A stretch of 64,000 nucleotides of DNA from an uncultured Croceicoccus sp. (lineage in GTDB: Bacteria > Pseudomonadota > Alphaproteobacteria > Sphingomonadales > Sphingomonadaceae). A program made the translations under genes and the position numbers. The notes beneath the pieces were generated by a model. The model ran no database searches and had not been told where the DNA came from. It saw nothing but the letters and a program-made list of their open reading frames with translations. The DNA lies in assembly GCF_947496385.1 (NCBI RefSeq), contig NZ_CANMCP010000004.1:186001-250000 (forward strand), read 5' to 3'. This document shows, one piece after another, positions 1 to 64,000 of this stretch (position 1 is the stretch's first letter; every line of letters begins with the position of its first letter).

Positions 1-69
1 TGCGCCGGGCCCGGCGGCGGGCGCGAGCGGCATGGCGAGCGACACGAGCAGGATGAAGACGCCCCGCAC
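1..69 (-). CDS. Secreted protein, N-terminus only (probable M23/EnvC-type murein hydrolase activator)
   Basis: A GTG at 69 opens a frame that leaves the window after 23 codons. The residues are a short Arg-containing start, a hydrophobic run (FILLVSLAMPL) and an APAAG stretch, which looks like a signal peptide. It begins 4 bases after the rlmH stop on the same strand, so it is probably the last visible member of the proA-nadD-rsfS-rlmH operon. In alphaproteobacteria the gene after rlmH is usually an EnvC/M23-type peptidoglycan hydrolase. That identity is inferred from position only; the visible residues show export and nothing about activity. Confidence 0.4.
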   Translation of the reverse strand, partial: MRGVFILLVSLAMPLAPAAGPGA

Positions 70-73
70 GCAT

Positions 74-496
74 TCATCCCGAGCGGTGGTAGGGGTGGCC
101 GGCCACGATGCTGGTCGCGCGCCACAATTGTTCGGCGAGCATGGCCCGCACCATGAGATGCGGCCAGGTCATCGGGCCGAAGCCGAGCAGGAGGTCTGCA
201 TCCCGGCGCGCCGCATCGCCGTGGCCATCGGCGGCCCCGATGAGAAAGCGCGCCTCGCGCACGCCGGTATCACGCCATTTGGACAGCAGCGCGGCGAAAT
301 CTTCGGACGACATCTGCTGCCCCCGCTCATCGAGCAGGATTTCGCGCGCCGGGGTCTGTGCCGCGGGAATGGAACCGCCGCTATCGGGCAATTCGGTCAG
401 ACGGACCGGCCAGGCGATCCGCTTCATGTAGCGGTCGACGAGCTCGGCTTCGGGGGAGCGGGCGATCTTTCCGCGGGCGATGATGTGCAAACGCAT
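74..496 (-). CDS. rlmH: 23S rRNA (pseudouridine1915-N3)-methyltransferase RlmH
   Basis: RlmH (SPOUT family) uses SAM to methylate N3 of pseudouridine 1915 in helix 69 of 23S rRNA on assembled 70S ribosomes. The 140-residue protein starts MRLHIIARGKI and has the glycine-rich SAM-knot segment FLIGAADGHG (about residues 85-94). It ends in the family C-terminus HPYHRSG, the tail needed for activity in characterised members. It is slightly shorter than the E. coli enzyme (155 aa). The gene follows rsfS by 45 bases, the usual rsfS-rlmH pairing that links two ribosome-associated functions. Confidence 0.93.
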   Translation of the reverse strand: MRLHIIARGKIARSPEAELVDRYMKRIAWPVRLTELPDSGGSIPAAQTPAREILLDERGQQMSSEDFAALLSKWRDTGVREARFLIGAADGHGDAARRDADLLLGFGPMTWPHLMVRAMLAEQLWRATSIVAGHPYHRSG

Positions 497-541
497 CGCG
501 CGACCCTATCGCCCCGTCTCCCGCCGGTCCAGCCGGTCGGC

Positions 542-958
542 TCAGGCGTTGCCGCCGTCGCCGAAGCCCCACATCCGTTCCAGATTGTAGAAGGTGCGGA
601 CCTCGGGCCGGAAGAGATGGACGATCACGTCGCCCGCATCGACCAGCACCCAGTCCGCCGCGGGCAGGCCTTCGATCCGCACGGGGCCAAAGCCGCCCTG
701 CTTCACGCGCTCGGACAGTTTTTGCGCCATGGCGGCGACCTGCCGGCTCGAACGGCCCGATGCGATGACCATGTGGTCCGCGATCGAGCTTTTGCCCTCC
801 AGCGGGATGGTCACGGTTTCCTGCGCCTGATCGTCGTCGAGCGATTGCAGGACGAGTTCGTGAAGCGAGCCCGGCTCTGCGTCGGCGGGGCTGGCGTAAC
901 CGGCAGTGCCGGTGGGGGTGTTGCCGGACGGTTCCGGCGTAATGTGCGCCTCGTTCAT
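542..958 (-). CDS. rsfS: Ribosome silencing factor RsfS
   Basis: RsfS binds L14 on the 50S subunit and blocks subunit joining, lowering translation in poor growth conditions. The protein has 138 residues. After a low-complexity acidic N-terminus of about 30 residues, the domain carries the hallmark strings HMVIASGRSSRQV (about 61-73) and DWVLVDAGDVIVHLF (about 101-115), and ends with the RTFYNLERMWG segment typical of the family. The ATG at 958 is the first good start. It lies between nadD and rlmH in the standard alphaproteobacterial order, with 130 bases of leader after the nadD stop. Confidence 0.93.
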   Translation of the reverse strand: MNEAHITPEPSGNTPTGTAGYASPADAEPGSLHELVLQSLDDDQAQETVTIPLEGKSSIADHMVIASGRSSRQVAAMAQKLSERVKQGGFGPVRIEGLPAADWVLVDAGDVIVHLFRPEVRTFYNLERMWGFGDGGNA

Positions 959-1088
959 TATGGGGTGTTTAGGCCTCCCGATGTGGTCAAAAATATGGGG
1001 TCGCGGAAAAAAAGGTGCATCGATTCGCCGATGGACCGGTCGTGGCCGCGCCTTGTGCGTGTGAATGTGGCCCCTCTTGGGCCTCGGC

Positions 1089-1757
1089 TCAACCCTTTGG
1101 TTGCGATATGATGCGGCGGGTCACCCCGTCGCGCGGTCGCAGGGATGCGTGATCCGTTGCCCAGCCCGGCGATTTCGCGCGAATGGCGGTGGCGGAACGT
1201 GGGTCCGGATCGAATCGCAGGAACGCCCAGGCAGGCTGCTGTAGCGAAGCTTGCGAACGCCCTTTGTCCCGCAGACGCGCCGGCGACACGCGATAGCGGC
1301 GGAGCCATGCCATCGCCGGGCTGCGCAACGCGGCCGCATCATAACCGGGCCGTGCGATGACCGCGATCGGCAACAGCCGCGCAATGGCGCGCCAATCGCG
1401 CCAGCGGTGAAACTGCGCCAGATTGTCCGCCCCCATCAGCCACACGAATCGCCGTCCGGGATAGCGCCGGATCAGTGCACGCAGCGTATCGACGGTGTAA
1501 CGGGTCTGCATCTGCGCCTCGATCGCGGTGGCACGGATGCGGGTGCCGCGCGCCATATCGCGCGCCGACGCCAGCCGGGCGGGGAGGGGGGCCATGCCCG
1601 CCTTTGCCTTCAACGGATTGCCGGGCGACACCATCCACCACACCTCGTCGAGGTGCAGGGCATCCATCGCGAACAGGCTGATTCGCCGGTGGCCGCCATG
1701 GGCGGGATTGAAACTCCCGCCCAGAAGCCCGGTGTGCACGGGATGCATGGCGGCCAT
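1089..1757 (-). CDS. nadD: Nicotinate-nucleotide adenylyltransferase NadD
   Basis: NadD converts nicotinate mononucleotide and ATP to deamido-NAD in NAD biosynthesis. The N-terminus reads TGLLGGSFNPAHGGHRR, the nucleotidyltransferase alpha/beta-phosphodiesterase signature with the HxGH-type motif. LMGADNLAQFHRWRDW at mid-protein is the conserved GADN substrate-binding segment. It has 222 residues from the ATG at 1757; a second in-frame ATG at 1748 would remove three residues. It starts 29 bases downstream of the proA stop, consistent with a shared transcript. The C-terminal 20 residues are basic and not conserved. Confidence 0.92.
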   Translation of the reverse strand: MAAMHPVHTGLLGGSFNPAHGGHRRISLFAMDALHLDEVWWMVSPGNPLKAKAGMAPLPARLASARDMARGTRIRATAIEAQMQTRYTVDTLRALIRRYPGRRFVWLMGADNLAQFHRWRDWRAIARLLPIAVIARPGYDAAALRSPAMAWLRRYRVSPARLRDKGRSQASLQQPAWAFLRFDPDPRSATAIRAKSPGWATDHASLRPRDGVTRRIISQPKG

Positions 1758-1786
1758 TCAACCCGCCATGCGCGTGAAATGGCGCA

Positions 1787-3076
1787 TCAGGGGCGCGTCT
1801 GCCCCGTGCCGCGCACCTGCCATTTGTAGGTGGTCAACCCTTCGAGTGCGACGGGACCGCGCGCGTGGAGGCGGCCGGTGGCAATGCCGATTTCCGCGCC
1901 AAGGCCGAATTCGCCGCCATCGGCGAACTGGCTGCTGGCATTGGCCATGACGATGGCGCTGTCCACTTCGTTGAGGAAGCGTTCGGCGGTGTCGTCATCG
2001 CTGGTGATGATGGCATCGGTATGGCCCGACGAATGCGCCGAGATATGCGCCAGTGCCTCGTCCAGACCGTCGACGATCTTCACCGCGAGGATGGCATCGA
2101 GATATTCGGTGTCCCAATCCTCGTCATCGGCGGCGTCGATCCGGCTGTCGAGCGAGCGCGCCCGGCTGTCACCGCGCAGGGCGCATCCCGAATCGAGAAT
2201 TTTGGCCAGCAGTGCCCCGCTCTTCGGATAGTTCGCGTCGAGGAGCAGCGTTTCCAGCGCACCGCATACGCCGGTCCGGCGCATCTTGGCATTGACGGCG
2301 ACCGCCTCTGCCATGTCGGGCGTGGCGGCGGCGTGGACATAGGTGTGGTTGATCCCGTCGAGGTGGGCGAGCACGGGAACCCGCGCCTCTTCCTGCACCC
2401 GCGCGACCAGCGACTTGCCGCCGCGCGGCACGATCATATCAACCTCGCCCGCTGCCTTGAGCAGCGCGCCGACCGCGGCGCGATCCTGCGTCGGGATCAG
2501 CTGGATCGCACCCTCGGGCACGCCCTTCGACAGTAGGCCGCGCGACATGGCGGCGTCGATGGCGCGGTTGGAATGCACCGCCTCGCTCCCGCCGCGCAGC
2601 AGCGCCGCGTTCCCGGCCCGCACGCAGAGTGCAGCCGCGTCGGCGGTCACGTTCGGGCGGCTTTCGTAAATGATGCCGATCACGCCGATGGGCACGCGCA
2701 CGCGCGACATCTTCAGGCCGTTGGGCATTTCGGAACGGTCGATCACGTCGCCGACGGGATCGGGCAGGGCGGCGACATTTTCCACCGCGCTGGCAATCCC
2801 CTCGAGCCGTTCCTCGTCCAGCTTCAGCCGGTCAAGCATGGCGGCGGGCAGGTCGCGTTCCTTGCCGGCGGCGATGTCCTTGGCATTGGCAGCGAGGATC
2901 GCATCCTTGTCCTCTCGCAGCGCAGCGGCGGCGGCGCGCAAGGCATCGGCCTTGTCGCCATCGGCCATGCCGGCGAGCACGCGCTGTGCGGCGCGGGCAT
3001 CCTTGGCAAGGCGGGAGATCAGGTGTTCGGGCGTTTCCGCCTTCGTTTCGGGTTCAAGCGTCTGTGTCATGTTCAT
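1787..3076 (-). CDS. proA: Gamma-glutamyl phosphate reductase ProA
   Basis: ProA reduces L-glutamyl-5-phosphate to glutamate-5-semialdehyde with NADPH, the second step of proline synthesis. The protein is 429 residues from the ATG at 3076, close to family length. Visible motifs are VPIGVIGIIYESRPNVTADA (about 128-147) and the catalytic cysteine at 271 in MRRTGVCGALETL. An in-frame extension of 27 residues upstream is not aldehyde-dehydrogenase-like, so 3076 (or the ATG at 3070) is preferred. It heads the proA-nadD-rsfS-rlmH cluster. The usual partners proB and obgE are not in the window. Confidence 0.95.
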   Translation of the reverse strand: MNMTQTLEPETKAETPEHLISRLAKDARAAQRVLAGMADGDKADALRAAAAALREDKDAILAANAKDIAAGKERDLPAAMLDRLKLDEERLEGIASAVENVAALPDPVGDVIDRSEMPNGLKMSRVRVPIGVIGIIYESRPNVTADAAALCVRAGNAALLRGGSEAVHSNRAIDAAMSRGLLSKGVPEGAIQLIPTQDRAAVGALLKAAGEVDMIVPRGGKSLVARVQEEARVPVLAHLDGINHTYVHAAATPDMAEAVAVNAKMRRTGVCGALETLLLDANYPKSGALLAKILDSGCALRGDSRARSLDSRIDAADDEDWDTEYLDAILAVKIVDGLDEALAHISAHSSGHTDAIITSDDDTAERFLNEVDSAIVMANASSQFADGGEFGLGAEIGIATGRLHARGPVALEGLTTYKWQVRGTGQTRP

Positions 3077-3382
3077 GGCCCATACATAGCATGTTGCACT
3101 GCAAAAGTCAGGGGTAAGCCCGGAATTTACGGCAAGATGTGCCCGATGCATGGTCAATGCAACCGTCGTGGCGCTGTTTGCCCTTTCGGCACGGCGGGGC
3201 GGGGCAGGGTTCCACCGCCGACCTCACGCCTCGCGCACTCTGGCGCAAAACGGCGCTCTGCTGCGCAATGGCATGCAGCATGCCGTGGGCAAGTCGAACG
3301 GTCGACCCGGCACCAGCCGGCCGCGTCCTGTTGCGCGTCCAACCGCCCCCACCGCCTATTTCACGTGAAACAACCCGCGGGA
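3077..3382. other. Intergenic region between fadD and proA containing a parS-like site
   Basis: These 306 bases separate the fadD stop from the proA start, both on the minus strand. The clearest content is the ParB-type palindrome at 3357-3372. I see no convincing gene: the open frames here are short, GC-driven and lack family residues. The proA promoter must lie at the low-coordinate end, but no strong -35/-10 pair is obvious. Confidence 0.6.
3357..3372. promoter_or_regulatory. parS-like ParB-binding site 1
   Basis: The sequence TATTTCACGTGAAACA differs at one position from the bacterial chromosomal parS consensus TGTTTCACGTGAAACA. It lies in the intergenic region only 11 bases beyond the fadD stop and about 9.7 kb to the left of the proposed origin. 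It is the only well-matching site on the left replichore within the window. Confidence 0.8.
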
Positions 3383-5068
3383 TCAGGCGGGAACAGCCTC
3401 CTGTGCGCGCAAGGCCTTGCGGTCGAGCTTACCGATCATGGTCTTGGGCAGTTCCTCCCGCACGACCACGGCCACGACCCGCTCATGCTTGCCGAGACGG
3501 GCGTTCAGCCGATCCTTCAGCACATCGCCATCCTCGGCAAAACCATCGTTAAGCGTGATGAAGGCCTTGGGACTTTCCCCGCGATAGGCATCGGGCACCC
3601 CGATGACCAAGGCTTCCTTCACCGCTTCGAATTCGAGCAGGACGTCCTCGATCTGGCTCGGGAACACCTTGAAGCCGCCGACGCTGATCATGTCCTTGAT
3701 CCGGTCGACGATATTGAGGAAACCATCCGCATCGACGGTCGCAACATCCCCGGTGCGGAAATAGCCATCGGCGAAATCGTCGCGCGAATCCTTGTTCCAG
3801 TAGCCCTTCATGATCTGCGGCCCCTTGATGGCGAGCTCGCCCGGCTCGCCCGGCGGGGCCGTTTGCGAAGGGTCTTCTTTGTTCAGCAGGCGAATGCGCG
3901 TGCCCGGCAGCAATTGCCCGATCGTTCCGGGCTTTTCGCCGTCCTCGTAAGGATTGGTCGACACCACGCCCGAACTTTCCGTAAGCCCGTATCCTTCGAT
4001 CAGCTTCGCCCCGGTCGCCTGCTGAAACTTTTCCTTCAACGGGAGAGGCAAGGGCGCCCCCCCGGCAATGCACACCCGCAATGACGAGAAATCGGTATAG
4101 GCAGCCTCGCGCCGGTCGATCAGCGCCTGATACATGGTCGGAACGCCGGGAAGGGAGGTCGCCTTGACCCGCGCGATCGTTTTCAGCGTATCGCGCGCAT
4201 CGAAACGCGGCAGCATCGCGATCATCCCGCCTACCAGCACGGTGCGATTGAGCACGCAGGTGTTGGCGAACACGTGAAACAGCGGGAGCACACCGACGAT
4301 CACGTCCCGCTTGCCGCGATGAATGTCGACCCGCGCGACCTGGCGCGCATTGGCGGTGAGGTTCTGATGCGTCAGCATGGCGCCTTTCGGCACGCCGGTG
4401 GTCCCGCCCGTGTATTGAATCAGCGCGACATCTTCCATCGGATCGAGCGTGACCGGTTCGGGGTCGGTATGGCCCGCGATGAAGGCCCACAGGTCGACGA
4501 TGCGGTCGCCCTCGGGAAGGTCCGACACCTGTTTTCGCCCGAACGCCCGCAGAAGCGCGCCCTTGCCCATCGGCAGCATATGCTTCAACCGCCCGACGAC
4601 GAGCCGTTGGAGCCGCGATCTGTCGAGCACCTTGCACGCGGTGGGAAAAAGCGCGCTGCTATCAAGCGTGAACAGCGTGTCGATGCCCGAATCGTCAACC
4701 TGCGCGGCCAGTTCATCGACGGTATAGAGCGGCGAGAAATTCACCGCCGACGCGCCCGCAATCATGATGCCATAATAGGCCGTGATATACATCGGCACGT
4801 TCGGCAGGAACAGCCCGACGCGGTCGCCCTTGCCAATGCCCCGTGCCTGCAGCGCGGCGGCGATGCGCGATGCCTCGCGGTGCATCTCGCGATAGGTGAA
4901 GCGGCGTCCGTAGAAATCGACCAGCGCATTGTCGCCGGCGCGGTCCCGTGACGCCGCGAACATGGCCGGCATGGTCAGCGGTTCGAACTGCTGATCCCAG
5001 CTCCCCGGGTGGCGGTAATTCTCGACCAATGCGGTTTCGCCCGCATCCTGCGGGGGCCAATCGGACAC
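3383..5068 (-). CDS. fadD: Long-chain fatty acid--CoA ligase FadD
   Basis: FadD activates fatty acids to acyl-CoA through an acyl-adenylate, feeding beta-oxidation or phospholipid synthesis. The 561-residue protein carries the ANL-superfamily P-loop signature YTGGTTGVPKGA (219-230), the GYGLTESSG segment, the hinge region YFRTGDVATVDADGF and a C-terminal lysine in PKTMIGKLDRKALR. The start is a GTG at 5068, with AGGAG 9 bases upstream. It stands alone on the minus strand between proA and trcR. A palindrome at 5084-5099 overlaps its leader and suggests a dedicated repressor. Confidence 0.93.
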   Translation of the reverse strand: MSDWPPQDAGETALVENYRHPGSWDQQFEPLTMPAMFAASRDRAGDNALVDFYGRRFTYREMHREASRIAAALQARGIGKGDRVGLFLPNVPMYITAYYGIMIAGASAVNFSPLYTVDELAAQVDDSGIDTLFTLDSSALFPTACKVLDRSRLQRLVVGRLKHMLPMGKGALLRAFGRKQVSDLPEGDRIVDLWAFIAGHTDPEPVTLDPMEDVALIQYTGGTTGVPKGAMLTHQNLTANARQVARVDIHRGKRDVIVGVLPLFHVFANTCVLNRTVLVGGMIAMLPRFDARDTLKTIARVKATSLPGVPTMYQALIDRREAAYTDFSSLRVCIAGGAPLPLPLKEKFQQATGAKLIEGYGLTESSGVVSTNPYEDGEKPGTIGQLLPGTRIRLLNKEDPSQTAPPGEPGELAIKGPQIMKGYWNKDSRDDFADGYFRTGDVATVDADGFLNIVDRIKDMISVGGFKVFPSQIEDVLLEFEAVKEALVIGVPDAYRGESPKAFITLNDGFAEDGDVLKDRLNARLGKHERVVAVVVREELPKTMIGKLDRKALRAQEAVPA

Positions 5069-5083
5069 GTGCTCACTCTCCTA

Positions 5084-5099
5084 CTTACATCTTTGTAAG
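5084..5099. promoter_or_regulatory. Palindromic operator candidate upstream of fadD
   Basis: CTTACATCTTTGTAAG is a 6+4+6 inverted repeat (CTTACA / TGTAAG). It sits 16-31 bases upstream of the fadD GTG and abuts its AGGAG ribosome-binding site. Acyl-CoA-responsive repressors of the TetR or MarR type often bind AT-rich palindromes of this size in front of fadD genes. The regulator itself is not in the window, so the role is inferred. Confidence 0.45.
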
Positions 5100-5158
5100 C
5101 TATTTTGCACAGTCCGCCCGTTCCTGCAAGCCGATCCGGTACCGGTTCCGCGCGGGCC

Positions 5159-5214
5159 AAGCGCATGAAAAAGCCCGGCTCCCGCAAACGGGGGCCGGGC
5201 TTTTTCATGCGCTT
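5159..5214. terminator. Very long perfect hairpin, trcR terminator
   Basis: The arms 5159-5179 and 5194-5214 are perfectly complementary over 21 bp (core AAAAAGCCCGGC / GCCGGGCTTTTT), with a further 4-bp stem closing a CAAA loop. Both strands carry a T tract, so it could stop transcription from either side. It lies 29 bases after the trcR stop and before the fadD leader, which insulates fadD from trcR. Confidence 0.85.
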
Positions 5215-5242
5215 GCCGGATTGTCGCGGCGGATGGCGCGGA

Positions 5243-5950
5243 TCAATCCTGCGCGTTGCCCTCGGCCTTGCGTGCGTCGAGCCAAGCCTGCGCCTCAGCT
5301 TCCTGCGCGGCTTCGACCGCGTCCTGCGCCGCCTGCACCCGCTCGGCCTTGAGCTCGTCGATGAGCGCCTGACGGTCGTCGGTGAGGCGGGTGTCGGTCT
5401 TGGGCTCCGCCTCGTCGGTGCCGGCCTTCTTCGCGGCCTTGGCAACCGCCGCGTCGAGCTCGCGCTGCGAACACAGGCCGAGCGTGACCGGATCCTTGGG
5501 ATTGATGTTCTGAATGTTCCAGTGCGAGCGATCACGAATCGCGGCAATCGTGTTGCGCGTCGTGCCGATCATCTTCGAAATCTGCGCGTCGGAAATTTCC
5601 GGGTGGTTGCGCAGGATCCACGCGATGCCGTCCGGCTTGTCCTGGCGCTTCGACACCGGGGTGTAACGCGGACCCTTGGTGCGCTGCATCTGCACCGGCG
5701 CCTTGTGCATCTTCATGCGGTAGGACGAATCGTCCTGCGCCTTCTCGATCTCGGCATGGGTGAGTTCGCCGGCGCGGACGGGATCGCGCCCGGTGTATTT
5801 CTGTCCGGCCATGTCGTCGGCCATCGCCTGCACCTCGAGGATGTGGAGGCCGCAGAAGTCGGCGATCTGGTCGAAGGTCAGGGCGGTGTTGTCCACCAGC
5901 CAGCTCGCGGTTGCATGCGGCATCAGCGGAGTTGCTTGGTTCTGGCTCAC
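5243..5950 (-). CDS. trcR: TrcR-type cell-cycle transcriptional regulator (DUF1013)
   Basis: The protein has the DUF1013 layout known from the Rhodobacter/Caulobacter regulator TrcR. An N-terminal segment (LMPHATASWLVDNTALTF) and a central DNA-binding-like region are followed by TTRNTIAAIRDRSHWNIQNI and DPVTLGLCSQRELDAAV. I set the start at the GTG at 5950, preceded by AGAGGG, giving 235 residues. The longer in-frame extension is basic and Pro-rich with no family similarity. The last 60 residues are charged, alanine-rich and probably disordered. Single-gene unit with its own terminator. It is known as a cell-cycle-linked factor in alphaproteobacteria; targets here are unknown. Confidence 0.85.
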   Translation of the reverse strand: MSQNQATPLMPHATASWLVDNTALTFDQIADFCGLHILEVQAMADDMAGQKYTGRDPVRAGELTHAEIEKAQDDSSYRMKMHKAPVQMQRTKGPRYTPVSKRQDKPDGIAWILRNHPEISDAQISKMIGTTRNTIAAIRDRSHWNIQNINPKDPVTLGLCSQRELDAAVAKAAKKAGTDEAEPKTDTRLTDDRQALIDELKAERVQAAQDAVEAAQEAEAQAWLDARKAEGNAQD

Positions 5951-6123
5951 GGGAAAACCCTCTGGCTTGGCCCCGGCGGGCCGGGAACGGCCTGCGCGCG
6001 GGGGTTGAATACGATAAGGGCCGCCCCTTCCCGGAGCGGCCGCTTGCCCGTGCCGATTACGCCATAGAGCGCACAAGGGCAAGCATTAGTGGCAGACCGG
6101 GGGCAGGGCCCCAGCCCGCGCAC

Positions 6124-7122
6124 TCACCCCTCGACGTCGAGCACGACCTTCCCGATATGGTCGCCGCTGTCCATGTAGGCATGGGCATCGGCCACGTCAG
6201 CAAGCGCGAAACGGCGGTCCATGACCGGGCGCAGCTGTCCGTTTTCGACGAAGGGCCAGACCACCCGGCGGATTTCCTGCGCCAGCGCGGCCTTGAAATC
6301 GGCGCTTCGCGGGCGGAGCGTGGAGCCGGTGAGGTGGAGGCGCTTGCGCATGACATTGCCCATGTTGATGGTCGCCTTCGCCCCGCCGAGCACCGCGATC
6401 GTCACGTGCCGCCCATCGGGGGCGAGGCATTCGATATTGCGCGCAACATAATCGCCCGACATCATGTCGAGCACGACGTTCACGCCCTTGTCCCCGGTGA
6501 TGCAGGCGGTTTCGGCGACGAAATCCTGCGTCTTGTAATTGATGGCATGATCCGCCCCGATGCGCAGCGCGGCCTCGCATTTTTCATCGCTTCCGCAAGT
6601 CACGATCGTGCGCACCCGGAATAGTCTCGCGAGCATTGCGGCCATCGTGCCGATGCCGCTCGTCCCGCCATGCAGCAGCATCGTGTCGCCATCCGCGGCC
6701 GATCCGCGGTCGAACACGTTGTGCCACACGGTGAACAGCGTTTCGGGCATGGCCGCGGCCTCCGCCATGGACAGCCCGTCCGGCACCGGCAGGCAATGGC
6801 GCCCATCCGCCACGCAATATTCCGCATACCCACCACCCGATACCAGCGCGCAGACCCGGTCCCCTTCCGCCAGCATATCCACCCCGTCGCCCAGCACCGC
6901 GACCGTGCCCGATATTTCGAGACCGGGAATGTCCGGCGCACCCGGGGGCGGGGGGTATTTGCCCTCGCGCTGGATGATGTCGGGACGGTTCACCCCGGCA
7001 TGGGCGACGCGGATGAGCACCTGCCCCGGACCCGGTTTCGGGCGGGCCACGGTCTGCGTCCGTGCGACTTCGGGACCGCCGGGTTTTTCGAAAAGCACCG
7101 CGGTCATCTCGTCCTGCGTCAT
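6124..7122 (-). CDS. NAD(P)H-quinone oxidoreductase, zinc-independent MDR family (PIG3-like)
   Basis: Medium-chain dehydrogenase/reductase of the quinone-oxidoreductase branch, 332 residues from the ATG at 7122, which has an AAGGAA ribosome-binding site. Visible are the N-terminal GroES-like segment with AGVNRPDIIQREGKYPPPPG (about 48-67), VSGGGYAEYC, and the Rossmann nucleotide-binding stretch LLHGGTSGIGTMAAMLAR. The VNRPDIIQR form is typical of TP53I3/PIG3-type reductases, which use NADPH to reduce quinones. An upstream in-frame extension of 32 residues lacks similarity. It stands alone, divergent from the DUF1192 gene. Confidence 0.85.
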   Translation of the reverse strand: MTQDEMTAVLFEKPGGPEVARTQTVARPKPGPGQVLIRVAHAGVNRPDIIQREGKYPPPPGAPDIPGLEISGTVAVLGDGVDMLAEGDRVCALVSGGGYAEYCVADGRHCLPVPDGLSMAEAAAMPETLFTVWHNVFDRGSAADGDTMLLHGGTSGIGTMAAMLARLFRVRTIVTCGSDEKCEAALRIGADHAINYKTQDFVAETACITGDKGVNVVLDMMSGDYVARNIECLAPDGRHVTIAVLGGAKATINMGNVMRKRLHLTGSTLRPRSADFKAALAQEIRRVVWPFVENGQLRPVMDRRFALADVADAHAYMDSGDHIGKVVLDVEG

Positions 7123-7200
7123 CGCAATTCCTTCCATCACTGGGAACGGGTTATCCTGAACGGGCCATCGCCGGGCTGGGCGCACGGCTCGCGTGCCGGC

Positions 7201-7228
7201 CCATGCAAGGATGGCCATGCAAGGATGG
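7201..7228. repeat. 14-bp perfect tandem repeat, two copies
   Basis: CCATGCAAGGATGG occurs twice with no gap (7201-7214 and 7215-7228) in the divergent promoter region between the quinone oxidoreductase and DUF1192 genes. A partial third unit (CATG) follows. It may be simple replication slippage or a regulator-binding duplication. Confidence 0.8.
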
Positions 7229-7312
7229 CATGTGGATTTCGCGCCACAATCGAACCGTTAACGCGCTACCGTGTTGACAGCAAGCCGATCACGGCCAACA
7301 TTGTGCACTGCA

Positions 7313-7513
7313 ATGGACGGCGACGATCTTCCACGCACGAAGGGCGATCTGGCGAGCATGCTCGCAGCCGAATCGCTCGATTCCCTGTCACAGGATGAAT
7401 TGCGCGATCGTATCGGGCGCCTCGAACTGGAAATCGCGCGCACCCGTTCCCACATGGAGAATGCGGACCGGCACCGTCGGGCGGCAGAGCTTTTGTTCAG
7501 GCCGCCTGCGTGA
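7313..7513 (+). CDS. DUF1192 family small protein
   Basis: A 66-residue protein beginning MDGDDLPRTKGD with the pattern DLASMLAAESLDSLSQDEL, matching the alphaproteobacterial DUF1192 family. These are short, mostly helical proteins of unknown function; LRDRIGRLELEIARTRSHME has a coiled-coil-like heptad pattern. The ATG at 7313 is chosen because the 14 upstream in-frame residues are unlike the family. It lies 194 bases before clpA on the same strand, with no clear terminator between. Confidence 0.75.
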   Translation: MDGDDLPRTKGDLASMLAAESLDSLSQDELRDRIGRLELEIARTRSHMENADRHRRAAELLFRPPA

Positions 7514-7570
7514 TGGTTCGCGCCGCCTCGCCCATGCGAATGGTGGCGTGCGTTTCGCCTGTGCGGATCC

Positions 7571-7598
7571 CCGGACAGACCCGCCCGGACAGACCCGG
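7571..7598. repeat. Short direct repeat upstream of clpA
   Basis: The unit CCGGACAGACCCG appears at 7571-7583 and again at 7585-7597, in the 194-base gap between DUF1192 and clpA. It is a small tandem duplication; no function can be read from the sequence. Confidence 0.6.
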
Positions 7599-7706
7599 GA
7601 TGAATCGCGCGAAAGCCCGTGCGGACCACGGCATTCGCGTTCCGTTCATACCCGGTATCGTATCATCGGTCCCGCAATCAGATTTCGGCAAGGATTGAAG
7701 TAAGAT

Positions 7707-10091
7707 ATGCCCTCATTTGCCCAGAGCCTCGAAAAGACGCTGCACACCGCGCTCGCCAATGCGGCAGAGCGCAGTCACGAATATGCGACTCTGGAACATC
7801 TCCTGCTCGCACTCATCGGCGATGACGATGCCGCGCAGGTCATGGAAGCCTGCGGCGTCGACACCTCCGAACTGGGCGGCGTGGTGAAACAATATCTCGA
7901 TCAGGAGTATCAGTCGCTCAAGACCGCGGAAAAGGCCGACCCGTCCCCCACCGCCGGGTTTCAGCGGGTGATTCAACGCGCGATCCTGCACGTGCAATCG
8001 TCGGGCAAGGATACCGTGACCGGCGCCAACGTGCTGGTCGCGCTGTTTTCCGAACGCGATTCCTATGCCGTCTATTTCCTGCAGCAGCAGGATATGAGCC
8101 GCCTCGACGCGGTCAGCTTCATCAGCCACGGCATCGGCAAGACCGGCCGCGCCGAAGCCGGCCCGGCCAAGGGTGCGGACGACGAACCCCGTGCCGAGGA
8201 AAAGGCCGAGGGCAAGGGCAAGAAGGAAACGGCACTCGACCAGTTCACGGTCAATCTCAACGACAAGGCGCGCGGCGGGAAGGTCGATCCGCTGATCGGC
8301 CGCAATTCCGAGGTCGATCGCACGGTGCAGATCCTGTGCCGCCGGTCGAAGAACAACCCGCTCTATGTCGGCGATCCCGGTGTGGGCAAGACCGCGATCG
8401 CGGAGGGCCTGGCGCGCAAGATCGTCGAGGGGCAGGTCCCCGAGGTGTTGCAGGATGCCGTCATCTATTCGCTCGACATGGGCTCCTTGCTGGCGGGCAC
8501 CCGCTATCGCGGCGATTTCGAGGAGCGGTTGAAGCAGGTCGTCTCCGAGCTTGAGAAAATGCCCGAGGCGGTGCTCTTCATCGACGAAATCCATACCGTG
8601 ATCGGCGCCGGCGCGACCAGCGGCGGTGCGATGGATGCATCCAACCTGTTGAAGCCGGCGCTGTCGTCGGGTGCGATCCGGTGCATCGGGTCGACGACCT
8701 ACAAGGAATTCCGCAACCATTTCGAAAAGGACCGCGCCCTGTTGCGCCGGTTCCAGAAGATCGACGTCAACGAACCGTCGGTCGAGGATACGGTGAAGAT
8801 CCTGCGCGGCCTGCGCACCGCGTTCGAGGATCACCACAAGGTGAAATACACCCCCGACGCGATCAAGACCGCGGTGGAACTGTCCGCGCGTTACATCAAC
8901 GACCGCAAATTGCCGGACAAGGCGATCGACGTGATCGACGAGGTCGGCGCGATGCAGATGCTCGTGCCGCCCAGCCGCCGGAAGAAGACCATCACCGCCA
9001 AGGAGATCGAGAAAGTCATCTCCACCATGGCGCGCATCCCGGCCAAATCGGTGTCGAAGGACGACAAGAAGGCGCTCGAAAACCTGAGCCGCGACCTGAA
9101 ACATGTCGTGTTCGGGCAGGACCGCGCGATCGAGGTGCTGTCCACCGCGATGAAGCTGAGCCGCGCGGGGCTGCGCGATCCGGACAAGCCGATCGGCTCG
9201 TTCCTGTTTTCCGGCCCGACCGGCGTCGGCAAGACCGAGGTCGCGCGGCAGCTGGCCGACATCATGGGCATTCCGCTGCAACGTTTCGACATGTCGGAAT
9301 ATATGGAGCGGCACTCGGTTTCGCGGCTGATCGGCGCGCCTCCGGGCTATGTTGGCTTTGATCAGGGCGGCCTGCTCACCGATGCCATCGATCAGCAGCC
9401 GCATTGCGTGCTCCTGCTCGACGAGATCGAGAAGGCGCATCCCGACCTCTTCAACATATTGTTGCAGGTCATGGATAACGGGCGGCTGACCGACCACCAC
9501 GGCAAGACAGTCGATTTCCGCAATGTCGTGCTCATCATGACGACCAATGCGGGCGCGGCCGACATGCAGCGCAGCGGCATCGGTTTCGGTGACGTATCGA
9601 AGGACGATGCGAGCGAGGAGGCGGTGAAGAAGATGTTCACCCCCGAATTCCGCAACCGTCTCGATGCGATCGTGCCCTTCGCCTATCTCGGCAAGACGAT
9701 CGTCAGCCGCGTGGTGGACAAGTTCATCCTGCAGCTCGAACTGCAGCTCGCCGATCAGAACGTGCATATCCAGTTCGACAGCGATGCCCGCGAATGGCTG
9801 GGTGAACGCGGTTACGACCGGCTTTATGGTGCGCGTCCGATGGGCCGGCTGATCCAGGAAAAGGTGAAGCAGCCGCTGGCCGAGGAGTTGTTGTTCGGGA
9901 AGCTGGCACAGGGCGGCGAGGTCCATGTCGGCACGAAGGATGGCGAGGATGGCAAGCCGGTGCTGAATTTCGAGCTGACGCCCGCCCCTCCCAAGGCGGT
10001 GAAGAAGCGCAAGAAACCGAAAAAGGACACGCCGGGCGAGGAAGGCTCCGAAACGGGCACGACCTCCGGCGAACCCAGCGCCGAGGATTGA
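7707..10091 (+). CDS. clpA: ATP-dependent Clp protease ATP-binding subunit ClpA
   Basis: ClpA is the AAA+ unfoldase that feeds N-degron and other substrates to ClpP. The 794-residue protein has an N-terminal Clp-N domain (about 1-145) and a charged linker. AAA module 1 has Walker A GDPGVGKTA (222-230) and Walker B VLFIDEIH (about 289-296). Module 2 has GPTGVGKTE (about 502-510) and LLLLDEIEKAHPD. The ClpP-docking loop IGFGD is present near residue 630. The C-terminal 35 residues are a basic then acidic tail. No clpS gene precedes it, unlike many relatives. A strong terminator follows. Confidence 0.97.
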   Translation: MPSFAQSLEKTLHTALANAAERSHEYATLEHLLLALIGDDDAAQVMEACGVDTSELGGVVKQYLDQEYQSLKTAEKADPSPTAGFQRVIQRAILHVQSSGKDTVTGANVLVALFSERDSYAVYFLQQQDMSRLDAVSFISHGIGKTGRAEAGPAKGADDEPRAEEKAEGKGKKETALDQFTVNLNDKARGGKVDPLIGRNSEVDRTVQILCRRSKNNPLYVGDPGVGKTAIAEGLARKIVEGQVPEVLQDAVIYSLDMGSLLAGTRYRGDFEERLKQVVSELEKMPEAVLFIDEIHTVIGAGATSGGAMDASNLLKPALSSGAIRCIGSTTYKEFRNHFEKDRALLRRFQKIDVNEPSVEDTVKILRGLRTAFEDHHKVKYTPDAIKTAVELSARYINDRKLPDKAIDVIDEVGAMQMLVPPSRRKKTITAKEIEKVISTMARIPAKSVSKDDKKALENLSRDLKHVVFGQDRAIEVLSTAMKLSRAGLRDPDKPIGSFLFSGPTGVGKTEVARQLADIMGIPLQRFDMSEYMERHSVSRLIGAPPGYVGFDQGGLLTDAIDQQPHCVLLLDEIEKAHPDLFNILLQVMDNGRLTDHHGKTVDFRNVVLIMTTNAGAADMQRSGIGFGDVSKDDASEEAVKKMFTPEFRNRLDAIVPFAYLGKTIVSRVVDKFILQLELQLADQNVHIQFDSDAREWLGERGYDRLYGARPMGRLIQEKVKQPLAEELLFGKLAQGGEVHVGTKDGEDGKPVLNFELTPAPPKAVKKRKKPKKDTPGEEGSETGTTSGEPSAED

Positions 10092-10094
10092 GTG

Positions 10095-10124
10095 AAAAGG
10101 GCGGCCCGCGGGTCGCCCTTTTTA
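10095..10124. terminator. Bidirectional terminator between clpA and coaE
   Basis: Stem AAAAGGGCG (10095-10103) pairs with CGCCCTTTT (10114-10122), with an inner CCCGCGGG palindrome. A/T runs flank both sides, so it can serve the convergent clpA and coaE transcripts; it overlaps the coaE stop codon. Confidence 0.85.
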
Positions 10125-10712
10125 GGGACGGATGCGCGCGATCAGCGCGGCGACCGCAGCGCGCGTTTCCTCCAGAGTCGTGCCCGTGTCGATGATATGA
10201 TCGGCGCGCGCGCGTTTTTCCGCGTCCGGAACCTGCAATCCGACGATATGATCGAGTTTTTCCGCCGTCATGCCGGGGCGCGCCATGACGCGGGCACGCT
10301 GCACATCGGGCGGAGCAGACACCACGGCCACCGCGTCGAGCCCGGCAGTGCCCGTCTTTTCATAGAGCAAGGGGATGTCGAACACGATCAGCGTCGCATC
10401 CGCATTATCGCCCATGAACGTGTCTCGTTCCTCGCGCACGGCGGGGTGAATGATCGCTTCCAGCCGGGACAAAGCGTCCGCATCGCCGAACACCATGTCG
10501 CCGAGTGCGGCGCGCCGCACCCCTTCCGGCCCGGTGCTCCCCGGAAATTCCGCCTCGATCGCGGGGAGCAGGCGTCCGCCCGGCCCCTGTAACCGGTGCA
10601 CCACCGCGTCGGCATCGAAGACCGGCACGCCAGCCGCGCGAAACATGCCCGCGACGGTCGACTTGCCCATGCCGATCCCGCCGGTCAGGCCGAGGATGAA
10701 AGGTTTGCTCAT
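10122..10712 (-). CDS. coaE: Dephospho-CoA kinase CoaE
   Basis: CoaE phosphorylates the 3' hydroxyl of dephospho-CoA, the last step of coenzyme A synthesis. The protein has 196 residues and opens with the P-loop GLTGGIGMGKST (9-20). The CoA-domain string VFDADAVVHRL and IVFDIPLLYE (about 109-118) are typical. Its ATG overlaps the aroE stop as ATGA, so it is translationally coupled as the last gene of ppsR-maf-aroE-coaE. In many alphaproteobacteria dnaQ follows coaE; here coaE ends at a terminator and dnaQ is found at 45 kb. Confidence 0.95.
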   Translation of the reverse strand: MSKPFILGLTGGIGMGKSTVAGMFRAAGVPVFDADAVVHRLQGPGGRLLPAIEAEFPGSTGPEGVRRAALGDMVFGDADALSRLEAIIHPAVREERDTFMGDNADATLIVFDIPLLYEKTGTAGLDAVAVVSAPPDVQRARVMARPGMTAEKLDHIVGLQVPDAEKRARADHIIDTGTTLEETRAAVAALIARIRP

Positions 10713-11563
10713 GCCGTCAACCGCCGCCGCAATTCCTCGTCTTCGCCGCGCGGCGGATGCGCGCCGAAAAACCGGCGAAAGGCATGGTCCGCCTGCCCGA
10801 TCAGCATGGAAAGGCCGTCCACCGTGCGATACCCGCGCTCCGACGCCTCGTCGAGAAAGGGCGTGCGCGCGGGCGCGGTGACGATGTCATAACAAATGCT
10901 GCGCGGTGGGACATGGCTGAAATCGAAGGGGAGGGGCGGCTGGCCGGTCATGCCCAGCGGGCTCGCGTTGATGACGAGGTCGAGACATCCCTCGCGGTCG
11001 TCGAACGCGAAATTGGTCGGTTCCGCGAAATGGGACAGCGGCACGGCGTGATGCTCGCCCCCGGGATCGAGCGTGTCCAACATCGCCCGCGCCTTGTTCG
11101 GATCACGGCCCGCCAGAACCAGCACCGCCCCGGCGTCGGCCAGCGCGGCGACGATCGCCCGCGCCGCACCGCCCGTGCCCAGGATGCGCGCCATGCGGAA
11201 CAGATGCGTCTGCGCCAGCTCGCGGCGCAACGGCTCGAGAAAGCCCGGCGCGTCGGTGTTGTATCCGACCAGCGCGCCATCCTCGCGCACGACCGTATTC
11301 ACCGCACCGATCCGCGCGGCCATCGCATCGACCCGGTCGAGCAGCGGAATGATCGCCTGCTTGTGCGGCATGGTCACGTTGCACCCGCGCCAATCGGCAT
11401 TGCCGCGTCGTTCGTCGAGATAGCCGCGCAGATCGCCCGCGGTCACGTGGCATCGGCGATACGCAGCCTCGATACCGAGCCGTTCGAGCCAGAAGCCGTG
11501 GATCGCCGGCGATTTCGATTGGGCGATGGGATCGCCGATCACCTCGGCAAAGGGCATGCTCAT
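10709..11563 (-). CDS. aroE: Shikimate dehydrogenase AroE
   Basis: AroE reduces 3-dehydroshikimate to shikimate with NADPH. The sequence shows GDPIAQSKSPAIHGFW at the N-terminus, the catalytic lysine in CNVTMPHKQAI (about residues 60-70), VGYNTDAPGFL and the Rossmann segment ILGTGGAARAI. The protein is 284 residues from the ATG at 11563, which overlaps the maf stop by 4 bases (ATGA); a 51-residue in-frame extension is rejected. One oddity is NVTMPHK instead of the more common NVTVPHK, a conservative change. Confidence 0.95.
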   Translation of the reverse strand: MSMPFAEVIGDPIAQSKSPAIHGFWLERLGIEAAYRRCHVTAGDLRGYLDERRGNADWRGCNVTMPHKQAIIPLLDRVDAMAARIGAVNTVVREDGALVGYNTDAPGFLEPLRRELAQTHLFRMARILGTGGAARAIVAALADAGAVLVLAGRDPNKARAMLDTLDPGGEHHAVPLSHFAEPTNFAFDDREGCLDLVINASPLGMTGQPPLPFDFSHVPPRSICYDIVTAPARTPFLDEASERGYRTVDGLSMLIGQADHAFRRFFGAHPPRGEDEELRRRLTA

Positions 11564-12183
11564 GATTGCATCGCTCCGAACCGGCGCAGCGCCGAAAGCA
11601 CCGGGAACAAGGGCATGCCCAGGATGCAGAAATAATCGCCCTCGACCGATTCGAACAATTGCACGCCGCGCCCCTCGATCATGAAGACCCCGACGCAGGC
11701 ACCGACGGCCGGCCACTCGCTGTCGAGATAGGCGGCGATGAAATCGTCGGACAAGTCACGCACGTGGAGGCGGGCAAGTGCGGCATGGCGCCATTTTACC
11801 GCCCCATGCTGCACCAATGCTGCACCGCTATGCAGCTCCATCGTCCGGCCCGAGAACCAGCGCAAATGCTCTGCCGCCTGTTCGCGGCTCTCCGGCTTGT
11901 CGAACAATCGCCCGCCGCACTGAACCAGCGAATCGCTGCCGAGCACGAGCGCGTCGCCGGCGTCCCCCGCAATGGCCAGTGCCTTTGCATCGGCAAGCGC
12001 CTGCGTGATTGTTTCGGGCTTTTCTCCTGCCATCGCGGTCTTGATCGCGGCCTCGTCGACATCGGCGGGGCGCGCGGTATAGGCCACGCCCGCCCCGTCG
12101 AGCATGGCTCGACGCGAGGCGGAGCGGGACGCGAGCACGAGGCCCGGCGGCAATGGCGCCCTTCTCATATCGGTGATGCTCAT
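11560..12183 (-). CDS. maf: Maf family nucleotide pyrophosphatase
   Basis: Maf proteins hydrolyse canonical or modified NTPs and are tied to house-cleaning and septation. The protein has 207 residues with LVLASRSASRRAMLDGAGV (16-34), the core ETITQALADAKALA, VLGSDSLVQCGGRLFDKP and the C-terminal FESVEGDYFCILGMPLFP. The active-site pattern resembles the m7GTP-type (YceF-like) branch, but I cannot assign the substrate firmly. Both ends overlap neighbours by ATGA (ppsR stop and aroE start), indicating one translationally coupled operon running away from the origin. Confidence 0.92.
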   Translation of the reverse strand: MSITDMRRAPLPPGLVLASRSASRRAMLDGAGVAYTARPADVDEAAIKTAMAGEKPETITQALADAKALAIAGDAGDALVLGSDSLVQCGGRLFDKPESREQAAEHLRWFSGRTMELHSGAALVQHGAVKWRHAALARLHVRDLSDDFIAAYLDSEWPAVGACVGVFMIEGRGVQLFESVEGDYFCILGMPLFPVLSALRRFGAMQS

Positions 12184-13034
12184 ATCGGTTTCGTCCCGCC
12201 GATATTGTCCGGGTCGGCGGCGAGCCTCGCCTTGCGTTCATTATAAAGCTTGATCACGGCGGCGGCGGTTTCCTCGATCGAGCGGCGCGTGACGTCGATC
12301 ACGGCCCAGCCATTGTCGGCGAACATGCGGCGAGCATATTTCACCTCCTTTTCCACGCGATCCTTGTCCACGTAATCGGTTTCCGGCGTCTGGTTCAGCG
12401 AGAGGAGCCGGTTGCGCCGCACCTGAACCAGCCGGTCGGTCGAGGTGGTGAGCCCCACGACCATCGGATGGCGCAGGCCGAAAAGCGCGTTCGGCGGCGG
12501 CGATTCCACCACGATCGGGATATTGGCGGTGCGAAAGCCGCGATTGGCGAGATAGATCGACGTCGGCGTCTTCGACGTGCGCGACACGCCGGCGAGCAGG
12601 ATGTCGGCCTCCTCCCATTCTTCCCAGAGCAGGCCATCGTCATGCGCGATGGTGAACTGGATCGCCTCGACCCGCTCGAAATAGGCATCGTCGAGCACGT
12701 GCTGCCGCCCGGGCCGGTGCACCTTTTCCTTGTCGAGCAGGCGCGCCAGCGGATCGGTCACGGAATCGAGCGCGCTGACCGTTTTCAGCCCCGCCTCGGC
12801 ACAGCGTTTCTCAAGACTGTCGCGCAGGGCCTCGTTCACCACCGTGAACAGGACCAGTCCCGGCTTCGTCACGATCTCGTTCATGATCCGGTCGAGATGC
12901 TGCTGCGAGCGGACCATCGGCCAGAAATGCCGGTCCACGATCGCATTCTCGAACTGCGCGAGCGCGGCCTTGGCGATCATCTCCAGCGTTTCGCCTGTGG
13001 AATCCGACAGCAGATGGAGATGAAGGGGGGTCAA
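12180..13034 (-). CDS. ppsR: Pyruvate, phosphate/water dikinase regulatory protein (bifunctional kinase/phosphorylase, DUF299)
   Basis: DUF299 proteins use ADP to phosphorylate and inactivate PEP synthase or pyruvate phosphate dikinase, and reverse this by phosphorolysis. The domain begins LHLHLLSDSTGETLEMIAKA, includes the P-loop-like LLAGVSRTSKTPTSIYLANR (mid-protein) and ends with SIEETAAAVIKL. A TTG at 13034 has AGAGGA seven bases upstream and gives 284 residues, matching family length. A longer in-frame start at 13133 would add 33 non-conserved residues inside the origin region. It is the first gene of the leftward operon, directly bordering oriC. Confidence 0.88.
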   Translation of the reverse strand: MTPLHLHLLSDSTGETLEMIAKAALAQFENAIVDRHFWPMVRSQQHLDRIMNEIVTKPGLVLFTVVNEALRDSLEKRCAEAGLKTVSALDSVTDPLARLLDKEKVHRPGRQHVLDDAYFERVEAIQFTIAHDDGLLWEEWEEADILLAGVSRTSKTPTSIYLANRGFRTANIPIVVESPPPNALFGLRHPMVVGLTTSTDRLVQVRRNRLLSLNQTPETDYVDKDRVEKEVKYARRMFADNGWAVIDVTRRSIEETAAAVIKLYNERKARLAADPDNIGGTKPI

Positions 13035-13400
13035 GCGAACGTCCTCTTTCGTCTGTTTTGGCGCACAGGGCACACCAGCCGGAGACCCTGTGGAAAGCTT
13101 CGCCGATAAACCACGGGAGAGCCTTGTGGACAAGTCCGGGCTGCCGAGCTGTCCCCGCTATGCCGGATTCGGTGCGGCGGGTTGTGGACAGGGCAGCGAA
13201 ACGTGCACAGCCTGTGCATAAGGCGGACAACTATGCTTTGACTCATGCCGGGTCGGGAGTCGCAGTTGCAATTGCCCGTGGCCATCGGGTGATATTTCGG
13301 GCAGGCGCCATGTTTCCCCGATATCCACAGGGCCAACAACTCTCATCAACCCTTATCTAGAATCTTATTATTCTGTATTCTGCGCGGAGCTTTTCAAAAA
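13035..13400. other. oriC: Probable chromosomal replication origin (oriC)
   Basis: This 366-base gap lies between ppsR (-) and hemE (+), the position of oriC in Caulobacter and many alphaproteobacteria. DnaA-box-like 9-mers are TTATGCACA (complement of 13213-13221, a full TTATNCACA match), TTGTCCACA (complement of 13125-13133), CTGTCCACA (complement of 13183-13191), CTTTCCACA (complement of 13089-13097) and ATATCCACA (13321-13329). An AT-rich stretch at about 13341-13400 next to hemE could be the unwinding element. GANTC sites occur at 13166, 13240, 13257 and 13360. Genes on both flanks read outward. I see no canonical CtrA site (TTAA-N7-TTAA). Exact limits are uncertain. Confidence 0.85.
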
Positions 13401-14426
13401 ATGGCCGGACTTCTCCTCGACACGCTGAATGGTGCGAACCTTGCCGAACGCCCGCTCTGGCTCATGCGGCAGGCCGGGCGCTACCTCCCCGAATACCGGT
13501 CATTGCGCGCGGAAAAGGGCGGATTTCTGGCGCTGGTTTACGATAGCGAGGCCGCCGCGGAGATCACGATGCAGCCGATCGACCGGTTCGGGTTCGACGG
13601 GGCGATCCTGTTTTCCGACATCCTCATCGTGCCCTACGCCATGGGGCAGGACCTGCAATTCCTCGCAGGGGAGGGGCCGCATCTCACGCCCCGGCTCGCC
13701 GATCATGCGCTGGGGGCGCTCCAGGCCGTGCCTGAGCGTCTCGATCCGATCTACCGGACTGTGGCCCTGGTGCGGGAGCGATTGGGCGCGGAGCGGACGA
13801 TGCTGGGCTTTGCCGGCGCGCCGTGGACCGTCGCAACCTACATGGTGAACGGCGAAGGCAGCCGGGATCAGCATGCCACCCGCGCCATGGCCTATCGCGA
13901 TCCGCTCGCATTCGGCGCGATCATCGACGCGATCGCCGATGTGACGGTCGAATATCTGGTCAAACAGGCACAGGCCGGCGCCGAGGCGGTGCAATTGTTC
14001 GACAGCTGGTCGGGCACGCTCGCCCCCGACGAATTCGAACGCTGGGTCATCGCGCCGACGGTGCGCATTGTGGAGGCGTTCAAGGCGCAATGCCCCGACA
14101 CGCCCTTCATCGGCTTTCCCAAGGGCGCGGGCGAAAAGCTGGCCGCCTATGCGCGCGAAACCGGGATCGATGCGGTCGGCGTCGACGAAACGGTCGATCC
14201 GCAATGGGCGGCACGGGAATTGCCGGCCGGCATGCCGGTGCAGGGCAATATCGATCCGCTGCTGCTGCTCGCCGGCGGCGAGGCGATGACCCGCCGCGCG
14301 CAATTCATCCTCGATTGCTTTGCCGATCGCCCGCACGTGTTCAACCTCGGTCACGGGATCGGCAAGGACACGCCGATCCCCCATGTCGAGCAATTGTTGC
14401 AGGCCGTCCGGGGCTGGCGGCGATAA
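13401..14426 (+). CDS. hemE: Uroporphyrinogen decarboxylase HemE
   Basis: HemE decarboxylates the four acetate side chains of uroporphyrinogen III to give coproporphyrinogen III. The protein is 341 residues with the N-terminal signature RPLWLMRQAGRYLPEYR (about 17-33), ILFSDILIVPYAMG (about 70-83) and GFAGAPWTVATYMVNG. The ATG at 13401 follows the AT-rich edge of oriC, with GGAG 11 bases upstream. It is the first rightward gene from the origin and a known alphaproteobacterial oriC neighbour; hemJ follows. Confidence 0.97.
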   Translation: MAGLLLDTLNGANLAERPLWLMRQAGRYLPEYRSLRAEKGGFLALVYDSEAAAEITMQPIDRFGFDGAILFSDILIVPYAMGQDLQFLAGEGPHLTPRLADHALGALQAVPERLDPIYRTVALVRERLGAERTMLGFAGAPWTVATYMVNGEGSRDQHATRAMAYRDPLAFGAIIDAIADVTVEYLVKQAQAGAEAVQLFDSWSGTLAPDEFERWVIAPTVRIVEAFKAQCPDTPFIGFPKGAGEKLAAYARETGIDAVGVDETVDPQWAARELPAGMPVQGNIDPLLLLAGGEAMTRRAQFILDCFADRPHVFNLGHGIGKDTPIPHVEQLLQAVRGWRR

Positions 14427-14484
14427 GCGGGAGCGTTTAAGGCGGGGCTTTCAGCAGGGGCCGTGATGCCCTACTTATGTGGCT

Positions 14485-14940
14485 ATGATGGAAGGTATCG
14501 CCGTGCTCTATCCCTGGCTCAAGGTTGGCCACCTGGTCTTCGTCATCTTCTGGATGGCGGGCCTGTTCATGCTGCCGCGCTTCTACGTCTATCACCAGGA
14601 AGCGGCCGAGGGATCGGAGGAGGCCGCCCGCTGGGTCGAGCGCGAGGCGAAGCTGCGCACGATCATCCTCAACCCCGCGATCGTCGCGGTATGGGGTTTC
14701 GGCCTCGCACTCGCCTTCGTGACCGATGCGTGGAGCGCGCCCTGGTTCCACTTGAAGCTGCTGCTAGTGCTGCTGCTCTCGGGCTATCACGGCTGGATGA
14801 TCGGCTATGGCAAGAAGCTGGCGCGCGGCGAAAAACGCCTTTCGGGCAAGGCGCTGCGCCTCGTCAACGAAGTGCCGGGCATTGCCGTCATCCTTATCGT
14901 GACGACAGTGATCGTGGTCCGCCTGTACCTGCCCGACTGA
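14485..14940 (+). CDS. hemJ: Protoporphyrinogen oxidase HemJ (CopD-like membrane protein)
   Basis: HemJ oxidises protoporphyrinogen IX to protoporphyrin IX in many alphaproteobacteria. The roughly 151-residue protein has four hydrophobic segments, with WLKVGHLVFVIFWMAGLFMLP (first, carrying the conserved His), a second near residues 65-82, a third HLKLLLVLLLSGYHGWMIGY and a C-terminal one ending LYLPD. RFYVYHQE after segment one is characteristic. Starts at GTG 14479, ATG 14485 or ATG 14488 are possible. It sits 58 bases after hemE, so two heme-pathway steps are adjacent. Confidence 0.85.
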   Translation: MMEGIAVLYPWLKVGHLVFVIFWMAGLFMLPRFYVYHQEAAEGSEEAARWVEREAKLRTIILNPAIVAVWGFGLALAFVTDAWSAPWFHLKLLLVLLLSGYHGWMIGYGKKLARGEKRLSGKALRLVNEVPGIAVILIVTTVIVVRLYLPD

Positions 14941-14973
14941 ACCGCCGGGATCCGGGGTTTGCGCGAATCCGGA

Positions 14974-15002
14974 TTGACGATTTGCGCGCGGGCGCGTAAT
15001 TC
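14974..15002 (+). promoter_or_regulatory. Sigma-70-type promoter candidate for rho
   Basis: TTGACG (14974-14979) and TAATTC (14997-15002) are separated by exactly 17 bases in the gap after hemJ. A transcript starting here would carry a leader of about 160 nt before the rho ATG; rho genes are often autoregulated through long leaders. Motif evidence only. Confidence 0.45.
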
Positions 15003-15169
15003 GCAAAGCCAAGACGGCGTCCTGCCGCTCCTCGTCCTCCCGGACGGCACGGTCTGCGCCCATCGCGGCGGTACGATCCAATTTCCTATCGTCGATCCGG
15101 CCTGCGGGCATCCGCAACGCGATCGTCCATTCCCATGACACCCGGCCTCCGCGCCACGGAACAAAGCCC

Positions 15170-16426
15170 ATGCATCTTAAAGAACTCAAACAGAAAAAAC
15201 CCGCCGAACTGGTCGAAATGGCCGAGGAAATGGGCGTCGAGGGCGCGTCCACGCTCCGCCGCCAGGACCTCATGTTCGCGATCCTCAAAGAGGTCGCCGA
15301 CGATGGCGAGGAGATCCTCGGCATCGGCACGATCGAGGTTCTGTCCGACGGATTCGGTTTCCTGCGCAGCCCGGAGGCGAACTATCTCGCCGGGCCGGAC
15401 GATATTTACGTGTCGCCCAACCAGGTGCGGAAATTCGGCCTGCGCACCGGCGACACGGTTGAGGGCGAGATCCGCGCACCCAAGGACGGTGAACGCTATT
15501 TCGCGCTGACCAAGCTTCTGAAGATCAATTTCGACGATCCGGATGTCGTGCGTCACCGCGTCAATTTCGACAATCTGACGCCGCTCTATCCCGAAGAGAA
15601 GCTGACGCTCGACATTGCCGACCCCACGGTGAAGGACAAATCCTCGCGCGTGATCGACATCATCTCGCCGCAGGGCAAGGGGCAGCGCGCGTTGATCGTC
15701 GCGCCGCCGCGGACCGGCAAGACCGTGTTGTTGCAGAACATCGCCAAGGCGATCACCGACAATCACCCTGAGGTGTTCCTGCTCGTCCTGCTGGTCGACG
15801 AACGGCCTGAGGAAGTGACCGACATGCAGCGCAGCGTCAATGGCGAGGTCATCTCCTCCACCTTTGACGAGCCGGCCACGCGCCACGTGCAGGTCGCCGA
15901 AATGGTGATCGAGAAGGCAAAGCGCCTGGTCGAGCACAAGAAGGATGTCGTCATCCTGCTCGATTCCATCACGCGTCTCGGGCGGGCCTACAACACCGTC
16001 GTGCCGTCCTCGGGCAAGGTGCTCACTGGCGGTGTCGACGCCAATGCGCTGCAGCGGCCGAAGCGGTTCTTCGGTGCGGCCCGCAATATCGAGGAGGGCG
16101 GTTCGCTCTCCATCATCGCCACCGCGCTGATCGACACGGGCAGCCGCATGGACGAGGTGATTTTCGAGGAGTTCAAGGGCACCGGCAATTCGGAAATCGT
16201 CCTCGACCGCAAGGTGTCGGACAAGCGCATCTTCCCCGCGCTCGACGTCGGCAAGTCCGGCACGCGCAAGGAAGAGCTGCTCGTCGACAAGGACAAGCTG
16301 TCGAAAATGTGGGTGCTGCGCCGCATTCTTATGCAGATGGGCACGATCGACGCGATGGAATTCCTGCTCGACAAGATGAAGGATTCCAAGACGAACGAGG
16401 ATTTCTTCACCACGATGAATCAGTGA
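15170..16426 (+). CDS. rho: Transcription termination factor Rho
   Basis: Rho is the hexameric RNA-dependent ATPase that ends untranslated transcripts. The protein has 418 residues. It starts [20 protein letters not shown] (the Rho N-terminal helical domain), then a cold-shock-like RNA-binding domain with [13 protein letters not shown]. The ATPase core has the P-loop APPRTGKT (about 180-187) and [13 protein letters not shown], and Q/R-loop residues lie in the 260-330 region. Length and motif order are standard. It is monocistronic, with its own promoter candidate and a perfect terminator. Confidence 0.97.
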
Positions 16427-16434
16427 GATCGCAC

Positions 16435-16466
16435 AGGGGACCGTCGTTGGCGACGGTCCCCTGTTT
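16435..16466 (+). terminator. rho terminator
   Basis: A 12-bp perfect stem, AGGGGACCGTCG (16435-16446) with CGACGGTCCCCT (16451-16462), closes a TTGG loop and is followed by GTTT. It lies 9 bases after the rho stop, between the convergent rho and FMN glutamate-synthase-like genes. Confidence 0.8.
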
Positions 16467-16484
16467 CGCGCATCGAAGCGGAGT

Positions 16485-18104
16485 TTACGCCGTACGGACC
16501 CGGAAACTGTCCGCCTGCGCCGCTTTCCAGTGGCGCAGATATTGCGTATCGCCCGGCTCGTTCAGCAATTCGCCCGGTTTGAGGAAATTGTAGAACCGGT
16601 CCATCGAATCCGAACGCACCGTGTTGAACCGCTCGCCGATATGATGCGGCGCGATCTGCCACGGGTTTTCCAGTCCCATCGCCACGACAATCTCACGCAG
16701 GCCGTGGAGCGTGTGGCTTTGAAAGCGGGCGACCCGCTCCCCCTTGTCCATTACGACGAGCCCGCGTTGGCGCGTGGCATCCTGCGTCGCGACGCCGGTG
16801 GGGCAGGTGTCGTCGTGGCACCGCATCGATTGGACGCAGCCCAGCGCGAACATGAAGGCGCGCCCGGCATTGCACCAATCGGCGCCCAGTCCGAAATTCA
16901 TCGCCATCTGCGCGCCCGAATGCACCTTGCCCGCCGCGGCGATCTTCACATGCTGTTTGAGGTCGGTCCCGACGAGCGCATTGCGCACCATGATCAGACC
17001 CTCGCGCAGCGGCATGCCGACGCGGTTCGACAATTCGATCGGCGCGGCGCCGGTGCCACCCTCGGCACCGTCGACGGTGATGAAATCGAGATAGATCCCG
17101 GTTTCGAGCATGGCCTTCGCGATGGCGAAAACCTCGTGCGGTTGTCCGACGCACAGCTTGATTCCGACCGGCTTGCCACCCGATTTTTCGCGCAGACCGG
17201 CCGCCCATTCGAGCATTTCGATCGGCGTTGAAAAGGTCGAATGCCCGGGCGGAGACAGGCAATCCTTGCCGACTTTCACATTGCGTGCCTCGGCAATTTC
17301 CTGGGTTACCTTGCTGCCGGGAAGCATACCGCCATGACCCGGCTTTGCGCCCTGGCTCAGCTTGATCTCTATCATCTTGACCTGCGGATCCTGCGCGACA
17401 TCGGCGAAACGCGCGGGATCAAAACCGCCATCATTGGTACGACATCCGAAATAGCCGCTCCCGATTTCCCAGACCAGATCGCCATTGTGCGACCGGTGAT
17501 AGCGCGAAAGCCCGCCTTCTCCCGTATCGTGGTAGAAATTGCCCATGGCCGCACCCTTGTTCAGCGCCATGATCGCATTGGCGGACAGCGAGCCGAAGCT
17601 CATCGCCGAAATATTAAGCAGCGAGGCATGATACGGGCGCGAACATTGCGCATTGCCGACCGGAACGCGCCATTCGGAGGGCGCGTCGGCATTGGGGACG
17701 ATCGAATGGCTAAGCCACTCATATTCATCGGAATAGACGTCGAGCTCGGTGCCGAAGGGATGCGCGTCGAGCTGCCCCTTCGACCGGGCATAGACGAGCG
17801 CGCGCTCGTCATGGTTGAACGGCCGTCCCTCCAGATCGCTTTCGACGATATAGCTACGCAGATAGGGTCGCAAATCCTCCATGATCCAGCGGAACCGCGC
17901 GATGAGCGGGTAATTGCGGCGCAGCGTATGGCGCTTTTGAAGGAAATCGAACACCGCAATGGCCAGCAACGGCAGCAGAACGAGCAACGCCCAACGCGTC
18001 GGCTCCCATATCAGCGCGAGGCCGGACAGCACCAGCAGAACCGCCGGAGCAAGGAAACGGCGGACCAGGTTTGCCGAGCTGCGGGCGTTCGATTTATTTT
18101 CCAT
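16485..18104 (-). CDS. FMN-binding glutamate synthase family protein, membrane-anchored
   Basis: A 539-residue protein with two hydrophobic segments (about 16-31 and 37-50) followed by a glutamate-synthase-type FMN-binding (beta/alpha)8 domain. Visible are ISAMSFGSLSANAIMALNKG, GEGGLSRYHRSHNGDLVWEIG, KIAAAGKVHSGAQMA and the cysteine-containing CHDDTCPTGVATQD, which resembles the Fe-S cluster region of GOGAT. It lacks the glutaminase and central domains, so it is not a complete GltB; these stand-alone proteins have no firmly established substrate. It is convergent with rho and followed 11 bases on by the next minus-strand gene's stop. Confidence 0.85.
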   Translation of the reverse strand: MENKSNARSSANLVRRFLAPAVLLVLSGLALIWEPTRWALLVLLPLLAIAVFDFLQKRHTLRRNYPLIARFRWIMEDLRPYLRSYIVESDLEGRPFNHDERALVYARSKGQLDAHPFGTELDVYSDEYEWLSHSIVPNADAPSEWRVPVGNAQCSRPYHASLLNISAMSFGSLSANAIMALNKGAAMGNFYHDTGEGGLSRYHRSHNGDLVWEIGSGYFGCRTNDGGFDPARFADVAQDPQVKMIEIKLSQGAKPGHGGMLPGSKVTQEIAEARNVKVGKDCLSPPGHSTFSTPIEMLEWAAGLREKSGGKPVGIKLCVGQPHEVFAIAKAMLETGIYLDFITVDGAEGGTGAAPIELSNRVGMPLREGLIMVRNALVGTDLKQHVKIAAAGKVHSGAQMAMNFGLGADWCNAGRAFMFALGCVQSMRCHDDTCPTGVATQDATRQRGLVVMDKGERVARFQSHTLHGLREIVVAMGLENPWQIAPHHIGERFNTVRSDSMDRFYNFLKPGELLNEPGDTQYLRHWKAAQADSFRVRTA

Positions 18105-18115
18105 GCTGCGCGGGT

Positions 18116-18814
18116 TCAGGCCAGATGCTGCGCAAAAAATTCGTCGGTGCGGCGATTGGCAAGCGCGGCTGCATCCTCGTCCCGGCGCGATCCGTCCGCG
18201 GTTGCGAATCCGTGGCCGAGCCCTTCGTAATCGTGTAGCGTGACCTTCGGATGATCGTCGAGTCCGGCGTGCATCCGGGCCTGCGCATCGGGACCGACGA
18301 AATCATCCGCGGTCGGGATATGCAGCATGAGCGGTTTTGCAATCGCCTCTTTCTCATCCAGCATTTCGTCGATGGCGACCCCGTAATAGCCGACCGTCGC
18401 GTCGACGTCGGTGCGCGCCGCGGTCATGTAGGCGATCTTCCCGCCGAGGCAGAAACCGACGGCGCCGACCTTGGTGATATCGCGCTCCTTGCGGAGCCAG
18501 CGGATCGTGGCTTCGATATCCTCGACATTGCGGTCGGGGTTGTTCTTGCCCATCATGTCGAACGCTTTCTGCCGTTCGTCTTCGTCGTCCCAGCTCGTCT
18601 CGACGCCCGGCTCCACGCGCCAGAACAGATCGGGTGCAATGGCGAGATAGCCTTTCGCCGCCCAATCGTCGCATTTCTTGCGAATGCCGTCGTTGACGCC
18701 GAAGATTTCCTGAATGACGATCATCGCCGCCTTCGGATTTCCCGCCGGCTTTGCGACATAGGCGCCGAATTCCTGATTTCCGTCGAGCGTCTTGATCCGG
18801 GTGTCGAGTGTCAT
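18116..18814 (-). CDS. Dienelactone hydrolase family protein
   Basis: A 232-residue alpha/beta hydrolase of the dienelactone hydrolase type. The nucleophile elbow is GFCLGGK (120-126) with Cys122 as nucleophile, and IQEIFGV (34-40) supplies the conserved Glu. The catalytic histidine sits in GLGHGFA near the C-terminus. True substrates range from dienelactones to other lactones or esters and cannot be told from sequence. It is transcribed with the FMN glutamate-synthase-like gene (11-base gap). The pair interrupts the usual rho-to-mnmE neighbourhood. Confidence 0.9.
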   Translation of the reverse strand: MTLDTRIKTLDGNQEFGAYVAKPAGNPKAAMIVIQEIFGVNDGIRKKCDDWAAKGYLAIAPDLFWRVEPGVETSWDDEDERQKAFDMMGKNNPDRNVEDIEATIRWLRKERDITKVGAVGFCLGGKIAYMTAARTDVDATVGYYGVAIDEMLDEKEAIAKPLMLHIPTADDFVGPDAQARMHAGLDDHPKVTLHDYEGLGHGFATADGSRRDEDAAALANRRTDEFFAQHLA

Positions 18815-18917
18815 CGCGTATCTCCTTCGTGGCGTTTACGATTAAGTAGGGGGCCGCGATGGACTTTGCAAAGCCGCTGTGACAGCGTGAGAAACGTCAT
18901 TACAGGAGGAGAGCATT

Positions 18918-19175
18918 ATGAAAGGCAATTTCGAGTTCGAGTGCTCGCCGGAGGAAGCGCGCCGGTTTCTCGGCCTGCCCGATGTTTCGCGTGCGAACGA
19001 TCTTTATGTCGACAGCCTCGTCAACGCGATGAAGGGCACCGGCAATATCGAGCAGCTTCAGGAGATGATGAAGCAATTCGCACCCATGGGCGAGCTGGGG
19101 CTGAAGATGTTCCGCCAGATGATGGAAAACAGCGCGAATGCCGCATTCGGCAAGAGCAGTCCGCGCAAAGACTGA
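18918..19175 (+). CDS. DUF6489 family protein
   Basis: An 85-residue protein starting MKGNFEFECSPEEARRFLG and continuing with LPDVSRANDLYVDSL, the pattern of the sphingomonad DUF6489 family. The function is unknown. The C-terminal half is methionine-rich and predicted helical (QLQEMMKQFAPMGELGLKMF). It has a very strong Shine-Dalgarno (AGGAGGAG) before the ATG at 18918. It lies 25 bases upstream of mnmE on the same strand, so it is probably co-transcribed. Confidence 0.75.
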   Translation: MKGNFEFECSPEEARRFLGLPDVSRANDLYVDSLVNAMKGTGNIEQLQEMMKQFAPMGELGLKMFRQMMENSANAAFGKSSPRKD

Positions 19176-19200
19176 CCTTAGTTCCAACGTCGAGCGCGAG

Positions 19201-20481
19201 ATGACCGAAGCGACGATTTTCGCGCTGTCGAGCGGGCGACCGCCGGCGGCCATTGCGGTGTTGCGCATAAGCGGGCCACGGGCGACGGACGCGCTCATCG
19301 GCATGGCAGGCGGGATGGTGCCGCCACGCAAAGCAAGTTTGCGCCAGCTGCGCGACCGGGACGGCGCTGTCCTCGACAAGGCGATCGTCCTCTTCTTTCC
19401 CGGCCCGGCGAGTGCGACGGGGGAGGACAGCGTCGAATTTCACCTTCATGGTGGGCGTGCGGTCATCGCCGCTGTTGAGCGGGAGCTGGGCACTCTGCCG
19501 GGATTTCGCCCCGCAGCGGCAGGCGAATTCACGCGGCGCAGCTTTGCGAACGGGCGCCTGGATCTGAGCGAAGCGGAGGGGTTGGCCGACCTGCTGGAGG
19601 CCGAAACCGAACTGCAGCGGCGCAACGCGCAGAGCCTTGCCGATGGTGTCCTTTCGCGGCTGGTCGCCGAATGGCGCGAAACCGTCCTGATGCTCGGCGC
19701 GGAAGTCGAGGCGGTCCTCGATTTCTCCGACGAAGAGGATGGGGAGGAGCTATCGCCAACGTTTCACGTGAAACGCGATGCCTTGCAAGCGGACCTCGAA
19801 CAATGGGCCAATGCGCCGCGACTCGAAGCATTGCGGGAAGGGTTTCGCGTGGTCATCGCGGGACCGCCCAATATCGGAAAAAGCAGTCTTTTCAATGCGA
19901 TCCTGCGCGAAGACGCGGCGATTGCGACACCCATCGCGGGCACGACCCGTGACGTGCTGTTTCGTCCGGTTGCCATTGAGGGCATCCCGTTTCAATTCGT
20001 GGATACGGCGGGCATCCGGGATGATACGAGGGATCAGGTCGAGAAGATTGGCATCGAGCGGGCGAAATTGGCCCTCGCGACCGCGGATGTCGTTCTCTGG
20101 CTCGGACCGGAGGGGGAGGGGCCAACGGACGCTTGGGAGATTGAAACCAAAGCCGACGTCGCAGATCGCCTTGTAAAGGAAAAGCCTGCCGTGGTCGTAT
20201 CTGCCAGTACCGGGGCGGGCGTCGATGACCTCGTCCGGCAGCTCGTAACGGTCGCGCGTGACCGCATGCCCGCGCCTGGATCGGTGGCTATCTCGAATTT
20301 CCAAAGGTCGCAGATTTGCGATGCTCTCGATGCATTACGTGACATCCCCGCGTCGGACGACATGCTCGTTCTGGCCGAACGTCTGCGTTTGGCAAGGCTG
20401 GCGTTCGATCGGCTGACGGGCACGAGCGATGTGGAAGCGATGCTCGACCGGCTTTTCTCGCGCTTTTGTATCGGGAAATAG
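19201..20481 (+). CDS. mnmE: tRNA modification GTPase MnmE
   Basis: MnmE with MnmG installs the 5-(carboxymethyl)aminomethyl group on wobble uridine 34 of several tRNAs. The protein has 427 residues: an N-terminal folate-binding domain ([20 protein letters not shown]), a helical region, a G domain with P-loop GPPNIGKSS (221-229) and DTAGIRD, and the C-terminal CIGK that supplies the conserved Cys. The ATG at 19201 is preferred over in-frame upstream codons that overlap DUF6489. The parS-like site at 19760-19775 lies within the gene and encodes TFHVKR at about 187-192, just before the G domain. Confidence 0.96.
19760..19775. promoter_or_regulatory. parS-like ParB-binding site 2 (inside mnmE)
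   Basis: CGTTTCACGTGAAACG is a perfect 16-bp palindrome matching 14 of 16 positions of TGTTTCACGTGAAACA; only the outermost base pair differs. It lies in-frame within mnmE at a variable linker between the helical and G domains. Confidence 0.8.
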
Positions 20482-20497
20482 CGTTTCACGTGGAACC
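20482..20497. promoter_or_regulatory. parS-like ParB-binding site 3 (mnmE-mnmG gap)
   Basis: CGTTTCACGTGGAACC starts directly after the mnmE stop codon. It keeps the core GTTTCACGTGGAAC and differs from TGTTTCACGTGGAACA only at the two outer bases. Confidence 0.75.
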
Positions 20498-20536
20498 CGG
20501 TTTCCGCGGAGCCGATCTTCGGGTATAGGCCTCGGC

Positions 20537-22381
20537 ATGCGCACATTCGACGTCATAGTCATTGGGGGCGGCCATGCCGGCTGCGAAGCGGCCGCCGCCG
20601 CGGCCCGCACCGGTGCGAGCGTTGCCTTGATCAGTTTTGACAAGCAACGCACGGGTGCGATGTCCTGCAATCCGGCCATCGGCGGATTGGGCAAAGGGCA
20701 TCTGGTGCGGGAAATTGACGCGCTCGATGGGTTGATGGGCCGCGCTGCCGATGCGGCGGCGATTCATTATCGCATGCTCAATCGCTCCAAGGGGAGCGCG
20801 GTGCAGGGCCCGCGAATTCAGGCCGACCGCGTTCTTTTCCGACGCGCGATACAGGATATGATCCGCGCCTTCCCCAATCTGGAGGAGATCGAGGCGGAGG
20901 CCGCCGGGTTAATCTTCGAAGGGTCACGTGTTTCGGGTGTCGTCACCGCGGCGGGCGACAGGATTGGTTCGCGCTCCGTCGTCCTGTGTACGGGCACGTT
21001 TCTTGGCGGAAGGTTGTTTCGCGGTGAGGAGCGGTTTGAGGGCGGGCGTATCGGCGAATCCGCCGCGTCGATCCTTGCACAGCAATTGCGAGACGCTGCG
21101 CTTCCGATGGCGCGCCTCAAGACCGGCACTCCGCCTCGGCTCGATGGGCGTACGATCGACTGGTCCGCGCTTGAGCGGCAGCCGTCGGACGAAGATCAAT
21201 GGACGATGTCGCCCTTGTCGAACGGGCGATGCAATCCGCAATTGTCCTGTGCGATCACCCGGACGAATGAGGCAACGCACGATCTCATTCGGCGTAATCT
21301 CGACCGGTCGCCCTTGTTCGGGGGTTCGATTTCGGGGGTGGGGCCACGCTATTGCCCATCGATCGAGGACAAGATTCATCGCTTTGCCGATCGCACCGGG
21401 CATCAGATTTTCCTGGAGCCGGAGGCGCTGAACGGCCATCTCGTCTATCCCAACGGGATCAGCACGTCGCTGCCCGTCGATGTCCAGCACGCCATGGTTC
21501 GCACCATTGCCGGGCTTGAACAGGTTGAGATCGTGGAGCCGGGCTACGCGGTTGAATATGATCACATCGATCCGCGTGCGCTCAAACGCTCGATGGAATT
21601 TAAAGACATCGAAGGGTTGTTCTGCGCAGGGCAGATCAACGGCACCACCGGTTATGAAGAGGCGGGTGCGCAGGGTCTTGTCGCCGGAATTTCGGCCGCG
21701 GCTTTGGCGACCGGATCGAGCACGATTCCGCTCGACCGCGCGAACAGCTATATCGGTGTGATGATCGACGATCTGACGCTTCATGGCGTGACCGAACCGT
21801 ATCGCATGTTGACGTCGCGAGCCGAATATCGCCTCCGCCTCAGGGCCAATAATGCAGCGACGCGGCTGACCGAACTGGCGATCGAGGTCGGGGCCGTGGG
21901 CGCCGAACGCAGCGTCTGGTTCGCCGCCCGGAAGGACGCCGTTCGCCGCGTCGAGGACGAATTGCAGGTGGTTTTTACCGGGAAGCAATTGCGCGATGCC
22001 GGCGTGGACATTCGGGGCCATGACACGATGCCGCTTTCGGATTGGCTTCGGCATGATCTTGTCGCAAGGAATATTGCCGCGCTGGTCGACACCCATGTCG
22101 CGGATGACGACGTGTGGGAAGGCCTGATCGAGGATTGTCGCTATCGTCCCTATCTGCAACGCCAGGACGCCGAATTGCGGGACCTGCGGCAGAGCGAAGC
22201 GCTCGCGATCCCGCGCAACTTCGATTTCGCGCAGGTCCCGGGTCTTTCTGCCGAAATGGTCGAACGCTTGACGCAGGCGCGGCCCGAAACGCTGGCTTCT
22301 GCGGAGCGGGTGAGGGGGGTGACACCTGCGGCCCTATCGGCAGTATTGGTAGCCCTGCGCAAGTTTGAGATGGTGTCGTGA
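20537..22381 (+). CDS. mnmG: tRNA uridine-5-carboxymethylaminomethyl modification enzyme MnmG (GidA)
   Basis: MnmG is the FAD- and tetrahydrofolate-dependent partner of MnmE in wobble uridine modification. The protein has 614 residues. The FAD dinucleotide-binding motif [12 protein letters not shown] lies at about 7-18. [20 protein letters not shown] and [11 protein letters not shown] follow, with the GidA signature [12 protein letters not shown] near residue 270 and a helical C-terminal domain. The ATG at 20537 gives the canonical [12 protein letters not shown] start. Its stop overlaps the rsmG GTG start (GTGA), so the two are coupled. Confidence 0.97.
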
Positions 22382-23037
22382 CCGATCCGGTCGATGCCAA
22401 CGACCGCGACGAGAGTCTGGCCCGCATCCGCCAGATACCACGCGTGGATGTGGCCACGGTTCGCTTGCTTGATGAATATGTGGTGGCTTTGATCGCGGAA
22501 ACCGCTCATCAGAATCTTATTGCGCGCTCCACGATCGGGAATATTTGGTCGCGGCATATCCTTGATTCGGCGCAGCTCATCGGCTTCGTTCCACGTGAAA
22601 CACGCTTAGGGTCTTGGGTCGACGTTGGAACAGGTGCGGGATTGCCTGGCATGGTCTGTGCCATTTTGCTGCCGGATTGCGAATTCACATTGATCGAGCC
22701 GCGCACAAAGCGGGTCGATTTTCTCCGGAGAGTAGTGAACGCGCTATCCCTGAACAATGTCCGTGTCGAGCCGTCGACGATACAGAATGTTGTCCAGGAC
22801 AAGGTCGATGTTATTTCGGCGCGAGCGGTTGCCGCAACGGAAAAGCTCGTGGCCATGGCCAGCCACCTCGCCCGTCCCGACACGTTCTGGCTGCTTCCAA
22901 AAGGGCGGGGCGCTTTTTCGGAGCTGGACGGGATAGCCGCGCCGCATGGTTTTCACGTGGAACATTCGGTGACCGATCCGGAATCCGGTGTTATAGTGGG
23001 CACCATGCGAAACTTATCGGGAAAATCGGGTTCATGA
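22378..23037 (+). CDS. rsmG: 16S rRNA (guanine527-N7)-methyltransferase RsmG (GidB)
   Basis: RsmG methylates G527 of 16S rRNA using SAM. The 219-residue protein has [21 protein letters not shown] (family N-terminus, seen as NLIARST and WSRHILDS), the SAM-binding [18 protein letters not shown], and [16 protein letters not shown]. The start is GTG at 22378 overlapping the mnmG stop; the stop overlaps the parA ATG. Two parS-like sites fall inside the gene, coding for VPRETR (about 71-76) and GFHVEHS (about 191-197). Confidence 0.95.
22587..22602. promoter_or_regulatory. parS-like ParB-binding site 4 (inside rsmG)
   Basis: CGTTCCACGTGAAACA matches the complement of the TGTTTCACGTGGAACA form with one outer-base change. 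It lies within rsmG between the N-terminal helices and the SAM-binding motif. Confidence 0.75.
22949..22964. promoter_or_regulatory. parS-like ParB-binding site 5 (inside rsmG)
   Basis: GTTTTCACGTGGAACA keeps the core TTTCACGTGGAACA; only the two outermost left bases differ from TGTTTCACGTGGAACA. It lies in the 3' part of rsmG, 70 bases before the parA start. Confidence 0.75.
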
Positions 23038-23810
23038 TTACGGTATCGGTCGCGAACCAGAAGGGCGGCGTCGGAAAGACGACGACTGCGATCAACCTGG
23101 CGACGTCCTTTGCGGCGATCGGGTGGCGCACGATGCTCATCGATCTCGATCCGCAGGGTAACGCGTCGACCGGCGTGGGAATCGAGACGAACAATCGCGA
23201 ACGTTCGAGTTACGACCTGCTGATCGATTGCAAATCGCTCGACGCGTGCAAGATGGCGACGCAGATTACCGGCCTCGACATCGTGCCCGCGACGGTCGAT
23301 CTGTCCGGCGCCGAGATTGAGATGGTCGGATATGACAATCGCACGCGGCGCCTTCAAAGCGCGCTCGATGCGGCGAGCGGTTACGATATCTGCTTCATCG
23401 ATTGTCCGCCTTCGCTCGGGCTGCTGACGCTGAATGCGCTGACCGCGTCGCATGAAATTCTCGTCCCGTTGCAATGCGAGTTCTTTGCGCTGGAGGGGTT
23501 GAGCCAGCTCTTGCAAACCATTGAATTGGTTAAGGAACGCTTCAATCCGGCGCTCAATATCATCGGCATTGCGTTGACCATGTTCGACCGCCGCAACCGT
23601 TTGACCGAGTCCGTTTCCGATGACGTTCGCGCCGTATTGGGTGATGTGGTCTTTGATACCGTGATCCCGCGCAATGTCCGTCTTTCGGAAGCGCCGAGCT
23701 ATGGATTGCCGGCGATCGTATACGACCATCACTGCGCCGGATCGCGGGCCTATATGGAACTGGCGCGTGAACTGATCGGCCGGCTCCCCGAACAGAGGAA
23801 GGCAGCATGA
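23034..23810 (+). CDS. parA: Chromosome partitioning ATPase ParA
   Basis: ParA is the Walker-type ATPase whose DNA-bound gradient pulls ParB-parS complexes toward the opposite pole. It has 258 residues with the deviant Walker A KGGVGKTT (10-17), LIDLDPQGNASTG (about 35-47) and DICFIDCPPSLGLLT (Walker B region). A 140-residue in-frame extension across rsmG is rejected because [12 protein letters not shown] is the canonical start. Its ATG overlaps the rsmG stop and its stop overlaps the parB ATG (both ATGA). Confidence 0.97.
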   Translation: MITVSVANQKGGVGKTTTAINLATSFAAIGWRTMLIDLDPQGNASTGVGIETNNRERSSYDLLIDCKSLDACKMATQITGLDIVPATVDLSGAEIEMVGYDNRTRRLQSALDAASGYDICFIDCPPSLGLLTLNALTASHEILVPLQCEFFALEGLSQLLQTIELVKERFNPALNIIGIALTMFDRRNRLTESVSDDVRAVLGDVVFDTVIPRNVRLSEAPSYGLPAIVYDHHCAGSRAYMELARELIGRLPEQRKAA

Positions 23811-24739
23811 ACGACGCGACGAAGGCACCGAAGAAGCGAGCCGCGCTCGGTCGCGGGCTTGGCGCGCTGCTCGGTGATACACAGACCGAGCGACTTGTTT
23901 CACGTGGAACAGCCGCACCCGAAGATGTCGGACGCCAAGACGGCCTGACCGTGTTGCCGGTCGCCTCGATCGAGCCGCATCCCGAGAATCCGCGCGTCAA
24001 TTTCGATGCCGATGCGCTTGATGATCTTGCCCGATCCATCGCGAGCAGGGGCGTCATTCAACCTGTGATCGTGACGGCGAGCGGCCATGGGCGTTACCGG
24101 CTCGTCGCGGGTGAACGACGCTGGCGCGCGGCGCAGAAGGCGCAATTGCATGAAATTCCGGCGATCGTTCGCGATCTCGCCGACCGCGACGTCGCGGCGC
24201 TCGCGCTGATCGAGAATATTCAGCGCGAGGATCTGAACCCGGTCGAGGAGGCGCGTGCGTACCACCGTCTTCATACCCGTAACGACATGTCGCAGACCGA
24301 AATCGCCCGCATGGTCGACAAGTCGCGCAGCCATGTCGCGAATCTCATGCGCCTGCTCGCCCTGCCGGAGCCGGTTCTGACCATGGTGGAAGCGAACGCA
24401 TTGTCGATGGGCCATGCGCGCGCGCTCATCAACGTGGACAATGCGGAAGAGATTGCGCAGACCGTCGTCGACGAGAATTTGTCGGTGCGCGATGTCGAAA
24501 AGCTTATCCGCCGTCGCAATGCACCGGCGAAGGAGCCGCGCCACCGCGCCGCGCGGCCCAGCACGCGCGAAAACGATGCCGATATTCTGGCCATTCAAAA
24601 GCAGCTGGAAGAGTTTCTCGGCCTGCCCATCCGGATCGAGCCCGACGGGTCGGAGCAGGGCGGTGCCGTTACCGTGCGCTACAAGACGCTTGATCAGCTC
24701 GATCTCGTCTGTCAGCGGCTTTCGGGCGGTGAAATCTAA
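23807..24739 (+). CDS. parB: Chromosome partitioning protein ParB
   Basis: ParB is the CTP-dependent DNA clamp that loads at parS and spreads. It has 310 residues. An N-terminal ParA-interacting stretch has RAALGRGLGALLGD (11-24), followed by the CTPase/ParB-N domain with GERRWRA (112-118) and ENIQREDLNPVEEA (136-149). The helix-turn-helix is at SQTEIARMVDKSRSHVANLM (about 162-181), and a C-terminal dimer domain completes it. The best parS match in the window lies inside this gene (23896-23911). The stop codon directly abuts that of the convergent msrC. Confidence 0.97.
   Translation: MNDATKAPKKRAALGRGLGALLGDTQTERLVSRGTAAPEDVGRQDGLTVLPVASIEPHPENPRVNFDADALDDLARSIASRGVIQPVIVTASGHGRYRLVAGERRWRAAQKAQLHEIPAIVRDLADRDVAALALIENIQREDLNPVEEARAYHRLHTRNDMSQTEIARMVDKSRSHVANLMRLLALPEPVLTMVEANALSMGHARALINVDNAEEIAQTVVDENLSVRDVEKLIRRRNAPAKEPRHRAARPSTRENDADILAIQKQLEEFLGLPIRIEPDGSEQGGAVTVRYKTLDQLDLVCQRLSGGEI
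23896..23911. promoter_or_regulatory. parS site 6 (inside parB, best match)
   Basis: TGTTTCACGTGGAACA is a full match to a common bacterial chromosomal parS sequence. It overlaps codons 30-35 of parB, encoding VSRGT in the disordered segment between the ParA-interaction peptide and the CTPase domain. Confidence 0.88.
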
Positions 24740-25222
24740 CTAGATTCGCGCGGCGAGGATCGCGGCAAGCGCTTCGAAACCGTCGCGGTCCTCGTCATCG
24801 AAACGCGACGGCAGCGGGCTGTCGAGATCGATGATCGCCTTTACCGCGCCATCGACCACGATGGGCACGACGAGCTCCGAACGGCTGTTCGCGTCGCAGG
24901 CGATATGGCCGGGAAAGCTGTGCACGTCCTCCACCAGGACGGAGCGTGCCTCGCCCGCCGCGGTGCCGCATACGCCTTGACCGAGCGGTATGCGGATACA
25001 GGCCGGGCGCCCCATGAACGGACCGAGCACCAGCCCATCGCCGATCACGCGGTAGAACCCGGCCCAGTTGAGATCCGGCACGAAGCCCCAGACCAACGCA
25101 GCCACATTCGCCATGTTGGCGATCCCGTCAGGCTCATCCGAGGTCAGCGCATCGGCGGCCTCGCACAATTCGCGGTAGAGGAGCGGTTTGTCGGCGGCGT
25201 CGGAGGGGGCAAAATCGAACAT
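24740..25222 (-). CDS. msrC: Free methionine-(R)-sulfoxide reductase (GAF domain, fRMsr)
   Basis: fRMsr reduces free L-methionine-(R)-S-oxide using thioredoxin. The 160-residue protein is essentially one GAF domain with the diagnostic block LGPFMGRPACIRIPLGQGVC (66-85) and EDVHSFPGHIACDANSRSEL. It keeps the three cysteines of the family (Cys75, Cys85, Cys109), the last being the expected catalytic residue. It is convergent with parB with no spacer. It stands as a single gene on the minus strand. Confidence 0.93.
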   Translation of the reverse strand: MFDFAPSDAADKPLLYRELCEAADALTSDEPDGIANMANVAALVWGFVPDLNWAGFYRVIGDGLVLGPFMGRPACIRIPLGQGVCGTAAGEARSVLVEDVHSFPGHIACDANSRSELVVPIVVDGAVKAIIDLDSPLPSRFDDEDRDGFEALAAILAARI

Positions 25223-25305
25223 GACACCGCCTTAACGATCCCGGCGGCGGACGCAATGCGAAGCTGCCCATTGCCGGGGGTCGTGGCACGGACTATTCTT
25301 CGCCC

Positions 25306-26688
25306 ATGACATCGAAAACCCGCAAGACGATCATCGTCATTGGCATTGTCGTCCTGGTGGCGGCCATCATCATCTATCTCGTCCTGCGCCCGACCCGCGC
25401 CGAATATACCGATGCGCAGCTGACCGGCCCCGACCCCGTCATCGCCGAGGCGGACGAGGAAACCTTCCCCAGCATCGCTCTCGCCGAACCGGCCGGGTGG
25501 GCGGCGGATGCGACGCCAACGGCGGCGGAGGGCCTCTCCGTCGCGCGCTTTGCCGAAGGGCTCGATCATCCGCGTTCGGTATTCACCCTTCCCAATGGCG
25601 ATGTGCTCGTGGCCGAAACGCGCGGCCCGGCGAGCGCGGATGGCGGCGGTATCACCGACTGGATCATGGGGCTGTTCATGGACCGGGTCGGTGCGGGCGG
25701 CGTGTCGGCGGACCGTATTACATTGCTGCGCGATAGCGATGGCGACGGGCAGGCGGATCAACGCTCGGTCCTGCTCGACGGCTTGCACTCGCCGTTTGGC
25801 ATGGCGCTTCGCGACGGGCGGCTGATCGTTGCGAATACGGATGCGCTTCTGTCTTTTCCATTCGAAGTGGGGCAGGGGCGGATCACCGCGGAGCCGGACA
25901 AACTCATGGATCTGCCCGGTGGGGGCAATCACTGGGTCCGCAACGTGCTCTATGATGCAGAGGGCGACCGACTTTTCATCACCGTCGGTTCGGCGAGCAA
26001 CGTGGCCGAAAACGGCATGGCGGAGGAAACCGGCCGCGCCGCCATCCACGAATATGATTTCGCGACGCGCAGCCACCGCCTCTATGCCGTGGGCCTGCGC
26101 AATCCCAACGGGCTCGCGATTCAACCGTCGAGCGGCGAGTTGTGGACCACGGTCAACGAACGCGACATGATCGGGCCGGACGTTCCGCCCGATTATCTGA
26201 CGAACGTGCCCGTGGGCGCGCAATATGGCTGGCCCTGGGTGTATTGGAAAACCTATGTCGACGAACGGGTCGAGGAGCCGATGCCCAATTTCCTCACCGA
26301 ATATACGCGGCGTCCGGAATATGCGCTGGGTACGCATGCGGCGCCGTTGGGGCTGGTGTTTGCGGACGGGAACGGGCTTGGCGGCGCGTATGACCGGGGC
26401 GCGTTCGTGGCGCGGCACGGGTCGTGGAACCGGGTGCCGAAGTCGGGCTATGACGTGGTGTTCGTGCCGTTCGATGCGCGCGGCAATCCAGAAGGGGAAA
26501 CGCCGCTGCCCGTGCTGACCGGATTTTTGACCGAGGATGGCGAGGACGCGCATGGTCGTCCGACCTGGCTTGCATGGGACAATGCGGGCGGTCTTCTGGT
26601 GAGCGACGATACGGCGGGCATCATCTGGCGCGTGACGGGCGCGCGCTCACCGACGCCGGCGAGGGCCGGGTCCGAACCGACACGCTGA
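25306..26688 (+). CDS. Sorbosone dehydrogenase / PQQ-dependent glucose dehydrogenase-like beta-propeller protein
   Basis: A 460-residue protein with an N-terminal membrane segment (IIVIGIVVLVAAIIIYLVL, about 9-27) and a periplasmic six-bladed propeller of the sGDH/sorbosone dehydrogenase family. Blade motifs include FAEGLDHPRSVFTLPNGDVL, SPFGMALRDGRLIVAN, YAVGLRNPNGLAIQPSSGEL and HGSWNR. Relatives oxidise sugars or aldehydes with PQQ, but many are uncharacterised; no PQQ genes are seen here. It stands alone on the plus strand, convergent with the DUF815 ATPase with only 4 bases between stops. Confidence 0.8.
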   Translation: MTSKTRKTIIVIGIVVLVAAIIIYLVLRPTRAEYTDAQLTGPDPVIAEADEETFPSIALAEPAGWAADATPTAAEGLSVARFAEGLDHPRSVFTLPNGDVLVAETRGPASADGGGITDWIMGLFMDRVGAGGVSADRITLLRDSDGDGQADQRSVLLDGLHSPFGMALRDGRLIVANTDALLSFPFEVGQGRITAEPDKLMDLPGGGNHWVRNVLYDAEGDRLFITVGSASNVAENGMAEETGRAAIHEYDFATRSHRLYAVGLRNPNGLAIQPSSGELWTTVNERDMIGPDVPPDYLTNVPVGAQYGWPWVYWKTYVDERVEEPMPNFLTEYTRRPEYALGTHAAPLGLVFADGNGLGGAYDRGAFVARHGSWNRVPKSGYDVVFVPFDARGNPEGETPLPVLTGFLTEDGEDAHGRPTWLAWDNAGGLLVSDDTAGIIWRVTGARSPTPARAGSEPTR

Positions 26689-26692
26689 CGTC

Positions 26693-27532
26693 TTAACCGA
26701 GGTTACGGCCTGCCTGCCCGGCGAGTTCGGTGACAAATTGCCGGGCGACACGGCCCGACCGCGCCCCGCGCCGCTGTGCCCAGGCGAGCGCATCGGCCGC
26801 CTCATAATGCAGCGCATGGGCATCGGCATAGGCCGCGACGATGGCGAGGTAATCGTCCTGTGACACCGCGTGAAAGCCCAGCACGAGCCCGAACCTGTCG
26901 GCAAGGGCCAGCGCATCGTCCACCGCGTCGCGCGGATTGATCGGGTCGTCCTGCTCGCCCGCGTGGCGCGCAACGATGGCCCGGCGGTTGGCGGTCACGG
27001 CGATCCGCACATTGGTGGGCCGCGGTGCCACGCCTCCCTCCAGCAGCGACCGCAATTGTCGCACGTTGCGTTCCTCGCCCGGCGCGAAACCCAGATCGTC
27101 GATGAACAGCACGAAACGCCGCCCCGCATCGTTCAACATGGCAAGCAGGCGCGGAAGGCTGTCGAGGCTGTCCATGCCCGCCTGCACCAGCGCGATGTCG
27201 CCATGCGCTGCCGCATCGCGCACCGCGGCACGGACCAGCGCGGATTTTCCAGTCCCTCGCGCACCCCAGAGCAGCACGTCATGCGCGGCGGCCCCGGCGG
27301 CATGGCGGCGCATGTTGGACAGCACCGCATCGCGTTGCCGGTCGATCCCGCACAGCAGGGCCGTTTCCGGCGCATCGATCCGCGGCACCGCGGTCAGCCC
27401 CGATGCGTCCCAGCGAAACGCCGGGGCGGCATGCAGATCGACAGGCGGCGCAGGGGGCGGCGCCATCCGGTCGAGCGCGTCGGCAATCCGCAAAAGCAGT
27501 CCCGAAAGTTCCGAACCCGATTCCCCACCCAT
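26693..27532 (-). CDS. DUF815 AAA-type ATP-binding protein
   Basis: A 279-residue ATPase of the DUF815 family with Walker A LLWGARGTGKSALVRA (about 86-101), Walker B FVLFIDDLGF and the sensor-1-like VRIAVTANRRAI. The LEGGVAPRPTNVRI segment is typical. The function is not established. The ATG at 27532 is preferred over the in-frame start at 27598, which would overlap the divergent sua5 gene. The 50-base divergent gap must carry both promoters. Confidence 0.85.
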   Translation of the reverse strand: MGGESGSELSGLLLRIADALDRMAPPPAPPVDLHAAPAFRWDASGLTAVPRIDAPETALLCGIDRQRDAVLSNMRRHAAGAAAHDVLLWGARGTGKSALVRAAVRDAAAHGDIALVQAGMDSLDSLPRLLAMLNDAGRRFVLFIDDLGFAPGEERNVRQLRSLLEGGVAPRPTNVRIAVTANRRAIVARHAGEQDDPINPRDAVDDALALADRFGLVLGFHAVSQDDYLAIVAAYADAHALHYEAADALAWAQRRGARSGRVARQFVTELAGQAGRNLG

Positions 27533-27582
27533 CGCGCATTGCTCCTGTCCAGCGGCGTGTGCGCAGCCTATAGACTTGCGCA

Positions 27583-28536
27583 ATGAAGGACGCCACACAC
27601 CCTGATCCCGGCGATGACGCCGCCGCCGTCCCGGACGCGATCATTGCCGAGGCAGCCGCCCGCCTCGACAAGGGCGAAATCGTCGCCCTCCCGACCGAGA
27701 CGGTATACGGCCTCGCCGCGCGCGCCGACGATGCAGAGGCGGTCGCGCGGATCTATGCCGCGAAGGGCCGGCCCTCGTTCAATCCGCTGATCGTGCATGT
27801 GCCCGACGGGGCTGGTGCGCGGCGTCTCGTGAATGTCGGACATCGCGCGACACTTTTGATGGACAGGTTCTGGCCGGGGCCGTTGACGCTGGTCCTGCCG
27901 GCGCGCGATCCTTCACCGCTGGCACCGGCGGTGCGGGCCGGGCTTCCCACCATCGCGGTGCGCTGTCCGGCGCATCCCGTCATGCGGGCGGTGCTGGCCC
28001 GCTGCGCCGCGCCTTTGGCCGCGCCCTCCGCCAATCGCAGCGGGGGGGTCAGTCCGACCTGTGCCGCGCATGTCCGCGATTCGCTCGGCGAAAACGTGCC
28101 GATGATCGTGGATGGCGGGCCGACGCGTGCCGGGCTCGAATCCACGATCGTGGCGATCCGCGATCGGGGGTGGAGCATGCTCCGTCCCGGTCCCGTGACC
28201 GGCGCAGCGATCGCCGAACTGCTCGGGCCTGCAACGGGCGAGAGTTCCAAGGGCATCGAAGCGCCGGGCCAGCTCAGCAGCCATTACGCACCGGGAAAGC
28301 CGGTCCGGCTCAACGCCTCTCATGCCGAGGAGGGGGAATTCCTCATAGGCTTCGGCGCGGTGCGCGGGGATTTCGACCTGTCGCCGGGCGGAGATCTAGT
28401 GGAGGCGGGGAGCCGCCTTTACGACGCGCTCCACCGCGCATCGCACGCGGCGAAGGAGCGGATCGCCGTCGCGCCCATACCCGACGAGGGCATCGGGGCC
28501 GCGATCAATGACCGACTGCGCCGCGCCGCATTCTGA
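27583..28536 (+). CDS. Threonylcarbamoyl-AMP synthase Sua5/TsaC
   Basis: Sua5 makes L-threonylcarbamoyl-AMP from threonine, bicarbonate and ATP for the universal t6A37 tRNA modification. The YrdC-like domain carries LPTETVYGLAARADD (about 36-50), AAKGRPSFNPLIVHV, PSANRSGGVSPT and GLESTIVA. The protein has 317 residues and contains the linker and C-terminal Sua5 domain (GQLSSHYAPGKPV onward), so it is the long Sua5 form and not the short TsaC form. Its ATG is 50 bases from the divergent DUF815 start. Confidence 0.93.
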   Translation: MKDATHPDPGDDAAAVPDAIIAEAAARLDKGEIVALPTETVYGLAARADDAEAVARIYAAKGRPSFNPLIVHVPDGAGARRLVNVGHRATLLMDRFWPGPLTLVLPARDPSPLAPAVRAGLPTIAVRCPAHPVMRAVLARCAAPLAAPSANRSGGVSPTCAAHVRDSLGENVPMIVDGGPTRAGLESTIVAIRDRGWSMLRPGPVTGAAIAELLGPATGESSKGIEAPGQLSSHYAPGKPVRLNASHAEEGEFLIGFGAVRGDFDLSPGGDLVEAGSRLYDALHRASHAAKERIAVAPIPDEGIGAAINDRLRRAAF

Positions 28537-28558
28537 AACCGCGACAGCACGCAGGGCG

Positions 28559-28876
28559 TTAGCGCGGCAGGCGCTCCATTTCCTCGAACAGAACGCGCGC
28601 CCGGTCGCAGGCACGCGCATCGCCGTCGTCGCAATCGCGCAGGGCACGGCGGTATTTCCGGTCCAGCGCGCCGAGACGCTCCTCCTGCTTGCGCAGCGCA
28701 CGGCCGCGTTTCTCGTCGGCTTCGGACTGGCTCGTGGTGGCAAGGTCGATAGCCTTGCCCGCGACCCTGACGGGCGCGGTCGCCACGTCGAAAGCAGCCT
28801 TCGCAAGGCAGGCGGACAAAAGCGGTATCATCGCCGCCAGCACTGCCCATCTCGTCACGCGTCGCCGGGAAACCAT
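28559..28876 (-). CDS. Small putative lipoprotein
   Basis: A 105-residue protein with a basic N-terminus (MVSRRRVTRW), hydrophobic core (AVLAAMIPL) and lipobox LLSAC with Cys23 as the predicted lipidated residue. The mature part has a charged helical stretch (DEKRGRALRKQEERLGALD) and two cysteines in CDDGDARACD that could form a disulfide. No known family is recognised. The ATG at 28876 is chosen because it makes a good signal sequence; 16 further in-frame residues upstream do not. Convergent with sua5. Confidence 0.7.
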   Translation of the reverse strand: MVSRRRVTRWAVLAAMIPLLSACLAKAAFDVATAPVRVAGKAIDLATTSQSEADEKRGRALRKQEERLGALDRKYRRALRDCDDGDARACDRARVLFEEMERLPR

Positions 28877-28959
28877 GGGCCATCCTTTGCAAAACAAGGC
28901 CGTTGTCGGCTCAGGCTGTCGCATGACCGATGGCGGAATGCTGAACGCGGTTCAATCGA

Positions 28960-29676
28960 TCACGACCCGGCGCAAAGAACCGCCCCTGATCCCAAGGTAT
29001 TGATGTCGCACACGGGATTTCCATCGACCTGAACCCGGCCCGACCCCACGATCGTCGCCGTGACGGTCCCATCGGACCGAAACTGACCCGTGCCCGATCC
29101 GGTGATGCTGATGCTGGCCATTTCGGCCGTCAGCTTGCCCATGTCCGCCGCGCCCGACCCCGCAATGTCAAGATTGAGCGCGCGTGCGTGCCCCGTCCCG
29201 GCGAAGGTCCCGGAGCCGCCGATGCGCACGTCGAGCTTCGCGGTCTTCACCTGGCGCGCGGTCACCGTTCCCGATCCGGCAACGGTGATCCGGGCGCCCC
29301 CTTCGGCAAGGGCGGGAACGCGCACTTCGCCGCTTCCCGCCATCGAGACGCTGCTTGGTGCCGGCATGGTCACGGTAACGGTGGCCGGCGTATCGGTCGT
29401 GCCCTTGCGCACGATGACGAGCGTGCCATCGGCGATCGAGAAGCGCAAATCATCGCTCGATTCCGGCTCACCATCGACCGAAATGGCGAGTTTTTCCCCC
29501 TCCCGCACAGTCACCCTGTCGGGTCCGTGCAGGGTCAGGCTATCGGGCGCGGGCACGTCGAGCTCAAGCTCGCTCAGCGGCATGCCCTGCCGCCCCGAAA
29601 AGGTTTTCGTATCGTCCCCGCACGCGGCGGTCGTCGCGATCAGGGCCATGATCAAAGGCGCGGTCGAATTACGCAT
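28960..29676 (-). CDS. DUF2807 (GIN/head domain) lipoprotein
   Basis: A 238-residue predicted lipoprotein with signal MRNSTAPLIMALIATTAAC and Cys19 as lipid attachment. The mature protein is a repetitive beta-helix-like GIN domain with recurring Gly-Ser-Gly steps: SMAGSGEVRV, TVAGSGTVTA, RIGGSGTFAG, DIAGSGAADM, SITGSGTGQF and TIVGSGRVQV. DUF2807 proteins are cell-envelope proteins of unknown role. Two cysteines near the end (PVCDIN, VLCAGS) may pair. It lies 83 bases before the small lipoprotein gene on the same strand. Confidence 0.82.
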   Translation of the reverse strand: MRNSTAPLIMALIATTAACGDDTKTFSGRQGMPLSELELDVPAPDSLTLHGPDRVTVREGEKLAISVDGEPESSDDLRFSIADGTLVIVRKGTTDTPATVTVTMPAPSSVSMAGSGEVRVPALAEGGARITVAGSGTVTARQVKTAKLDVRIGGSGTFAGTGHARALNLDIAGSGAADMGKLTAEMASISITGSGTGQFRSDGTVTATIVGSGRVQVDGNPVCDINTLGSGAVLCAGS

Positions 29677-29838
29677 GGCGATACTCCTCGTTCGGCGTCG
29701 GCGCGCCATGACATGGCGCGGTCTGTCATTTCGTGCTGCGACCCATGCGTATCATTCCAGAGAATATGGAGCGCGATTCGACAAGAGGCGATTGCAAACC
29801 GACGGGCAACACGTCCCATCGCCCATGGCACCTGCGCG

Positions 29839-29875
29839 AAAAAAAGGCCGCCGGCATGACCGGCAGCCCTTTTTC
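29839..29875 (-). terminator. carD terminator
   Basis: On the minus strand a GGGCTGCCGG / CCGGCGGCC hairpin with a short loop is followed by an uninterrupted run of seven T. It lies about 20 bases after the carD stop. Confidence 0.75.
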
Positions 29876-29894
29876 ACAATCGAGAAGCGCCGGG

Positions 29895-30425
29895 TCAGGC
29901 CGGCTGCTGCTCGTAATATTTGGGCGCGTGCTCGTTCAGCACCTCGAGAATCTTGGCGAGCGCGGTCGGCTCATCCGTGTTTTCCATCGCCGCGAGCTCG
30001 CGGGCGAGACGGCTCGACGCCGCTTCGAAAATCTGACGCTCGGAATAGCTTTGTTCCGGCTGATCGTCGGCGCGGAACAGGTCGCGTGTGACCTCGGCGA
30101 TGGACACCAGGTCGCCCGAATTGATCTTTGCCTCGTATTCCTGGGCGCGGCGCGACCACATGGTCCGCTTGACCTTGGGCTTGCTCTTCAGCACGTCCAT
30201 CGCCTCGCGCAGCGTCTTGTCCGAGGACAGCTTGCGCATGCCGATGGATTCCACCTTGTTGGTGGGAACGCGCAACGTCATGCGTTCTTTTTCGAAGCGC
30301 AGCACGTAGAGCTCGAGCTGCATGCCGGCGATTTCCTGGCTTTGCAGTTCGATGACGCGGCCAACGCCGTGCTTGGGGTAAACGACATAGTCTCCGACGT
30401 CGAAGGCATTCGCCTTGGCAGTCAT
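29895..30425 (-). CDS. carD: CarD family transcriptional regulator
   Basis: CarD/CdnL proteins bind the RNA polymerase beta subunit and stabilise open complexes, notably at rRNA promoters. The 176-residue protein has the N-terminal Tudor-like RNAP-interaction domain (FDVGDYVVYPKHGVGRVIEL, about 8-27) with RVPTNKVESIGMR. A helical DNA-interacting domain follows, containing MWSRRAQEYEAKINSGD and the expected Trp. It is a short single-gene unit with a T-tract terminator. It lies beside fdxA, S4 and the helicase, a frequent alphaproteobacterial arrangement. Confidence 0.93.
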   Translation of the reverse strand: MTAKANAFDVGDYVVYPKHGVGRVIELQSQEIAGMQLELYVLRFEKERMTLRVPTNKVESIGMRKLSSDKTLREAMDVLKSKPKVKRTMWSRRAQEYEAKINSGDLVSIAEVTRDLFRADDQPEQSYSERQIFEAASSRLARELAAMENTDEPTALAKILEVLNEHAPKYYEQQPA

Positions 30426-30704
30426 GCATTGTCCTTTCTATGGCGTTCGTATCCCACAAATGCCATAGGGCATCGAGAGGACCGAAAACCCGCCCGACCG
30501 GATGACACCGGCCCGATGGCAGGTCAGATCTGCGGGATATCGCCGTTACTGACGGGGCCGCACGATGGGGGTATCGCCCGGCACTGACGCCCCATTACCA
30601 CAGTGCAAGCGCAAACGCCAGCATTTGCGTGTTGCGCACGACGACGCGCGCCCCCCGCCGTGCGCAGGGGCGCCCGCCGCCGCAAAGCCCGCCGACCGGA
30701 GCGA

Positions 30705-31043
30705 TCAGTCGCCTTCGCCGGCGTCCGCGCTGAAATATTTCTCGAACTTGTTTTCTTCGCCCTTGTGCGCGTCGGCGTCGTCGGGCGAATCCTTCTTCAC
30801 CGTGATATTCGGCCATTCCGCCGAATATTGCGTGTTCAGCTCAAGCCATTTTTCCAGCCCGTTCTCGGTATCGGGAAGAATGGCTTCGGCCGGGCATTCC
30901 GGTTCGCAGACGCCGCAATCGATGCATTCGCTGGGATTGATGACGAGCATGTTCTCGCCCTCATAGAAGCAGTCGACGGGGCAAACCTCGACGCAATCCA
31001 TATATTTGCACTTGATGCAGTCTTCGGTGACGACGTAGGTCAT
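30705..31043 (-). CDS. fdxA: Ferredoxin FdxA (7Fe, [3Fe-4S][4Fe-4S])
   Basis: A 112-residue ferredoxin with cluster motifs [20 protein letters not shown] (9-28) and [16 protein letters not shown]. The first motif has the spacing of a 7Fe-type ferredoxin with one [3Fe-4S] and one [4Fe-4S] cluster. An aromatic and charged C-terminal extension ([14 protein letters not shown]) is standard for FdxA. It is a cytosolic low-potential electron carrier whose partner is not identifiable here. The 279-base gap to carD holds no recognisable gene. Confidence 0.92.
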
Positions 31044-31117
31044 GAGCGTTCCCCTGGCCCCTTTGCTGGCCGCTTAATCGGTGTTTCAGGCCGGGTTATG
31101 GTGGCTTTGGGCCGGCG

Positions 31118-31426
31118 TCAAGCATCGGTGGCTTGTTGCGAGACACTCTCGATTTCATGATAGTGGCGCCGCGCTTCGTCCGCCGGGCCGCGCCGGGCGG
31201 GCAGCGCGTCGATCGCGATGACGCGCACCCCGCTCGCCATGGGGAGGACCAGCACGTCGCCGGTCCCCACCCCGGACGAGGCGCGCAGCACCCGCCGGCC
31301 GTTCAGCCGCACATGACCCTTCGCGACCAGCGCCTGCGCTTGGCTGCGCGTCTTTGCCATGCGCAACATCCACAGCAACCGGTCGATCCGCAGGGTTTCG
31401 CGCGGCGGATCGACAGAGGGCTTCAT
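31118..31426 (-). CDS. RNA-binding S4 domain protein (HslR-like)
   Basis: A 102-residue protein with an S4 RNA-binding domain: LRIDRLLWMLRMAKTRSQAQ (about 12-31), then VAKGHVRLNGRRVLRASSGV. The family includes Hsp15/HslR, which rescues 50S subunits carrying peptidyl-tRNA. The ATG at 31426 lies 13 bases after the stop of the helicase upstream, so both probably share an mRNA. An in-frame extension reaching 31792 overlaps the helicase and is an artefact of high GC. Confidence 0.88.
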   Translation of the reverse strand: MKPSVDPPRETLRIDRLLWMLRMAKTRSQAQALVAKGHVRLNGRRVLRASSGVGTGDVLVLPMASGVRVIAIDALPARRGPADEARRHYHEIESVSQQATDA

Positions 31427-31439
31427 CGCGCCGCCGCCG

Positions 31440-34025
31440 TTACGGGAGCAATTGGGCAAGTTCGCCAAACGGATTGCCGGCGCGCGGCACCGTGCGGGCG
31501 CCGGGCTTGCTCGGGCCGGCCCGCGGGCGCCGCGCATCGGGACGCCGCCGCGGTTTCCAGTGCCAGCGCGGCGGGGCGGGCGGGCCGAACATCCGGTCGG
31601 GGAGGGCCGGCGGAACGTCGGCGACAAATCCGGCCTGCCGCAACAGATGCGCATAGCTTTGCGTCGTGAGGCCCATGGAAAGCGCCTGCGTCGGGTCGAG
31701 GGTGAAGCGCGGGGTTCGCGGTGCCGTGCGGTTCGACCGCTGGCGGCGGGGCGGCCCGGCCCAGCGGGCCCGGCGCTCATGCGCGGCGGCAAGAAGCCGC
31801 TCCGCCATGTCTACCCGGATATGCTGCGGCCCGGCGCGACGGTATCCGACAGGCGGCGGACCGTCGGCATCGCGCGCGGGCGAGAACGGGTCGGCGACGG
31901 CGCGCTTCATCCCGCCGCAAAGCGCACTGAGCACGGTCCAGCGTTGCAAGGGCGCAGGGCGCAGCATCGCCGGCACGAAGAGATCGAGCGCGCCGATCCT
32001 CACCCCGAGCTTCCGCATGCGGTGTTTCTGCGCATCGTCGAGTGCGTCGAGCCCCGACAGATCCCGCGCGACCACGCCGCCCGCATCGACCATGGCGATG
32101 AGCAGCGCGCGCAGTTCCGGCCCGGCGTCCTTGTCCTCAGCCGCGTCTGCCAGGCGGCGCAGCGGTTTCAGATCGCGCGATATGGCACGGTGCAACCATT
32201 CGGTCAGCGCCTCGCCAATGCGCGCGCGGGTCGGCGCCGGAAGCAGGCTCAGATCCGGATCGAGCCGGACCTTCGGACCGAACAGCCTGCGTCCGCCCTC
32301 GATCTTTGCGATGGCGGTCCCGCGCCACGCGATCTCCGCATCCTGCCACACGGGCGCCGCGTCATCCGGCGCATCGGCGGCGCAATCCGAGATCAGCGCC
32401 TCGGCCCGGCGTTGCAGCAGGCCGGGCAGGTGCCGTTCCGCCGCCGCGAGCAGCAGGCGCCGCGTTTCGAGCCGGGCCTGCGGATCGACCTCGAACCGGA
32501 AACCGTCGAGCTTGCCAATCTCCTCGCCATCGACCTGCACCGCGTTTTCATCGTCGATCTTGACCGGCAGGAGCCCCGTATCCGCGCCGAGCTTGCGCAG
32601 CAGCACCGTGGTGCGGCGATTGACGAAACGTTCGGTCAGCCGCGCGTGCAGCGCATCGGACAGGCGGGTTTCGACCGCGCGCGCCCGCTCCGCCATGTCC
32701 TCGCGGTTGAGCACCCAGTCGGGACGCTGCGCGATATAGGCCCAGCTGCGGATGGCGGCGATGCGGCCCTGAAGCGTGTCGATATCGCCGCTTGTCTGGT
32801 CCAGCTCGGCGATCTTTCCGGCGACGAAATCATGCCCCAGCCGTCCGGTCCCCTTCGACAGATCCTGCCACAGGCGCGCAACGAACCGTGCATGATTGTC
32901 CGCGCCCAGCGACCGGAAATCGGGAAGCGAGCACACGTCCCAGAACCGCTTGACCATCGCGCGCCCGCGCACCGTGTCGGCAATCGCCGGGTCGGAGGAC
33001 AGGATCTTGAGCACGGAAAGGTCGATGGCTTCGGGCGCCGCGGCCAGCGCATCGTCATGCGGCGCGGCTTCCAGGTCGCCGATCAACATGCCGAGATTGT
33101 CCATCCGGGGCCGTGCGTCGCGCCAGAACAACCGGTCGAGCGGGGCAAAGCGATGCTCCTCGATGGCGAAGATCTCGTCCTCGGTAAATTCCGCCCCTTC
33201 GCTTGCCAGCGTGCCGAAGGTGCCGTCCTTCTGATGGCGTCCGGCGCGCCCTGCGATCTGCGCCATTTCGGGAATGGTGAGCCGCCGCCTGCGCACCCCG
33301 TCGAATTTGGCAAGCCCGGCAAAGGCGACATGCGCGACATCGAGGTTCAGCCCCATGCCGATGGCGTCGGTCGCAACGAGGTAATCGACCTCGCCCGATT
33401 GAAACAATTCGACCTGCGCATTGCGGGTCTGCGGGCTCAATGCGCCCATGACCACCGCCGCGCCGCCGCGAAACCGGCGCAGCATTTCGGCCACGACATA
33501 GACCTGCTCGGCCGAAAAGGCGACGATGGCGCTGCGCGGCGGAACCCGGCTCAGCTTCACCGGCCCCGCATGCGACAAGGTGGAAAAGCGTGGGCGGGTG
33601 ACGATCTCCGCGTGCGGGATGAGCGTGTCGATCACGGGCGCCAGCGCGGACGAGCCGAGGATCATCGTCTCCTCCCGCCCGCGCATGTTGAGCAGGCGGT
33701 CCGTGAACACGTGCCCACGCTCGCGATCCGCGCCGAGCTGCGCCTCGTCAATGGCCATGAAGGCCAGATCGGCATCGCGGTCCATCGCCTCCGCCGTGCA
33801 CAGTTTCCAGCGCGCGCCGGGCGGTTCGATCCGTTCCTCCCCGGTGATGAGCGCGACCTTGTCCGCGCCTTTTATCGCGACGACCCGGTCGTACACCTCC
33901 CGCGCGAGCAGGCGCAGGGGAAAGCCAATGGCCCCGCTCGAATGCGCGCAGAGCCGTTCCACCGCGAGATGGGTCTTGCCCGTGTTGGTCGGTCCCAGGA
34001 CCGCCTTGATGACCCCGTCATGCAT
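31440..34025 (-). CDS. Suv3-like SF2 helicase
   Basis: An 861-residue helicase with Walker A GPTNTGKT (11-18), DEAQ box (93-96), SSALAP and the motif VI string QIAGRAGR (256-263). GADTGLLPVKIDDEN starts an accessory region. The sequence GPTNTGKTHLAVERL resembles mitochondrial SUV3 and its alphaproteobacterial relatives, which unwind RNA for degradation. The last 130 residues are Pro/Arg-rich and probably disordered. The start is the ATG at 34025; 34058 is an alternative. It lies upstream of the S4 protein in the helicase-S4-fdxA-carD block, all on the minus strand. Confidence 0.87.
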   Translation of the reverse strand: MHDGVIKAVLGPTNTGKTHLAVERLCAHSSGAIGFPLRLLAREVYDRVVAIKGADKVALITGEERIEPPGARWKLCTAEAMDRDADLAFMAIDEAQLGADRERGHVFTDRLLNMRGREETMILGSSALAPVIDTLIPHAEIVTRPRFSTLSHAGPVKLSRVPPRSAIVAFSAEQVYVVAEMLRRFRGGAAVVMGALSPQTRNAQVELFQSGEVDYLVATDAIGMGLNLDVAHVAFAGLAKFDGVRRRRLTIPEMAQIAGRAGRHQKDGTFGTLASEGAEFTEDEIFAIEEHRFAPLDRLFWRDARPRMDNLGMLIGDLEAAPHDDALAAAPEAIDLSVLKILSSDPAIADTVRGRAMVKRFWDVCSLPDFRSLGADNHARFVARLWQDLSKGTGRLGHDFVAGKIAELDQTSGDIDTLQGRIAAIRSWAYIAQRPDWVLNREDMAERARAVETRLSDALHARLTERFVNRRTTVLLRKLGADTGLLPVKIDDENAVQVDGEEIGKLDGFRFEVDPQARLETRRLLLAAAERHLPGLLQRRAEALISDCAADAPDDAAPVWQDAEIAWRGTAIAKIEGGRRLFGPKVRLDPDLSLLPAPTRARIGEALTEWLHRAISRDLKPLRRLADAAEDKDAGPELRALLIAMVDAGGVVARDLSGLDALDDAQKHRMRKLGVRIGALDLFVPAMLRPAPLQRWTVLSALCGGMKRAVADPFSPARDADGPPPVGYRRAGPQHIRVDMAERLLAAAHERRARWAGPPRRQRSNRTAPRTPRFTLDPTQALSMGLTTQSYAHLLRQAGFVADVPPALPDRMFGPPAPPRWHWKPRRRPDARRPRAGPSKPGARTVPRAGNPFGELAQLLP

Positions 34026-34255
34026 GATCGTCCCAATGTGGCACCGCCGCCGCCGCATCGCAAGTGGAGCCGGTCAGCGCCGGTGGAGCAGCGTATGCGT
34101 GCGGTTCACCGCATATGTGCCTCGGTCTGCCGACGGCATCGTGCGATCAAGGCGATATTAACTTTTGAACGCCACGAATTTGCGTCAGTTGGAGGCGGAT
34201 CGAAAAACGAGGGCGGGCGCATGGTTGCAAAAACCCGCGCGAAATCAGGATGGTC
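34026..34255. other. Divergent promoter region, helicase / M23 peptidase
   Basis: These 230 bases separate divergent starts. They are locally AT-rich near 34150-34165. I see no gene and no clear -35/-10 pair. AGGA at 34247-34250 is the ribosome-binding site for the M23 gene. Confidence 0.4.
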
Positions 34256-35773
34256 ATGACGGGGGATATCGAGGGCAAGCGGAACGCAGGACGGCGCGGA
34301 TTTGGCCGGCGCGGCGTGGGCGCTGCCGCCGCACTGGCGCGTCCCCCGGCCCGGTTGGTGAGCGATCTTGCCAGCGGGATCGGCACGTTGCGCTGGTTCC
34401 GGTCGCTGGGCATCATGCTTGCGCTGATGGCCGCGGCGCTGGCGTTCTGGCCCGATTTTTCCACGGTGAGTGCCGCGCCGACCACGAACCTCACCCGGTC
34501 CGAACGCGACGAATATCGCAGCCAGATGATCATGCCGCTCGCCCTTGGCGCCGATAGCGGACGGCGGATGGGGCCATCGCGGCTCGTCGTGCCGCTGGCC
34601 GCGGCGCCCGAACGCCCGGTGGTGGAATTGACCAGCACGCTGGCCGCCGGCGACAGCGTGATGGCGATGCTGCGCCGCGCCGGGGTCGGCGAAGGCGATG
34701 CGGAGCGCGCCGCCGCACTCATCAGCGGGGCGATGCCGGAAAATGCGATTGCGGACGGCACGGCTTTCGATCTGCGGCTGGGACGGCGTCCGTCGCCGGA
34801 CATGCCGCGCCCGCTCGAGCGGCTCGATTTCCGGGCGCGCTTCGATCTGGAGCTTGGCGTGGCGCGTGATGGCGGGCCGCTCGCGCTCATTCGCAAGCCG
34901 ATCCGCGTGGATGATACGCCGCTGCGCATTCGCGGCAAGGTGGGCGCGGGACTTTATCGCGCGGCGCGTGCCGCGGGTGCCCCGGCGCGCTCGGTGCAGC
35001 AATATCTCGCCGCGCTGGACGAGGCGGTCGATCTCGATCGCGTGGTCGGCGCCGATGACGAATTCGACATGATCGTCGCCTATCGCCGCGCCGCCACGGG
35101 CGAGGTCGAGGTTGGCGACCTGCTCTATGCCGGGCTGTCGGGCGGCGGCAAGGCAAAGGCGCAATTGCTGCGCTGGGGCCGGGAAGGTCGCTTTTTCGAC
35201 GCCAACGGCACCGGCGAATTGCGCAGCGGGATGATCGCGCCGGTCAACGGGGCGATCTCGTCGCGTTTTGGCATGCGGCGCCATCCGATCCTCAAATACA
35301 AGCGCATGCACAATGGCGTCGATTTTCGCGGGCGGACCGGTACGCCGATCTATGCCGTGACCGACGGGCGCGTCATCTGGGCCGGGCGCAATGGCGGGCA
35401 CGGCAATTACGTGCGCATCGATCACGGCGGCGGGCTGGCGAGCGGGTATAGCCACATGAGCCGGATCGCGGTGTCGAACGGCGCGTCGGTCCGGCGGGGG
35501 CAGGTCATCGGCTATGTCGGCTCCACCGGCCTGTCGACAGGCCCGCATCTTCATTACGAGCTGTATCGCGGGGGCCGCAATATCGACCCGCTCTCGGTCA
35601 AGTTCGTGACCCGTGCCCTGCTGTCCGGCGCCGAGCTGAAGCAGTTCCGCGCCCGCCTTGCCCAATTGCGCGAGGTCGAGCCGGGCGCCGCACTGCGTCC
35701 GCTCGTCCCCGATGCGGCGCGGGAGGCGGAACCGGTGCGGGAGATCGACCGCCTGTCGAACGCGCCGGATTGA
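34256..35773 (+). CDS. M23 family metallopeptidase (peptidoglycan endopeptidase)
   Basis: A 505-residue envelope protein. A basic N-terminus with a membrane segment (LGIMLALMAAALAFW, about 50-64) is followed by a LysM/OapA-like segment with LAAGDSVMAMLRRAG and a C-terminal LytM domain. Zinc ligands are in the HNGVDF motif (about 351-356) and HLHYE (about 430). SSRFGMRRHPILKYKRMHNG and VIGYVGSTGLSTGPHLHYEL are signature strings. It probably cleaves peptide crosslinks in the periplasm. The ATG at 34256 is preferred over 34250 because AGGA then sits at proper spacing. Confidence 0.9.
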   Translation: MTGDIEGKRNAGRRGFGRRGVGAAAALARPPARLVSDLASGIGTLRWFRSLGIMLALMAAALAFWPDFSTVSAAPTTNLTRSERDEYRSQMIMPLALGADSGRRMGPSRLVVPLAAAPERPVVELTSTLAAGDSVMAMLRRAGVGEGDAERAAALISGAMPENAIADGTAFDLRLGRRPSPDMPRPLERLDFRARFDLELGVARDGGPLALIRKPIRVDDTPLRIRGKVGAGLYRAARAAGAPARSVQQYLAALDEAVDLDRVVGADDEFDMIVAYRRAATGEVEVGDLLYAGLSGGGKAKAQLLRWGREGRFFDANGTGELRSGMIAPVNGAISSRFGMRRHPILKYKRMHNGVDFRGRTGTPIYAVTDGRVIWAGRNGGHGNYVRIDHGGGLASGYSHMSRIAVSNGASVRRGQVIGYVGSTGLSTGPHLHYELYRGGRNIDPLSVKFVTRALLSGAELKQFRARLAQLREVEPGAALRPLVPDAAREAEPVREIDRLSNAPD

Positions 35774-35846
35774 GGGCGACCGAATTCGCGTATCGGACCA
35801 ACTCGCCCCTTCCATCGCAGGCGCCCTTGGGGCATCACCCCGCGCC

Positions 35847-36890
35847 ATGACCGACAGCACGACGAACAGCACTGGCACGATCCATCCCGAATTCCGTTCC
35901 GATCCGCGCGGGCGCAAACGGCTGCGCCGCACGCGCCGGCATGGGTGGAGCAGGGCGATGCAGCGCGAAACCCGGCTCAGCCCCGCCGATCTCATCTGGC
36001 CGCTCTTCGTATGCGACGGGCAGGGGGTGGAGGAACCGGTTGCCGCGCTCCCCGGCGTGTCGCGCGGTTCGGTCGACGTGATTGCGGCACGGGCGAAGGA
36101 AGCGGCGGCATTGGGGATTCCCTGCGTCGCGCTCTTCCCCAATACCCCGGCCCATCTGCGCGATGAGACGGGGCGCGAGGCGTTGAACCCCGACAATCTG
36201 ATGTGCCGTGCCATTCGTGCGATCCGCGACGCGACCGGCACCGATCTCGGCATCCTGACCGATGTCGCGCTCGACCCCTACACCAGCCATGGGCAGGACG
36301 GCATTCTCGATGCTTCGGGCTATGTCACCAATGACGTGACGGTGGACCGCCTCGTGGCGCAGGCCCTGGTGCAGGCCGACGCCGGTGCCGACATCGTCGC
36401 GCCGTCCGACATGATGGACGGGCGGGTGGGCGCGATCCGCGACGCGCTCGAACATGGCGGGCATCATGATGTGCAGATCATGGCCTATGCCGCGAAATTC
36501 GCCAGCGCGTTCTACGGCCCGTTCCGCGATGCGGTCGGGTCGGCCGGTTTGTTGAAAGGCGACAAGAAGACGTATCAGATGGACCCCGCCAACGGGGACG
36601 AGGCCCTGCGCGAGGTCGCCGCCGATATCGAGGAAGGCGCCGATAGTGTGATGGTCAAGCCGGGCGCCTGCTATCTCGACATCGTGCGCCGCGTGTACGA
36701 AAATTTCGACGTGCCGGTGTTCGCCTACCATACCAGCGGCGAATTCGCGATGATCGAGGCCGCGGCCAAGGTCGGCGCAGGCGACCGCGACGCCATGGTG
36801 ATGGAGGTCATGACCGCGTTCAAGCGCGCGGGCGCAACGGGCGTCCTCACCTATCACGCGCCTCTCGTTGCAAAGCTGCTGAATGATTGA
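35847..36890 (+). CDS. hemB: Delta-aminolevulinic acid dehydratase HemB (porphobilinogen synthase)
   Basis: HemB condenses two 5-aminolevulinate molecules to porphobilinogen. The 347-residue protein has the Schiff-base lysine in SVMVKPGACYLDIV (Lys271) and the second lysine Lys217 in AYAAKFASAFYGPF. The metal-site region DVALDPYTSHGQDG has Asp and His in place of the cysteines of zinc enzymes, as in Mg-type alphaproteobacterial HemB. The start at 35847 gives a basic Arg-rich segment before the barrel. It overlaps the GNAT gene start by 8 bases. It is the third heme-pathway gene in the window. Confidence 0.96.
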   Translation: MTDSTTNSTGTIHPEFRSDPRGRKRLRRTRRHGWSRAMQRETRLSPADLIWPLFVCDGQGVEEPVAALPGVSRGSVDVIAARAKEAAALGIPCVALFPNTPAHLRDETGREALNPDNLMCRAIRAIRDATGTDLGILTDVALDPYTSHGQDGILDASGYVTNDVTVDRLVAQALVQADAGADIVAPSDMMDGRVGAIRDALEHGGHHDVQIMAYAAKFASAFYGPFRDAVGSAGLLKGDKKTYQMDPANGDEALREVAADIEEGADSVMVKPGACYLDIVRRVYENFDVPVFAYHTSGEFAMIEAAAKVGAGDRDAMVMEVMTAFKRAGATGVLTYHAPLVAKLLND

Positions 36891-37476
36891 GGATTACGCC
36901 GCCGACACAGGCGAAGCGTTTCACGTGGAAACATCGCGGCTGGTGCTGCGCGACTGGAGAGCGGCGGATTGGGCGCGGTTTTTCCGGCATACCAACACGC
37001 CCGCCGTCATGCGCTGGCTCGGCGGCGTGCTCGACGCGGAGAAGGAAACAGCGGTGAGGGACCGGCTGCTGTCCTATCGTGCGGATCATGGTTTCACCTT
37101 CTGGGCCGTGACGCGCAAGGGTGATGGCGGACACATGGCGGGCGAATTGCTCGGCTTCTGCGGGTTGAAGCGGTCCAATCTTGAACCCGGACCCATCGGC
37201 GAGATGGAAATCGGCTGGCGCCTGCGCGAGGATGCGTGGGGTCATGGCTATGCCGCGGAGGCCGCGCGAAAATCGCTGGCTCTCGCGTTCGAGCGGTTCG
37301 GGGCGCCGCATGTGATCGCGCTCACCGTGCTCGAAAACACGGCGAGCCGGCGCTTGATGGAACGGCTCGGCATGACACGCCGCGCGACCCGCGATTTTCG
37401 CGCCGAGGGCGACGCCGCATGGGCGGAAAACATCATCGTCTATGACATCACCCGCGAGGATTGGGCCGCACAGTGA
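36883..37476 (+). CDS. GNAT family N-acetyltransferase (RimJ/RimL-like)
   Basis: A 197-residue GNAT protein. It begins with ETSRLVLRDWRAADWARFFR, the RimJ/RimL-type start, and has the acetyl-CoA-binding region GEMEIGWRLREDAWGHGYAA (about 106-125) and VLENTASRRLMERLGM. The substrate is unknown; relatives acetylate ribosomal protein N-termini or small amines. It overlaps hemB by 8 bases. The parS-like site at 36917-36932 lies at its 5' end, coding for AFHVETS (about 12-18). Confidence 0.85.
   Translation: MIEDYAADTGEAFHVETSRLVLRDWRAADWARFFRHTNTPAVMRWLGGVLDAEKETAVRDRLLSYRADHGFTFWAVTRKGDGGHMAGELLGFCGLKRSNLEPGPIGEMEIGWRLREDAWGHGYAAEAARKSLALAFERFGAPHVIALTVLENTASRRLMERLGMTRRATRDFRAEGDAAWAENIIVYDITREDWAAQ
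36917..36932. promoter_or_regulatory. parS-like ParB-binding site 7 (inside GNAT gene)
   Basis: CGTTTCACGTGGAAAC keeps the central GTTTCACGTGGAA but has changes at the right outer bases, so it is weaker than sites 1-6. It lies about 23.5 kb right of the proposed origin and 13 kb beyond parB. Confidence 0.5.
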
Positions 37477-39680
37477 CCGCCATCGTTTCCACGCCGCCGC
37501 GCCGCGCCCTGTTCGTGCTCGTGATCCTTACGGGGAGTTTCCTGCTTTTCCTGGTGCAGCCGCTGGTCGCGCGGTTCGCGCTGCCGCTGCTCGGCGGGGC
37601 GCCCAATGTCTGGAACAGCGCCATGCTGGTGTTTCAGGCGCTGCTGCTTGGCGGCTATGCCTATGCCCATGTGCTGTCGCGGATGCCGGTGCGGCGGCAG
37701 GCGGTGTGGCATCTGGGGCTGATGGCGCTGGCGGGGCTGACGCTGCCGATTGCGCTCGCCGACCTGCCGCCGCCCGCGCCGGGGTGGGAGGTGCTCTGGG
37801 TGCCCGCGCTGTTCGCGGTCACGATCGGGCCGGTGTTCCTGCTGGTCTCGGCGCAGGCGTCGTTGATGCAACGCTGGTTCGCGGCATCGAGCGAAGCGGG
37901 CGATCCCTATCCGCTCTATGCCGCGTCCAATCTCGGCAGTTTCGCAGGATTGCTGACCTATCCGCTCTGGCTTGAACCGCGGTTTTCGCTGGGGGTGCAA
38001 AGCTGGATCTGGACGGCGGGATACGGGCTCCTGTTCGTGCTGGTCGCGCTGGCCGCCGCGTCGCGCTGGCGCGGTGGAGCGGTTGCCCCGGTCGACGCGG
38101 TGGTGGAGGATGACGCGCCGCGCGCCGAACCGGTTTCGCCGCGGCGCATCGCGATGTGGGTGGCGCTGGCGGCGGTGCCGTCGGGGCTGATGCTGTCGAC
38201 GACGACATTGCTGACGACCGACATCATGGCGATGCCGCTGCTCTGGGTCATTCCGCTCGGGCTTTATCTCCTGAGCTTTTCGGTCGCGTTTTCGCAAGGC
38301 GGCGACTGGGCCGCGATCCTGTCGCGCTATGCGCCGCTGATGCTGCTGCTCGTCGGGAGCCTCGCCATGGGGTCGGGCGGGCAATCCAATCCGGCGGTGG
38401 CGCTGGCGATGGTGGCGCTTCTCTTCATCCTCGCCGTCGCGCTTCACAACCGGCTCTATCTGTTGCGGCCGGATCCGTCGCAGCTGACGTTCTTTTACCT
38501 CGTCGTGGCGGCGGGTGGTGCGCTGGGCGGGGTGTTCACCGCGCTCGTCGCGCCGGTGCTGTTCGACTGGGTCTATGAACATGCGATCCTGCTGCTCTGC
38601 GCGGCATGGCTCATCGGCGACCGGCAGATCCTCCCCATGGCGGAGGGGTTCTGGGACGGGTTGCCGCGCCGGCGCATCATGGTCGGCCTCGTCGTGGCCG
38701 CCGTGCTGGTGGCGTGGGGCATCGCCTCGCTCGATGCGCTGACGCAGGCGGATTTCCTGTTGATCCTGGTGTTCGTGATGGCGGCGCTGGGCGTGATCGC
38801 GCTTGGCGTGCGCTGGGCCTTTGCGGCGATCTTTGCCGCGCTGATGATCGGGAACGGCGGCTGGGCGACCATGGGCAAAAGCCTCGATGGTGCACGCACG
38901 CGCAGCTATTTCGGGATCTACGAGGTCACGCTGGCGAAGGATGGGGCGCTGCGGCAGCTCACCCATGGCACCACCTTGCATGGGCAGCAATGGACCGACC
39001 CTGTCCGCGCGCATGAACCGACGAGCTATTACGGCCATTCCGCCGGCATCGGTCTCGCGCTCGACAATGCCGACGCGCTGCTGGGTCCGGGGGCGCATGT
39101 CGGCGTCGTGGGGCTGGGGACCGGCACGCTCGCCTGCTATCGCCGGCCGGGGCAGGACTGGACCTTTTTCGAGATCGACCCCACCGTGCTCGCCTATTCG
39201 CAGGACGGGACGTTCACCTTCCTGCGCGATTGTGCGCCGGACGCGGATGTCGTCATCGGCGATGCCCGGCTCAAGCTGGCGGAGCAGCCGCGCGGGCGGT
39301 TCGACCTGCTCGCCATCGATGCGTTTTCCTCCGATTCCATCCCGATGCATCTCATGACACAGGAAGCCTTCGCCACCTATGGCGAGGCGCTCGCGGACGA
39401 TGGCGTGTTGATGGTCCATGTCTCCAACCGCTATATCGACCTGTCGCCGATGATCGCCGCATTGGCGCGCGCCGATGGCTGGCACGGGCGGGTGCGGCGC
39501 GACCTCACCGGTCTGGGCGAAGCGATCACGCCGTCGATCTGGATCGCGCTGGCCCGGAACGAAGCGGTGCTCAATGCGCTGGAACAGGAGAGCCAGAGCG
39601 ATTGGGAGGCCTTGCCGCCGCCCGCCCGACGCGCGTGGACCGACGACAATGCGTCGATCCTGCCGCTGATCCGCTGGTAG
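37473..39680 (+). CDS. Polytopic membrane protein with C-terminal spermidine-synthase-like domain
   Basis: A roughly 735-residue protein. About ten hydrophobic segments fill residues 10 to 470, starting LFVLVILTGSFLLFLVQPLV. A soluble C-terminal SAM-dependent domain of the spermidine synthase fold follows, with GVVGLGTGTLACY (about 543-555), FEIDPTVL, VIGDARLKLAE and LAIDAFSSDSIPMHL. I set the start at the GTG at 37473 overlapping the GNAT stop (GTGA). Such membrane-fused spermidine-synthase-like proteins are widespread but not biochemically defined; polyamine synthesis cannot be assumed. A separate SpeE-type partner is not seen. Confidence 0.85.
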   Translation: MTAIVSTPPRRALFVLVILTGSFLLFLVQPLVARFALPLLGGAPNVWNSAMLVFQALLLGGYAYAHVLSRMPVRRQAVWHLGLMALAGLTLPIALADLPPPAPGWEVLWVPALFAVTIGPVFLLVSAQASLMQRWFAASSEAGDPYPLYAASNLGSFAGLLTYPLWLEPRFSLGVQSWIWTAGYGLLFVLVALAAASRWRGGAVAPVDAVVEDDAPRAEPVSPRRIAMWVALAAVPSGLMLSTTTLLTTDIMAMPLLWVIPLGLYLLSFSVAFSQGGDWAAILSRYAPLMLLLVGSLAMGSGGQSNPAVALAMVALLFILAVALHNRLYLLRPDPSQLTFFYLVVAAGGALGGVFTALVAPVLFDWVYEHAILLLCAAWLIGDRQILPMAEGFWDGLPRRRIMVGLVVAAVLVAWGIASLDALTQADFLLILVFVMAALGVIALGVRWAFAAIFAALMIGNGGWATMGKSLDGARTRSYFGIYEVTLAKDGALRQLTHGTTLHGQQWTDPVRAHEPTSYYGHSAGIGLALDNADALLGPGAHVGVVGLGTGTLACYRRPGQDWTFFEIDPTVLAYSQDGTFTFLRDCAPDADVVIGDARLKLAEQPRGRFDLLAIDAFSSDSIPMHLMTQEAFATYGEALADDGVLMVHVSNRYIDLSPMIAALARADGWHGRVRRDLTGLGEAITPSIWIALARNEAVLNALEQESQSDWEALPPPARRAWTDDNASILPLIRW

Positions 39681-39708
39681 AACGAAGCCGCGAACGAAAG
39701 GACATTTC

Positions 39709-40338
39709 ATGCCCAAACCGAGCCTTCCCCGCCGCACCCGCAACCGCCTGCGCGGGCGGTCCCGGCGCCGCCATAATCCGCGTCCGGGCGTGACGATCCT
39801 GCCGTTTGGCGGGAAGCGCCCGCGCATCCACGACAGCGCGTTCATCGCGCCGGGTTGCCGCATCATCGGCGATGTCGAGATCGGCCCCGACGTCAGCATC
39901 TGGTACAATTGCGTCATCCGCGCCGATGTGAACCATATCCGCATCGGCGCGCGCACCAATGTGCAGGATGGCTCCGTCATCCATTGCGACAGCCCCGATG
40001 CCGGGCATCCCGACGGTTATCCCACCATCATCGGCGAGGACGTGCTGATCGGGCATCTCGCCATGGTGCATGGGTGCGAGATCGAGGATCGCGGCTTTGT
40101 CGGGCTGGGCGCCGTCGTGCTGAGCGGTGCGAAGATCGAGCGTGAGGGCATGCTCGGCGCCAATGCCATGCTGACCGCAGGAAAGACCATCGGCGCCCGC
40201 GAACTGTGGACCGGAAGCCCGGCCAAACACATGCGCAAATTGTCCGACGGGGCGCTTGCCGAAATGGCGACGGGCACCGCGCATTACGTGGAGAACGCCC
40301 GCCGCCACAAGGCCGAGATCGAAAAGGCTATTGGCTAG
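39709..40338 (+). CDS. Gamma carbonic anhydrase family protein
   Basis: A 209-residue left-handed beta-helix protein of the gamma-CA family. The three zinc-type histidines are at 92 (DGSVIH), 116 and 121 (LIGHLAMVHGC). Hexapeptide repeats run from residue 45 to 165 (for example IIGDVEIGPDVSIWYN). The first 26 residues are Arg-rich and extend the usual N-terminus. Many bacterial members show no measured hydratase activity. RBS AAAGGA precedes the ATG at 39709. YggU and the epimerase follow with overlapping starts. Confidence 0.9.
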   Translation: MPKPSLPRRTRNRLRGRSRRRHNPRPGVTILPFGGKRPRIHDSAFIAPGCRIIGDVEIGPDVSIWYNCVIRADVNHIRIGARTNVQDGSVIHCDSPDAGHPDGYPTIIGEDVLIGHLAMVHGCEIEDRGFVGLGAVVLSGAKIEREGMLGANAMLTAGKTIGARELWTGSPAKHMRKLSDGALAEMATGTAHYVENARRHKAEIEKAIG

Positions 40339-40612
40339 ACCCGCGCCCGAACTGCCCGATGCCGATGCCATCCGGGCGGCGATGACAGGCGACATGCTGG
40401 CCGTGCGCGTGACGCCGCGTGCCGATCGCGACGCGTTGCGGATTGCGGATGGCACGGTGTCCGCCCGCGTGCGCGCCGTGCCGGAGGATGGCCGCGCGAA
40501 TGCAGCGGTCGCCGCGCTGATCGCGCGTGCCATGGGCGTGGCGAAGGGGCGTGTCATGCTGATCGACGGGCAGACATCGCGGCTGAAACGCTTCCGCATC
40601 GCGCATGGCTGA
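40331..40612 (+). CDS. YggU / DUF167 family protein
   Basis: A DUF167 protein of 93 residues from TTG 40331 (which overlaps the carbonic anhydrase stop) or 76 from ATG 40382. The core LAVRVTPRADRDALRI, RVRAVPEDGRANAAV and VMLIDGQTSRLKRFRI matches the family. The function is unknown; the fold is an alpha/beta domain. It overlaps the next gene's ATG by 8 bases, so the three genes are tightly packed. Confidence 0.82.
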   Translation: MARPAPELPDADAIRAAMTGDMLAVRVTPRADRDALRIADGTVSARVRAVPEDGRANAAVAALIARAMGVAKGRVMLIDGQTSRLKRFRIAHG

Positions 40613-41708
40613 AGCTCTGCGCATTCTCACCGTTTTGGGCACGCGCCCGGAAATCGTGAAGCTGGTGCCGGTGCTGTGTGCGCTGCGCGACGACGCCGGC
40701 GTGGACAGCCGCCTTTGCCACACAGGCCAGCATCGCGATCTTGGCTCTGGCTTGCTCGACGCGTTCGGTCTTTGCGCCGATGACACGTTGCACCGCTCGC
40801 CTGCGGGCGGGCTGTCGGGGCTGTTCGCCTCGCTGCTGACCGGTATTGGCACGGTGATGGACCGGGGGCGGCCCGACTGCCTCATCGTGCAGGGAGACAC
40901 GGCCAGTGCGGCGGCGGCGGCCCTATGCGCCTTTCACCGCGGCATACTCGTCGCCCATGTGGAGGCGGGGCTGCGCAGCGGCGACCTGTCGCAACCCTGG
41001 CCGGAGGAGGGCTACCGCCGGACGATCACGCAGCTCGCGCGCTGGCACTTTGCGCCGACGCCGGCGGCGCGTGCCAATCTGCTCGCCGAAAACACGCCCA
41101 CCGCCCATGTGCACGTGACCGGCAACACGGTCATCGATGCACAGCGCATGGCACGCGAAATGCTGCGCCGTGATCCCGCGCGCGGCGCGGCGGCGGACAA
41201 GGTGCTCGCGCGCTTTGCCGGACGTCCTTTCGCGCTGGCCACGGTGCATCGGCGCGAACATGACGCGGCGGCCCTGCGCGCGATCGCGGATGCGCTGTGC
41301 ACCCTCTCGCGGGACATTGCGATCGTCCTGCCCGCCCATCCCCGGCCGCAGAGCCGCATCCTGACCGACCGGCTGTCGGACTGCGACGATGTGGCGGTGG
41401 TGCCGCCGTTCGATTATTTCGCGTTTCTGCGGTTGATGGATGCCTGCCGCATCGTGCTCACCGATAGCGGGGGGATACAGGAGGAGGCCGTGGCGCTGGG
41501 CCGGGGCGTCGTCGTGCTGCGCGATGTGACGGAACGCGGCGAAATCCTGCATCACGGGCAGGCGACGCTGGTGGGGCATGACGAGAGCGCAATTCTCACC
41601 GCGGCGCGCGCGATGCTGTCGCGCGACAGGCCCGCGCCCGATCCGGTGTTCGGCGATGGCCGCGCCGCGCAGAGGATCGTGGCGGTGCTGACGAAAGAGG
41701 CGGGCTGA
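40605..41708 (+). CDS. UDP-N-acetylglucosamine 2-epimerase (WecB/MnaA family)
   Basis: The epimerase converts UDP-GlcNAc to UDP-ManNAc through 2-acetamidoglucal. The 367-residue protein keeps GTRPEIVKLVPVL with Lys19, QGDTAS with Asp98, AHVEAGLRSG with Glu120, PWPEEGYRR with Glu134/135, the HRREH histidine (215) and TDSGGIQEEAVAL. All catalytic positions expected from WecB are present. It is not flanked by other polysaccharide genes. It ends 16 bases before the convergent ligase stop. Which surface polymer uses the product is unknown. Confidence 0.9.
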   Translation: MAEALRILTVLGTRPEIVKLVPVLCALRDDAGVDSRLCHTGQHRDLGSGLLDAFGLCADDTLHRSPAGGLSGLFASLLTGIGTVMDRGRPDCLIVQGDTASAAAAALCAFHRGILVAHVEAGLRSGDLSQPWPEEGYRRTITQLARWHFAPTPAARANLLAENTPTAHVHVTGNTVIDAQRMAREMLRRDPARGAAADKVLARFAGRPFALATVHRREHDAAALRAIADALCTLSRDIAIVLPAHPRPQSRILTDRLSDCDDVAVVPPFDYFAFLRLMDACRIVLTDSGGIQEEAVALGRGVVVLRDVTERGEILHHGQATLVGHDESAILTAARAMLSRDRPAPDPVFGDGRAAQRIVAVLTKEAG

Positions 41709-41724
41709 ACGCGCGAAGCCAGGA

Positions 41725-43326
41725 TCAGTCGCGGACCATCTCGCGCAGGGTTTCGATCCGGTCGGCCTCGTGCGCGGGCTTGTCCGTGCGGATGCGATGG
41801 ATGCGGGGAAAGCGCATGGCCAGCCCCGATTTGTGGCGCTTGCTGTCATGCACCGAATCGAATGCGATTTCGAGCACCAGCGACTTGTCCGTTTCGCGCA
41901 CCGGGCCAAAACGATTGACCGTATGGGCGCGCACATGGCGGTCGAGCAGTTTCAGCTCCTCGTCCGTGAACCCGAAATAGGCCTTCCCCACCGGGAGCAG
42001 TTCGCCATCCTTGTCCGGATCGCCGTTCCAGCATCCGAAGGTGAAGTCGGAAAAGAAGCTGGACCGTTTGCCCGAGCCGCGCTGCGCATACATCAGCACG
42101 CAATCGATGAGCAGCGGATCGCGTTTCCACTTGTACCAAAGCCCGGTGCGCCGCCCCGCGACATAGGGCGATGTCCGGCGTTTCAGCATGACGCCCTCGA
42201 TCGCGTCATCGCGCGCCTTCTCGCGTATGGCGGTAAGGCTTGCGAAATCGTCCGCGGGGATGATCTGCGACAGGTCGAAGCGTTCGGGATCGAGGCGGTG
42301 CATCATCGCCTCGAGCCGGGCGCGGCGGTCCTCCCACGCGCATTCCCGCAAATCTTCGCCGTCGAGCAGCAGCACATCGTAAAGCCGCACGAAGGCGGGC
42401 GCCTCGCGCAGCATTTTCTTCGACACGGTCTTGCGGCCCAACCTTTGCTGCAACGCGTTGAAACTGGCCGCGCCTCCTTCTTCGCCCCCCTGATGCGTCC
42501 CGCGCACGAGCAATTCGCCGTCGAGCACGGCGGGGAAGGGGAGGACGCCAGCGATTTCGGGAAAGGTTGCGGAAATATCGTCGCCCGATCGGGAATAGAC
42601 CCGAGTCACGCCATTCACATGCACGATCTGCACGCGAATGCCGTCCCATTTCCATTCGGCGACATATTCGCCCATGTCGACCTCCGCCTCCTCCAGCGGA
42701 TGGGCCAGCATGAAGGGCCGGAACAGCGGCAGCAGGTCCGTGCGCGGCGGCTCCGCGCCATCCGCGGCCCAGGCGAACAATTCGGCATAGGGCGGCTCCT
42801 GCCCGTGCCAGTATTCCTCCACCGCATCGACGGACACGTCGAACGCCTGCGCAAAGGCGACCTTGGCCAGCCGCGCCGAGATGCCGATGCGCATGGCCCC
42901 CGTCGCCAGCTTGATCAGCGCGTAGCGTTCGTTCGCGTCCAGTCGGTCGAGCAGCGGGGGCAGTTCCGTCATCACGGTGGCGCGGGTCATGCTGCGCAGC
43001 ATGACGACGGTGTCCGCCACCGAAAGCGCGTCCGGCGGCATATCCTGCGCGTCCGGCGCGGGCCACAGCAGGCTCGCCGTTTCGGCCGTATCGCCGACGT
43101 AATCCCGGCTCAGCGCATAGAGCACCGGGTCCACCCGTTCGGTCAGCAGTTTGCGCACAGTGCTGCTCTTCACCGCCGGAAAGTCGAGCGCATCGGTCAA
43201 GGCGGCAAGCGCCCAGCCCCGATCGGGGTCCGGCGTATCGCGCAAGTAATCCGCGATCAGCGAAAGCTTCATGTTGCGGCCATTGGTATAGGTCAGCCGG
43301 TCCATGAGGATGGAAAACGCGCGCAT
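41725..43326 (-). CDS. ATP-dependent DNA ligase, cisplatin-damage-response type
   Basis: A 533-residue ATP-dependent ligase with the adenylated lysine in AEWKWDGIRVQI (Lys226), motif IV region GVMLKRRTSPYVAG and motif V LWYKWKRDPLL. The start MRAFSILMDRLTYTNGRNMK and the TPDPDRGWALAAL segment are typical of the ligase associated with the bacterial DNA-damage-response exonuclease. It lies 18 bases downstream of that exonuclease gene on the minus strand. The usual helicase and phosphoesterase partners are not adjacent. Confidence 0.92.
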   Translation of the reverse strand: MRAFSILMDRLTYTNGRNMKLSLIADYLRDTPDPDRGWALAALTDALDFPAVKSSTVRKLLTERVDPVLYALSRDYVGDTAETASLLWPAPDAQDMPPDALSVADTVVMLRSMTRATVMTELPPLLDRLDANERYALIKLATGAMRIGISARLAKVAFAQAFDVSVDAVEEYWHGQEPPYAELFAWAADGAEPPRTDLLPLFRPFMLAHPLEEAEVDMGEYVAEWKWDGIRVQIVHVNGVTRVYSRSGDDISATFPEIAGVLPFPAVLDGELLVRGTHQGGEEGGAASFNALQQRLGRKTVSKKMLREAPAFVRLYDVLLLDGEDLRECAWEDRRARLEAMMHRLDPERFDLSQIIPADDFASLTAIREKARDDAIEGVMLKRRTSPYVAGRRTGLWYKWKRDPLLIDCVLMYAQRGSGKRSSFFSDFTFGCWNGDPDKDGELLPVGKAYFGFTDEELKLLDRHVRAHTVNRFGPVRETDKSLVLEIAFDSVHDSKRHKSGLAMRFPRIHRIRTDKPAHEADRIETLREMVRD

Positions 43327-43344
43327 CAGCGTATCGCCCCGCGC

Positions 43345-44400
43345 TCAGTCATCCTCGTCCTCATATCCCACCATGGCGAGCGCCCGTGCGCGCCGCTGAT
43401 GCAGCTGGCACCAGCGCAGCAAGGCTTCCTCCCGCCCGTGGGTGATCCAGCTTTCGCGCGGGTTCACCTCCGTGATCGTCGCGGTCAGCTCGTTCCAGTC
43501 GGCATGGTCCGAAATGATGAGCGGCAATTCCACATTGCGCTGCCGCGCGCGTTGCCGCACCCGCATCCATCCCGACGCCATCGCGGTGATCGGATCGGGC
43601 AGGCGGCGGCTCCACCGGTCGTTCAGCGCGGCGGGCGGACACACCACGATGGCCCCGCGCATGGCGTCCTTCTTCGCGCCGGTGGCGGGCCGCAATTCGC
43701 CGAGATTCACGCCGTGATCCTCGTAAAGCGCGCACATTTTTTCGAGCGCGCCGTGCAGGTAGATCGGGTCGTCATGGCCCGCCGCGCGCAATTCGGCGAT
43801 CACGCGCTGCGCCTTGCCCAGCGCGTAGGCGCCCAGCGCGACGCAGCGTTCCGGATTGGCGGCAAGCGCATCGCGCAATTTGGCGATCTCGCCGCCGATG
43901 GGCGGATGGGTGAACACGGGCAGGCCGAACGTCGCCTCGGTAATGAAGATGTCGCAGGGAACGACCTCGAACAATTCGCAGGTCGGATCGGGGCGGCGCT
44001 TGTAATCGCCCGTCACCACCACCCGTTCGCCCCTATGTTCGAGCAGGATCTGCGCCGAGCCGAGCACGTGCCCCGCCGGGAAATAGGTCGCCGTCACGCC
44101 GCAGCCCAGATCGACCGGTTCGCGCAAGGGGACCGGCACGCCTTCGCCGCCCCCGTCATCCCCCACGCCGTAACGCAATTGCATGATCGCCAGCGTTTCG
44201 GGCGTTGCGAACACCCGCCCGTGCCCGCCGCGCGCATGATCGGCATGGCCATGGGTGACGAGAGCGGTCGCGACCTCACGTGCGGGATCGACCCAGGCAT
44301 CGCAGGGCACGACGTGAATGCCCCACGGTTCGGCGCGGATCCACCCGAACGGGCGGGCCGGCTCGGCATTGGACACGGATGTGGGCAGGGCGGCGGGCAT
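43345..44400 (-). CDS. Ligase-associated DNA damage response exonuclease (metallo-beta-lactamase fold)
   Basis: A 351-residue metallo-beta-lactamase fold nuclease with the metal motif THGHADHARGG (His50, His52, Asp54, His55). It shares LEHRGERVVVTGDYKRRPDP and the C-terminal SDHADWNEL and WITHGREEALLRWC strings with the RNA 3'-end processing-factor-like exonucleases paired with DNA ligase. The ATG at 44400 gives a start close to the domain. It is the first gene of a two-gene unit with the ligase. Confidence 0.9.
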   Translation of the reverse strand: MPAALPTSVSNAEPARPFGWIRAEPWGIHVVPCDAWVDPAREVATALVTHGHADHARGGHGRVFATPETLAIMQLRYGVGDDGGGEGVPVPLREPVDLGCGVTATYFPAGHVLGSAQILLEHRGERVVVTGDYKRRPDPTCELFEVVPCDIFITEATFGLPVFTHPPIGGEIAKLRDALAANPERCVALGAYALGKAQRVIAELRAAGHDDPIYLHGALEKMCALYEDHGVNLGELRPATGAKKDAMRGAIVVCPPAALNDRWSRRLPDPITAMASGWMRVRQRARQRNVELPLIISDHADWNELTATITEVNPRESWITHGREEALLRWCQLHQRRARALAMVGYEDEDD

Positions 44401-44573
44401 GGTCCGATGGAAATGGACCGGCCGGGCAATTCGTTCCGGCCACGCTGCGTTAAGATCGGTACCGCGATGTCCGTCATCGCGCCATTGCACCGCCGGGCGA
44501 AGGCCCTATCTTGCGCCGCAGGGGTATGGGCGCGATAGCGGCGGCAGGGCCGGCAGAAGAAGGGATCGAACGA

Positions 44574-45125
44574 ATGCGCAGGCGAATCGAGGGGCGGACG
44601 AGGAAACGGGTCGTGCCCGCGTTGCTGCTGCCCCTGATGATGGTGGGCGCGCTTTCCGCGTGCGGCGAGAAGAACACCGGCCCGCAGACCGAGGTGGACG
44701 ATACCACCGCCCCCGATGTTGCCAGCCCCGTTCCCGCCGCGACCGAAAATCCGGATGGCACGCGGCGCATGTTCTCCTTCGACGGGCTGGACGCGGACGG
44801 CAATGGCTTCATATCGTCCGCCGAATATGCGCAAGGATGGTCCCGCACGTTCGAAGCGATGGACAGCGATGGCGACGGAACGCTTACCGTTGAGGAGCTG
44901 GACGCCGCGCGCACCGCGATCGGGCGGTTGAGCACGCTGTCCTCGGAACGGCTGATCGAACTCGCCGATCAGGATAACACCGGCACGCTCACGCTTGCCG
45001 AATATGTCGGTGCGGCCAACACGAACTTTCAACGCCGCGATCTCGACGGTGACGGCCATATCAGCCGCGAGGAATGGGAACGCTCCGGCTCCGGGGAGGC
45101 GGAGACGCTCCTTCCCCAGGATTGA
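44574..45125 (+). CDS. EF-hand calcium-binding lipoprotein
   Basis: A 183-residue protein with a basic start, hydrophobic core (VVPALLLPLMMVGAL) and lipobox LSAC (Cys30). Four calcium-loop patterns follow a linker: DGLDADGNGFISSAEY, DSDGDGTLTVEEL, DQDNTGTLTLAEY and DLDGDGHISREEW. It resembles periplasmic EF-hand proteins of unknown role. The ATG at 44574, with AAGGGA upstream, is favoured over ATG 44511. It lies divergent from the exonuclease gene. Confidence 0.82.
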   Translation: MRRRIEGRTRKRVVPALLLPLMMVGALSACGEKNTGPQTEVDDTTAPDVASPVPAATENPDGTRRMFSFDGLDADGNGFISSAEYAQGWSRTFEAMDSDGDGTLTVEELDAARTAIGRLSTLSSERLIELADQDNTGTLTLAEYVGAANTNFQRRDLDGDGHISREEWERSGSGEAETLLPQD

Positions 45126-45185
45126 ACGCGGGCTAAGGGGCTGCGCCGACTTGCCAGCATCGCACGCAGGTCGCATAGTTGCCTC

Positions 45186-45878
45186 ATGCGTGAAATAGTC
45201 TTCGATACGGAAACCACCGGCCTTGATCCGCATAGCGGCGACCGCATGGTCGAGATCGGCTGTGTGGAAATGGTCAATCGCGTGGCGACGGGCCGCGTGT
45301 TCCACGCCTATTTCAATCCCGACCGCGACATGCCGGCAGAGGCGGAGGCCGTGCACGGCCTGTCGATCGCGTTTCTCTCGCAAAAGGAACGCTTCCACGA
45401 ACGGGCAGAGGAATTCCTCGCCTTTATCGAGGATGCGCCGCTGGTCGCGCATAATGCCCGCTTCGATTTCGGCTTTCTCAATGCGGAGCTGAACCTGTGC
45501 GAACGCGCGCCCATCTGCGAAAGCCGGATGGTCGACACCATCGCCCTTGCGAAAAAGAAGCACCCCGGCGCGAAGCTTTCGCTCGACGCGCTGTGTACCC
45601 GTTACGGCATCGACCGCAGCCACCGGACGAAGCACGGCGCCCTTCTCGACGCCGAATTGCTGGCGCAGCTTTACGTGGAACTGACCGGCGGGCGGCAGAT
45701 CGGGCTGGAGCTGGCCGCGCTCGACCAGGCGGCGCAGACATACGAAAGCGCGCCCATGCCGGTGCGGGTGGACCGCGTTTTCCGCACGCCCCGCCCCCAT
45801 GCGGCCAGTGCGGCGGAACTATCCCGCCACGCGGCCTTTGTTGCGACATTGAACGATCCGCTCTGGGAAACGGCCTGA
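45186..45878 (+). CDS. dnaQ: DNA polymerase III epsilon subunit DnaQ
   Basis: DnaQ is the 3'-5' proofreading exonuclease of the replicative polymerase. It has 230 residues with the DEDDh motifs IVFDTETTGLDP (4-15), HNARFDFGFLNAEL (Exo II) and HGALLDAELLAQLY (Exo III). A C-terminal stretch (LSRHAAFVATLNDPLW) serves polymerase binding. In many alphaproteobacteria dnaQ sits beside coaE at the origin; here it is about 32 kb away, a local rearrangement. The EF-hand gene precedes it on the same strand. Confidence 0.95.
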   Translation: MREIVFDTETTGLDPHSGDRMVEIGCVEMVNRVATGRVFHAYFNPDRDMPAEAEAVHGLSIAFLSQKERFHERAEEFLAFIEDAPLVAHNARFDFGFLNAELNLCERAPICESRMVDTIALAKKKHPGAKLSLDALCTRYGIDRSHRTKHGALLDAELLAQLYVELTGGRQIGLELAALDQAAQTYESAPMPVRVDRVFRTPRPHAASAAELSRHAAFVATLNDPLWETA

Positions 45879-45976
45879 GGCCCGCCCCGGCGCATTCGTT
45901 CATTACCGAATCGCCGTGTCATGCGGCGGCGCCCCGGTCCCGGCGCAAAGGGATTTTAAAGATAAAGGAGTTATCG

Positions 45977-46537
45977 ATGGATATTCGCGTTTCCGGTCAT
46001 CAGGTCGAAACGGGCGCCGCCTTGCAGGATCACGCCAGCCAGCGTTTGAGCGATATTGTCGATAAGTATTTCAAGCGAGCGATCTCCTCCAACGTCACCA
46101 TCGGCAAGGGGCCGCATGACAGCTTTACCGCCGATATCGTCACCCATGTGACGCAGGGCCTCATCCTCAAGGGGCACGCCGATGCGCAGGACGCCCATCA
46201 GGCCGTGGACAAGGCCGCCGACAAGATCGAGAAGCAGCTGCGCCGGTACAAGCGCCGGTTGAACGACCATCATCAGCATGCCGGCGAGGCGCAGAAGCGC
46301 GAAGAGGCCGCCTATACCGTGTTCGAGGAAGAGCAGGAGGAGGAAGTCACCTCCGATGCGCCCGCCATCGTGGCCGAAACGCGGGTCGACATTCCCGAAA
46401 CCTCGGTCGCGACCGCGGTGATGATGCTCGATCTTCAGGATACGCCGGCGCTGTTCTTCAAAAATTCTGGCACCGGGCGGCATAATATGGTCTATCGCCG
46501 CGCGGATGGTTCGATCGGGTGGGTTTCCCCGTCCTGA
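45977..46537 (+). CDS. hpf: Long-form ribosome hibernation promoting factor HPF
   Basis: HPF dimerises 70S ribosomes into inactive 100S particles. It has 186 residues with the N-terminal RaiA-type domain (DIRVSGHQVETGAALQDHAS, about 2-21) and the basic KQLRRYKRRLNDHH region. A long acidic linker (about 118-130) precedes the C-terminal dimerisation domain with ALFFKNSGTGRHNMVYRRAD. This is the long HPF form. The ATG at 45977 has AAAGGAG. In many relatives rpoN precedes it and ptsN follows; only ptsN is present here. Confidence 0.93.
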   Translation: MDIRVSGHQVETGAALQDHASQRLSDIVDKYFKRAISSNVTIGKGPHDSFTADIVTHVTQGLILKGHADAQDAHQAVDKAADKIEKQLRRYKRRLNDHHQHAGEAQKREEAAYTVFEEEQEEEVTSDAPAIVAETRVDIPETSVATAVMMLDLQDTPALFFKNSGTGRHNMVYRRADGSIGWVSPS

Positions 46538-46715
46538 ACGCCGCGTGCCGCCTTCATGGTGGCATGACCGGAGCCTGACGAGGCGCGCGGGGCCGGGCGG
46601 GCTATAGTCTGGCGGGCGGCGGCCGTTCTCAACAGGGCGGCGCCGGCTCGCGTCGCCTGATGATCACGGGCCTGTTCGCCCGGCCATCGAGTGAAACGCT
46701 GTTCGACAAGAAAAG

Positions 46716-47177
46716 ATGATCCCGACCTATACCATCGCCCCCGCCGCCATCGGCCGCAGTACCGCGCAGACCAAGGCGCAACTGCTCTCCGACCTGGCTG
46801 ATCGCTTTGCCCATGCCTACCGGCTGGACAGCGCGGAGGTGTTGGCCGGGCTGAAAGAACGCGAAAAGCTTGGCAGCACGGGTTTCGGTCGCGGCGTTGC
46901 CATGCCTCATGCGCGGATCGCGGGCATCTCGGAACCGGTGTGCGCATTGGTGCGGGTGGCCGCGCCGGTCGATTTCGATGCTGCCGATACGCTGCCGGTG
47001 GATCTGGCCTTCGGGTTGCTGTCGCCGATGCGGGCGGGGGCGGAGCATCTTCACGCGCTGGCGGCGATTTCGCGGTTAATGCGCGACGACCGGGTGCGCG
47101 AACGGCTGATCGACGCGCCGAACGACGAGGCGGCCTATGCGCTCCTGTCGGACGGTATCGCGCAGGATGCGGCCTGA
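46716..47177 (+). CDS. ptsN: Nitrogen PTS IIA protein PtsN (EIIANtr)
   Basis: PtsN is the phosphoacceptor of the nitrogen-related phosphotransferase chain (PtsP-Npr-PtsN) and regulates other proteins by binding. It has 153 residues; the phosphorylated histidine is His65 in GRGVAMPHARI. The ENSLMSPM-type core is replaced by LAFGLLSPMRAGAEHLHALA. It follows hpf by 178 bases with no recognisable gene between. The start is the ATG at 46716. Confidence 0.9.
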   Translation: MIPTYTIAPAAIGRSTAQTKAQLLSDLADRFAHAYRLDSAEVLAGLKEREKLGSTGFGRGVAMPHARIAGISEPVCALVRVAAPVDFDAADTLPVDLAFGLLSPMRAGAEHLHALAAISRLMRDDRVRERLIDAPNDEAAYALLSDGIAQDAA

Positions 47178-47178
47178 A

Positions 47179-47697
47179 ATGACGGAGCACCGCGGCGACG
47201 GACATTCTGGCGCCGGTGCGGCGGCGCATTGGCGCGCACTGGAATCGCTGTACCGGTCCGCGCCGATCAATTCGACCTTTCCCTCGCGGCTCACGATCGG
47301 GGGCGAAGGCGTCGCAAGGATCGTGTTCGATGTGGACGAGCGGCATTTCCACGCCGCGGGCGCCGCGCATGGGACGCTCTATTTCAAGATGCTGGACGAC
47401 GCGGCCTTCTACGCCGCGAATACGATCGTATCCGACCGTTTCCTGCTGACCACCGCGTTCAACCTGCATTTCAGCCGGCCGGTTCATGCCGGGCGGATCG
47501 TCGCGGAGGGCCAGTGGATCAGCGGGCGCCGCCGTGTTCTCGTGGCGGAATCGCGGCTCGTCGATGAAGACGGGGTGGAAGTCGGGCGCGGAACCGGCAC
47601 CTTCATGCGGTCGCAGATCGCGCTGTCCGGACTGCCTGGCTATCGGCTCGCGGATGGCGGTAACGCCGATTCGCGCGAATCGATTCGCTCCGAATAG
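47179..47697 (+). CDS. PaaI/hotdog family thioesterase
   Basis: A 172-residue hotdog-fold protein resembling PaaI-type acyl-CoA thioesterases. RIVFDVDERHFHAAGAAHG and FKMLDDAAFYAANTIV mark the hotdog helix region, with LHFSRPVHAGRIVAEGQW in the beta-sheet. The start may be ATG 47167 (overlapping ptsN) or 47179. The substrate is unknown. It is the middle gene of ptsN, thioesterase and DUF1491, with very short gaps. Confidence 0.82.
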   Translation: MTEHRGDGHSGAGAAAHWRALESLYRSAPINSTFPSRLTIGGEGVARIVFDVDERHFHAAGAAHGTLYFKMLDDAAFYAANTIVSDRFLLTTAFNLHFSRPVHAGRIVAEGQWISGRRRVLVAESRLVDEDGVEVGRGTGTFMRSQIALSGLPGYRLADGGNADSRESIRSE

Positions 47698-47701
47698 GGC
47701 G

Positions 47702-48043
47702 ATGGAAGGCCGTCTCCCCGCCCATCTGGAAATTTCCGGCCTCCTGCGCTCCGTGAATGGAGAAGGCGGCTTTGCGACGATCCTGCAAAGGGGGGAGCGC
47801 GATGCGGGCACTATTATGATCGTGATGCGCGGGCCCGGCGAAACTTCGCGTCTCTACGAACGGATGCCCCAATTGGACGGGAATCGGGCATGGACCCTGA
47901 CAAAGTCGGAAGATACTGAAAATAAACAGGAATTTCAGGATTACCTAAATCGGCGGTGCGCGCAGGACCGCGATTTATGGTTAATAGAGCTGGATATCGC
48001 ACGGGCTGAACGCTTCATCGGCCTATCGCCGCCCAAAGCTTGA
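47702..48043 (+). CDS. DUF1491 family protein
   Basis: A 113-residue alphaproteobacterial DUF1491 protein with AHLEISGLLRSVNGEGGFAT (6-25), IMIVMRGPGETSRLYERM and DRDLWLIELDIARAERFIG. The function is not known. The ATG at 47702 lies 4 bases after the thioesterase stop, so the three genes likely share an mRNA. Confidence 0.8.
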   Translation: MEGRLPAHLEISGLLRSVNGEGGFATILQRGERDAGTIMIVMRGPGETSRLYERMPQLDGNRAWTLTKSEDTENKQEFQDYLNRRCAQDRDLWLIELDIARAERFIGLSPPKA

Positions 48044-48154
48044 CACATTTGCGCCATATTCCCAAAGAGCGACCCGGACGAAACGCGTAGGCAGTCGTGC
48101 AGGCAACTCCGCCTGTGTGATGAGCGCGCAGACGGGGAATGGCCGGCAGTGTCA

Positions 48155-48207
48155 TTTCGGGAAGTTACAAGCGAGTAGCTGCGGGATCGGCTGCTCTTGT
48201 CCCGAAA
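48155..48207 (+). promoter_or_regulatory. Structured leader hairpin upstream of sleB-like gene
   Basis: TTTCGGG (48155-48161) pairs with CCCGAAA (48201-48207), and inside it ACAAG and GAG/AGC segments pair with GCTGCTC and TTGT. The result is a long, imperfect stem about 40 bases before the SleB-type start. It lies in a 204-base gap with no gene. A regulatory or processing role is possible but unproven. Confidence 0.4.
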
Positions 48208-48247
48208 CGCATTGCGCAGGACGTTCACCGCTCAAGATCGATAGTCG

Positions 48248-48949
48248 ATGAGCCGTAAGCTTAAGGGTGCCAGCGTGATGTCGCTGGTCGCAACATTGAG
48301 TGTAATGATGTTCGGCGCGGAGAGTTCCCGTGCCAATGCGGAAGTCGTGAATTACGCGCCGGAGGCCGTCGCGGCCCAGACCGCAGAGGCGATCGACATG
48401 GTCGCCCCCGCTCCGACCCCGACCGAGGGCGAGAGCGAAACCAGGACCGTTTTCGTGTCCGAACCGATGGTGCAGGCCGTGCCGCCGCAGCCGGAACCGG
48501 CCGAGGAAACCGCCTTGGCCGCCCATGGCGCGAATTCGCTGGGCGAGCTGGTCTCTTCGGTGGCGGCGCCCGTCACGCTGGACGAGCAGCTGAAATGCCT
48601 CGCCGGGGCGATCTATTTCGAATCGAAGGGCGAATCGCTCGCCGGGCAGCTGGCCGTGGGCCGCGTCGTGATCGCTCGCGCCGAAAGCGGCAAGTTTCCC
48701 GACAGCTATTGCGGCGTCGTCTATCAGCGTTCGCAATTCAGCTTCGTGCGCGGTGGCCGCATGCCCCGCATCAACACCGCGAGCCGCGCTTGGGAAAAGG
48801 CGAAGAAGCTGGCTCTCATCGCGCATCAGGACGCGTGGGAATCGGAAATCGACGGCGCGCTTTATTTTCACGCCCGCTATGTCGCGCCCGGCTGGCGCAA
48901 CCGCATGACGAAGCTGGCGCAGATCGACAACCACATCTTCTATCGCTGA
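48248..48949 (+). CDS. SleB-type cell wall hydrolase
   Basis: A 233-residue exported protein. A signal-like N-terminus (LKGASVMSLVATLSVMMFG) is followed by a Pro/Glu-rich linker and a C-terminal Hydrolase_2/SleB domain with CLAGAIYFESKGESLAGQLA (catalytic Glu in YFESKGES), VVYQRSQFSFVRGGRMP and ALYFHARYVAPGWRN. The family acts as a lytic transglycosylase or amidase in sporulation or, in Gram-negatives, envelope remodelling. It stands alone, followed by a strong terminator. Confidence 0.87.
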   Translation: MSRKLKGASVMSLVATLSVMMFGAESSRANAEVVNYAPEAVAAQTAEAIDMVAPAPTPTEGESETRTVFVSEPMVQAVPPQPEPAEETALAAHGANSLGELVSSVAAPVTLDEQLKCLAGAIYFESKGESLAGQLAVGRVVIARAESGKFPDSYCGVVYQRSQFSFVRGGRMPRINTASRAWEKAKKLALIAHQDAWESEIDGALYFHARYVAPGWRNRMTKLAQIDNHIFYR

Positions 48950-48974
48950 ACGCGCATCGGCGCATCGCGATGTC

Positions 48975-49010
48975 AAAAAGGCCGCCGGGGCATTCCCGGC
49001 GGCCTTTTCC
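48975..49010. terminator. Bidirectional terminator between sleB-like gene and xthA
   Basis: Arms 48976-48989 (AAAAGGCCGCCGGG) and 48995-49008 (CCCGGCGGCCTTTT) form a 14-bp perfect stem with a GCATT loop and T/A tracts on both sides. It separates convergent genes. Confidence 0.88.
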
Positions 49011-49031
49011 TTGTTCGCTAACTGTGGCGGA

Positions 49032-49808
49032 TCAGTCCGCCAGTTCGATCCAGACCGGCGTGTGGTCGCTGCTCTTTTCCCGGCCGCGATACTCCCGGTC
49101 GACGCCGCTCGCCACCAGCCGGTCGGCCAGTTCCGGCGACAGCAGCGCATGGTCGATGCGAAAGCCGTGGTCGCGCTGCCACGCGCCGGCCTGATAGTCC
49201 CAGAACGTCCAGATGCCGCCCTGCGGATGGTGCGTGTCGATGGCATCGGTCCATCCATCGTGCAGCAGGCGGAAATATGCATCGCGCGATTCCGGCTGCA
49301 TCAGCGCATCGTCCGCCATCGCCTGCGGGGACCACACGTCCCTGTCCTGCGGGATGACGTTGTAATCGCCGAACACCACGGACGGAATTTCCTGCGCACG
49401 CAGATCCGCCATGCGGGCGCGCAGCCGCTCGAACCAGCGCAGCTTGTAATCGAATTTCGGGCCGGGATGCGGGTTCCCATTGGGCAGGTAGATGCACGCG
49501 ATCCGCACGCCGCCGACCTCCGCCTCGAGATAGCGGGACTGCACATCCTCGTCATCGCCGGGCAGGCCGCGCATGGTTTCATGCGCCGGCTCGTCCCCGC
49601 GGGTCAGTATGGCAACGCCGTTGAAACCCTTCTGCCCGTGCCAGATCGCCTGGTATCCGATGTCGGGAAACGCATCGCCGGGAAAGGTTTCGTCCGACGA
49701 TTTGATCTCCTGCAGGCAGGCGACGTCGGGCGTCGTCTCGTCCAGCCATTCGAGCAGGCGGGGCAGGCGTGCCTTCACCCCGTTGATATTGAAGCTCGCG
49801 ATTTTCAT
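49032..49808 (-). CDS. xthA: Exodeoxyribonuclease III XthA
   Basis: XthA is the AP endonuclease and 3' repair exonuclease. It has 258 residues and begins MKIASFNINGVKARLPRLLE, with CLQEIKSSDE (Glu34 metal ligand), GFNGVAILTRGD, VVFGDYNVIPQD (Asp/Asn catalytic pair) and the C-terminal FRIDHALLSPE and SDHTPVWIEL. It starts 10 bases beyond the erpA stop on the minus strand. It adds to the repair genes of this window. Confidence 0.95.
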   Translation of the reverse strand: MKIASFNINGVKARLPRLLEWLDETTPDVACLQEIKSSDETFPGDAFPDIGYQAIWHGQKGFNGVAILTRGDEPAHETMRGLPGDDEDVQSRYLEAEVGGVRIACIYLPNGNPHPGPKFDYKLRWFERLRARMADLRAQEIPSVVFGDYNVIPQDRDVWSPQAMADDALMQPESRDAYFRLLHDGWTDAIDTHHPQGGIWTFWDYQAGAWQRDHGFRIDHALLSPELADRLVASGVDREYRGREKSSDHTPVWIELAD

Positions 49809-49818
49809 GGATGCGGCA

Positions 49819-50151
49819 TCACACCGCGAAGCTGGAGCCGCAACCGCAACCGGCGGCGGCCATCGGGTTTTCCACCCGGAACGCCGACCCGCCCAGCGAT
49901 TCGACGAAATCGACGGTGCTGCCGCGCACGAGATCGAGGCTCATCGGATCGACGAGCAGGGTCACGCCGTCCTCCTCGACCGCGATATCGTCATCCTCGC
50001 GCGTGTCGGCAAGGCCGAATCGGTACTGAAACCCCGAACATCCGCCGCCTTCCACCGAAAGGCGCAGCATCGCGGGCTGCTCCTGCCGTCTGGCGATGGC
50101 GGCGACACGTTGCGCGGCGGCGGGGCTGAGGCTGATGGGCGCTTGTTCCAT
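49819..50151 (-). CDS. erpA: Iron-sulfur cluster insertion protein ErpA (A-type carrier)
   Basis: A 110-residue A-type Fe-S carrier with the three conserved cysteines Cys38 (GGGCSGFQY), Cys102 and Cys104 (GCGCGSSF). ErpA or IscA delivers clusters to target proteins; naming ErpA over IscA is by resemblance. The start is the ATG at 50151; 12 more in-frame residues upstream are basic and unlikely. It is transcribed ahead of xthA. Confidence 0.9.
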   Translation of the reverse strand: MEQAPISLSPAAAQRVAAIARRQEQPAMLRLSVEGGGCSGFQYRFGLADTREDDDIAVEEDGVTLLVDPMSLDLVRGSTVDFVESLGGSAFRVENPMAAAGCGCGSSFAV

Positions 50152-50211
50152 GCCTCCCAAGATAGGGCGCGCGACCCCGGGCGGCAAGATGCGCGTGCGG
50201 CCGCGCCGGCC

Positions 50212-50643
50212 TCAGGCGTTGTGGATGTAGCTGCGCATCGCCTTGGCCTCGGCCTCGATCGCGTCGGTCTTCGCCTTCACCAGATCGCCGATCGATACGA
50301 AATCGACCATCGTGTCCCCGTCCATCACCGGCAAATGGCGAAAGCGCCGCTGTGTCATGAGCGACAATGCCTCATCCTCGGTCGTGTCGGGCGACACGGT
50401 GATCGCCGGGGCGGTCATCGCGCTCGACACCCGGTGGTCCATCGCCGCGGCGCCATGCACCTCGAGACAGCGGATCACGTCGCGTTCCGAAAATATGCCC
50501 GCCACGCCGCCGGTATCGTCGATGACGGGCATGGCCCCGATGCGTTGCGCGGACAAAAGCGCGACGGCCTCGGCAACGGTCATGTCGGGCCGGCATGTGA
50601 CGATGTCGAAATTGCGGGCATCAATGATTGTGCGAATGGTCAT
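50212..50643 (-). CDS. CBS domain protein
   Basis: A 143-residue protein consisting of two CBS motifs: CRPDMTVAEAVALLSAQRIG with MPVIDDTGGVAGIFSERD, and VSPDTTEDEALSLMTQRRFR with LPVMDGDTMVDFVSIGDLV. CBS pairs bind adenosine nucleotides or act as regulatory modules. No partner is evident. The start at 50643 has a GGAG ribosome-binding site. Confidence 0.9.
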   Translation of the reverse strand: MTIRTIIDARNFDIVTCRPDMTVAEAVALLSAQRIGAMPVIDDTGGVAGIFSERDVIRCLEVHGAAAMDHRVSSAMTAPAITVSPDTTEDEALSLMTQRRFRHLPVMDGDTMVDFVSIGDLVKAKTDAIEAEAKAMRSYIHNA

Positions 50644-50721
50644 GGTCGTTCTCCCCATGGGTATCATGCCATCAAACGCCGCCCCTTGCCAGCATCGCGC
50701 AATACGCCCATCTTGGTGCCC

Positions 50722-51021
50722 ATGACATCACGGTCCCCCCTCGACGATCCGGACAATTCCTCCTTCGCGTGGGGCCGGTACAAGCGTCTGATGCGCTTCA
50801 TGGTGGTGGTCACCGTGGTGGTCGTGGCCGTATCGCTTGGCCTGCTGTACTGGCGTAACGGGCTGGTCTCGATCCATTTCTACATCGCGACGGGGCTGGG
50901 CATCGGGCTGGCCATGATGCTGATGGCGGGATTGATGGGGCTGGTTTTCCTGTCGAGCGGGACCGGCCATGACGAAGCGGTGGACGACCGGCTCGGTGAG
51001 GATGCGAAGGATCTGTGGTAA
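50722..51021 (+). CDS. Small two-helix membrane protein
   Basis: A 99-residue protein with two predicted membrane segments, FMVVVTVVVVAVSLGLLYW (about 26-44) and YIATGLGIGLAMMLMAGLMG (about 54-73). A short acidic C-terminus ends KDLW. It is similar in plan to conserved hypothetical proteins of sphingomonads; the function is unknown. It is divergent from the CBS gene and convergent with the ferredoxin gene. Confidence 0.72.
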   Translation: MTSRSPLDDPDNSSFAWGRYKRLMRFMVVVTVVVVAVSLGLLYWRNGLVSIHFYIATGLGIGLAMMLMAGLMGLVFLSSGTGHDEAVDDRLGEDAKDLW

Positions 51022-51039
51022 GCGCAGACGCGCCGCCGA

Positions 51040-51462
51040 TCAGCTCTCGACGATAGCGTCATCCGGCGTGCGCAGGCGATAGGCCTCGACCGGCTCGCCG
51101 CCGATGAGGTGCTTCTGGATGATTTCCTCCAGCACTTCCGGCGTGCAGCCCCAGTACCAGACATTGTCGGGATAGACGACGGCCAGCGGCCCCGACTGAC
51201 ACACGCGCAGGCAGTTCGCCTTCGTGCGCATCACGCCGCCCTTGCGGTCGAGGCCGAGCTTCGACAGCCGTTTCTTAAGATAGTTCCAGCTTTCGATGCC
51301 GACCTCTTTGGAGCAGCACTTGGCCTTCGTCTGATCCGCGCAGAGGAAAATGTGCCGCTGCATCGCGTCGCCCCCGACGGAGCGCAGGCAGGCCCGCGCC
51401 TTCGGCAGTTTCTCCTGCGCCCTGGCAAAGGTTTCGTCCATCGTCTTGGGCTGCTTTCCCAT
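51040..51462 (-). CDS. (2Fe-2S) ferredoxin domain protein (thioredoxin-like)
   Basis: A 140-residue protein with the thioredoxin-like [2Fe-2S] arrangement of Shethna/NuoE-type ferredoxins: [17 protein letters not shown] with CADQ and CC, and later [16 protein letters not shown], supplying the four cysteines. It ends in a [15 protein letters not shown] segment. Electron partners are unknown. Its ATG overlaps the popZ-like stop (TAATG), so the two are probably translated from one mRNA. Confidence 0.85.
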
Positions 51463-51965
51463 TACGAACGGCCCGTGATGCGGCGCACTTCGCGCTGCAC
51501 GATGCGTTCGACGATCTCGGGCAGGTTGTCGTCGAGCCATTGCTTGAGCATGGGGCGCAGCATCTCGCGGATCATCTCCTCCAGCGCATTGTTCGGCGGC
51601 CCGCTGGCCGACGGCGGCGTGGCCGACAGGCCGGACAAGGCGGCCAGCGATTCGCCAATGGCATCGCGCGCTGCATTCTCGATCAGGGGGGCATCGCCAT
51701 CCGCCTCGCGCCCGTCCCGTGCGAAGTCGTCCCGCCGCGCCGTTTCCTCCGACGCAAATTCGGTCATGGCGCGATGGTCCCCGCGCGCATCGGCCCTGTC
51801 GCGTTCGTGCCAATCGGCGTCCTGCGCGCCGGCATCATGGCGGGCCGGTTCGGCACGGCGCGACATCGGTGCATCGCCGCCGGACGGGTGACGATCGTCG
51901 CGGATGATGACCTTCTTGATCGAACGGAGAATCTCGTCGACCGATTGTTCGCCGTCCTGTGGCAA
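51462..51965 (-). CDS. popZ: PopZ-like polar organising protein (DUF2497)
   Basis: In Caulobacter, PopZ forms a polar matrix that captures ParB-parS. This 167-residue protein has the N-terminal helix [15 protein letters not shown] (about 6-20), a long charged, Asp/Arg/Glu-rich disordered middle, and the DUF2497 C-terminal oligomerisation block [19 protein letters not shown] followed by [10 protein letters not shown] prefer the TTG start at 51965 (AAGGG upstream); a start at 52058 would overlap tolC by 59 bases. It is co-oriented with tolC and the pcm-like gene, matching alphaproteobacterial synteny (tolC-DUF2497). Confidence 0.83.
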
Positions 51966-51999
51966 TGAAATCCCTTTCGCTGTGCCCGGTCGAGGCACC

Positions 52000-53493
52000 C
52001 TATTGCGGGGTGAGAACCGGCTGTTCCGGGATTCTGGCGTCTTGTGCCGGCGTGTCAACGGTGCGGGTCGATTGCGCGACCGGATCGTCGTCGCTGGCCC
52101 AGTCCCACCAATTGCCGGTCACGCGATCATATCCGGCGATCGGATCGTAAAGCGGCCCGACCTCGAGCGCGAGATCCTCCGCCTCCGCCTTCCCCATCGC
52201 GGCGAGCAGCGAGAACCCCGCGACATAGGCGTTGCGGCGCGCGGTCACGAGCTGCACCTGCGCATTGAGGAATTCGCGTTCGGCATCGAGGATATCGAGC
52301 ACGGTGCGATTGCCGACGGTGTTTTCCGCGCGCACCCCTTCAAGGCTGAGTTCCGCGGCATCGACGGCGGTGGTGGACGCGTCGATCACCTGCCGCGCCG
52401 CGATCCACGAGGCATAGGAGGCACGCACCTGCGCGATCACGTCCCGCTCGATCGCGATCTCGTTTTCAAGCTGCGAGGAGGCGCGGGCCTGCGCCTGCCG
52501 TTCGAGCGCGGCGGGGCGGCCGCCCTGAAAGATCGGCACGCGGAGCCGGGCGCCTGCCTGCGCCGTGGTTTCGGCCTGCTGGATGAGTGCGGAGTTCACC
52601 CCGCCGAGCGTGCCGAAGAAATTCTGATAGCCCCCGCTGGTATAGACCTCGAGCGTGGGGAGACGGCCGGCGCCGGCCACGCGAATGTCGTATTGCGCCG
52701 CCTGGCTGCGTTCGCGCGCGGCGAGCAGGTCGGGATTTTCGCTTAAGGCGACCTCGACCGCGGCCTGCGGGCTATCGGGAAGATTGGGGAGCGGCGGCGG
52801 CGGTTGCAGGTCGGTCGGTGCCTCTCCGACAAGCTGAATATAGCGTTCGCGGCTCGCGATGAGATTCGACTGCGCGGTGAGCAGGTCGCTTTGCGCAAGA
52901 GCGAGGCGCGAGCCCGACTGCGCGACATCGGTGCGCGTGAGGATGCCGATCTCGAACCGGTCGCGGGTCGATTGCAGGTTGATGCCCAGCGCATCGACAT
53001 TCTGCCGGTTGAGCCGGACGACCGCGGAATCGCGGATCACGTCCATGTAGGCGGCGACGACCTGGTTGAAGATCGTGCTCTCGGTACCGCGCAGGTCGGC
53101 GCGCCCGGCCTGCACGCGCTCCTTGGCCGCGCGGATCGAATTGCGCACCGACCCGCCCTGATAGATCGGCACGGACAGTTCGAGCCCGCCGTTGAACGCG
53201 CGGTCGGGCGCGGTGAAGGCGTTCGAACTTTGCCGCAGGAATTCGATATAGGTGCCGGTGGCCGCCACATTGGGGCGTTCGTCCGCCTCGTTGATGGCGA
53301 CATTGGCGTCCACGGCGCGCAAATCGGCCCGCGCGGCCTGCACCGTGGGGTTCGACCGATACGCCTGTGCCAATGCTTCCTGCAGCGTATCGGCATGTGC
53401 CGCCGTGCCGAATGCCAGGGCCGAACATGCCGCGACGCGGACGAGCAGGCGCGCAGCCGTCCGGGGAGGCGAACCCATCACGCCGCGCTGCAT
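52000..53493 (-). CDS. tolC: TolC family outer membrane efflux protein
   Basis: TolC is the trimeric outer-membrane channel of tripartite efflux and type I secretion. It has 497 residues. A signal peptide (RLLVRVAACSALAFGTAAHA, about 15-34) is followed by DTLQEALAQAYRSNPTVQAA and the repeated helical layout. In the second half, the string ALSENPDLLAARERSQAAQY mirrors the first repeat. Coiled-coil strings GLSLEGVRAENTVGNRTVLD-like and EREFLNAQVQL are typical. It follows the pcm-like gene by 2 bases; start 53493 or 53478. Confidence 0.93.
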   Translation of the reverse strand: MQRGVMGSPPRTAARLLVRVAACSALAFGTAAHADTLQEALAQAYRSNPTVQAARADLRAVDANVAINEADERPNVAATGTYIEFLRQSSNAFTAPDRAFNGGLELSVPIYQGGSVRNSIRAAKERVQAGRADLRGTESTIFNQVVAAYMDVIRDSAVVRLNRQNVDALGINLQSTRDRFEIGILTRTDVAQSGSRLALAQSDLLTAQSNLIASRERYIQLVGEAPTDLQPPPPLPNLPDSPQAAVEVALSENPDLLAARERSQAAQYDIRVAGAGRLPTLEVYTSGGYQNFFGTLGGVNSALIQQAETTAQAGARLRVPIFQGGRPAALERQAQARASSQLENEIAIERDVIAQVRASYASWIAARQVIDASTTAVDAAELSLEGVRAENTVGNRTVLDILDAEREFLNAQVQLVTARRNAYVAGFSLLAAMGKAEAEDLALEVGPLYDPIAGYDRVTGNWWDWASDDDPVAQSTRTVDTPAQDARIPEQPVLTPQ

Positions 53494-53495
53494 GG

Positions 53496-54161
53496 TTAGA
53501 AGCTCCAGCTTTTCGGTTTCGCAAAGGCGGAGAGAATCGGGAAACCCATTTCGGCGAGCGGCTGCACCGCGATGGCGTCGCCCGATTTGCGGCCGATCGC
53601 GATCCGGGTCACGCCGCGGGTCACGGTGCCCATGACGATGCGGCCATTATCGCCCAGTTGATTCGCGAAATCTGTGGGAAGCGCCTCGACCGCGCCGTCG
53701 ATCACGATGAGGTCGTAGGGCGCACCATCGGGCAGCCCTTTTTCAAGCGCGGCATTGTGCCAGTTGCCGCGCCCGTTGTGCGGACAGGCACCCGACAGGC
53801 GGGCATCGGGTTCGACCACGTCGAGCGTTGCGACACGCGGGCCGAGCAGCGCGGCGAGATAGCCGGTCCCGCCCGCGATCAGGAGCGCGCGGTCGGCATC
53901 GCGCGGGCGTGCCTCCTGCAACAGTCGCGCCTGCGCAAAGGGGGAGGACATCGCGCGCCCTTCACCCAGCGGCAGCGACCGGTCCATATAGGCGACGGAA
54001 CGCAGGTCGGCAGCGACGTAATCCTCGCGCGGGGCGGTGCCCATCGCGTCGAGCAGCCAGTCGGCGGTGATGCCGCTGGGGCGAAGCTGGCTGTCGATCA
54101 TGGCGCGGCGGGCGCGGGCGAAATCCTGGGGAGTGACGGTGTCGGCGGGGGCGGTCGCCAT
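53496..54161 (-). CDS. Protein-L-isoaspartate O-methyltransferase family protein
   Basis: A 221-residue SAM-dependent protein of the PCM family. It has MIDSQLRPSGITADWLLDAM near the N-terminus, AMGTAPREDYVAADL, the motif I region LLIAGGTGYLAALLG, and LIVIDGAVEALP. The N-terminal helix and length fit Pcm, but the usual SQPY string is replaced by SSPFAQARLL, so substrate use as a repair enzyme is uncertain. The ATG at 54161 is chosen over an unsupported upstream extension. It forms a tight group with tolC and popZ. Confidence 0.78.
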   Translation of the reverse strand: MATAPADTVTPQDFARARRAMIDSQLRPSGITADWLLDAMGTAPREDYVAADLRSVAYMDRSLPLGEGRAMSSPFAQARLLQEARPRDADRALLIAGGTGYLAALLGPRVATLDVVEPDARLSGACPHNGRGNWHNAALEKGLPDGAPYDLIVIDGAVEALPTDFANQLGDNGRIVMGTVTRGVTRIAIGRKSGDAIAVQPLAEMGFPILSAFAKPKSWSF

Positions 54162-54390
54162 GGTGATTCTCTTCTTTCGCAAAAGGATCCGGTTCGGGCA
54201 CTGTCTTAGCACAATAATACAGTCATGCAATCGCCCGATGAGCGCGGGCGTTACCCGATCGCGCGCGCGGGTAAAAGACCCGATGTGGCACGCCATCTTG
54301 GCAATCGCGGGACGGGCGGGTAGAGGCGCCAGAATACAGGTAACGGGCATGAGCAACGGGCGCGAGGCGCCGCATGACGGGGACAAGACG

Positions 54391-55917
54391 ATGGCGCAAA
54401 TGGTGACAATCGAGGAAGCGGACCTTATCGACAGCGTGGCCGACGCGCTGCAATACATCAGCTTCTATCACCCGATGGATTACATCAAGGCGCTCGGCGA
54501 GGCGCATGATGCCGAGGCGAACCCCGCCGCCAAGGACGCGATCGCGCAGATCCTCACCAACAGCCGCATGTGCGCCGAAGGGCACCGCCCGATCTGCCAG
54601 GACACCGGCATCGTCAACGTTTTCGTCAAATGGGGTCAGAATTGCCGCCTAGCCTCCGACCGCAGCATGCAGGAGGTCGTGGATGAAGGGGTGCGGCGCG
54701 CCTATAACAACCCGGAAAACAAGCTGCGCGCCTCGATCCTCGCCGATCCGGCCTTCACCCGCCGCAATACGAAGGACAACACCCCGTGCGTGCTGTCGGT
54801 CGAAATGGTGCCGGGCGACACGGTGTCGGTCGATGTCGCGGCGAAGGGCGGCGGCAGCGAGAACAAGTCCAAGTTCAAGATGATGAACCCGTCGGACAAT
54901 ATCGTCGACTGGGTGCTCGAAATGATCCCGCAGATGGGCGCCGGCTGGTGCCCGCCCGGCATGCTGGGCATCGGGATCGGCGGCACGGCGGAACATTGCG
55001 TGAAGCTGGCGAAGCAATCGCTGATGGATCCGATCGACATGGGGCAGCTGAAACAGCGGGGGCCGCAGAACGATATCGAGAAGCTGCGCATCGAGATTTT
55101 CGACAAGGTCAACGCGCTCGGCATCGGGGCGCAGGGGCTGGGCGGGCTGTCCACCGTGCTCGACGTGAAGATCCTCGACTGGCCGTGCCATGCCGCGGGC
55201 AAGCCGGTCGCGATGATCCCCAATTGCGCCGCGACCCGCCACGCCCATTTCACCCTCGACGGCAGCGGGCCCAGCTTCATCGACCCGCCCAAGCTCGACG
55301 AATGGCCCAAGGTCGGCTGGAAACCCGACGATTCGGCACGCCGCGTCGATCTCGACACGCTGACCGCGGAGGAGGTGCAGAGCTGGAAGCATGGCGACCG
55401 GCTGCTGCTTTCCGGCCACATGCTCACCGGGCGTGACGCGGCGCACAAGCGTATTGCCGACATGCTGCAGCGCGGGGAGGAGCTGCCCGTCGAATTCAAG
55501 GGCCGGGCGATCTACTATGTCGGGCCGGTCGATCCGGTCGTGGGCGAGGTGGTCGGCCCCGCCGGCCCCACCACCGCGACGCGCATGGACAAGTTCACCG
55601 ACATGATGCTCGATCTCGGCCTGCTCGCCATGATCGGCAAGGCGGAGCGCGGGCAGGGCGCCGTCGACGTGATCGCAAAGCACAAGGTCGCCTATCTGAT
55701 GGCGACGGGCGGCGCGGCCTATCTCGTGTCGCGCGCGATCAAGGATGCAAAGGTCGTCGGGTTCGAGGATCTCGGCATGGAGGCGATCTACGAATTCCGG
55801 GTCGAGGACATGCCCGTCACCGTCGCCGTCGATGCAGAGGGCAAGAACGTGCACACGCTTGCCCCGCTGGTCTGGCGTGAGAAGATCGCGAAGGAAGGGC
55901 TGCTCACCGCCGGTTGA
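54391..55917 (+). CDS. Fumarate hydratase class I
   Basis: The [4Fe-4S] enzyme hydrates fumarate to malate in the TCA cycle. It has 508 residues from the ATG at 54391 (an alternative at 54349 adds 14). The alpha portion contains NSRMCAEGHRPICQDTGIVN, with a conserved cysteine, and GAGWCPPGMLGIGIGG. The beta portion contains MLTGRDAAHKRIADML and VGPAGPTTATRMDKF. Both alpha and beta halves are in one chain, as in single-gene class I fumarases. It stands alone between the pcm-like gene and the two-component pair. Confidence 0.93.
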   Translation: MAQMVTIEEADLIDSVADALQYISFYHPMDYIKALGEAHDAEANPAAKDAIAQILTNSRMCAEGHRPICQDTGIVNVFVKWGQNCRLASDRSMQEVVDEGVRRAYNNPENKLRASILADPAFTRRNTKDNTPCVLSVEMVPGDTVSVDVAAKGGGSENKSKFKMMNPSDNIVDWVLEMIPQMGAGWCPPGMLGIGIGGTAEHCVKLAKQSLMDPIDMGQLKQRGPQNDIEKLRIEIFDKVNALGIGAQGLGGLSTVLDVKILDWPCHAAGKPVAMIPNCAATRHAHFTLDGSGPSFIDPPKLDEWPKVGWKPDDSARRVDLDTLTAEEVQSWKHGDRLLLSGHMLTGRDAAHKRIADMLQRGEELPVEFKGRAIYYVGPVDPVVGEVVGPAGPTTATRMDKFTDMMLDLGLLAMIGKAERGQGAVDVIAKHKVAYLMATGGAAYLVSRAIKDAKVVGFEDLGMEAIYEFRVEDMPVTVAVDAEGKNVHTLAPLVWREKIAKEGLLTAG

Positions 55918-56022
55918 GCCGGCATGGCGCGTGCGCGTCATTCGACGGGCGACAGACTGGCATCGACAGGCGACATGCGCGCGCTGGCCTATTGCGTGCG
56001 GGCGCGATAGCACAGGGCCGGT

Positions 56023-57363
56023 ATGGATGACGACGCACCGATAGGGCCTGCCCGCGTACCGCTTCCCACCGTCCTTCTGTCGATGGCGGGGCTGTGGGCT
56101 TGCTATTTCGCGCTCGTCACCGCGCGCGGCTGGCTGCTCGAACTGGAGTATCAGGGCGAGTTGCTGGCGCTGCGCGGGGCGGTGTCGCTAGCGAGCATCG
56201 CGGTGACGGTGCTGCTGTGGCTCGTGCTGCGCGGGTTCGACGACCGGCGGATCGGGCTGCGCGTGTTCATCGCGCTGTTCGCGGCATTGCCGGCGGCGCT
56301 GCTCCTCGCCGTCATCAATCAGCGCGTGTTTGCCGATGTCGAGATGCGGGTGAATACGCGCATGGCGGAAAAGCAGGGCCTGCGCATGCACCGGGACGAG
56401 GCGGGCAATCTGCTGGTCGATCTGCCGGGTCTGCGCGCACCCTCCGACGTCGCCCCGCCCGAGGCGCCTTCTGTGCCCGATGGCGATACGAGCGCCCCGT
56501 CCGATGGCGACACCGGTGCGCCGCCGCCGCCGCCCGCAGTGCCGATGCCCGACGACGCGACCTCCGGCACGATCACCATCGACAGCCTCTCCCGCGAGGA
56601 GATGATGTGGCGGCAGCTGACCGATATTGCGCTCGGCCGGTATTTCCTGCTGATTGCGTGGGCGGCCCTTTATATCGCGCTGACGCAGGCGCAGAACGCG
56701 CGCACCGCCGAACGGCGCGAGGGCGAATATCGCCGCGCGGCGAAGGCGGCGGAGCTGCGCTCGCTCCGGTATCAGGTCAATCCGCATTTCCTGTTCAACA
56801 CGCTCAACTCGCTGTCCGCGCTGGTCATGACGAACCGGGCGCAGCAGGCCGAAACCATGATCCAGTCGATCAGCACGTTTTACCGCCGCAGCCTGTCGGG
56901 CGATCCGTCGGGCGATGTTCCGCTGGCCGAGGAGATCGAATTGCAGCGCGCCTATCTCCGCATCGAATCGGTGCGGTTTCCCGAACGGCTCCACACGACT
57001 TTCGACGTGCCTGATGCGCTCGCGGATGCACGGGTGCCGGGCATGATCCTGCAGCCATTGATCGAGAACAGCGTGAAATACGCGGTCGCCCCGCTCACCC
57101 GCCCGGTCACGATCCGCGTGGCGGCGGAGGAGGAATATGGCCGGCTCGTCCTCACCATCGCGGATGACGGGCCGGGCGACACGCTGACGGGCGCCAAGGC
57201 GGAAGGGTGCGGCATCGGCGTGGACAACGTGCGCAATCGCCTGCGCATCCGTTACGGCGAAAACGCCACCGTCGTCAGCGGGAGCACCGGCGCAGGCTGG
57301 CGCACGGTGATCCGCATGCCGCTCGAACGGGTCGGTCCGGCACGCAGGCGGGCCGAGGGATGA
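56023..57363 (+). CDS. LytS/YehU-type sensor histidine kinase
   Basis: A 446-residue kinase. Three N-terminal membrane segments (about 14-34, 50-70, 80-98) precede a Pro/Asp-rich extracytoplasmic or linker stretch of about 100 residues, then a fourth segment (RYFLLIAWAALYIALT, about 206-221). The His_kinase domain has QVNPHFLFNTLNSL (His255 phosphoacceptor), N-box PLIENSVKYAV (Asn349) and G box DDGPGDTLTG. It overlaps the response-regulator gene (ATGA). The ligand is unknown. Confidence 0.9.
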   Translation: MDDDAPIGPARVPLPTVLLSMAGLWACYFALVTARGWLLELEYQGELLALRGAVSLASIAVTVLLWLVLRGFDDRRIGLRVFIALFAALPAALLLAVINQRVFADVEMRVNTRMAEKQGLRMHRDEAGNLLVDLPGLRAPSDVAPPEAPSVPDGDTSAPSDGDTGAPPPPPAVPMPDDATSGTITIDSLSREEMMWRQLTDIALGRYFLLIAWAALYIALTQAQNARTAERREGEYRRAAKAAELRSLRYQVNPHFLFNTLNSLSALVMTNRAQQAETMIQSISTFYRRSLSGDPSGDVPLAEEIELQRAYLRIESVRFPERLHTTFDVPDALADARVPGMILQPLIENSVKYAVAPLTRPVTIRVAAEEEYGRLVLTIADDGPGDTLTGAKAEGCGIGVDNVRNRLRIRYGENATVVSGSTGAGWRTVIRMPLERVGPARRRAEG

Positions 57364-57377
57364 GCGGGGAGGCACGC

Positions 57378-58175
57378 ATGTTGCAGACGCTGATCGTCGA
57401 TGACGAACCGCTGGCGATCGAACGGTTGCAGGTCATCTGCGCGCGTATCGAGACGCTCCGGATCGTGGGCACCGCCGCCGACGGGGCCGCCGCCCTCCGC
57501 ATGATCGAGGCGCTGCGCCCCGATCTCGTCCTGCTCGACATGACGATGCCCGAACTCGACGGGCTGTCGGTCGCACGGCACATCGCCCTTGCATCGCGCG
57601 ATGCGGCGGGCGACGCGCCCCGCCCGGCGGTGATCTTCGTCACCGCGCATGACAGCTTTGCGGTGGAGGCATTCGACCTCGACGCGGTGGATTACGTCCT
57701 GAAACCCGTGGCGGCCGACAGGCTGGAACGGGCGGTGACGCGCGCCCTCTCGCGCAGGGAGGGGAGCGGCGGTGATGGTCGGGGCGGCGACGGGCCACGC
57801 GAAACGCAAGGCGGCGAGCGCTCCGATCCCGACGGCGGCCCCGGCCATATCGACGAATTCTGGGTGCCGCACCGCTCCGAATTGCTGCGCATTGCGGCAC
57901 GCGACGTGCAGCGCATCGATGCGGAACGCGATTATGTCCGCCTGCATGTGGGAGAGGTGAGCTATCTCCTGCTCGAAACGATTGGCGGGCTGGAGGAAAG
58001 GCTTGCGCCGGCCGATTTCATCCGCGTCCATCGTTCGACCATATTGCGCCGCGATTTCATCACCGGGCTGCGCCACGAAGGGCTTGGCGTATGGTGTGCA
58101 GAGCTTGCCGACGACAGCGCGGTGCGGATCGGGCGCACCTATTTGAAAGCGGTGAAGGCGATGGCGGGCCGGTGA
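57378..58175 (+). CDS. LytTR family response regulator
   Basis: A 265-residue regulator with a receiver domain: VDDEPLAIERLQ (acidic pocket), LVLLDMTMPELDG (Asp54), FVTAHD (Thr89) and VLKPVA (Lys109). A Gly/Asp-rich linker leads to a LytTR DNA-binding domain with DVQRIDAERDYVRLHVGEVS and FIRVHRSTILRRDFI. The ATG at 57378 has GGGGAGG upstream; 57360 (overlapping the kinase stop) is an alternative. Downstream targets are unknown; no LytTR-type repeats are evident nearby. Confidence 0.92.
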   Translation: MLQTLIVDDEPLAIERLQVICARIETLRIVGTAADGAAALRMIEALRPDLVLLDMTMPELDGLSVARHIALASRDAAGDAPRPAVIFVTAHDSFAVEAFDLDAVDYVLKPVAADRLERAVTRALSRREGSGGDGRGGDGPRETQGGERSDPDGGPGHIDEFWVPHRSELLRIAARDVQRIDAERDYVRLHVGEVSYLLLETIGGLEERLAPADFIRVHRSTILRRDFITGLRHEGLGVWCAELADDSAVRIGRTYLKAVKAMAGR

Positions 58176-58227
58176 ACGCCGGGTCGCTTCTGGCGTAAGA
58201 GGAGGCCGTGCCCCCTCATCACGCGAA

Positions 58228-58264
58228 AGCGCCCGGACCGGGGGACTGGTCCGGGCCGGGCGCC
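58228..58264. other. GC-rich inverted repeat after the LytTR gene
   Basis: GCGCCCGG ... CCGGGCGC with an inner GGACCGG / CCGGTCC-type repeat forms a strong hairpin between the response regulator and urcA (-). There is no T tract on either side, so terminator activity is uncertain; it is in position to act at the end of either convergent transcript. Confidence 0.5.
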
Positions 58265-58285
58265 GACGGCTGATGCTTGGGGCGT

Positions 58286-58633
58286 TCAGCCGCCGTAACG
58301 GGCGTTGTTGATCGCGGTGGCCATCTGTCCCTCGCTGCGCTGAAGCGCGATGCGGACACAGGCTTTCTGCTCGTCCGGCGTGGCGACCATGCCGCTCACG
58401 GTGTAGAGGCACACGTCATAGGCGGCGGCCTTCACCCGCTTTTCGAGCATGCGCTGACCTTCCTCGGTCGACAGGTCGAGGTCGTTCACCTGGACCGTTT
58501 TCGTGACGCCCTTGTCGGCACCGCGCTGGACCCAGGGTTCGGCGTGCGCGGATGTTGCGACCAGCGGCGCGGCCAGCACGGCGGCGGCGGTCAGGGCGGG
58601 GGCGAACGTTTTCTTGAAAGTGCGTGCAAACAT
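58286..58633 (-). CDS. urcA: UrcA family protein (secreted)
   Basis: A 115-residue UrcA-family protein of alphaproteobacteria. A basic N-terminus and hydrophobic core lead to an AHA-type signal cleavage (TSAHAEPW, about 28-35). The mature part has VNDLDLSTEEGQRMLEKRVK (family core), with two cysteines (DVCLY, KACVR). The function is unknown. It reads toward the response regulator. Confidence 0.85.
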   Translation of the reverse strand: MFARTFKKTFAPALTAAAVLAAPLVATSAHAEPWVQRGADKGVTKTVQVNDLDLSTEEGQRMLEKRVKAAAYDVCLYTVSGMVATPDEQKACVRIALQRSEGQMATAINNARYGG

Positions 58634-58892
58634 GGTTTCGGTTCCTTCTCGTTACGGCCTCGCGAAGGTGTCGGAAGAAGCGAGTGCCTGTTGACGAAGA
58701 CCGGTCTATGCCGCCGCCCGCCGCGCCGCACGCCGCCTTCGCCCAGCGGCACATTCGGGTCGTCCGGCGTCGAGCATGGCCGACGAACGACCGACCGGCA
58801 TCGGCAAACGACATGGCCGGGTTTGGGGCGACTCCCCGAAGCGCGCGTCGGCGGTGGGCGAATCGCCGCGATGGGCGTAGGCTGCGGTCGCA
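58634..58892. other. Divergent intergenic region, urcA / small membrane protein
   Basis: These 259 bases separate divergent starts. The urcA ribosome-binding site (AAGGAA on the minus strand) lies at the left edge. The rest is GC-rich with no promoter pair I can defend and no gene; frames that cross it are overlapping artefacts. Confidence 0.4.
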
Positions 58893-59159
58893 ATGGCGCT
58901 GATCCTTCCCTTCCTCCTCGGCATGATCAATTTCGCGATGCAGCGGGCCGTCCTCGAAAGCGGGCATCCAGCGCTGGGGCGGATGCCGTGGTTCGTGCAC
59001 AAGCTGGGCGGGCGGATCGCACTCGGCAGCGAGTTTGCGATCCTGCTCGCCGCGATGCTGATGGTGGGGACCGGGGCCATGTGGGCGGGCTGGGTCTATG
59101 CCGGCTATACCGCGGTGAATGCGGTGGCGGTCTGGCTTATCGTGACGCGGCGGGTGTGA
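58893..59159 (+). CDS. Small hydrophobic membrane protein
   Basis: An 88-residue protein with two or three hydrophobic segments: ALILPFLLGMINFAM (2-16), EFAILLAAMLMVGTGAMWAGW (about 47-67) and YTAVNAVAVWLIV (about 72-84). No family is recognised with certainty. It lies 86 bases before the lipid kinase on the same strand; the two may be co-transcribed. Confidence 0.6.
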   Translation: MALILPFLLGMINFAMQRAVLESGHPALGRMPWFVHKLGGRIALGSEFAILLAAMLMVGTGAMWAGWVYAGYTAVNAVAVWLIVTRRV

Positions 59160-59245
59160 ACGGTCAGGCCATGCCGGGTGCAATATATTCGGGCGAGGGG
59201 GGAACCGGCCCGCCGATGCCGCGCTGTGATGGCATGAGTTCGCAC

Positions 59246-60082
59246 ATGCCTTTATGGCTTCTGGTCAACGGAACCAGCGGCAGCCATCAGCAGGGCCGCA
59301 TCGAAATGCTGCGCGAGCGGCTCTCGCTTTCGGGGCGCGGCCCGGACCGGATTCTCGATTGCCAGACCGACGGCATGCCCGATCGCGCCGCGCTCGAAGC
59401 GGCGGGCGTCGGCACGCTGGCGGTGCATGGCGGCGACGGCACGATCAATGGCGCGGTCACCAATGTGGAGGGGTGGGACGGGCAATTGCTCCCCCTGCCG
59501 GGCGGAACGGCCAATCTCCTGTGCCACAGGCTCTATACCGACGCGGATCTGGAACGGATCGTGGCGCAATTCACCGCCGGCAACCTGTCGCGGCGGCGCA
59601 TCGGCTGCGTGTGCTGCGACAAGGGGCTGGCGCTTTCGGAAATGCTGCTCGGCCCCGGCGCGAAATGGGCCGACGTGCGCGAGGACATGCGCGGCTACGA
59701 TATTGGCAAGTTCGTGGAGGACGCGCTCGACGCCGCGGGGCAGAGCGTGAACGGGCCGATGGTCCGGCTGGTGCGCCCGGCACTGGGCAAGGCGGCTGGC
59801 TATTCGGGGGTGCGGCTGGTTCCACGCGTCGACGATTTCGCGGTGGAGGGGTACGGCCCGGAAACGCTGGCCGATTTCCTCGCGCAGGGGGCCGCCGTCA
59901 TCGCCCGCAATTTCCGCGAGGGCCCGCACGAAACGCTGGCCTGCGTCGACACGCTCGATTGCGAGACCGAGGGCGACGCGCCGATCGCGATGATGATGGA
60001 CGGCGAACGCTGCGAAGCGGACAGCCCGGTCACGCTCTGGCATCGGCAGCTCGATCTCGACATATTGGGCGAGCGCGCGTGA
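59246..60082 (+). CDS. Diacylglycerol kinase-like lipid kinase
   Basis: A 278-residue DAGK_cat protein. LWLLVNGTSGSHQQGRI starts the domain; HGGDGTINGAV (61-71) and LPLPGGTANLLCHRL are the catalytic-site and nucleotide motifs. It is shorter than YegS-like proteins, with an atypical C-terminal half including CVCCDKGLALSEMLL. The substrate is unknown. Start ATG 59246 or 59234. The phosphoesterase gene begins 22 bases later. Confidence 0.8.
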   Translation: MPLWLLVNGTSGSHQQGRIEMLRERLSLSGRGPDRILDCQTDGMPDRAALEAAGVGTLAVHGGDGTINGAVTNVEGWDGQLLPLPGGTANLLCHRLYTDADLERIVAQFTAGNLSRRRIGCVCCDKGLALSEMLLGPGAKWADVREDMRGYDIGKFVEDALDAAGQSVNGPMVRLVRPALGKAAGYSGVRLVPRVDDFAVEGYGPETLADFLAQGAAVIARNFREGPHETLACVDTLDCETEGDAPIAMMMDGERCEADSPVTLWHRQLDLDILGERA

Positions 60083-60104
60083 CACGCCACCAACAGGGAA
60101 CACC

Positions 60105-60950
60105 ATGCTGCTATTTCATCTGAGCGATATTCATTTCGGGCTGGAGGACGTGGCCGCGCTGCGCTGGGTCGCCGACGAGATCGGGAAGCAGCGCCCCGAT
60201 GCGGTCGCCATCACCGGCGATCTGACCATGCGGGCGCGGCACCGCGAATTCGACGCGGCGTGCCAGTGGATCAGCGCGCTCGACGTGCCCGTCACGGTCG
60301 AGGTCGGCAATCACGACATGCCCTATTTCAACCCGATCGAACGGTTCTTTTCACCCTACAAGCGGTTCCGCGCGATCGAGAGCCTGCTGGAAAAGGAACT
60401 CGATCTGGCGGGGCTGGCCATCGTGCCGCTCAAAACCGCGGCGCGGGCGCAATGGCGGCTCAACTGGTCGAAGGGGTGGGTCACCGATGCGGCGTTGAAG
60501 CACACGCTCGCCGCGCTGGACCGCCTGCCGGCGGGTACGCGCGCGCTCGTCACCTGTCACCATCCGCTGGTGGAAGTGGGGACGCGCGGCACCGCGCTGA
60601 CCCATGGGGGCGACAATGCGCTGCGCGAACTGGCGAAGCGCGGGGTGCTCGCCGTCTTGTCGGGACATGTGCACGATGCATTCGACCTGGTGCAGGATAC
60701 GGACGCCGGGCCGGTGCGCATGATCGGGGCCGGCACGCTGTCGCAGCGGCTGCGCTCGACACCGCCCAGCTTCAACGAATTGCGCTACGAAGGGGGCGAA
60801 CTCACCGTCAATGTCCGCAATCTGGAGCGGATCGCCACGGCGGACATGCAGATCCGCGACGTGCCGGAAAATGCAAAGCCGCCGCGCGATCCGGACGAAC
60901 CCGTCGCGCCGGCCAATGCGGTGCCCGAGGTCGATCCGCCGGTGCATTGA
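60105..60950 (+). CDS. Calcineurin-like metallophosphoesterase
   Basis: A 281-residue metallophosphoesterase with the metal ligands in FHLSDIHFG (Asp8, His10), ITGDLTM (Asp39), EVGNHDMPY (Asn79/His80), VTCHHPL and the late SGHVHDAF. It is close to cyclic-nucleotide phosphodiesterase-like (Icc type) enzymes, but the substrate cannot be fixed. The C-terminus is Pro-rich. AGGGA lies before the ATG at 60105. It is paired with the lipid kinase. Confidence 0.85.
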   Translation: MLLFHLSDIHFGLEDVAALRWVADEIGKQRPDAVAITGDLTMRARHREFDAACQWISALDVPVTVEVGNHDMPYFNPIERFFSPYKRFRAIESLLEKELDLAGLAIVPLKTAARAQWRLNWSKGWVTDAALKHTLAALDRLPAGTRALVTCHHPLVEVGTRGTALTHGGDNALRELAKRGVLAVLSGHVHDAFDLVQDTDAGPVRMIGAGTLSQRLRSTPPSFNELRYEGGELTVNVRNLERIATADMQIRDVPENAKPPRDPDEPVAPANAVPEVDPPVH

Positions 60951-60987
60951 TGCCCGGCCGATCCGCCACGCGCGTCGCTCGCGCATG

Positions 60988-61025
60988 AAAAAAGGGCCCG
61001 CCGCAATGGCAGGCCCTTTTCTTTT
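60988..61025. terminator. Bidirectional terminator between phosphoesterase and rpsI
   Basis: Stem AAAAGGGCC (60990-60998) pairs with GGCCCTTTT (61012-61020), with an inner GCC / GGC pair, followed by CTTTT. A long A run precedes it, so it serves both convergent transcripts. Confidence 0.85.
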
Positions 61026-61043
61026 GCGATGGCGCGCGAGCGA

Positions 61044-61568
61044 TCAGCGCTTCGAGAACTGGAAGCTGCGGCGTGCCTTCGCACGGCCGTACTTCTTGCG
61101 CTCCACGACGCGGCTGTCACGGGTGAGGAAACCCTCGGCCTTGACGGCGCTGCGCAGGGCAGGCTCGAACTTCGACAGCGCCTGCGCGATGCCGTGCTTG
61201 ACCGCACCGGCCTGACCCGAAAGACCGCCGCCCTTCACCGTGGCGACGACGTCGTACTGGCCTTCACGCTCGGTCACGCCGAACGGCTGATTGAGGACGA
61301 GACGCAGGGTGGGACGTGCGAAATACACTTCCTGATCGCGGCCGTTGACCGTGATCTTGCCGCTGCCGGGCTTGAGCCAGACGCGGGCGGTCGCATCCTT
61401 GCGGCGGCCGGTGGCGTAGGCGCGGCCCTGTGCGTCCAGCTCCTGCTCGCGCAGCGGCGCGGTCGGGGCGGCGGGTGCGGTCGGCGCGGCGGTTTCGGTG
61501 TCCGCGATCTCGGTGCCTTCGGTCAGATCCTTGAGATCGGACAGGTCTTTCACTTCATTGTCAGCCAT
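61044..61568 (-). CDS. rpsI: 30S ribosomal protein S9 RpsI
   Basis: S9 sits in the 30S head with its C-terminal tail near the P-site tRNA. The 174-residue protein has an alphaproteobacterial N-terminal extension (acidic, then Ala/Pro-rich, about 1-45) before [39 protein letters not shown] and the tail [16 protein letters not shown] follow. The ATG overlaps the rplM stop (TAATG). It is the second gene of the rplM-rpsI operon. Confidence 0.96.
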
Positions 61569-62047
61569 TACGCACTAACCTTGTTCTTGCGATTGCGGGC
61601 GGCGACGTCGATCACCTCGGGCTGCTGACCATCGTGGGGATGTTCGGTGCCGTTGTAGAGATGCAGCGCCTTCATCTGCTGACGGCCGAGGGGGCCGCGC
61701 GGGATCATGCGTTCCACGGCCTTTTCGAGCACGCGCTCGGGAAAACGCCCTTCCAGGATCTTGGCCGGGGTGGTTTCCTTGATGCCGCCGGCATAGCCGG
61801 TGTGCTTGTAGTAGACCTTGTCGTTCATCTTCTTGCCGGTGAAGCGGACCTTGCCCGCGTTCAGCACGATGACGTGGTCGCCGCAATCGACATGCGGGGT
61901 AAAGCTCGGCTTGTGCTTGCCGCGCAGGATATTGGCGATGATCACCGCGACGCGCCCGGCGACGAGGCCGTCCGCATCGATGATGTGCCATTTCTTTTCG
62001 ACCTCGGCCGGCTTGATCGACCGGGTCTGGGTGCTGAGCGCCTTCAT
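61568..62047 (-). CDS. rplM: 50S ribosomal protein L13 RplM
   Basis: L13 is an early-assembly 50S protein. It has 159 residues from the ATG at 62047, with [77 protein letters not shown] and [24 protein letters not shown] lies at good spacing. A longer in-frame extension upstream is not conserved. Confidence 0.97.
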
Positions 62048-62351
62048 GGCTTCAGTTCCTTCGATTGGAATAATACGAGAATCGCGCCGGAACGAATCCG
62101 AGCGCGAAGTGGGGGCGCTTTCGCGGTTTCCCCGTCGCAAGTCAAGCGAATGCGGGGGTTTGCGGAGAGGTAAAATAATACCGCACGGTTCTGTAGGGCA
62201 TGCCGCGGCCCGTCGTCGCGGTGCCCCGCCGCCGGCGTTGCGGAACGAAGCGCGGGCCGGCGTTTTATCCCTGCATGATCCTTGCATTGCGCCCATCCGC
62301 CACGCCCCGCCGCCCTTCAGAGCTCCGGCGGCGGGCGGGTGGACGGCCGCG
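62048..62351. other. Divergent promoter region, rplM / GH15
   Basis: These 304 bases separate the divergent rplM and GH15 starts. On the minus strand TTGACT (complement of 62140-62145) could be the -35 of the ribosomal-protein promoter, followed by a GC-rich spacer with no obvious -10. I see no gene here; the open frame crossing it is an overlap of GC-rich sequence. Confidence 0.45.
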
Positions 62352-64000
62352 ATGAGCCAGCGCAGGATCGCCGATTACGCGATGATCGGCGATGGGGAGA
62401 CGGCGGCGCTGGTCGGGCGCGACGGGGCCATCGAATGGCTGTGCTTCCCCCGTTTCGACGGGGAGGCGTGCCTGACCGCGCTTCTGGGCGATCACGAAAA
62501 CGGGTGCTGGCGCATGATGCCCGAAGGCCCGATCACCGCGACCGACCGGCGCTATCGCGGCGAGAGCCTGATCCTCGAAACCGATCTCACCTGCGAGACC
62601 GGCACGATCCGCATCGTCGATTTCATGTCGGAGCGGGGCGACACCCCCGATGTCGTCCGCATCGTCGAATGCATCGAAGGCGAGGTCGAACTGAAGAGCG
62701 AACTGGCGTTGCGCTTCGATTACGGGCGGGTCCATCCGCTCGTCAGGCAGGAAGACGGCGCGCGCGCCCTCGCGATCAGCGGGCCGGACGGGGTCGCGCT
62801 CGATTTCGACGATCCGATCGAGTTTGCGGACCGGCGTTTCTGCACCCATCGCCGCTTGAAGAAGGGCGAAAAAAGCCGCTTCGTGCTGAGCTGGTACCCC
62901 AGCCACGAGGAGGCGCCCTGCCGCGTGGACCCGGACGAGGCCCTGCGCGAGACCGAGGCCTTCTGGGCCGGGTGGATCGGCGAACTCGATTACGAGGGCG
63001 GGCATCGCGCCATCGTCGTGCGCTCGCTCATCACCTTGAAGGCGATGATCCACCGGCGCACCGGCGGCATCGTCGCCGCGCCAACCGCGTCGCTTCCCGA
63101 AGAGCTCGGCGGGGAGCGGAACTGGGACTATCGGTTCTGCTGGCTGCGCGATGCGACGCTTTCGCTGCTCGCGCTCACCCGCATGGGGTTCGGGGACGAG
63201 GCGCGCGCGTGGATCGAATGGCTGCGCCGGGCGGTCGGCGGCGATCCGATCGACGTGCAGCCGTTCTATACCGTCACCGGCGATCACCGCACGCTGGAAT
63301 GGGAGGCGCCCTGGCTTCCGGGGTTCGAGGAATCGACGCCGGTCCGCTTCGGCAATGGCGCGGTGGAGCAATTGCAGCTCGACATCTATGGCGAGGTGAT
63401 CGACGCGCTTTACCAGGCAAAACAGGAAGGCATCGCCGACGGCGAGACGAGCGATCAGCTCATGCGCCTGCTCACCGCGCGGGTCGAGGATTTGTGGGAG
63501 CAGCCCGACGCCGGCATCTGGGAAAGCCGGGGACCGCTGCGCCATCACACCTATTCCAAGGTCATGTGCTGGGTCGCGTTCGACCGTGCCGCATGCTGGT
63601 TCCGCGCGGACGATCCCGAACTCTCCGCGCATTATTGCGACCTTGCCGACAGGGTGAAGGCGCTGGTGATGGAAAAAGGGTGGAACGCGGAGCGCGGCAG
63701 TTTCGTCGGCGCGTTCGACCGGCCCGAACTGGACGCGGCGGTCCTGCGCCTGCCGACGGTGGGCTTCATCGACGCGTGCGATGACAAGATGATCGCCACC
63801 GTCGCTAGGATCGAGGCGGAGCTGTGCGAAGACGGGCTCGTGCGCCGCTACGATCCCGAGGACACCGATGATGGGCTGACCTGCGGGGAGGGTGCGTTCG
63901 TCGCGGTGTGCTGCTGGCTCGGCGATGTGCTCTATCTTCAGGGGCGCAAGGACGATGCGCGTGCGATGCTCGACCGGCTCTGCGCGCGGTCCAACGATCT
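62352..64000 (+). CDS. Glycoside hydrolase family 15 protein (glucoamylase/trehalase-like), 3' end outside window
   Basis: The ATG at 62352 opens a frame that is uninterrupted to the window edge (549 codons), so the C-terminus is missing. The N-terminus [20 protein letters not shown] and [13 protein letters not shown] is the GH15 beta-domain pattern. The catalytic-domain strings [13 protein letters not shown] (about 256-268) and [15 protein letters not shown] (about 511-525) supply the conserved acidic pair. Relatives include glucoamylase, trehalase and glucodextranase. The product could act on alpha-glucans or trehalose. Confidence 0.9.

Follow-up and report, generated by a model that had tools for sequence, protein, structure and literature searches.

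The DNA analyzed here, referred to as the window, is a stretch of 64,000 bases (positions 186001-250000 of contig C4, which is 358,921 bases long) from a 3.34-Mb genome in 55 contigs. The closest named match of its hemE is from Croceicoccus sediminis (82%), and the source is a sphingomonad. Within the window, the minus-strand gene ppsR (TTG start at 13034) and the gene hemE (ATG start at 13401) diverge from a gap of 366 bases between them (13035-13400; the gap scripts ran on 13032-13400). Among NCBIfam models, hemE exceeds its cut-off, and ppsR, which we take to belong to the DUF299/COG1806 family, passes the cut-off set for the PPDK/PEP-synthase regulator subfamily and falls below that of the narrower PpsR model. 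The genes to the right of hemE are hemJ, at 117 bits against a cut-off of 138, and rho, which exceeds its cut-off; those to the left of ppsR are maf, at 113.7 bits against a cut-off of 117, and aroE and coaE, each above a cut-off. No RNA family reached its gathering score within the window. The features of the locus are listed in Table 1.

Table 1. Features in and around the ppsR-hemE gap, in window coordinates
Position	Strand	Feature
3357-3372		parS-like site, 1 mismatch to consensus, 9.7 kb left of gap
12180-13034	-	ppsR (PEP synthase/PPDK regulator), left flank of the gap
13035-13400		Non-coding gap between divergent ppsR and hemE, very probably oriC
13089-13097	-	DnaA box CTTTCCACA, first part of conserved left module (TGTGGA-A on + strand)
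13106-13118	+	ATAAACCACGGGA, long near-invariant element of left module
13125-13133	-	DnaA box TTGTCCACA, conserved part is the GACAAG end (13129-13134)
13166-13170		GANTC (CcrM-type) site GATTC
13183-13191	-	DnaA box CTGTCCACA, partly conserved
13213-13221	-	DnaA box TTATGCACA, partly conserved
13240-13244		GANTC site GACTC, overlapping conserved TTGAC (13238-13242)
13257-13261		GANTC site GAGTC
13321-13329	+	DnaA box ATATCCACA, facing AT-rich end; conserved block TCCACAGGGCCAACA at 13324-13338
13340-13399		AT-rich stretch (63% A+T), candidate DNA unwinding element
13353-13361	+	Doubtful sixth DnaA box TTATCTAGA
13360-13364		GANTC site GAATC, within AT-rich stretch
13401-14426	+	hemE (uroporphyrinogen decarboxylase), right flank of the gap
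19760-19775		parS-like site, 2 mismatches, 6.4 kb right of gap
22587-22602		parS-like site, 2 mismatches, 9.2 kb right of gap
23896-23911		parS-like site, 1 mismatch, 10.5 kb right of gap, directly before parB match
23942-24460	+	parB (matched part), top score of six ParB-family matches in the genome (188.8 bits)

An earlier sequence-only reading of this DNA had described divergent genes on both sides of the gap, at least five DnaA-box-like 9-mers inside it, and a turn to AT-rich sequence beside hemE, and each of these descriptions was borne out: the divergence by the gene positions and NCBIfam matches, the boxes by five clear and one doubtful 9-mer within two mismatches of TTATCCACA, and the AT-rich end by an A+T content at 13340-13399 that is equalled by 0.03% of the sampled 60-base contig windows. 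No perfect TTATCCACA is present in the gap, and TTATGCACA is an exact fit to TTATNCACA. Four of the five clear boxes are oriented the same way, and the fifth, adjoining the AT-rich end, is opposed to them. First-order Markov resampling of the gap never gave six boxes in 2000 trials and gave five only once, and six boxes occur in 0.03% of the 369-base windows of the 358,921-base contig, every one of which overlaps the gap. When at most one mismatch to TTATNCACA is allowed, the gap holds three boxes, a number matched by 4 of 5000 resamplings; three such boxes within 400 bases are found nowhere else in the contig, and no other triple is present among the 100 listed of 177 places in the genome. 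Single boxes within one mismatch of TTATCCACA, on the other hand, number 5 in the whole window vs. 3.9 expected, and 177 across the genome vs. 270 for the reversed pattern. It is the clustering alone that is unusual, and single boxes carry no signal. Overlapping the box at 13213 is a near-perfect palindrome, TGCACAGCCTGTGCA (13204-13218, within 13203-13221), so that two box-like halves face each other.

The box that faces the AT-rich stretch resembles the arrangement in the basal unwinding system of Bacillus subtilis, but the DnaA-trios of that system are not supported in these gaps. According to the rule given in PMC8287927, at least three trios lie within 16 bases of a DnaA box. We rejected a DnaA-trio beside the box at 13321, as 5 of 35 gaps have at least three NTN triplets no more than 16 bases from the TCCACA box, a smaller share than the 33% of shuffles, and the window gap itself has two.

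For the complete genome, the sequence-only reading had called for a cumulative GC-skew minimum at the gap. Computed on the 358,921-base contig only, the profile is noisy and agrees with this to within several kilobases: the minimum is 5.4 kb off, at window position 18,781, and a single change point fits best at 199-205 kb of the contig, corresponding to 13-19 kb of the window (sums of squares 351,677 at 204 kb and 352,819 at 199 kb, vs. 383,669 without a change point). The keto-skew minimum, 38 kb to the left of the gap, fits less well. Two relatives were sampled for comparison. On the 3.27-Mb scaffold of Erythrobacter sp. NAP1 (40 stretches sampled), the skew has a peak near 1.14 Mb and a flat valley whose lowest sample is at 2.77 Mb, compared with 2.68 Mb for hemE; a contiguous 280-kb stretch of this scaffold has a local minimum 47 kb from hemE and just four parS-like sites, which are all to the same side of the hemE start and 5-8 kb away from it. 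In Sphingomonas phyllosphaerae FA2, sampled in 20 stretches, hemE is at 3.07 Mb and the skew is lowest in the sample at 3.04-3.06 Mb, with a sample at 2.66 Mb almost equally low.

The partitioning elements are also gathered around the gap. Across the 3.34-Mb genome there are five parS-like sites with at most two mismatches, all of them on this contig, and none of the reversed pattern; four of the five lie within 11 kb of the gap, on both sides of it, and the fifth is 137 kb away. The best parB match is 10.5 kb from the gap. The dnaA match is on the same contig (C4:14760-16097, minus strand), 183 kb from the gap, and an origin at dnaA was rejected, as the skew, the parS-like sites and the clustering of boxes all point elsewhere.

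The gene arrangement recurs widely among relatives. One hemE scan yielded 80 related loci, 75 of which have a divergent ppsR upstream of hemE, and these together with the window provided 76 gaps (286-442 bases as extracted, hemE start codon included, with gene starts extrapolated from alignments). They hold on average 2.4 boxes within one mismatch of TTATNCACA, vs. 0.15 expected, with no such box in 4 of the 76, and in 73 of the 76 the final 60 bases before hemE are more A+T-rich than the remaining gap. Five loci in which ppsR was not found (L068, L069, L071, L078, and L089) were left out of the gap counts. The contig of L071 ends 139 bases before hemE; among the four informative loci, L078 and L089 have boxes, and L068 and L069 have no box within one mismatch in the 700 bases before hemE. 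It is possible that the origin has moved in the latter two lineages, or the MAG contigs may be misleading. At the class level, 148 of the 190 genomes searched matched hemE; among the loci of the best-scoring 30 of these 148, the window's own genome included, a divergent ppsR is present in 27, 24 of them outside the order.

As the sequence-only reading had noted, the gap occupies the place of the Caulobacter oriC: the Caulobacter crescentus origin, Cori, is described as lying between hemE and CC0001, a COG1806/DUF299 gene (PMC1914354). The same genes flank both, and each consists of several hundred non-coding bases that include DnaA boxes, of which Cori has five, and a short AT-rich run (PMC1914354). 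Also common to both are GANTC motifs, which are reported for the Caulobacter origin (PMC3973325) and number four in the window gap. By contrast, the five CtrA sites and one IHF site reported for Cori (PMC1914354) have no counterparts as consensus sites in the window gap: the full CtrA consensus TTAA-N7-TTAA is absent from it and occurs in 1 of the 76 gaps, and the IHF consensus WATCAANNNNTTR is found in none of the 76 in its strict form and in 6 in a relaxed form, the window gap not among them. This lack agrees with the finding, described in PMC8116508, that growth of Sphingomonas melonis is unharmed by the loss of CtrA.

Closer to the window's lineage, the oriC predicted for Sphingopyxis granuli TFA and for other Sphingomonadaceae is similar by description: it is near hemE with conserved gene order, and it has a putative unwinding element along with several conserved DnaA boxes (PMC4741004). 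It differs in that none of the 42 gaps outside our footprint set, where Sphingopyxis belongs, has the left module described below. For Novosphingobium sp. PP1Y, the predicted oriC lies near hemE at a switch in base composition, in which there are three DnaA boxes, and N. aromaticivorans is reported to have the same hemE-side arrangement (PMC4059872). A dnaA gene is nearby in PP1Y (PMC4059872), whereas here it is 183 kb away. Published work has also placed the Rickettsia origin at hemE. With Cori between the same genes, and the Sphingopyxis and Novosphingobium origins placed beside hemE, the gap belongs to a known type of origin. Its location is therefore not itself new, as it is established for Caulobacter and was already predicted for sphingomonads.

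Footprints of conservation were sought in an alignment of 34 Erythrobacter/Novosphingobium-type gaps, the window included, a set picked from record titles and similarity rather than by tree. The aligned left module consists of TGTGGA-A, ATAAACCACGGGA, and then GACAAG, and it is followed by a central block, TTGAC...GA[GT]TCG, and a right block, TCCACAGGGCCAACA, that precedes the AT-rich end. Among the boxes, those at 13089 and 13321 are strongly conserved over the 34 gaps and those at 13183 and 13213 partially, and the one at 13125 is conserved mainly in its GACAAG end. Within the left module, 28 of the 34 gaps have an exact ATAAACCACGG and 31 have it within one mismatch; ATAAAC(C/T)A is found in 33. 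Of these 34 gaps, 25 contain the exact joint pattern, TGTGGANA-N(4-12)-ATAAACCACGG, vs. none of the 42 others. Among 296 genomes of the order, this pattern also matches 84, one of them the window's own (none for the reversed control), which do not constitute an independent test, since the pattern was derived from the 34-gap set and the genomes may share species. There is one match per genome, the spacing is always 8 or 9, all 84 belong to the window's family, and all eight matches fetched as loci lie between ppsR and hemE. As a universal element of the order, ATAAACCACGG was rejected: it is within one mismatch in only 33 of the 76 gaps, 31 of them in the 34-gap set, and in L060 and L077 it stands in another place, 86-87 bases before hemE.

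Among the 42 other gaps, a TGTGGATAA box is present in the left part of 17, and 8 have an NNC(A/G)NGG flank after the box, which led us to suspect a modified DnaA site with a conserved flank. The ATAAACCACGGGA element is possibly the remnant of such a DnaA box and flank, which we offer as a lead only. An exact-string search for the left module in an open-access library gave a single paper, on an unrelated subject; the module may still appear in print in figures or under other spellings. Tentatively, we suggest that TGTGGANA-N(8-9)-ATAAACCACGGGA is a lineage-specific, single-copy module of Erythrobacter/Croceicoccus/Novosphingobium-type origins, and that it contains the longest near-invariant stretch in the left half of the gap. 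It might be read by a tandem mode of DnaA, with a good box and a decayed box about one helical turn away bearing a fixed flank, or by an origin-specific protein that replaces CtrA/IHF, with the CcrM sites serving as the cell-cycle signal. Taken as one proposition, this reading is somewhat more apt to be wrong than right.

GANTC sites are enriched in the 76 gaps, with 13.3 per kb vs. 2.2 in their loci (gaps included), or 6.0-fold, and for seven control motifs of identical composition the factor is between 0.6 and 3.2; in the 24 gaps outside the order, the densities are 7.5 vs. 2.2 per kb. GANTC density was nevertheless rejected as a unique marker of the gap, as nine contig clusters reach 4 sites per 369 bases, the window gap's count, and AGNCT is also 3.2-fold enriched in the gaps. 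GA[GT]TCG is present in 33 of the 34 gaps of the footprint set, the window included, and TTG(A/C)C followed by GANTC 13-14 bases on is present in 27 of the 34 vs. none of the 42 others. This pair lies 131-150 bases before hemE (13238-13261 in the window) and may represent a promoter of the CcrM/GcrA type within the origin. The genome contains a CcrM-like methylase (N6_N4_Mtase and RAMA; its score against the Caulobacter CcrM model is 599 bits, short of the cut-off of 830) and a GcrA match. Outside the window, at least four GANTC sites are clustered just before the dnaA match (C4:16394-16997), as would be expected if CcrM methylation acts on dnaA transcription. In addition, a DnaA-box-like TTGTCCACA on contig C1 (C1:423668-423676) precedes the CcrM-like gene's methylase match (C1:423832) by about 156 bases and may lie in or just before the start of that gene. 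For Agrobacterium, CcrM depletion is described as causing no obvious change at the DnaA-dependent ori1 (PMC11514494), and this result counts against a role of GANTC in origin control.

These sites bear on another explanation, in which the gap is only the divergent promoter region of ppsR and hemE, its DnaA and GANTC sites are transcriptional, and the origin is elsewhere, for example beside dnaA. DnaA sites also control genes in Caulobacter. GANTC sites are likewise reported to control genes there (PMC8116508), the TTG(A/C)C-GANTC pair in 27 of the 34 near gaps could belong to a CcrM/GcrA-controlled promoter, and a GANTC cluster also stands directly before dnaA; yet the skew switch, parS, and parB indicate the gap and not dnaA 183 kb away, the clustering of boxes is unique in a contig that includes dnaA, and the conserved blocks are distributed along the gap, which together make a promoter-only gap highly improbable. 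There is next to no likelihood that the origin core is instead in some other gap up to about 20 kb away, close to the skew minimum (18.8 kb) or to parS/parB (19.8-24.5 kb): although the minimum (18,781) and three of the four nearby parS-like sites are to the right of the ppsR-hemE gap, one parS-like site is on the left, a comparable box cluster occurs nowhere else in the contig, the blocks conserved in relatives sit in the ppsR-hemE gap (ppsR-hemE gaps being what was aligned), and parS sites usually lie some kilobases from oriC.

Overall, the ppsR-hemE gap is very probably the chromosomal oriC, and the origin that the sequence-only reading placed between these genes is supported by the box cluster, the skew, parS and parB, and the recurring gene arrangement. 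Counting against it are the lack of a perfect box, the 4 of 76 gaps and the two loci (L068 and L069) without a box within one mismatch, and the offsets of the skew minima (5.4, 38, and 47 kb).

If the gap is oriC, we infer that DnaA would bind the head-to-tail boxes on the ppsR side (13089 to 13221, in one orientation, with the left module among them) and also the single opposed box at 13321 by the AT-rich stretch. The DnaA-ATP assembly would then open the AT-rich stretch adjoining hemE, the helicase would be loaded, and two forks would exit through ppsR and hemE. ParB on the parS sites at both sides would help to separate the new origins. Right after firing, the GANTC sites of the gap would be hemimethylated, and they may couple the origin or a hemE promoter to the cell cycle via CcrM/GcrA, a role for methylation that is the least certain of these steps.

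The gap likely marks coordinate zero of the chromosome, and it adds a case to the rule that the alphaproteobacterial oriC is located between hemE and a ppsR/COG1806 gene. The left module is the part that specialists might not know, and with exactly one match per matching genome, it may serve to tag oriC in draft genomes of the group. Where consensus sites for CtrA and IHF are lacking, the footprint gives targets for mutation, namely the left module, the central GANTC, and the box with CCAACA by the AT-rich end.
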